Below the pieces are notes generated by a model, which was given only the letters and a program-made list of their open reading frames with translations, was not told the origin of the DNA and ran no database searches. 21,220 nt of DNA from a virus. The stretch is taken from IMG/VR virus record IMGVR_UViG_3300020121_000266, positions 1 to 21,220 of that record. One strand, written 5' to 3'. Below, piece after piece: positions 1-21,220 of this stretch; position 1 is the stretch's first letter; every line of letters begins with the position of its first letter. A program made the translations under genes and the position numbers.

Positions 1-195
1 CAACGACCCGTAAGCGGCAGACCTGCCACCCGGATGCGTCGACCAATGTATGCCGTCATTGGAGGTGTAGTAATTGCTGAGATAGTTCTGAATAGCGCCT
101 TGGGTGTCGCCCGCCATCCAGAAGACTTTCTTTTCCCTCTGCCATTTGATGTCGACAATGCGTTCGAAGAAATCTTCATAGAAAGGATCCGGCAT
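1..195 (-). CDS. probable beta-propeller virion protein, N-terminal part (cut by window edge)
   Basis: The first 65 residues of a minus-strand gene are visible; the rest lies beyond base 1. The ATG at 195-193 overlaps the TGA of the upstream gene by one base (TGATG), like most junctions here. The N-terminus is MPDPFYEDFFERIVDIKW, followed by a segment with YYTSNDGIHWS. That stretch resembles the Ser-x-Asp-Gly-x-x-Trp turns of BNR/Asp-box and WD-like beta-propellers, as in sialidase-fold proteins and many phage tail proteins. A virion or tail role is inferred from position after the tail genes. With a single turn visible, the fold is a guess. Confidence 0.6.
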   Translation of the reverse strand, partial: MPDPFYEDFFERIVDIKWQREKKVFWMAGDTQGAIQNYLSNYYTSNDGIHWSTHPGGRSAAYGSL

Positions 196-632
196 CAGCC
201 ATCCAGTTTTTTGGTATAGGACCACTTGAAATCAGGGTCCTCTTGGGTGCGGTTCTGGAATGTGACCGAGTTGATGCGAACGACATAGGCGCGCTGGAAT
301 CTGTGCAAGCCGCCCTCGAGTTTCTTGTCCTTGTGATAAACAAACCCGATCGCCACCTGCTTGCCGACCTGCACCCACTCCGGGTATTGCGAATAATATT
401 TGTCGCCTTTTTTCTTGTACTTGTAACTGTATTTCGTCGACGTTGAGATGTTGTTGACCGTGCGCTGGCCCGTGAAGGTACGCAGCGCCTCTCGCAACAT
501 ATTGACAGCATTGATCAAGGACGGCAGGTCATACGCCAGTGGCGCCGTTGGGGACGTCGGTCCGGCGGAATAATTGCCCTTGCGAAAGCTGGGATCCTGG
601 CCATGACTTATTGGACAAACTGGTGCTGTCAT
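195..632 (-). CDS. tandem paralogue C of an APxCPxS-motif phage protein
   Basis: A 145-residue protein of unknown function, third in a row of three related genes. I chose the ATG at 632, which shares its A with the preceding TGA; a GTG one codon upstream is also possible. It starts MTAPVCPISHGQ, matching the start of its two upstream neighbours (AP.CPVS). A helix-like segment follows with DLPSLINAVNMLREAL and then TVNN, equivalent to DLRSAINALN and DLSSAINAANYLRQLL in the neighbours. The C-terminal half is Lys/Tyr-rich and predicted beta by eye. There is no signal peptide or membrane segment. Position between tail genes suggests a minor virion component; this is inference. Confidence 0.8.
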   Translation of the reverse strand: MTAPVCPISHGQDPSFRKGNYSAGPTSPTAPLAYDLPSLINAVNMLREALRTFTGQRTVNNISTSTKYSYKYKKKGDKYYSQYPEWVQVGKQVAIGFVYHKDKKLEGGLHRFQRAYVVRINSVTFQNRTQEDPDFKWSYTKKLDG

Positions 633-1117
633 CACCCCACCTTCGGACCACCGACTGGCTCGCCTTCACCTTTGTCGCCGTATTCCCAGATCATGTATGA
701 CTTCCAGCCCTTGTCGTACCAGACCATGCGCTCGATCCGCTCCATGACGACCCAGACTTGCTTGTCCTCCTTGCCGTCGGCGGTGGTGCCATAATATTTG
801 TATTTCTGCCGGACCCGTTTCTTTTTCTGCTCGACCCAATGTGCAGCCGTGTTCTTGAACTTGTCCGGTGCTACCGATACTGAATACTTGAATTGAGTAC
901 GGGTTTTGACGTTATTGCGAGTCTGGATGTTGTTGATCTGCGAGAGAAGTTGGCGCAGGTAATTGGCGGCATTGATGGCCGATGACAGATCATACGCATG
1001 CGGAATAGCCGGACGCTTGAGCTGTGGCCGGCCGCGATTGAATGGCGACTGCGGTCCTGACGGCTCATCATGTGAAACCGGACAAGTCGGTGCAACATCT
1101 GAAAAATAAAGCGGCAC
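632..1117 (-). CDS. tandem paralogue B of an APxCPxS-motif phage protein
   Basis: About 161 residues, no recognised function. The start is uncertain. A GTG at 1123 overlaps the upstream TGA (GTGA), but the GGAG Shine-Dalgarno sits seven bases before a second GTG at 1117, so I prefer 1117. Near the N-terminus SDVAPTCPVSHDEP repeats the APxCPVS motif of both neighbours, and DLSSAINAANYLRQLLSQ matches their DLxSxINAxN segment. The C-terminal half is basic and aromatic (many K, Y, W), with VWVVMERIERMVWYDKGW, and ends in a short Gly/Pro tail. It lies in the compact tail-gene run; a small virion or tail-tip part is plausible but unproven. Confidence 0.78.
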   Translation of the reverse strand: MPLYFSDVAPTCPVSHDEPSGPQSPFNRGRPQLKRPAIPHAYDLSSAINAANYLRQLLSQINNIQTRNNVKTRTQFKYSVSVAPDKFKNTAAHWVEQKKKRVRQKYKYYGTTADGKEDKQVWVVMERIERMVWYDKGWKSYMIWEYGDKGEGEPVGGPKVG

Positions 1118-1119
1118 CG

Positions 1120-1545
1120 TCACTCTCCATAGCGCAAACGATAGGCCGTATTGGCATTGTAAAAAGTGACCGATGTCAACACCTTGACCTCGATGGATTG
1201 CCCTGGATCGTCGGGATTGATGATACTGCGAGTCGCGTAAACCCGACTCTCCTCGAGCCAGTCGGTATGGTAATAATTAGGGTTATAGTCCTGCCCGTTA
1301 TCGGTCTCGGATATCGAGGTCGATGTCGAAGTCTTGTTATTGTTGACGGTCGATGTACGCATGATGTCCGAGACCATGTGGGACATGATGTTGAGGGCGT
1401 TGATCGCCGACCGTAGGTCAGTAGCACGCGGCGGCAGCTCGAGTATGGTCTTGGGGCGATGCCACGGATCGCCCTTGAGCAGCACTCGGGCACCGGGAAT
1501 CGGCTGACCATAACTGACGGGACAAAAGGGTGCGACTTCGGTCAT
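1120..1545 (-). CDS. tandem paralogue A of an APxCPxS-motif phage protein
   Basis: A 141-residue protein of unknown function. The ATG at 1545 overlaps the TGA of the 764-residue tail gene (ATGA), which supports this start over longer in-frame options reaching 1623. The N-terminus MTEVAPFCPVSYGQPIPGA carries the Cys-containing motif shared with the next two genes. ATDLRSAINALNIMSHMV is the conserved helical segment, followed by TSTVNNNKTSTSTS. The C-terminal part (VLTSVTFYNANTAYRLRYG) resembles the RINSVTFQNRT region of paralogue C. The trio probably arose by tandem duplication and then diverged strongly. A structural role is inferred from neighbours only. Confidence 0.8.
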   Translation of the reverse strand: MTEVAPFCPVSYGQPIPGARVLLKGDPWHRPKTILELPPRATDLRSAINALNIMSHMVSDIMRTSTVNNNKTSTSTSISETDNGQDYNPNYYHTDWLEESRVYATRSIINPDDPGQSIEVKVLTSVTFYNANTAYRLRYGE

Positions 1546-3836
1546 ACTTGCGACAGCTCCTTCACGCTCGTTGCCACCTGCATATTGGAGATCACTACCC
1601 GCCCCTCCAGCTCGAACTGCCAAGATTCGGCTTTGATGCCGCTGAAGATCCGAAGCAGCTCCCCGCTAGTTCGAATCTCGCGAGTGGTCCAGATGTCGCC
1701 GTCGACATAAATACGAACGATCCCATATTGGTTGCTCCCTAATACCAGCTGCGGAAAAGTAGTGTCCCGCGTCGGTAACTGAGGCGGCGTGGTGCCGGGC
1801 ACCTCGAACCAGATCCTTAATGCCTCGAAATTGCGTCTGGCCTGCTGCTGGTAGGTCTTGGACCGCCAGAGATACGGCACAATCACCGGATTCTGGTCGG
1901 TGAAATCATACTGATAGATGCCGCCGTTCTGGATCAGCAGCCCGATGCCGGTCCAGGGATCGATCTCAACATTCTCGATATTGAACCCGTTCGGTGAAGT
2001 GAGAATATTGAAGCCCAACCGGTGGCCGCCGGCCTGCGGCCAGATGGTGAAAGAGGTCTTGTCCTCAGTCGACAGCTCGACCGTGAACCCATCCAGGATT
2101 GCACCACCATCAATCGAACCAAAAGCGAAATAAGACGAAGCGTGTTTGATCGCCCGCACCTTGTAATGCGGCGTCAGCTTTTGCCATTTCTCTCGGGTGA
2201 TCCAGCCCTCGGTGGTGTTCAGGCCGGCACCGGACTGACTGATCTGAATCAAGCCATTCTGAGAAATATAGAGCACTGCGGTGTCGGTGGCGACGATCGA
2301 CCCCCGGTGTAGGCAGGGCTCCGTCAAATTGATCTTGGTCAGCGCCATCGACGCCGGGTTGATGCCGTTGACCAAGTACGGCGTTCCCTGAGTACAAGCC
2401 ACAATCGACTGCGCGGCCACACCGAGACCGACAATGGGAAACTCCGTTGTAATGACGTAGCCCGGAGGCCAAGCATGCGGTCGATAAGCTTCTGAGAACC
2501 AGATTTCGTTGGAGCGGAAGCCTACCGCAATGCCGTTAGGGAAAGCCAAGATCTCCTGCAAATCCTCCGGCGGCGGGAACCAGTATAGCGAGACCATCTG
2601 CTCGTTGAGCGCCACCTGATCATCCGGGTTGGTATCGACATAGACCCCTTGGCTGACCGGAATCTCGGCAACCAGAAAATAGGTCCCCATGCCAGCCTGA
2701 TTGGAGATGGTGCGGTAAATCCTGGTCTTGGTGATGTTGCGCTTGGCCTGCTTGACCAGCCCATCGGCCGGGTCGACATAATCGTTGCCGAGATTCTCCG
2801 GCTCCGGCTGGAACAGCGTGATGGTCCAGACGGCGTTGGACCAGCCATTCACCACCACGGGATCGCTAGGCGGACCTTCCTCGTCATACTCGGTAACCCA
2901 AGTATAGACATAGCCACGGGCTTCAAAGATCGAGGCCCCGACCAGATTACCCCAAATCTGGAACGTCGGCGTCGTTGCCACGGATCCGGCATTGAGCGGA
3001 TCCGGCGCGCCGTTGGAAAAAGTCGCCGGATAACCCATGCCTTGCGTGGCGTTGTTAGCCGTCGGCAGATAGAACGACGCATCGGTCATAATCCCAAGCC
3101 AATAGGTGGTGTTGGAAATCACCGACACCCCATTTGTAAAAACTGCCGTTTGGGTCGTTAACGACAAATCCGCTGCTGTTGCTGCCGTAGCACCCAGCAT
3201 CTCGTAGGGCTTGCCATTGAGATCGCTGTAGACCACCCCCATGAAATTGAGACCGCCGCTGGCCTGCGGATTGAAAGAAATACTCTCGATGATCATCGAC
3301 CCCGACGGTACGATCGGCACCAGGGTGATGTGGTGACCGGGAACGTACTGATTGCCAATATTGGATACATCGAGATTAGGGAACCCGACCGGGATGGTGT
3401 CACCGCCCCCGGCCACCGTGACACCCGGCGTACAACCCGACGACGGCACCCCCAAGTTCCAGGCATGCTGGCCGTCGGCGATCCGCTGATAGGTGTTGTA
3501 TTTTGGCACGTCGGTCGGGGAGGCGAAGTAATACCGCTGGAACTGATCCTGCACCACCGGAGAGTGCATCACCGTGGTGTCGGGATCCGGAAACTCGAGC
3601 CAGTAACAGTCATCTGCCGTGATCAAGGTATTACGGGTGACGTTGTTGGGGATCCTATAGGCGTACTTGGCGGTCGTATCCTTCAATGCCCGCAGCAACT
3701 TAGGCTGTCGCCAACCGGTGAGGACGCCGGCGTAGAGATAGCAGTTGATCGAGTAGTCCGCCTGCCCTTCCGGCAGCAGACGGGTATCCCAGGCAGGGAG
3801 CTGACCGCCAAATTTGTCCAGTTTGAGTGCGGTCAT
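1542..3836 (-). CDS. large tail / packaged-DNA-stabilisation-type virion protein
   Basis: A 764-residue protein, the largest after the fibre gene. Its N-terminus (LDKFGGQLPAWDTRLLP, then a segment ending in GWRQPKLL) fits a family I associate with podovirus-type tail proteins located downstream of neck and fibre genes. Functionally these may compare with P22 tail accessory or nozzle (gp10-like) proteins; that link is from memory. The body is rich in beta-type segments and Trp/Gly turns. Around residue 310 YVYTWVTEYDEEGPPSDP resembles a fibronectin-like strand pair. There is no signal peptide or membrane helix. The ATG at 3836 overlaps the stop of the 28-residue mini-gene (ATGA). Structural role fairly sure; exact position in the tail is not. 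Confidence 0.8.
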   Translation of the reverse strand: MTALKLDKFGGQLPAWDTRLLPEGQADYSINCYLYAGVLTGWRQPKLLRALKDTTAKYAYRIPNNVTRNTLITADDCYWLEFPDPDTTVMHSPVVQDQFQRYYFASPTDVPKYNTYQRIADGQHAWNLGVPSSGCTPGVTVAGGGDTIPVGFPNLDVSNIGNQYVPGHHITLVPIVPSGSMIIESISFNPQASGGLNFMGVVYSDLNGKPYEMLGATAATAADLSLTTQTAVFTNGVSVISNTTYWLGIMTDASFYLPTANNATQGMGYPATFSNGAPDPLNAGSVATTPTFQIWGNLVGASIFEARGYVYTWVTEYDEEGPPSDPVVVNGWSNAVWTITLFQPEPENLGNDYVDPADGLVKQAKRNITKTRIYRTISNQAGMGTYFLVAEIPVSQGVYVDTNPDDQVALNEQMVSLYWFPPPEDLQEILAFPNGIAVGFRSNEIWFSEAYRPHAWPPGYVITTEFPIVGLGVAAQSIVACTQGTPYLVNGINPASMALTKINLTEPCLHRGSIVATDTAVLYISQNGLIQISQSGAGLNTTEGWITREKWQKLTPHYKVRAIKHASSYFAFGSIDGGAILDGFTVELSTEDKTSFTIWPQAGGHRLGFNILTSPNGFNIENVEIDPWTGIGLLIQNGGIYQYDFTDQNPVIVPYLWRSKTYQQQARRNFEALRIWFEVPGTTPPQLPTRDTTFPQLVLGSNQYGIVRIYVDGDIWTTREIRTSGELLRIFSGIKAESWQFELEGRVVISNMQVATSVKELSQV

Positions 3837-3919
3837 TTGAAGGTCGCCTTCGAAACCGGGAATACCTCGTTCATGCCGGGGTTGGGATAATAAACCGGAT
3901 CGACGGTCCAGGGGACCAT
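3833..3919 (-). CDS. 28-residue mini-gene, translationally coupled to the tail gene
   Basis: A very short reading frame that fills the otherwise empty space between the coiled-coil gene and the 764-residue tail gene. It encodes 28 residues beginning MVPWTVDPVYYPNPGMNEV and ending FPVSKATFK. Its TGA overlaps the tail-gene ATG in the ATGA manner used throughout the window, and GGGGTGAT (3930-3937) upstream could serve as ribosome-binding site. The aromatic, Pro-rich content looks like real protein rather than noise. Function unknown. It might be an independent micro-protein, or the remnant or extension of the upstream gene in another frame (see findings). Confidence 0.6.
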   Translation of the reverse strand: MVPWTVDPVYYPNPGMNEVFPVSKATFK

Positions 3920-3929
3920 GTAGCCGATA

Positions 3930-4328
3930 TCACCCCGCCTTTTTTTCCCCCGCCGCCTCGCGTGCGGCTTGCGCAGCAATGGCCTGATTACGTTCCATCT
4001 CGGCCTGGGCCTTGGCCACCGCAGCCCTGCCGGCCTCCTGTTCGGCCTCGAACTGCTTCTGCAGACCCTCGGTTCTGACGATCGGATCCGCCGTCTCTTT
4101 TGTCTTTAGCTTCTCGCTCTCTTCCCGCATCTGTCTGATACGGTCGAGCAATTGCTCGCGAGTCTCGTTAGCCTTCGGCAGGCCGTGGAAATTAGCGATT
4201 TCCTGGTTTTCGGCCTGACGGGCATCCTCGGCCTCGATATCCTTCTGACGCTCGAGATTTTCATTGCGGATCTTGGCCTTGTCAGCTTCACGCTGGGTAG
4301 TCGAATCGAACTCTTTCTTAACAGTCAT
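3930..4328 (-). CDS. small charged coiled-coil protein
   Basis: A 132-residue protein, almost entirely helical and rich in E, K, A, Q and R, with long coiled-coil stretches (for example REQLLDRIRQMREESEKL and KAQAEMERNQAIAAQAAREA). It could act as a tail or fibre assembly factor, a chaperone or a minor virion rod; no specific family is recognised. Start: ATG at 4328 behind AGGAG, nine bases after the TAG of the upstream gene and in the same frame as it. The gene ends with an A7 tract giving EKKAG before TGA. The tract contains the heptamer A-AAA-AAG in zero-frame register, so an alternative C-terminus by slippage, or a homopolymer sequencing error, is possible. Confidence 0.8.
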   Translation of the reverse strand: MTVKKEFDSTTQREADKAKIRNENLERQKDIEAEDARQAENQEIANFHGLPKANETREQLLDRIRQMREESEKLKTKETADPIVRTEGLQKQFEAEQEAGRAAVAKAQAEMERNQAIAAQAAREAAGEKKAG

Positions 4329-4337
4329 CAGGCTCTC

Positions 4338-4730
4338 CTATTGTGCCACACCGCTGAAAATGACGGTGTCGTGCTTGATGTTACCGAGGCTGTCGGTCAT
4401 CGTCAGCGTCAGTTTGGTGCGTTCGTTGACGGCACCCCCAACCAGAGGAAACACGACGTCGTTGCCAAGAATTTCCGGAGTGCCGACGGTATAAATCGAA
4501 GACGACGAAGCGATGTCGATGTGCTCGATGGTGGCGGTATTGGCCAACCAATTATCGTAGGTAACAGTCCAAACCTTGGTGTCGCCTTCGGTGTGTGGCT
4601 TGCTGGCTAGAAGAGGCATGTCCGTCACCTCGATTACACGAATTTCCGCCGGGACCTCGATCGTCCGGGATTCCTTGGGTACGACCAGAAGCCGATCTTC
4701 CTCCGGTACGACAATGATGTTGTCGTCCAT
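4338..4730 (-). CDS. fibre/tail adaptor-like protein with VPxExRxIxV repeats
   Basis: A 130-residue protein. I start at the ATG at 4730 (MDDNIIVVPEEDRLLVV), five bases after the upstream TGA; a longer in-frame start at 4775 would overlap the previous gene. The N-terminal 40 residues repeat a hydrophobic-charged unit: VVPEEDRLLVV, VPKESRTIEV, VPAEIRVIEV. The C-terminal part (TVTYDNWLANTATIEHID, then TLTMTDSLGNIKHD) looks like the small Ig-like beta domain of phage fibre-tail adaptor proteins, a family I recall in similar phages. It probably helps attach or space fibres on the tail. Its stop is TAG in the context TAGGAG, in frame with the next gene. Confidence 0.78.
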   Translation of the reverse strand: MDDNIIVVPEEDRLLVVPKESRTIEVPAEIRVIEVTDMPLLASKPHTEGDTKVWTVTYDNWLANTATIEHIDIASSSSIYTVGTPEILGNDVVFPLVGGAVNERTKLTLTMTDSLGNIKHDTVIFSGVAQ

Positions 4731-4735
4731 CCGAT

Positions 4736-5413
4736 TCACCCTATGATCATCCCAACAGCGGTCGCCGGCAGCCAAGCTTTCGGAGTGTAGGTGATAATGA
4801 TCACTCCGTCACCGCCAATACCGTTACCTTGCGTAGTCCCAGAAACCGTCCCAGCACCGCCGCCACCGCCACCGTATCTGCCGCCATTACCGCCCTTTCC
4901 ACTGCGTCCACCGCCCCCGCCGCTGCCGCAGCCATGGGTAGCGTCCCACTGTGTACCGTTATTGCCGTTAGCGGTTTCGTTGGCTTGACCTGTGCCGCCA
5001 CTGTCCGCCGCACCACCATAAGCCGCACCAGTCGGAGGACCGCCAGCGGCACTGTTGCCACCCACTTGACCAGCACCATGCGGACCTGCCGCACCGCCAC
5101 CGCCAGCACCGTTAACGCCGACCTGATAAGGTGCAGTACCGCCGTCACCGCCCGCAAAACCGGTGGGATAAAATCTGTAGCCACCCCTTCCGGCGACTTG
5201 GGCGACCGTACCTCCAGGGCTATTTCCAGCTTCCGCCGAGACTATGTTCGGCCCGCTGGCAATGGGGCTACTTGTTGAGCCAAAGTTGGTAGCAGTACTG
5301 GCTCCGGCAATTTGACCGGGACCTGGAATGTAACACGACACTGGAAAGGTCGGGTTCAAATTGGTGCCCTTGGCGTAAGCGCCACCACCGCCACCGCATC
5401 CACCAAATGCCAT
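4736..5413 (-). CDS. Gly-rich tail/fibre protein, C-terminal section
   Basis: 225 residues, extremely Gly-rich: several runs of five to seven Gly, GGNGGRYGGGGGGAG, and a closing strand DGVIIITYTP. This composition is typical of Gly-rich tail and fibre proteins (polyglycine-II-like shafts or tips). The ATG at 5413 follows AGGAG by seven bases, so it can be translated on its own. However, the upstream gene (5423-5734) is in the same frame, separated only by one TAG and three codons. The two halves together match the layout I know for single Gly-rich phage proteins, in which a VPxxWN...IExIGGGG segment runs directly into GGGGGAYxK. The unit is therefore probably a split or readthrough gene. Confidence 0.82.
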   Translation of the reverse strand: MAFGGCGGGGGAYAKGTNLNPTFPVSCYIPGPGQIAGASTATNFGSTSSPIASGPNIVSAEAGNSPGGTVAQVAGRGGYRFYPTGFAGGDGGTAPYQVGVNGAGGGGAAGPHGAGQVGGNSAAGGPPTGAAYGGAADSGGTGQANETANGNNGTQWDATHGCGSGGGGGRSGKGGNGGRYGGGGGGAGTVSGTTQGNGIGGDGVIIITYTPKAWLPATAVGMIIG

Positions 5414-5422
5414 GCTGTGCTC

Positions 5423-5734
5423 CTATGGCGAAACGCCCTGACTGGTACCATAACCACCACTGCCGATGCATTCGACAGTGTTGTTGGTTGGATCCCAGTT
5501 GCCTGGATCGGGGAAGGTGAATGGCGTATCTTTCGCAATCAGGAAAATTTGCGTTGGCGTGACCTGTTCCGTCGGCACATCGCGTTGCAGCTTGATCAGT
5601 TCGACCGTCTCGCCACCGCGCTTCAGCAACAGCCAGCATGGATTGTCCAGCTCGCTGTCGAGGCCCGGATAGATGGTGGCGTAGACCTCCTTGGTCTGCG
5701 CATTGCGAATCACGCCGATGAAATTGCTCATCAT
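5423..5734 (-). CDS. N-terminal section of Gly-rich tail/fibre protein, ends at amber codon
   Basis: 103 residues ([20 protein letters not shown] onward) with a compact N-terminal domain and then [19 protein letters not shown] and [13 protein letters not shown] before TAG. The first of two adjacent ATG codons overlaps the upstream TGA. The [11 protein letters not shown] segment is what normally introduces a long Gly-rich domain, yet translation stops just as it begins and the Gly-rich part resumes in the same frame at 5413. The N-terminal domain probably anchors the fibre to the tail, by analogy with similar proteins. Either an amber readthrough or a gene fission would explain the arrangement. 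Confidence 0.8.
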
Positions 5735-6171
5735 GCCCTCGTCGCCAAAATGGTGATACCGAGATCGGCCAAAGTCGCATCCTGGGTGGACGGCGCGACC
5801 AGTTGCAAAGTGTCACCCACGGCCAGTGCACCGCCGCTCCCTGACAACGTAAACACGGTCCTGGATCCTGCCGTCGCCACGATGGTGCCGATCGCCGTGG
5901 TGTTGCCGCCGCTGATCTTATTGAGTGTGAACGTTGCCGCAGCTGTCGCTGCCACACTGGCATAACCCACGGTGCCGACCAATCCGGCGGGGATATTCAG
6001 CGGCATCGCGATCGGCACGATGGTGGCGGCACCGGCCGCCGGCTTGCTTGGCAGTGGAAACACGATCAATAGTGGTGCCAGCAGCTGGTTCTGCCCCCAC
6101 TTTTCACCATCCCAGGTGTAACCTTGGTAGACTTGGCCGACGGTAGGAGCGTTGGGGAAATCGAATGCCAT
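5731..6171 (-). CDS. small tail/fibre-associated protein (PTVGQ..YTWDG N-terminus)
   Basis: A 146-residue protein. Its start [16 protein letters not shown] is followed by [11 protein letters not shown]. This short module is widespread at the N-terminus of phage tail and fibre proteins and probably mediates attachment. The rest is Ala/Thr/Gly-rich and beta-like ([32 protein letters not shown]), reminiscent of small head domains that bear on particle surfaces. The ATG at 6171 overlaps the TAA of the giant collagen-like fibre gene (TAATG), so translation is probably coupled to it. It could be a fibre tip, a fibre chaperone or a decoration protein; the sequence does not settle which. Confidence 0.8.
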
Positions 6172-9100
6172 TATGACAACCTCGCATTGGCCTGCAGATC
6201 GAAATCACACCAGATACCAGCCGCCGGTCCACTGGTGAGCGAAATACAGTTACCGCCTCCCGAAAATATGGCCCCCTGCCCAGAAACAGCACCCGTGGCT
6301 AAATACGCGCCACTGGTAGTATTGCGGCATTGGTTTTGCACACCGTTGGCCCAGAGCGTAATCGTTGGGACGGCCCGCATCGGTACGGTAAATCGCCAGC
6401 TGGCCAATCCAAGGTAATTGGCGACAAGACTATAACCAGCTAACGAACCACTAGCAGAGCTACCCTTCGGCGTTGCTGGATTACTGCACCACCAGTAACG
6501 CTGGCACGCCAGCAACTCACTCGGATAGTCCGGCAACGCGAATAGCGGCGCAACCGTACCCTCGGTCAACGACACATCGAATAGTTGGAAGTTGCTCGGG
6601 GCAACATTACAGAAGTTGACTTGATTGCTGGTGCAATAGCCTGAAGTCGCAGCCCATACGTTGGCCGCAGCAGGCAAACCGCACATCAGTGCCCAACGTA
6701 TTTCCAATCCGGTCGTGTTATCGACTGCCCATGTGCCCGTGGTATCCAACGTAACCGTGATAGTCTTGACGACGTCGGTAAGGGCTTCGCCTGCCGCGAT
6801 CGTATATTCAGCGATATAGTTTCGATTGAGCGCGGCGTTATTAAAGCTCACGCAATATGTCCCGGCCGGTGCGTTGACGCCAAACTGCAAGGTCACCGTT
6901 TTCGCAGTGGACTTGCCGCATTGCAGATCGACAACACGAAACCCTTCAAAGAAATGCTTGATATACAGGTATTTCGCACTACTGACGACGGAATCGTTGC
7001 CCAAGCATCTAACTTGCAAGCGATATGGCGAACCAGACGGCGTTGGCGATGCCCACTGATACGTACTCACCGCGCCTGTGTTGCTACCAGTAACGAGAAA
7101 CATATCGACTGGAAAGGCAGCCGCAACCAACGCATTGAGCACCGTCGTGCCGTTCTCCTGCGAAATCATCATCGCACTGTTAATAAGGTAATTCTTTTTC
7201 GGCACGCCGATATTGTTGCGGGCCTGTGCCTGTTGTGGCGTGGACAACGCCTGCGCCTGATCGTAGCGCACCACACCGCCAGCCTGCACCCCACCGGGAA
7301 TCGCCACCCACTGGCTGGAATTACCGTCAAAATAACGGAAAAAAAGTATGCCTGTGTCAGTCTCGTACCAGACGGAGTTATTGGGTGCACCAACCGGAGG
7401 CGTATCCGACGCCATGAAAGTCGGAGCCGTTCCCGTTGCTCCTGTTGCTCCCGTCGGTCCAGCACTGCCTGTAGATCCAGTTGGGCCTGTCGGTCCCGGC
7501 ACCCCTGCCTTGTTATCGACGTACTGCTTGGTCGCAACATTGAATGCATTAGTTGGATCGTATTGCACAGACACGTGCCCGGCACCATCAACAGAAAGCG
7601 GCGTATCCTGCAAGACGTTGGCGACGTAACGATTGACGACAAAAAAATCAGACTGGTCGGCGCCGAACGACCACGTCCTGCTGCCGTTGGTCTGGGTGAC
7701 AATCGAATTCGAACTCGAGCCCGGATCGGTCTTGTTCAGGACAACCGTCGGCGCCGACTTGGTGATAGTGAGATCGCCGGACATGGTATCGCCGGCCTTG
7801 GCTACCCGCAGCGCATCCTGGGCATCGACGTAAGCCTGCGTGGCACCTCCAGTTTTGCTATCGACATATTGCTTGGTGGCTAATTGCAACGCCGTAGTCG
7901 GATCGGCTGGCACCGTGATCGGTCCGGCGGCATTGGTGACCTTGCCAGTCTGAGTCCAGTTCATCACCTCGTTGCCGCCCAGCGACATCGCCACGACGCC
8001 GGAGGCTTTGCGGAACAGACCACTGCCAGTCTCGGCCGAGAATGAAAACGCCGGCGAACTCAGCAGACCGTCGACTCCCTTGATCGACAGTGCCGTGGTG
8101 ATGGTGCCGCCGATCGAGATTCGGTTGACGCCACCGACAGAGACAACAACTTGGTTGCCGCTCACGGTCGAGTACCACAGCCCGCTATTGTTGCCGAAGT
8201 TGAGCGACGGAGCTGCCGCAGTACCGACCGGCAGCGCCAACGCCCCGGTCATGGTGTCGCCGGCCTTCAAAACAAACGCACTTGGATCAGGTGCTGGTCC
8301 TGTTGCTCCTGTAGGTCCTACGTCGCCTGCCGGTCCGGTTACGCCAGCACTCCCTGCGGTACCGGTATCGCCCTTGGGTCCGGTTGCACCATCAGCACCA
8401 GCTGTACCCGGAGTACCCGGAATTCCCTGACTCCCCGCCGGTCCGGTTACGCCTTGAAGACCTTGCGATCCGGCAGCACCGGTAGGTCCAGCTATGCCTT
8501 GCGATCCGGCGGGACCGGTGGCGCCGACACCACCCGGAGTACCCGGGATTCCCTGACTACCCGCCGGTCCGGTCGCACCTACACCACCCGGAGTACCTGC
8601 AGTACCGGTATCGCCCTTCGGTCCAGTGGCGCCGACGCCACCCGGAGTACCGGCGGTACCGGTATCGCCCTTCGGTCCGGTTACACCGTCGATGCCAGCA
8701 GTACCTGCATCGCCCTTCGGTCCGGTGGCGCCGACAGAGCCGGGAATGCCTTGTGTCCCGGCGCTTCCGGTCGGTCCCTGAACGCCCTGAATACCCTGAA
8801 TACCCTGAATACCCTGCGAGCCGGCCGGTCCGGTAACCCCCGGAGGTCCGGCTACGCCCTGAATGCCCTGAGTCCCAGCAGGACCGGTAACGCCGGGTGT
8901 GCCCTGACTGCCTGCAGGTCCGGTAGCGCCTACACCGCCCGAAGTGCCGGGCGTCCCGGCCGTCCCTTGCGCACCCGTGGGACCGGTAGCCCCACCACCC
9001 GGCCCGATCGGTCCGGTCGGTCCAGTATCGCCTCCACCGGGCCCAACCGGCCCAATCGGACCGGTGGCGCCAAAACCGGTGGCTCCAGTGGGACCGGGGG

Positions 9101-10049
9101 TACCGGGGGTACCGGCAGAGCCCTGAACGCCAGCCGGTCCGGTAGGACCAGCCGTACCGGGTGTACCGGGAGTACCGTCCAATCCAGCAGGTCCAGTAGG
9201 ACCAGCACCGCCGGGCGTCCCTGCCGCGCCTTGGGCTCCGGTCGGACCTGCCGTGCCCTGAATGCCCTGAATACCTTGAATACCCTGCGATCCGGCGGGA
9301 CCGGTAGGACCAGCCGTTCCAGCAGTTCCGGCGGGACCGGTGGCGCCGGCGGGACCAATCCCACCCGCTGGTCCGGTAGCACCGGCCGCGCCAGCCGGAC
9401 CGGTCGGGCCTTCAGTACCGGTCCCCGACCCGCTGCCTGCAGGTCCGGTCGGACCGGTAGATCCTACACCCGGCGCTCCGGGCGTCCCGGTCGGGCCCGT
9501 GCCCAGCGATCCGGTCGGACCGGTCGGTCCAAACCCACCTGCCGTGCCCACCGCGCCGGTCGGACCTGGAGGACCCAACGGTCCGGTATGGCCGAAAGCA
9601 CCGGTCGGTCCGGTCGCTCCCGGCACGCCAACACCGATCGGTCCGTCCTGACCTACAGGACCCGTCGGTCCGGTGAAGGCCCCTGCTCCGGTCGGTCCGG
9701 TCGCCCCTGCGCCGGTCGGACCGACGATGCCCGTCGAACCGGTCGGTCCCGTCGCCGCTGCCCCGACCGGGCCGGTCGGTCCGGTCAGGCTGATGCCGGT
9801 CGGACCCAACGGACCATCGCGTCCGGTCGGACCAGTCGGACCGGTCCCCAGCGGTCCGGTCGGACCCGTATTGCCGGGTCCGGTAGCTCCGGTCGGTCCG
9901 GTATTTCCGGTCGGCCCGCCCAGCGGTCCGGTAGGTCCCGACGGCCCAGTGCCTCCCGTCGGACCTCCGGGAATACCCGGAGGACCGGTGTGTCCGGCAA
10001 TCACCACCGGAAACGCTGCAATCCGAGCTGCTGGCAAAATACTGGCCAT
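6171..10049 (-). CDS. giant collagen-like tail fibre / receptor-binding protein
   Basis: About 1292 residues. I start at the ATG at 10049 ([19 protein letters not shown]) because it follows the upstream TGA by one base and matches the N-termini of five related genes; an in-frame start at 10094 would overlap the previous gene. Order: short anchor peptide (1-18); collagen-like Gly-X-Y region (about 19-586) rich in [18 protein letters not shown] and [10 protein letters not shown]; tail-fibre repeats with [11 protein letters not shown] (about 593), ATKQYVDSK (about 725), [11 protein letters not shown] (about 750) and ATKQYVDNK (about 840); a second short collagen patch (about 850-875); and a C-terminal domain starting near [15 protein letters not shown] (about 952) with ACQRYWW, likely the carbohydrate/receptor-binding head. 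It probably trimerises via the collagen shaft. Confidence 0.88.
8338..9990 (-). repeat. collagen-coding repeat tract of the giant fibre gene
   Basis: About 1.65 kb of nine-base-periodic DNA encoding Gly-X-Y triplets. It contains near-identical longer repeats: the segment CACCCGGAGTACC...ATCGCCCTTCGGTCC recurs around 8585-8625 and 8638-8675 (about 54-bp spacing), and units encoding [13 protein letters not shown] recur nearby. CCCTGAATA repeats occur at 8785-8811 (three exact copies) and again near 9256-9282. Such DNA is prone to length change by recombination or slippage. Confidence 0.8.
8776..8820 (-). repeat. 9-bp tandem repeat coding [10 protein letters not shown]
   Basis: Five 9-bp units on the plus strand: CCCTGAACG, three exact CCCTGAATA (8785-8811), and CCCTGCGAG. 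On the coding strand these give repeated Ile-Gln-Gly. Because the unit is nine bases, gain or loss keeps the frame and alters shaft length only. Confidence 0.85.
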
Positions 10050-10050
10050 C

Positions 10051-10797
10051 TCACAGCTCCATGAAGGTGTAAGTGATACTGTGTACGCCAGCACCCGACC
10101 CGATCGTCGACTTCAACGACAGATCGAACCAGTACGAATTAAAATACGGATATTGGAATGATGGACGAACCTCCAGCTCAACGAGACTCATGATCGTCAG
10201 CGGGATCGTCATGTCGGGCGCGTAGACTTCCTGCGGTATCCCGATGGCCGTCCCCGTCACCGGATCGCCCTGATCCGGGAAAATGCTTTCAGTACCGTAA
10301 CGACCGGTAACTGTGGTACCGCCACCACCGGTGTTCTCGGCCACCGCAGTAATAATCACCAGCACACGACCACTCGTCATCGGCGCAAAGCCAAAACCGG
10401 CACCGACCATCACCTCGAGCGTATCGACTCCCGCAATGAAGTCATTGTCGGTCGGATCATGGTAGGAATACACCCGTGGAAAATTTATATCCGGCCCATT
10501 GGAAAGATCGATCGCCGGCGGCCCGGTCGGCCCCGTAGGTCCCATTTCGGCAACGGTACCCCCCGGTCCGGTCGGCCCGGTCGGTCCGGTTAGCGTGCCA
10601 TCCAGACCCGGCGTCCCTGTGACTCCCCTTTCCCCGGTCGGCCCGGTCTCCCCTCTCGGGCCGGTTGGTCCTGTGACCGATACGCTGCCCTGCGGTCCGG
10701 TCGGCCCTGTAGGCCCGCCAGACGGCCCCGTCGGCCCGCCGACCACCACGACCGGCTGAGCCAGGATTTGCGCACGAATGGCTGACTCTACTGGCAT
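10051..10797 (-). CDS. collagen-like fibre protein with beta-rich head
   Basis: 248 residues. The N-terminal peptide [20 protein letters not shown] matches the anchor of the other collagen-like genes. Residues 21-94 are Gly-X-Y repeats ([28 protein letters not shown]). The remaining 150 residues form a beta-type head beginning [17 protein letters not shown], with [20 protein letters not shown] near the end. The head's last part aligns by eye with that of the next upstream paralogue ([20 protein letters not shown]), so the two genes look like a duplicated pair. The ATG at 10797 follows the upstream TGA by one base. Probable role: a trimeric fibre or spike on the virion, contacting cell-surface sugars. 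Confidence 0.83.
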
Positions 10798-10798
10798 G

Positions 10799-11482
10799 TC
10801 AAAACTCTAGCACAATGCAGTTGATATTCCGGACGTTAGCGCCGCCATTATAGGTTGCCAGATCGAACCATCGCATCGGTGGAATATTAACCGAATCCCC
10901 CGAATCCCTATAATTAAGCACATACGTCGTCGTGAACGGGATCGAGAACCCGGATCCGTCATCGCCAATTTCGATCGCATCCCCATAACCGGAAAACTCA
11001 CCGCCTCCCGGTGCCGGACCTGTATTTGAGGAAATACCAATTTTGAACACAGACGTACCCGTCGGTTCAGCAAGCCCGGTAAACATCACAAACAAAATGC
11101 ACGCCGGGCGCTTGGGCTGATAATAAAACCTGCAGCCGACCGAAGCCCCGGACGTCGTCAACGTGAATCCGACTATGTTTTCGTAATACTGAAAGCGGCC
11201 TTCGGGAATGAACTCGAAAGGTCCGGTCGGCCCGGCCGGCCCTGGATAACCATCCGCCCCCGTTGGCCCTCCCTTCCCTGTCATACCTGTCAATGCCGAC
11301 GCCAATCCCGCTATGCCAGCAGGGCCCGTTCGTCCGCGCATGCCGGTTGGCCCAAGCAATCCGGTGGCCCCGATAAACGTCACATCTTCCACAACCCCCG
11401 TCGGTCCTGTCGGACCTTCAGCCGGCCCCATCGGACCGCCGATCACCCGCACCGGATTGACGATGGTCGGGAACTGCGCCAT
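10799..11482 (-). CDS. collagen-like fibre protein with beta-rich head
   Basis: 227 residues. The anchor peptide [16 protein letters not shown] leads into a short collagen-like segment (about 15-88) with interruptions ([15 protein letters not shown]). The C-terminal head has [16 protein letters not shown], a Gly-rich loop [15 protein letters not shown], and a terminal strand ending IVLEF, similar in layout to its downstream neighbour. The collagen part is shorter and less regular than in the other members, with few perfect GPT triplets. The ATG at 11482 shares its A with the upstream TGA. Likely a homotrimeric spike or fibre; the head's ligand cannot be read from sequence. Confidence 0.82.
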
Positions 11483-12423
11483 CAGCGAATCCCCATAATG
11501 ACGTAACCGACACTATTGGTTCGATCCGTCGTGTTCAGCGTGAAGCTATCATTGAGGGTCAAGTCAGGAAAACCGCCGCCGTCATAGGCCGCGTTGTAAG
11601 AAATATTGTGGATCGCAACATCCCAGCCAGAGGACGTGCAACGCAAGCCCAAGGTCTGGATGACATACATGCCATAGCAGCCGTTGAACGATGCCCCTTG
11701 ATCACTCCACATCGCCAAGTAGTAAGGCTTCGGACTGAGCGCGACACTGATGACGGTCTCCATAATTCCGTAGGTCGGCACCAAATTGCCGCTATCGACC
11801 AATGGAATCGTCGGATGCATGTCCGGCGTGCAGTCATAGATCGCCATCCGAAACCGCGAATCGGGAGCGGTCGACAGGCACTGCACCGCCATCTTGGTGT
11901 AAACCCGCCCATTCGGGATATACACCGGCGTCAAGATGATCTTGTTGCCGTCAATCCACGCACTTCTAAGCGGATTATTACTGACGATCGGCATCACCAA
12001 ATAGGTCAGCGGACTGGCGAACATCGGTGCCGAAAAACCGCAAACATTGCCTCCACCGAGAGGGCCTGCCGGACCTGCAGGACCAGTCGGTCCCGTCGCA
12101 GGCCCGGAAGCTCCGGTCGGACCTACGCTACCGGTAGGTCCTTGCGGCCCAGTGTCTCCGGTCGGTCCAGTATCTCCGGGCGGACCTTGATCACCAATTC
12201 CGAACGGTCCAGTCGCCCCCACAGGTCCGGTCGGGCCGGTCTCCCCGGGCAATCCTGCAGGACCAGTCCCGGTCGCTCCCGTCGGGCCGATCGCTCCGGT
12301 TGGCCCAGTGGTCGACACCGATCCTGTCGGTCCAGTAGGTCCGGTAGGTCCCCCCGAAGGTCCAGTCGGGCCTCCAACCACCTTAACCGGTTGCGCCAGG
12401 ATCTGTTTGGGAGCACGGGCCAT
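11482..12423 (-). CDS. collagen-like fibre protein with FRMAxYDC head
   Basis: 313 residues. [18 protein letters not shown] is the shared anchor. Residues 18-125 are collagen-like ([24 protein letters not shown]). From about 126 a 190-residue head begins [15 protein letters not shown]. It contains FRMAIYDC (191-198) and DMHPTIPL (201-208), a [14 protein letters not shown] strand, and closes with YVIMGIR. The same landmarks recur in the upstream gene, so these are paralogues whose heads have diverged, probably under selection by receptor variation. Stop and start overlap at both ends (TGATG). Virion surface fibre inferred from collagen shaft plus head; binding target unknown. Confidence 0.84.
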
Positions 12424-13400
12424 CAGCGCATCCCCATGAGCAGAACGGCCCCGCTGGCAAAATCCAGATCGGGCGTCGTCATGGCGGTCAGATTGATGAA
12501 ACCCTGATTGTAGCCGTAATTAAAATTGGAATATTTCATCTGGACGGCTTCGAACATCCACTGAGTATTGTCAGCGTATTTACGCCAACCCAATACAGGC
12601 GCCGGCTGATCGCTGGCCATAGCCCGGTAATACACACCGTAGGTATTGCTCAAAAATGCGAAGTAATACGGCTTCGCCTGCAGCGCCAAACTACTAAACG
12701 AAAATCCGATGCGTCCATGTCCACCAGGAATAATGTCCGGGCTCTGGATCAACGGTACGGTGGGATGCATGTTGACGTCGCAATCATAGAGCGCCATCCG
12801 AAAGAAGACGCCAAAACTGCGCTCTTGATAAGAGTCGACCACCAACTCGGTGAAAGATCGCGGAAATGGCACGAACACCGGCACCAGGATGATCACACCG
12901 TTGGGCATCTGGTAATACTGAAGACTACCTGTAAAATCGACATTGAACCGATTCAGATACGTCGGGGTCAAGTAGACCTCTGAAGCCGCAAAGATCGGTG
13001 CCTGCAATCCGCCATAAGAGCCGGCCCCCGTAGGTCCCACCGTTCCCGTAATACCGGCTGGTCCGCCGGCATTTCCGGGCACTCCCGTCCGACCTGCGAA
13101 CCCAGTGATCCCGGTTGGACCTTCGTCTCCCCAATCACCCCACCAACCGGTAGGACCGAGTTCGATCACCTCCGGCGGTCCGGTAGCCCCCCGTGGCCCG
13201 GTCGGTCCTGTACCAGCATTAGAGCCGGTAGCTCCAAAATCGCCGACCGGTCCTGTCATCCCTCGAGGTCCGGTGGTGCCTATCGCCAACGAACTTCCTT
13301 CTGGACCCGGCAAACCCGGTGGACCCAAAGCGCCGGTTATCCCAAGCACTACGGTCGGCTTGAGGGTGATTGGAGCGGGATCATGTTGCTTTACCGGCAT
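12423..13400 (-). CDS. collagen-like fibre protein with FRMAxYDC head
   Basis: 325 residues from the ATG at 13400, which shares its A with the upstream TGA and gives [20 protein letters not shown], nearly the same beginning as the first collagen gene ([19 protein letters not shown]). A longer in-frame start at 13448 is rejected. The collagen-like part (about 20-127) is irregular, with the aromatic insert [16 protein letters not shown]. The head has FRMALYDC (200-207), NMHPTVPL (210-217), [11 protein letters not shown] and a terminal LLMGMR, paralogous to the downstream gene. It is probably a separate fibre or an alternative receptor-binding spike. Confidence 0.84.
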
Positions 13401-13987
13401 CAGACATGCCTCGCTGAAAACGTCTGGGCGCCAAGCACAGAGCCCCATTGCTCCAGCGCCATGATCGTCATGCGCCCTTCAGGGTTGGTGGTGAGCCATT
13501 GCTCCAGACCGATCTGAGTAAGCCGGGCCTCCAGAGGATAGGTAACCGTGCTGTCGATGTTGAACTCGATCTCACGCAAGAACGGCGAGCTACTGGTGGT
13601 GCCGTTGATCTGCAGCAGTCGGTAATACCGCCAGGAATTCGTGTTGGCCGACAGGGTCGTAAGCGTCTGTAGCGTCGAGCCGCCAAGGGTGAAGAACGAG
13701 CCGATGTCGGTCCACACCGAAGCATCGTTCGATCCCTGCCACTTCCAGTCACCGTGGGCCGTACCAGCGACGTCCTGATACCACTTGGCTTCGATGATGT
13801 TGCGGGCGACACCGAAATCAAATCGTAATTCGCGACCGCTTTGACCGTTGCTCCACCAGAGTTCATTGGCCTGCGAACCGTTCACCAGCATGGTGATGTT
13901 GCCGGCGCCCAGCGTTGACGTCGTCGTCACCGTAATCCAGGCGGTCCGATTGCCGCTGCCCCCCGAGTTTGTATAAGCGTTGGCCAT
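13400..13987 (-). CDS. discoidin/F5-8C-like carbohydrate-binding tail protein
   Basis: 195 residues (MANAYTNSGGSGNRTAWITV). The pattern LWWSNGQSGRELRFDFG, then IIEAKWYQDVAGTAHGDW, KWQGSNDASVWTDIGSFFTL and WRYYRLLQINGTTSS is that of a discoidin / F5-8 type C jelly-roll, a galactose-binding-like fold that attaches virions or enzymes to glycans. The tail end carries two related short units, RLTQIGLEQWLTT and RMTIMALEQWGSV. These resemble the TQ-x-G-x-E-V units found at the C-termini of many phage tail proteins. The ATG at 13987 lies four bases after the upstream TAA. Probable cell-surface binding accessory protein; specificity unknown. Confidence 0.8.
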   Translation of the reverse strand: MANAYTNSGGSGNRTAWITVTTTSTLGAGNITMLVNGSQANELWWSNGQSGRELRFDFGVARNIIEAKWYQDVAGTAHGDWKWQGSNDASVWTDIGSFFTLGGSTLQTLTTLSANTNSWRYYRLLQINGTTSSSPFLREIEFNIDSTVTYPLEARLTQIGLEQWLTTNPEGRMTIMALEQWGSVLGAQTFSARHV

Positions 13988-13991
13988 GCTG

Positions 13992-15497
13992 TTACGCCGT
14001 TACGATCGGTCCGATGTTGACACTGTTGACACCATTTGCAGTCCACGCAGCTCCGGTCGCCGGATCGACCAAGTCGTTGCGGGCAATCCAGCTCCATACT
14101 GCGGTGTTAAGCGCCGTATTAGGGCCCTGCACCGTGGTTGCCCCTGATTTGAGCTGCACCGATGCATTGCGAGTCCCGGCATCGGTCTTGGTGAAAAAGC
14201 CACGGGTAGTGACGCCGACGATATTGGCCGGCGCCACCGCAATGCTGCCGATAGTGTAGAGGTCGGCCTGACCGTTGACTGAAGAACCCACGTAGCTGGT
14301 GAAGACATCCTGCAGCAATTCGCTGACGCAGTCGGCATTCATGCCGGGCGTAATAATCAGCGTGGGGCTGTAGACGTTCGGTGTGCCAAGCGTCCCGCCA
14401 GGATTGGATACCGGCCACGTCGCATAGTTCTGCGTTAATGCAATTGCGTTAACCGGCACGCTGGTGGAATTGATGACGTTATAGGTGATATTGGCGTCTT
14501 GGTTGAGCCCGAACCAATAGGTCTGACCCGCAGCCACCCGAACCGGCGTCGGGAAGGTCAACGGCACCATGCCCACGGTCGGATCGGTGAATTCCGCCGA
14601 CGTAGCCAGCAGATTGCCGATCGTGTTCGAGGAATTGGAAAATATCGCTGCCCGCAGATGCCCCGGACCACCGCCACCACTGATGTTGCAGTTGACCAGA
14701 GCGCCGGTGATCAAACCGCTATAGGACGACGTGAACTGAACGTAGCGACAATCATTGGCGTTGAACCCGTTGGCAACGTTAATGGGACCAAACGCCAACT
14801 GGTTGATCGGCGCTGTCGAGCGGGAAAGCTGCACTGACACGTCCGAAGCGGGCCTTCGTGTGTAGCACCGGATATCCCCGACCCACGGCACGCTGGCCGC
14901 ATCGGAACGCCAAAGGAAATCATCGATGTAATGGTTGCCGGCACCTACCGCCTGCGATCCCAGCTGTAGCTTGTTGGCGTAGTTGTTGACGGTAGTCGCG
15001 GTATCGAGCGAACCCAGAAAGAAATCGTTGTTGGGGTTGCCGCTCTTGCGGATCGCGATCGAGCCAGCCGTGTTATGCACCACCACTTCGATCTCGAACG
15101 CATACCAGACGCCCTGGGCCGGAAACGCTCCGCTGTACAACGCCAGCAGCGAGCCCGTAGGGCCGCCTGCCGTCAGCAGAATGACACCATCGCTGCGAAA
15201 CACTACCGAACACTGGGCGGTGGTGCCGTCAAACAGCTCGAGATAAAACCCCAGATTGGTGCCGGTGATGGCCGAAGACTGCTGAAAACTGACCGTGAAA
15301 TGGTGGATCGAATCGTTCTGCCCGCTAGTCTTGATCAGCGTAGTCGAATTGCTGATGGTGAACCCGCGTGATCCGGAAAACCGCCCCGTGATGAAGGTGG
15401 AAGAATTCGGATTTAATGAAGCGGCATCCCAGTAACCGGCGACGGCATCAGCCATCACCGCGTACATGTCAAAGCCGTCTCCAAAAAAGAACGCCAT
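13992..15497 (-). CDS. LamG/ConA-like virion protein
   Basis: About 501 residues. A GTG at 15500 precedes the ATG at 15497; I prefer the ATG because AGG then sits seven bases upstream. The start MAFFFGDGFDMYAVMADAV is a form I associate with phage structural proteins carrying a concanavalin/LamG-like jelly-roll. The segment from about 30 to 200 (GFYLELFDGTTAQCSVVF, WYAFEIEVVVHNTAGSIAI, HYIDDFLWRSD) fits that fold. The middle (GHLRAAIFSNSSNTIGNLL, AGQTYWFGLNQDAN) looks like a second beta-sandwich. No catalytic motif is seen. It lies between two collagen-like genes, so a role in the fibre/adsorption apparatus is inferred. Confidence 0.78.
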   Translation of the reverse strand: MAFFFGDGFDMYAVMADAVAGYWDAASLNPNSSTFITGRFSGSRGFTISNSTTLIKTSGQNDSIHHFTVSFQQSSAITGTNLGFYLELFDGTTAQCSVVFRSDGVILLTAGGPTGSLLALYSGAFPAQGVWYAFEIEVVVHNTAGSIAIRKSGNPNNDFFLGSLDTATTVNNYANKLQLGSQAVGAGNHYIDDFLWRSDAASVPWVGDIRCYTRRPASDVSVQLSRSTAPINQLAFGPINVANGFNANDCRYVQFTSSYSGLITGALVNCNISGGGGPGHLRAAIFSNSSNTIGNLLATSAEFTDPTVGMVPLTFPTPVRVAAGQTYWFGLNQDANITYNVINSTSVPVNAIALTQNYATWPVSNPGGTLGTPNVYSPTLIITPGMNADCVSELLQDVFTSYVGSSVNGQADLYTIGSIAVAPANIVGVTTRGFFTKTDAGTRNASVQLKSGATTVQGPNTALNTAVWSWIARNDLVDPATGAAWTANGVNSVNIGPIVTA

Positions 15498-15501
15498 CAC
15501 C

Positions 15502-16464
15502 TTACCTGTTATACTTCAGCGTGATCGTAACTCGTTGAATCGCAGCAACGCTGTTGACGTTGAATCCCAGAATATCTCCTGCGGCCAACGCCTTGGTCCA
15601 CCCAGTCAGCGTAGAATCGGTAGACTTCACCGCTGATGTGATAGTTAGCGGCGTCGAACCGGTGATCTTGTCGCCGGCGACTGGATGGGTGGCCCCGGCA
15701 TCAAACTGGGCAAAGCTGCATTTCCAGAGATCGATGACGATGCTGCCGGTACGATCGGCAACCATATCGACTTGCGCCAGAGTGCCAATGAACGGCACCT
15801 CGACATAGCCTTTCATGCCGACCGAGATCGCGGACCCTCCCCCATCTATCACCGCGATCATGGCGGAAGAGTTGGGACCAGTAGCCCCGGTCGCACCGAC
15901 CGAACCGGTCGAACCGGTAGGTCCGCCCGGTATACCCGGATCACCCGTAGGCCCAGTTGAGCCAGTGTTGGACGCCGTACCTGGGAGACCTATTGGCCCG
16001 GTAAACCCGGTAGGACCTGTCAACCCAATCGTTCCGGTCGGCCCAGTGACGCCAGTCGGTCCAGTAGGCCCACCCGGGATGCCCGTAGGTCCCGTAGCGC
16101 CAGTCAACGTAGCGTTGCCTTGAATCCCGCGTTGTCCGGTAGGCCCGGTCGGCCCATCGTTGCCGAACGGTCCAGGTTGCCCTTGAGGCCCGGTCTTGCC
16201 GGTCGATCCAGCAGGGCCGGCAGGGCCGATACCCCCCATGGGCCCGGTTAATCCGGTAGGTCCAGTAGGCCCGGTGAGCGTTCCTGCAAGCCCGGTGGGC
16301 CCGGTCGCACCCGTCGCTGCGATTGCAGCAGCGCCCGTAGGACCGGTCGCTGCAGCGCCCGTTGGACCCGCCGGGCCAGTGTAGCCCTGAATGACCACAC
16401 CCTCGCGAACCACGACTACCGGGTAAGCTGCTATTTGAGCGGGATCGTTGTTTTTGACGGGCAT
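15502..16464 (-). CDS. collagen-like fibre protein, first of the array
   Basis: 320 residues, the first collagen-like gene after the neck genes. Anchor peptide [19 protein letters not shown]; collagen region about 30-197 with long GPTGPTG runs; then a head of roughly 120 residues starting near [17 protein letters not shown]. The head contains [35 protein letters not shown] and a final strand VTITLKYN. This head is a form I recognise from the C-termini of various phage fibre and tail proteins. A six-base inverted repeat (16469-16474 / 16485-16490) spans the start region and includes the AAGGTGAT ribosome-binding site and the upstream TAA. Likely trimeric fibre. Confidence 0.86.
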
Positions 16465-16468
16465 AGGA

Positions 16469-16490
16469 TCACCTTCTTAAGGGTAGGTGA
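16469..16490 (-). promoter_or_regulatory. small inverted repeat at start of collagen array
   Basis: TCACCT (16469-16474) and AGGTGA (16485-16490) are complementary, with a ten-base loop containing the TAA of the upstream gene. On the transcript the 3' arm is part of AAGGTGAT, the ribosome site for the gene starting at 16464. The loop carries CTTAAGAA, the core octamer of the two 34-bp elements. Only six base pairs, so weak alone. Confidence 0.4.
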
Positions 16491-16875
16491 CCCCTTGCGT
16501 GACCTCGAGCGTCCCATGCATCAACGGCACCCGGACGTTCGCACCATCGACCATCACCAGATCGTAGACATAATCTCCGGGATCGAGCGCAGCCTGAATA
16601 TTCGCAGCGGGAACATTGAAATGAATCACCCGCTGGATCACATCGTCGATGATGATCTGGCCGCCCGCACTGTCCATGTGCAGCAACGGTACCAAATCAT
16701 AAGGTGTGCGCTGTACGTCAAGTTCGAAAGTCTGGCCCTCCAGCGTCCAGGTGGTATCTCCCGGAGTACCGAATTGAAACGCATCCGACCACGTACCGTT
16801 ATTATCAATCGCCAAATCGACCTGTGCCGACGTCGAACTATGAACATCCGAACATTTTACGACGGGCTGGTTCAT
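16477..16875 (-). CDS. conserved virion-associated protein
   Basis: 132 residues from the ATG at 16875, two bases after the upstream TGA and behind GAGG; a GTG at 16881 overlaps that stop but has a poorer ribosome site. Typical segments are VDLAIDNNGTWSDAFQFG, TWTLEGQTFELDVQR, IQAALDPGDYVYDLVMVDG and PLMHGTLEVTQGVTYP. This is a small beta protein that I recognise as recurrent in tailed-phage structural cassettes, usually placed between neck and fibre genes. I do not know an experimental function. A baseplate or fibre-attachment adaptor is plausible because it immediately precedes the collagen-like array. Confidence 0.8.
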   Translation of the reverse strand: MNQPVVKCSDVHSSTSAQVDLAIDNNGTWSDAFQFGTPGDTTWTLEGQTFELDVQRTPYDLVPLLHMDSAGGQIIIDDVIQRVIHFNVPAANIQAALDPGDYVYDLVMVDGANVRVPLMHGTLEVTQGVTYP

Positions 16876-16877
16876 GT

Positions 16878-17525
16878 TCACCTCGGCGACGGATGAACAT
16901 TGTAAGTGCTGATGCCGCCGCGCTGGCTGGAAGTGCGGAAGGACTGCGGGAACATCCAGACTTGGGCGCCGGCGGTGTTGGCCTTGCTCGAGGCGACATA
17001 GGCCCCGGACATGCCATCGCTGAATTTTTGCATGTAAAACTGCGCCATTTGCGGATTGGTGTAGCTCTGTGCCGGCAGCATCATCATGTTGCCGATCACC
17101 CCGTGCAGCAGGGTCAATCCATGCTTAGGCAAGATCCAATCCGGGATGGTCGGCGGGAAACAACACAAAGGATCGGTGACCGTCTTGACCACGATCGCCG
17201 TCATCGGTTGAGTTTGGGTATAAGGATAAAGGAAATGCACCGTGCCGATATCCGGCATAATGGCCTGCTGCAGTGTATTGTTCTGGTCGAGCACGGCCTC
17301 GAGTCGCACGATCCGTCCCTCGGTGGGGTACAGCGGATAATCCAGCGTTTCAGGAATAACCGTGAAATTGATATTTTCGGTCCAGCAATTCGATTGATCG
17401 AAAAAATCCTGCAGCACGTCGAACAACGTCACCCGCAATTGCGCGTCGGACGCACCCATCAGGTAAACCTTGGCCGAACCCAATAACTTGGCCCAGTAGG
17501 CGTCGAACTGTTTCTTTTTACTCAT
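16878..17525 (-). CDS. neck/tail adaptor-like structural protein
   Basis: 215 residues. The helical N-terminus (LRVTLFDVLQDFFDQSNCW) is followed by NINFTVIPETLDYPLYPTEG and RIVRLEAVLDQNN, a beta core, and then GVIGNMMMLPAQSYTNPQMA and VWMFPQSFR. This order (LxxFFxxSxxW, DYPLxPxEGRIxRL, GxxxxMMxxPAxxY) is one I associate with tail-adaptor/neck proteins following the capsid gene in podovirus-like phages. Such proteins probably bridge portal and tail; the function is inferred by position. The ATG at 17525 overlaps the upstream TGA (ATGA), so it is translationally coupled to the preceding small gene. Confidence 0.8.
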   Translation of the reverse strand: MSKKKQFDAYWAKLLGSAKVYLMGASDAQLRVTLFDVLQDFFDQSNCWTENINFTVIPETLDYPLYPTEGRIVRLEAVLDQNNTLQQAIMPDIGTVHFLYPYTQTQPMTAIVVKTVTDPLCCFPPTIPDWILPKHGLTLLHGVIGNMMMLPAQSYTNPQMAQFYMQKFSDGMSGAYVASSKANTAGAQVWMFPQSFRTSSQRGGISTYNVHPSPR

Positions 17526-17971
17526 TGGCCACCCTTACTTTTAGGCGGTGAGCCGCCGACCACGGCACCCAGCGCATGCCCGACCAGTCCTTGGGTGAAC
17601 AGGGCCAGAAACGCAGTCGCCCGCTGGTCCTGATAATCTTCCTGATCCCGCTCCAGCGCGTGACCGATCATTCCGTGCAACAGGGCTAGACGAAATTGCG
17701 GTTCAAAATCGACGTAGGTATCGTCGACTGCGTTGAACGCCTGCACCTGACCGCTGACATCGATGTCATAGACAAACAACTCCGGCTTGATCCGGCGAGC
17801 CTCAAGCAGCGCCACATTCAACGCCGTCAGCATCGATTTATCCGTGTAGCGATAGTCTGGAACCAGATCCTGCAGCAGAACCCGGGCATCGGCGACGTAG
17901 TCAGCCACCGTGTTAAGCGTGGGCTGATCCCGATCACCGAAATTCCCGAAATAGCTTGGGGACGTTGCCAT
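17522..17971 (-). CDS. small neck/head-completion-like protein
   Basis: 149 residues: TVADYVADARVLLQDLVPDY, then RYTDKSMLTALNVALLEARR, then a beta stretch (YDIDVSGQVQAFNAVDDTY) and a helical C-terminus. The pattern of a helix with LLxD, a (Y/W)TD and a long helix with LNxAxxEAxRxxP is common to small phage head-completion/neck proteins (the DUF6682-like group as I recall it). It follows the capsid gene directly, which fits. The A of its ATG is the last base of a 17-bp perfect inverted repeat, and GGGAG, its likely Shine-Dalgarno, lies wholly inside that stem. Expression is therefore probably reduced or regulated relative to the capsid gene. Confidence 0.82.
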   Translation of the reverse strand: MATSPSYFGNFGDRDQPTLNTVADYVADARVLLQDLVPDYRYTDKSMLTALNVALLEARRIKPELFVYDIDVSGQVQAFNAVDDTYVDFEPQFRLALLHGMIGHALERDQEDYQDQRATAFLALFTQGLVGHALGAVVGGSPPKSKGGQ

Positions 17972-18006
17972 CCCTAGACTCCCGCTGTTCAGCGGGAGTC
18001 TAGGGA
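17971..18006 (-). promoter_or_regulatory. perfect 17-bp stem-loop sequestering RBS and start codon after the capsid gene
   Basis: Arms 17971-17987 and 17990-18006 are perfectly complementary over 17 bp with two bases between; in practice this means about 16 bp and a four-base loop. On the transcript the 3' arm holds GGGAG at proper distance and the A of the ATG of the next gene. No T-run follows, so it is not a standard intrinsic terminator. Likely roles are a translation-repressing hairpin, an RNase processing site, or a partial terminator lowering expression after the capsid gene. Confidence 0.85.
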
Positions 18007-18028
18007 CGAGTTCTTAAGAAACGGTTAA
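17995..18028 (-). promoter_or_regulatory. 34-bp conserved intergenic element, copy A
   Basis: Starts directly after the capsid TGA. Transcript-strand sequence begins TTAACC-GT-TTCTTAAGAA and ends CTAGACTCC, running into the 5' arm of the stem-loop. It matches copy B (21122-21155) at 27 of 34 positions without gaps, counted by eye. TTCTTAAGAA is a perfect 10-bp palindrome. Could be a phage promoter, an operator or an RNA element; no sigma-70 spacing is apparent. Confidence 0.65.
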
Positions 18029-19033
18029 TCAGACGAGGCTGATCTTAGCCTCGCAGAGCGCCGTGTTATCGACGATCTGATAACCGTAGACCTGCAGACC
18101 ACGCAGAATCTGACCGAAGGTCAGCTCAGAACGCAGGGTTTCCACCTTGCTGATCTGACTGGCAAACGTCAGTCCATGAGCGTGTCCGGCAAAAATCGGC
18201 TGTTCGCCGGCCGCGAAATTGGTCGCGTCCGTCGTCACAGACGGCAACAGGTTGGAAATGTAGATGGTGAAACGATCCACCATCCCGAGGCGTCCGTTGC
18301 GAAGCATGGACACCGGATCGCCAGACAAATAAGCCTGACGCAGTTCGGACTGCTTGAGATAGCGTCCGGCAGCCGCCGACATCACCACCCAGCGACCCTC
18401 TTCCGGAATATTCTGCTCGTCGAGGCACTGGCCGAGACGAAGCAGTGCGTCCAGAATCGTCGCCTGACCAGCGGTCGGCGTCTGCGCCACCGCGATGGGC
18501 GTCCCCTTGATCCCGAGATTGAGGTTCTTGGAGATGGCACCGGCGGTCGCCCCCTTATTGAAGGCAGCTGCGCCCCCTACAATCCCACCGAGTACATCGC
18601 GGTCTACAGTGATCTTAAGTTGTTGGGCGGCATCGTCGCTCCACATGCTCAAGATATTGAGATCGCTCTGAACTTCCATGACATCGTCGAGGATCAGGGA
18701 GAAGTACTTGCCGGTCGAGATGTAAAGCTCGACGTTGCCGCCGGAGGGGCAGTCGAGGCCAAGCAGACCGTCTGCTTGGTAATCCTTGATGGTGATAGTA
18801 GGTTTCGTCCTGATTTTCACCCTATCGCCCATATTTTGGATTTCGCCCTCATAGTCGGTGTTGGAGATCGCCGACAGGACGGTGGACGCATAGAATTTCT
18901 CGACCAGCTTGGCCGACCAAATTTCCGGAATAAATCCCGTCGCTTGGAGGGTGTTGGCGGTCGAGCCAACAGGCGTAAGCGGAGTGCTGGTTGCTGGACC
19001 AGCAATAGGATAACCAGCGGTACCAATAGGCAT
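18029..19033 (-). CDS. major capsid protein
   Basis: 334 residues. After a flexible Pro/Thr/Gly-rich start (MPIGTAGYPIAGPATSTPLT), the order FIPEIWSAKLVEKFYASTVL (34-53), SNTDYEGEIQNMGDRVKIRT (58-77), GKYFSLILDDVMEVQSDLN and DDAAQQLKITVDRDVLGG is characteristic of the coat proteins of a large group of podovirus-like and related phages with an HK97-type fold. The C-terminal region LTFGQILRGLQVYGYQ also fits. The scaffolding gene immediately upstream supports the call. The ATG at 19033 has AGGGG eight bases upstream, at the loop/3' arm of a stem-loop (19038-19061). A strong hairpin follows the gene, suggesting expression steps down after it. Confidence 0.92.
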   Translation of the reverse strand: MPIGTAGYPIAGPATSTPLTPVGSTANTLQATGFIPEIWSAKLVEKFYASTVLSAISNTDYEGEIQNMGDRVKIRTKPTITIKDYQADGLLGLDCPSGGNVELYISTGKYFSLILDDVMEVQSDLNILSMWSDDAAQQLKITVDRDVLGGIVGGAAAFNKGATAGAISKNLNLGIKGTPIAVAQTPTAGQATILDALLRLGQCLDEQNIPEEGRWVVMSAAAGRYLKQSELRQAYLSGDPVSMLRNGRLGMVDRFTIYISNLLPSVTTDATNFAAGEQPIFAGHAHGLTFASQISKVETLRSELTFGQILRGLQVYGYQIVDNTALCEAKISLV

Positions 19034-19037
19034 AGGC

Positions 19038-19061
19038 GTAGCCCCTGTGCATGGGGGCTAC
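19038..19061 (-). promoter_or_regulatory. stem-loop at the ribosome-binding region of the capsid gene
   Basis: GTAGCCCC (19038-19045) pairs with GGGGCTAC (19054-19061), 8 bp perfect with an eight-base loop. On the transcript the 3' arm carries the GGGG of the capsid Shine-Dalgarno, ending four bases before the ATG at 19033. It occupies most of the 44-base gap between scaffold and capsid genes. No T-run follows. A translational control element is more likely than a terminator. Confidence 0.7.
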
Positions 19062-19077
19062 CGCGCATCATGAGTCG

Positions 19078-20112
19078 TCAGGCACCCCCCGGTTGAGTCC
19101 GGATGCGCCCTTCGCGACCTGCTGCAATCATATCAAGCTCTTGACGTTGCCATTCGGCCTCACGGCCGACATACGCACCTTTCTGATGCATACGGTACAG
19201 CTGCGCGATCTGGGCGCGTGTGTAAATGGGTTTGTCGGGCGGCACCGAGGTGTCACCACCGGTGGCCGGCCTTGCCCGTCCAGGAGCCGCCAATGAACTC
19301 AGGGGTATCGCCGCTTCCCTAGGAGCCGCTGGCTGCTGGGAAATAGGCGCTGGCTCAATATGGCCCGTGGCTGCTTCCTCGTTCTGGAAGCCTTTGAAAA
19401 ACGAGATCACCCTAGGAGCAGAGCTGCTGGATATGGCCTCGTTCAGCAATGTCTGTCTAACACGTCCCGATAAAACGTCAACTCCAAGCAACCAACGATG
19501 CCAGCGTGGGTTGCGATCGATTTCCCGATAATTCGGCACCGCCAGTTCGACCGCCTGATCCAGCCGACGACGGGCTTCCGCCGCCAAACGCTTTTGCAGT
19601 TCGGCAGTCTGATGCCAGACTTCCCGCAGTTCAGGGTCGATCGCTTGGCGCGCCGCGCGCTGGGTAACATCGAGCAAATCCGGCCCGTAATTCTGAACAT
19701 CCTCATCCGTTAAATAGTTGGCCTGCGTCTGCGGTTTCGGCGGGGAAGCCGGTCTGGCCTGTTGGGCGTGCATCAATTCACTGCCCAATTGCATCATTTG
19801 TTCCTGCATTTCCCCGATCGTTTTTGTCGCGCCCTGCCAGCGACCCTGCATGGCCAGATAGCGATGCTTCCAGCTCTGGGAATTCTCGTCCTCGGGAGCA
19901 TCCGCAGGCGCCGGCTGGCTTGTCTGGGAGGACGACACCGGTTTCTCCGGCACCTGCGGAGTTTCAGGCGCTGGCTGCTGGACATCGCCTGAAGGGGGGG
20001 AATACAGCTTTTCAACCGCTGCCACCCGATCGCGAACAGCCTGCGGAATTGATTCCGGGTCGTATGGCAATTTTGCCATCGGTTTCTGGTCAACCACGAC
20101 GTCAACCGGCAT
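19078..20112 (-). CDS. head scaffolding protein
   Basis: 344 residues, acidic to mixed charge, mostly helical with a Pro/Gln-rich linker (about 39-75). KHRYLAMQGRWQGA (82-95) begins a coiled coil, and LTDEDVQNYGPDLLDVTQRA (134-153) continues it. The C-terminal IYTRAQIAQLYRMHQKGAYV and EAEWQRQELDMIAAGREGRI form a basic helix-turn-helix type end, the usual coat-binding end of scaffolds. Family layout and position directly before the capsid gene make scaffolding the clear choice. It assists procapsid assembly and is lost or cleaved before DNA packaging. The ATG at 20112 has GAGGAGG six bases upstream, inside the preceding gene; the two genes overlap by 11 bases. Confidence 0.88.
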   Translation of the reverse strand: MPVDVVVDQKPMAKLPYDPESIPQAVRDRVAAVEKLYSPPSGDVQQPAPETPQVPEKPVSSSQTSQPAPADAPEDENSQSWKHRYLAMQGRWQGATKTIGEMQEQMMQLGSELMHAQQARPASPPKPQTQANYLTDEDVQNYGPDLLDVTQRAARQAIDPELREVWHQTAELQKRLAAEARRRLDQAVELAVPNYREIDRNPRWHRWLLGVDVLSGRVRQTLLNEAISSSSAPRVISFFKGFQNEEAATGHIEPAPISQQPAAPREAAIPLSSLAAPGRARPATGGDTSVPPDKPIYTRAQIAQLYRMHQKGAYVGREAEWQRQELDMIAAGREGRIRTQPGGA

Positions 20113-20317
20113 TTTTTGCCTCCTCGAGAACTTTCAAAATTTTGACGCACTGCTGCGCGTGACCCTGGTAGAGCTGCAAATTTTCAGTCGTCATGATCAT
20201 CGTGGCCGTTGCAGCACTGGCGTATTGTTCGAAAGCCGCGAAAAAATCGTCAAATACACGCGGTGCCGCGTTGCGCATGAATCGCGCCTTGATTGTCAAA
20301 TCACTGGTCGAACTCAC
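20102..20317 (-). CDS. small conserved helical phage protein upstream of scaffold
   Basis: 71 residues, largely helical: RVFDDFFAAFEQYASAATAT, then MIMTTENLQLYQGHAQQC, then VKILKVLEEAKNAG. The GTG start at 20317 overlaps the upstream TGA (GTGA). I recall similar short proteins directly before scaffold genes in podovirus-like phages, without an experimental role. It could be a head-assembly helper. There is no membrane segment, although FFAAF is hydrophobic. Confidence 0.78.
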   Translation of the reverse strand: MSSTSDLTIKARFMRNAAPRVFDDFFAAFEQYASAATATMIMTTENLQLYQGHAQQCVKILKVLEEAKNAG

Positions 20318-20640
20318 GCCGCGTCGTCCGTATCTGGCTCACCGCCGCCTGTATCCGGCGGCATCATGGCTGTAGGTGCCGAGGGGGGTTTGGACCCCAT
20401 CGGCACCGGAGAAGGTGGCATCGGCGGTCCGCCCAGAGTCCCGACGGAATCTCCCGCACCTAGATCCTGCGGCGAGGTAGGGTAGCGATTAGCCATCCGC
20501 GCAAAGGGATCGCCGCCGGTGATGGTAGCACGGCCACCGCGCGTAGACTGTTCGGTCGCACCCTTGCCGACATGCTTGACCACCTTGCCGCCCTTGGCGA
20601 ACGGAGTGAGGTCCTTCTTGAACGGTTTATTATGGAACAT
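20314..20640 (-). CDS. low-complexity GG-motif mini-protein 3
   Basis: 108 residues. A basic N-terminal half (MFHNKPFKKDLTPFAKGGKV, then VGKG, RGGRATITGG) is followed by a Pro/Gly-rich acidic tail (PPMPPSPVPMGSKPP, ending GGGEPDTDDAA). It is likely disordered, and could bind nucleic acid or the portal/head interior. The ATG at 20640 lies 11 bases inside the preceding gene behind GGAGG. It belongs with two neighbouring short proteins sharing [FY]xxGG units. Function unknown. Confidence 0.75.
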   Translation of the reverse strand: MFHNKPFKKDLTPFAKGGKVVKHVGKGATEQSTRGGRATITGGDPFARMANRYPTSPQDLGAGDSVGTLGGPPMPPSPVPMGSKPPSAPTAMMPPDTGGGEPDTDDAA

Positions 20641-20848
20641 TGGGGCCTCCGTAACCGATTCCGGCTCCGCGAATGCCCATATCCGGCGCGCCGGAATAGA
20701 GATCGCCGCCCTTGCCGTAATTACGGGTGGATGTCGGTCTGATCCGGGGCGCGGCCATTACCGCCTTGGCCGGATCGTTGGAATCACGAACCGACGACAC
20801 CGGACGTCCGACCGGACGCGGAATCACCGTACCTGGAGCCCGGGGCAT
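20630..20848 (-). CDS. low-complexity GG-motif mini-protein 2
   Basis: 72 residues: a Pro/Arg/Val-rich start (MPRAPGTVIPRPVGRPVSSV) and a Gly/Tyr-rich end (NYGKGGDLYSGAP, GIRGAGIGYGGPN). The ATG at 20848 shares its A with the upstream TGA and lacks a good ribosome site, so translation is probably coupled. No family recognised. Shares the GG-motif style with both neighbours. Confidence 0.72.
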   Translation of the reverse strand: MPRAPGTVIPRPVGRPVSSVRDSNDPAKAVMAAPRIRPTSTRNYGKGGDLYSGAPDMGIRGAGIGYGGPNVP

Positions 20849-21090
20849 CAGCGTGCACTCGTGCGGCCGGGCTGTTGGGCCTGCGCCGGGTTGAAGCCGA
20901 ACATCTTGTTGGAACCGCCGGCAGCAAACTTCGCCCCCGGCGCACCAGACGTATCCTTGCCGGTATTACCGGGCTTGTCTGGACCAGCGGCCTGCTTGCC
21001 GAACATGTGGGTATCGCCACCCTCGGCAAAGGTCACATTATGCTGGGCTTCCTTTTTGGTGCCGTTGACGCTGAGATTGTTGGCGCGCAT
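20848..21090 (-). CDS. GG-motif mini-protein 1 (FAEGGxTHMFG)
   Basis: 80 residues with two copies of a unit: FAEGGDTHMFGKQAAG and FAAGGSNKMFGFN, separated by PDKPGNTGKDTSGAPGAK. I recall short proteins with FAEGG-x-T-x-MFG repeats from podovirus-like phages between packaging/portal genes and scaffold; their role is not known to me. The ATG at 21090 follows GAGGAGG by seven bases, but that ribosome site is the 3' arm of a stem-loop (21098-21126). It is the first gene after the 61-base gap that begins this transcription segment. Confidence 0.78.
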   Translation of the reverse strand: MRANNLSVNGTKKEAQHNVTFAEGGDTHMFGKQAAGPDKPGNTGKDTSGAPGAKFAAGGSNKMFGFNPAQAQQPGRTSAR

Positions 21091-21097
21091 GCGAAAT

Positions 21098-21126
21098 CCT
21101 CCTCGGCAGCTGGGCTGTCGAGGAGG
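21098..21126 (-). promoter_or_regulatory. stem-loop sequestering the RBS of the first mini-protein
   Basis: CCTCCTCG (21098-21105) pairs with CGAGGAGG (21119-21126); after one mismatch CAG (21107-21109) pairs with CTG (21115-21117), leaving a five-base loop. On the transcript the 3' arm is the strong GAGGAGG Shine-Dalgarno, seven bases before the ATG at 21090. No T-run. Same design as the stem after the capsid gene. Confidence 0.75.
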
Positions 21127-21155
21127 CTAGAGATTAATTCTTAAGAATTGGTTAA
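21122..21155 (-). promoter_or_regulatory. 34-bp conserved intergenic element, copy B
   Basis: Transcript-strand TTAACC-AA-TTCTTAAGAA then a segment ending CTAGCCTCC, matching copy A (17995-18028) at 27 of 34 positions with no gap. The TAA of the upstream gene lies inside TTAACC. AATTCTTAAGAATT (21136-21149) is a perfect 14-bp palindrome. Like copy A it runs into the 5' arm of a ribosome-site hairpin. Confidence 0.65.
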
Positions 21156-21220
21156 GCCGAAATCCGATCGACGGTAATCGGGCCCGTGTACCCCCGCTCC
21201 CAGACATACCAAGCGAACGG
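21152..21220 (-). CDS. C-terminal end of a methyltransferase-like phage protein (cut by window edge)
   Basis: Only the last 22 residues are inside the window: PFAWYVWERGYTGPITVDRI then SA and TAA. The FAWxVWExGxxGPxxxxRI ending is one I know from phage SAM-dependent DNA methyltransferase-like proteins, whose final strand contains this motif. With so short a stretch the call is tentative. The rest, and probably portal and terminase genes, would lie to the right. Confidence 0.55.
   Translation of the reverse strand, partial: PFAWYVWERGYTGPITVDRISA

Follow-up and report, generated by a model that had tools for sequence, protein, structure and literature searches.

Does an amber codon within a glycine-rich phage gene divide one protein into two chains, is it decoded, or does it mark a damaged gene? 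The question arises from a minus-strand locus in a 21,220-base window that constitutes an entire IMG/VR record. The initial annotation described a Gly-rich tail protein interrupted by a single in-frame TAG, and offered amber read-through, fission with re-initiation, a suppressor-using phage or host, and a point mutation as explanations.

Anatomy of the split locus

The first open reading frame (ORF1) runs from ATG 5734 to TAG 5425-5423, encodes 103 aa and has a C-terminus of Ser-Pro-TAG. The second (ORF2) runs from ATG 5413 to TGA 4738-4736 and encodes 225 aa. Rereading the sequence bore out the earlier description: three codons (GAG CAC AGC) separate the TAG from ATG 5413, both ORFs share one frame, and reading through the TAG gives a computed product of 332 residues, matching the earlier estimate. 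An AGGAG motif (5424-5420) overlaps the ORF1 stop with a spacing of 6 nt to the ORF2 ATG, and the gap between the ORFs is +9 nt. The features are as follows.

5731..6171, minus strand: conserved upstream neighbour gene (MAFDFPNAP...ITILATRA), gene order kept in relatives
5423..5734, minus strand: ORF1, 103 aa, module A and the N-terminal strands of the Gly-rich domain
5582..5734, minus strand: module A, residues 1-51 of ORF1, encoded by its own small gene in relatives, without a PHROGs or Pfam match
5426..5554, minus strand: N-terminal part of the Gly-rich domain, residues 61-103 (TQIFL...VSP), with homologues; model strands 61-66, 72-74 and 86-90
5423..5425, minus strand: in-frame TAG at the first Gly-rich loop tip
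5420..5424, minus strand: Shine-Dalgarno sequence AGGAG over the TAG, 6 nt ahead of ATG 5413
4736..5413, minus strand: ORF2, 225 aa, remainder of the Gly-rich domain, ending GVIIITYTPK...
4326..4340, minus strand: internal control joint TAGGAGAGCCTGATG between two unrelated genes, likewise in frame

Homology is continuous across the TAG

Direct searches of annotated phages, PHROGs, Pfam and IMG/VR with ORF1, ORF2 and the joined protein returned no match, and two scans of genome contigs found no relative. Relatives were recovered solely by scanning for a motif and by using small alignments. With a degenerate DNA pattern for NT[IV]EC[IV]G, 55 phage loci were identified whose motif runs into Gly-rich sequence within one open frame, the exceptions being frames cut by contig ends. 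The clearly nearest of these loci (L032; NTVECVGSGGYG...GGGGGGSAYATGSN) has no stop. Subsequent alignment-based scans yielded a family of homologous loci, and 14 copies from other phage contigs align end to end with the Gly-rich domain of the window. Whether relatives are fused at this site, a check suggested by the initial annotation, could thus be answered: all 14 copies are uninterrupted, with no stop at the TAG position. The mean identity of the read-through protein to these copies is 0.51 before the TAG and 0.43 after it. Judged from these alignments, the sequence on both sides of the TAG is one homologous Gly-rich domain, as had been proposed, and the continuity of homology exceeds chance. 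Because the 14 homologous copies are uninterrupted there, the break in the window is a derived state. The Pfam profile PF21722 (Gly_rich_2) is matched by 2 of the 21 aligned family members (best E 4.6e-6); the joined protein, ORF1 and ORF2 gave no match to it.

Highly conserved positions are retained throughout (10/10 ahead of the TAG and 45/45 beyond it), and therefore neither part is visibly decaying. The TAG site lies in the most length-variable stretch of the family, where the window has a linker of 20 residues within a range of 11-31, a range measured on ten rows. An insertion as the origin of the joint, suspected from the comparison with L032 alone, was dropped since the linker length falls inside the family range.

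The split is seen in a single contig and no close relative has it. Scanning with a profile of the Gly-rich domain gave 600 matching stretches, none of which was confirmed, and is thus uninformative on how frequent such splits are. A scan for further TAGGAG-ATG-Gly-rich starts gave 82 sites and no obvious second split of the domain. Because just one contig shows the split, the main and serious rival to gene fission is that an otherwise normal joined gene has recently acquired a nonsense change, or contains an error of sequencing or assembly, with a fortuitous downstream start, leaving the tip impaired or the sampled population mixed. The linker of ordinary length and the full set of conserved residues are what a very young break would also display. 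We consider this account unlikely overall, although it is the strongest of the competitors; the evidence against it comes from the ribosome site described below.

ORF1 is a fusion with an upstream small gene

In relatives with a complete region, three genes occur in order: one resembling 5731-6171, the small module A gene (roughly 72-83 aa), and the Gly-rich gene. Module A of these relatives has a stop of its own, in a different frame, at or close to the point where the Gly-rich gene begins; in L032 it ends ...RTRK, with a TGA overlapping GTG ACC CAG. In the window the tail of module A has been lost and the frame continues into TQIFL, and ORF1 therefore combines module A with the initial strands of the Gly-rich domain. 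By sequence comparison ORF1 is an in-frame fusion of the upstream small gene (module A, the first ~55 residues) with the beginning of that domain, a feature missed in the earlier reading.

Module A (IGVI...INPDDDSELDNPRLLL...) was seen as a small conserved protein immediately before the Gly-rich gene in the window (5582-5734) and in L082, L083, L085, L087, L088 and L090. Two Gly-rich domains occur within one frame in L083 (5219-6823), L086 (5219-6811) and L087 (5216-6733), and an A-like module is fused behind the Gly-rich domain in L082 (5249-8654). Across the aligned loci, gene boundaries within the A/Gly-rich cassette are generally labile.

Some further observations concern the surrounding genome. 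Judged by its internal virion protein, L002 is the nearest relative (72%); at this position (6219-6626) it has not the A/Gly-rich pair but a different Gly-rich protein of 135 aa. By the same internal virion protein, the nearest named relatives are Rhizobium phages (38% identity). Several genes nearby (6171-16464 of the window) code for proteins with collagen-like GPTGPTG repeats, the product of one being 1307 aa long.

The joint is common but the ribosome site is good

The initial annotation had singled out the three-codon, same-frame spacing between the TAG and the ORF2 start. The spacing is real; its apparent significance is not, because TAG, GAG, six nucleotides and ATG are arithmetically in frame. 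A joint of this type recurs in the window at 4340-4326, between unrelated genes, and in other contigs. The L002 homologue of the 4340-4326 joint (TAGGAGGACTCATG) is shorter by a single base and not in frame; the frame at that joint is thus incidental. In L019 an identical 15-mer (TAGGAGCACAGCATG) lies between two other ORFs. On this comparison, TAG-GAG-N6-ATG is a common gene joint, and its in-frame spacing is no evidence of recoding. Elsewhere, L092 (3983-4601) contains three consecutive small ORFs, each with an MCFGGGGGG start after a TAGGAG joint, which resemble duplicated small genes.

The ORF2 start is served by AGGAG at a spacing of 6, which places it among the better ribosome sites of the 26 gene starts in the window, just two of which have a longer match. 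Near-stop codons (codons one step from a stop) were examined for a Shine-Dalgarno sequence with an in-frame ATG within 27 nt; this arrangement followed 8 of 1409 such codons in the other genes of the window and 0 of 436 in the Gly-rich genes of relatives. A good ribosome site with an in-frame ATG after a random near-stop codon is thus rare, which argues against a chance nonsense change with a lucky start. Of the options offered originally, fission with re-initiation from the Shine-Dalgarno sequence inside TAGGAG fits best, the ORF2 site being strong and the coincidence rare.

ORF1 and ORF2 also have the short gap and the properly spaced Shine-Dalgarno sequence before the second start that define a Shine-Dalgarno-led gene pair. 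In E. coli, gaps of +9 to +12 nt able to hold a Shine-Dalgarno sequence form a known gene-pair class, and subunits of the same complex are over-represented among close gene pairs (PMC10666635). The +9 nt gap of ORF1/ORF2 holds such a sequence, as in those pairs; unlike them, ORF1 and ORF2 encode the two halves of a single ancestral domain.

The TAG is probably not decoded

A leaky amber codon, at which most ribosomes terminate and some read through, would produce short and long forms of the tip protein. The frame past the TAG is open and homologous, consistent with this idea. Additionally, release in E. coli can be slower when a stop follows a C-terminal proline (PMC3985003, PMC7246954), and by analogy the proline of Ser-Pro-TAG in ORF1 may be a weak point in favour of leakiness. 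However, no stimulatory RNA structure was found in the 80 nt after the TAG, which fold less well than shuffled sequences (z = +1.49), and read-through has no need of a Shine-Dalgarno sequence and ATG directly after the stop. Programmed amber read-through would be expected to show a conserved stop, whereas the TAG is absent from all relatives. Read-through thus gained no positive support, and we regard it as improbable.

Decoding of the TAG as an amino acid by the phage or its host, through a suppressor tRNA or a changed code, is far less probable still. The open frame is consistent with it, and nothing else is. The search for a suppressor tRNA with a CUA anticodon, which the initial annotation had advised, covered the window and 24 related loci and detected no tRNA of any kind. 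Moreover, the gene at 4730-4338 terminates in TAG, and its L002 homologue terminates at the same point, also in TAG, while the other genes of the window, including those of 764 aa and 1307 aa, are open without TAG.

The break maps to a predicted loop tip

The joined protein was modelled with AF2, with the TAG read as Q and an alignment of 21 rows. The mean pLDDT was 78.7, with the Gly-rich domain mostly about 90 and module A about 50. Around the TAG (residues 101-110) pLDDT falls to 59, between the strands 86-90 and 120-124; because this low-confidence stretch separates two confident strands, the break is placed at the tip of the first long Gly-rich loop. ORF2 alone, modelled with an alignment of 9 rows, reached a pLDDT of 53, suggesting that ORF2 may need the ORF1 strands, a comparison in which the two alignments differ in depth (21 and 9 rows).

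Solved structures searched by sequence gave no match. In contrast, a Foldseek search with the joined model matched 7ypx_A and 9d93_Qa with a probability of 1.00 and a target TM of about 0.5, and many Gly-rich phage proteins in a viral predicted-structure library match the model. The ranking of solved structures was headed by the Pam3 tail-fibre tip gp24, followed by the Bxb1 tail tip and, weakly, by the glycine-rich region of ALK. Pam3 gp24 (PDB 7YPX, 7YFW; PMC9608196; E 2.4e-5) has a TNF-like and a glycine-rich domain and, like the joined model, strands bearing long Gly-rich loops that are least conserved at their tips; in gp24 these tips are also the proposed receptor site (PMC9608196). Whereas gp24 is one chain, the window domain is cut at its first loop tip and carries the extra module A in front. 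The Bxb1 tail-tip chains Qa/Qb (PDB 9D93; E 3.5e-5) are likewise unsplit, and their likeness to the window protein is remote (about 19% identity). The joined model therefore has a TNF-like fold with long Gly-rich loops, but the TAG at 5425-5423 separates it from single-chain members. Given the predicted fold and the position among tail genes, the domain is probably a putative receptor tip that binds the host surface.

Fission with re-initiation is the favoured explanation

We slightly favour a gene fission in a soil phage, with Shine-Dalgarno-led re-initiation and two chains that probably co-fold as one nicked domain. Translation of ORF1 would end at TAG 5425-5423, and initiation at ATG 5413, by that ribosome or a different one, would use the AGGAG overlapping this stop. 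The outcome would be two polypeptides: ORF1, comprising module A and the first three strands, and ORF2, comprising all later strands and loops. Since a long flexible loop is interrupted at its tip, the chains would most likely co-fold into the nicked domain, with ORF1 tying it to module A. We infer that both chains are made and that they assemble. Restriction to a single contig counts against fission, as does the fact that splitting a domain while keeping both halves is less usual than loss of function. A more specific proposal, that placing the first strands and module A on a separate polypeptide yields a two-chain nicked tip domain whose halves are exchangeable or unequally produced, is doubtful.

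If both chains are made and assembled, a Gly-rich receptor-tip domain would tolerate a chain break at a hypervariable loop tip, and the cassette would be a natural split protein, offering a simple system for loop folding and for the movement of tail-gene boundaries. If not, the locus would represent an isolated nonsense change and would warn against taking an in-frame TAG-GAG-N6-ATG as recoding.
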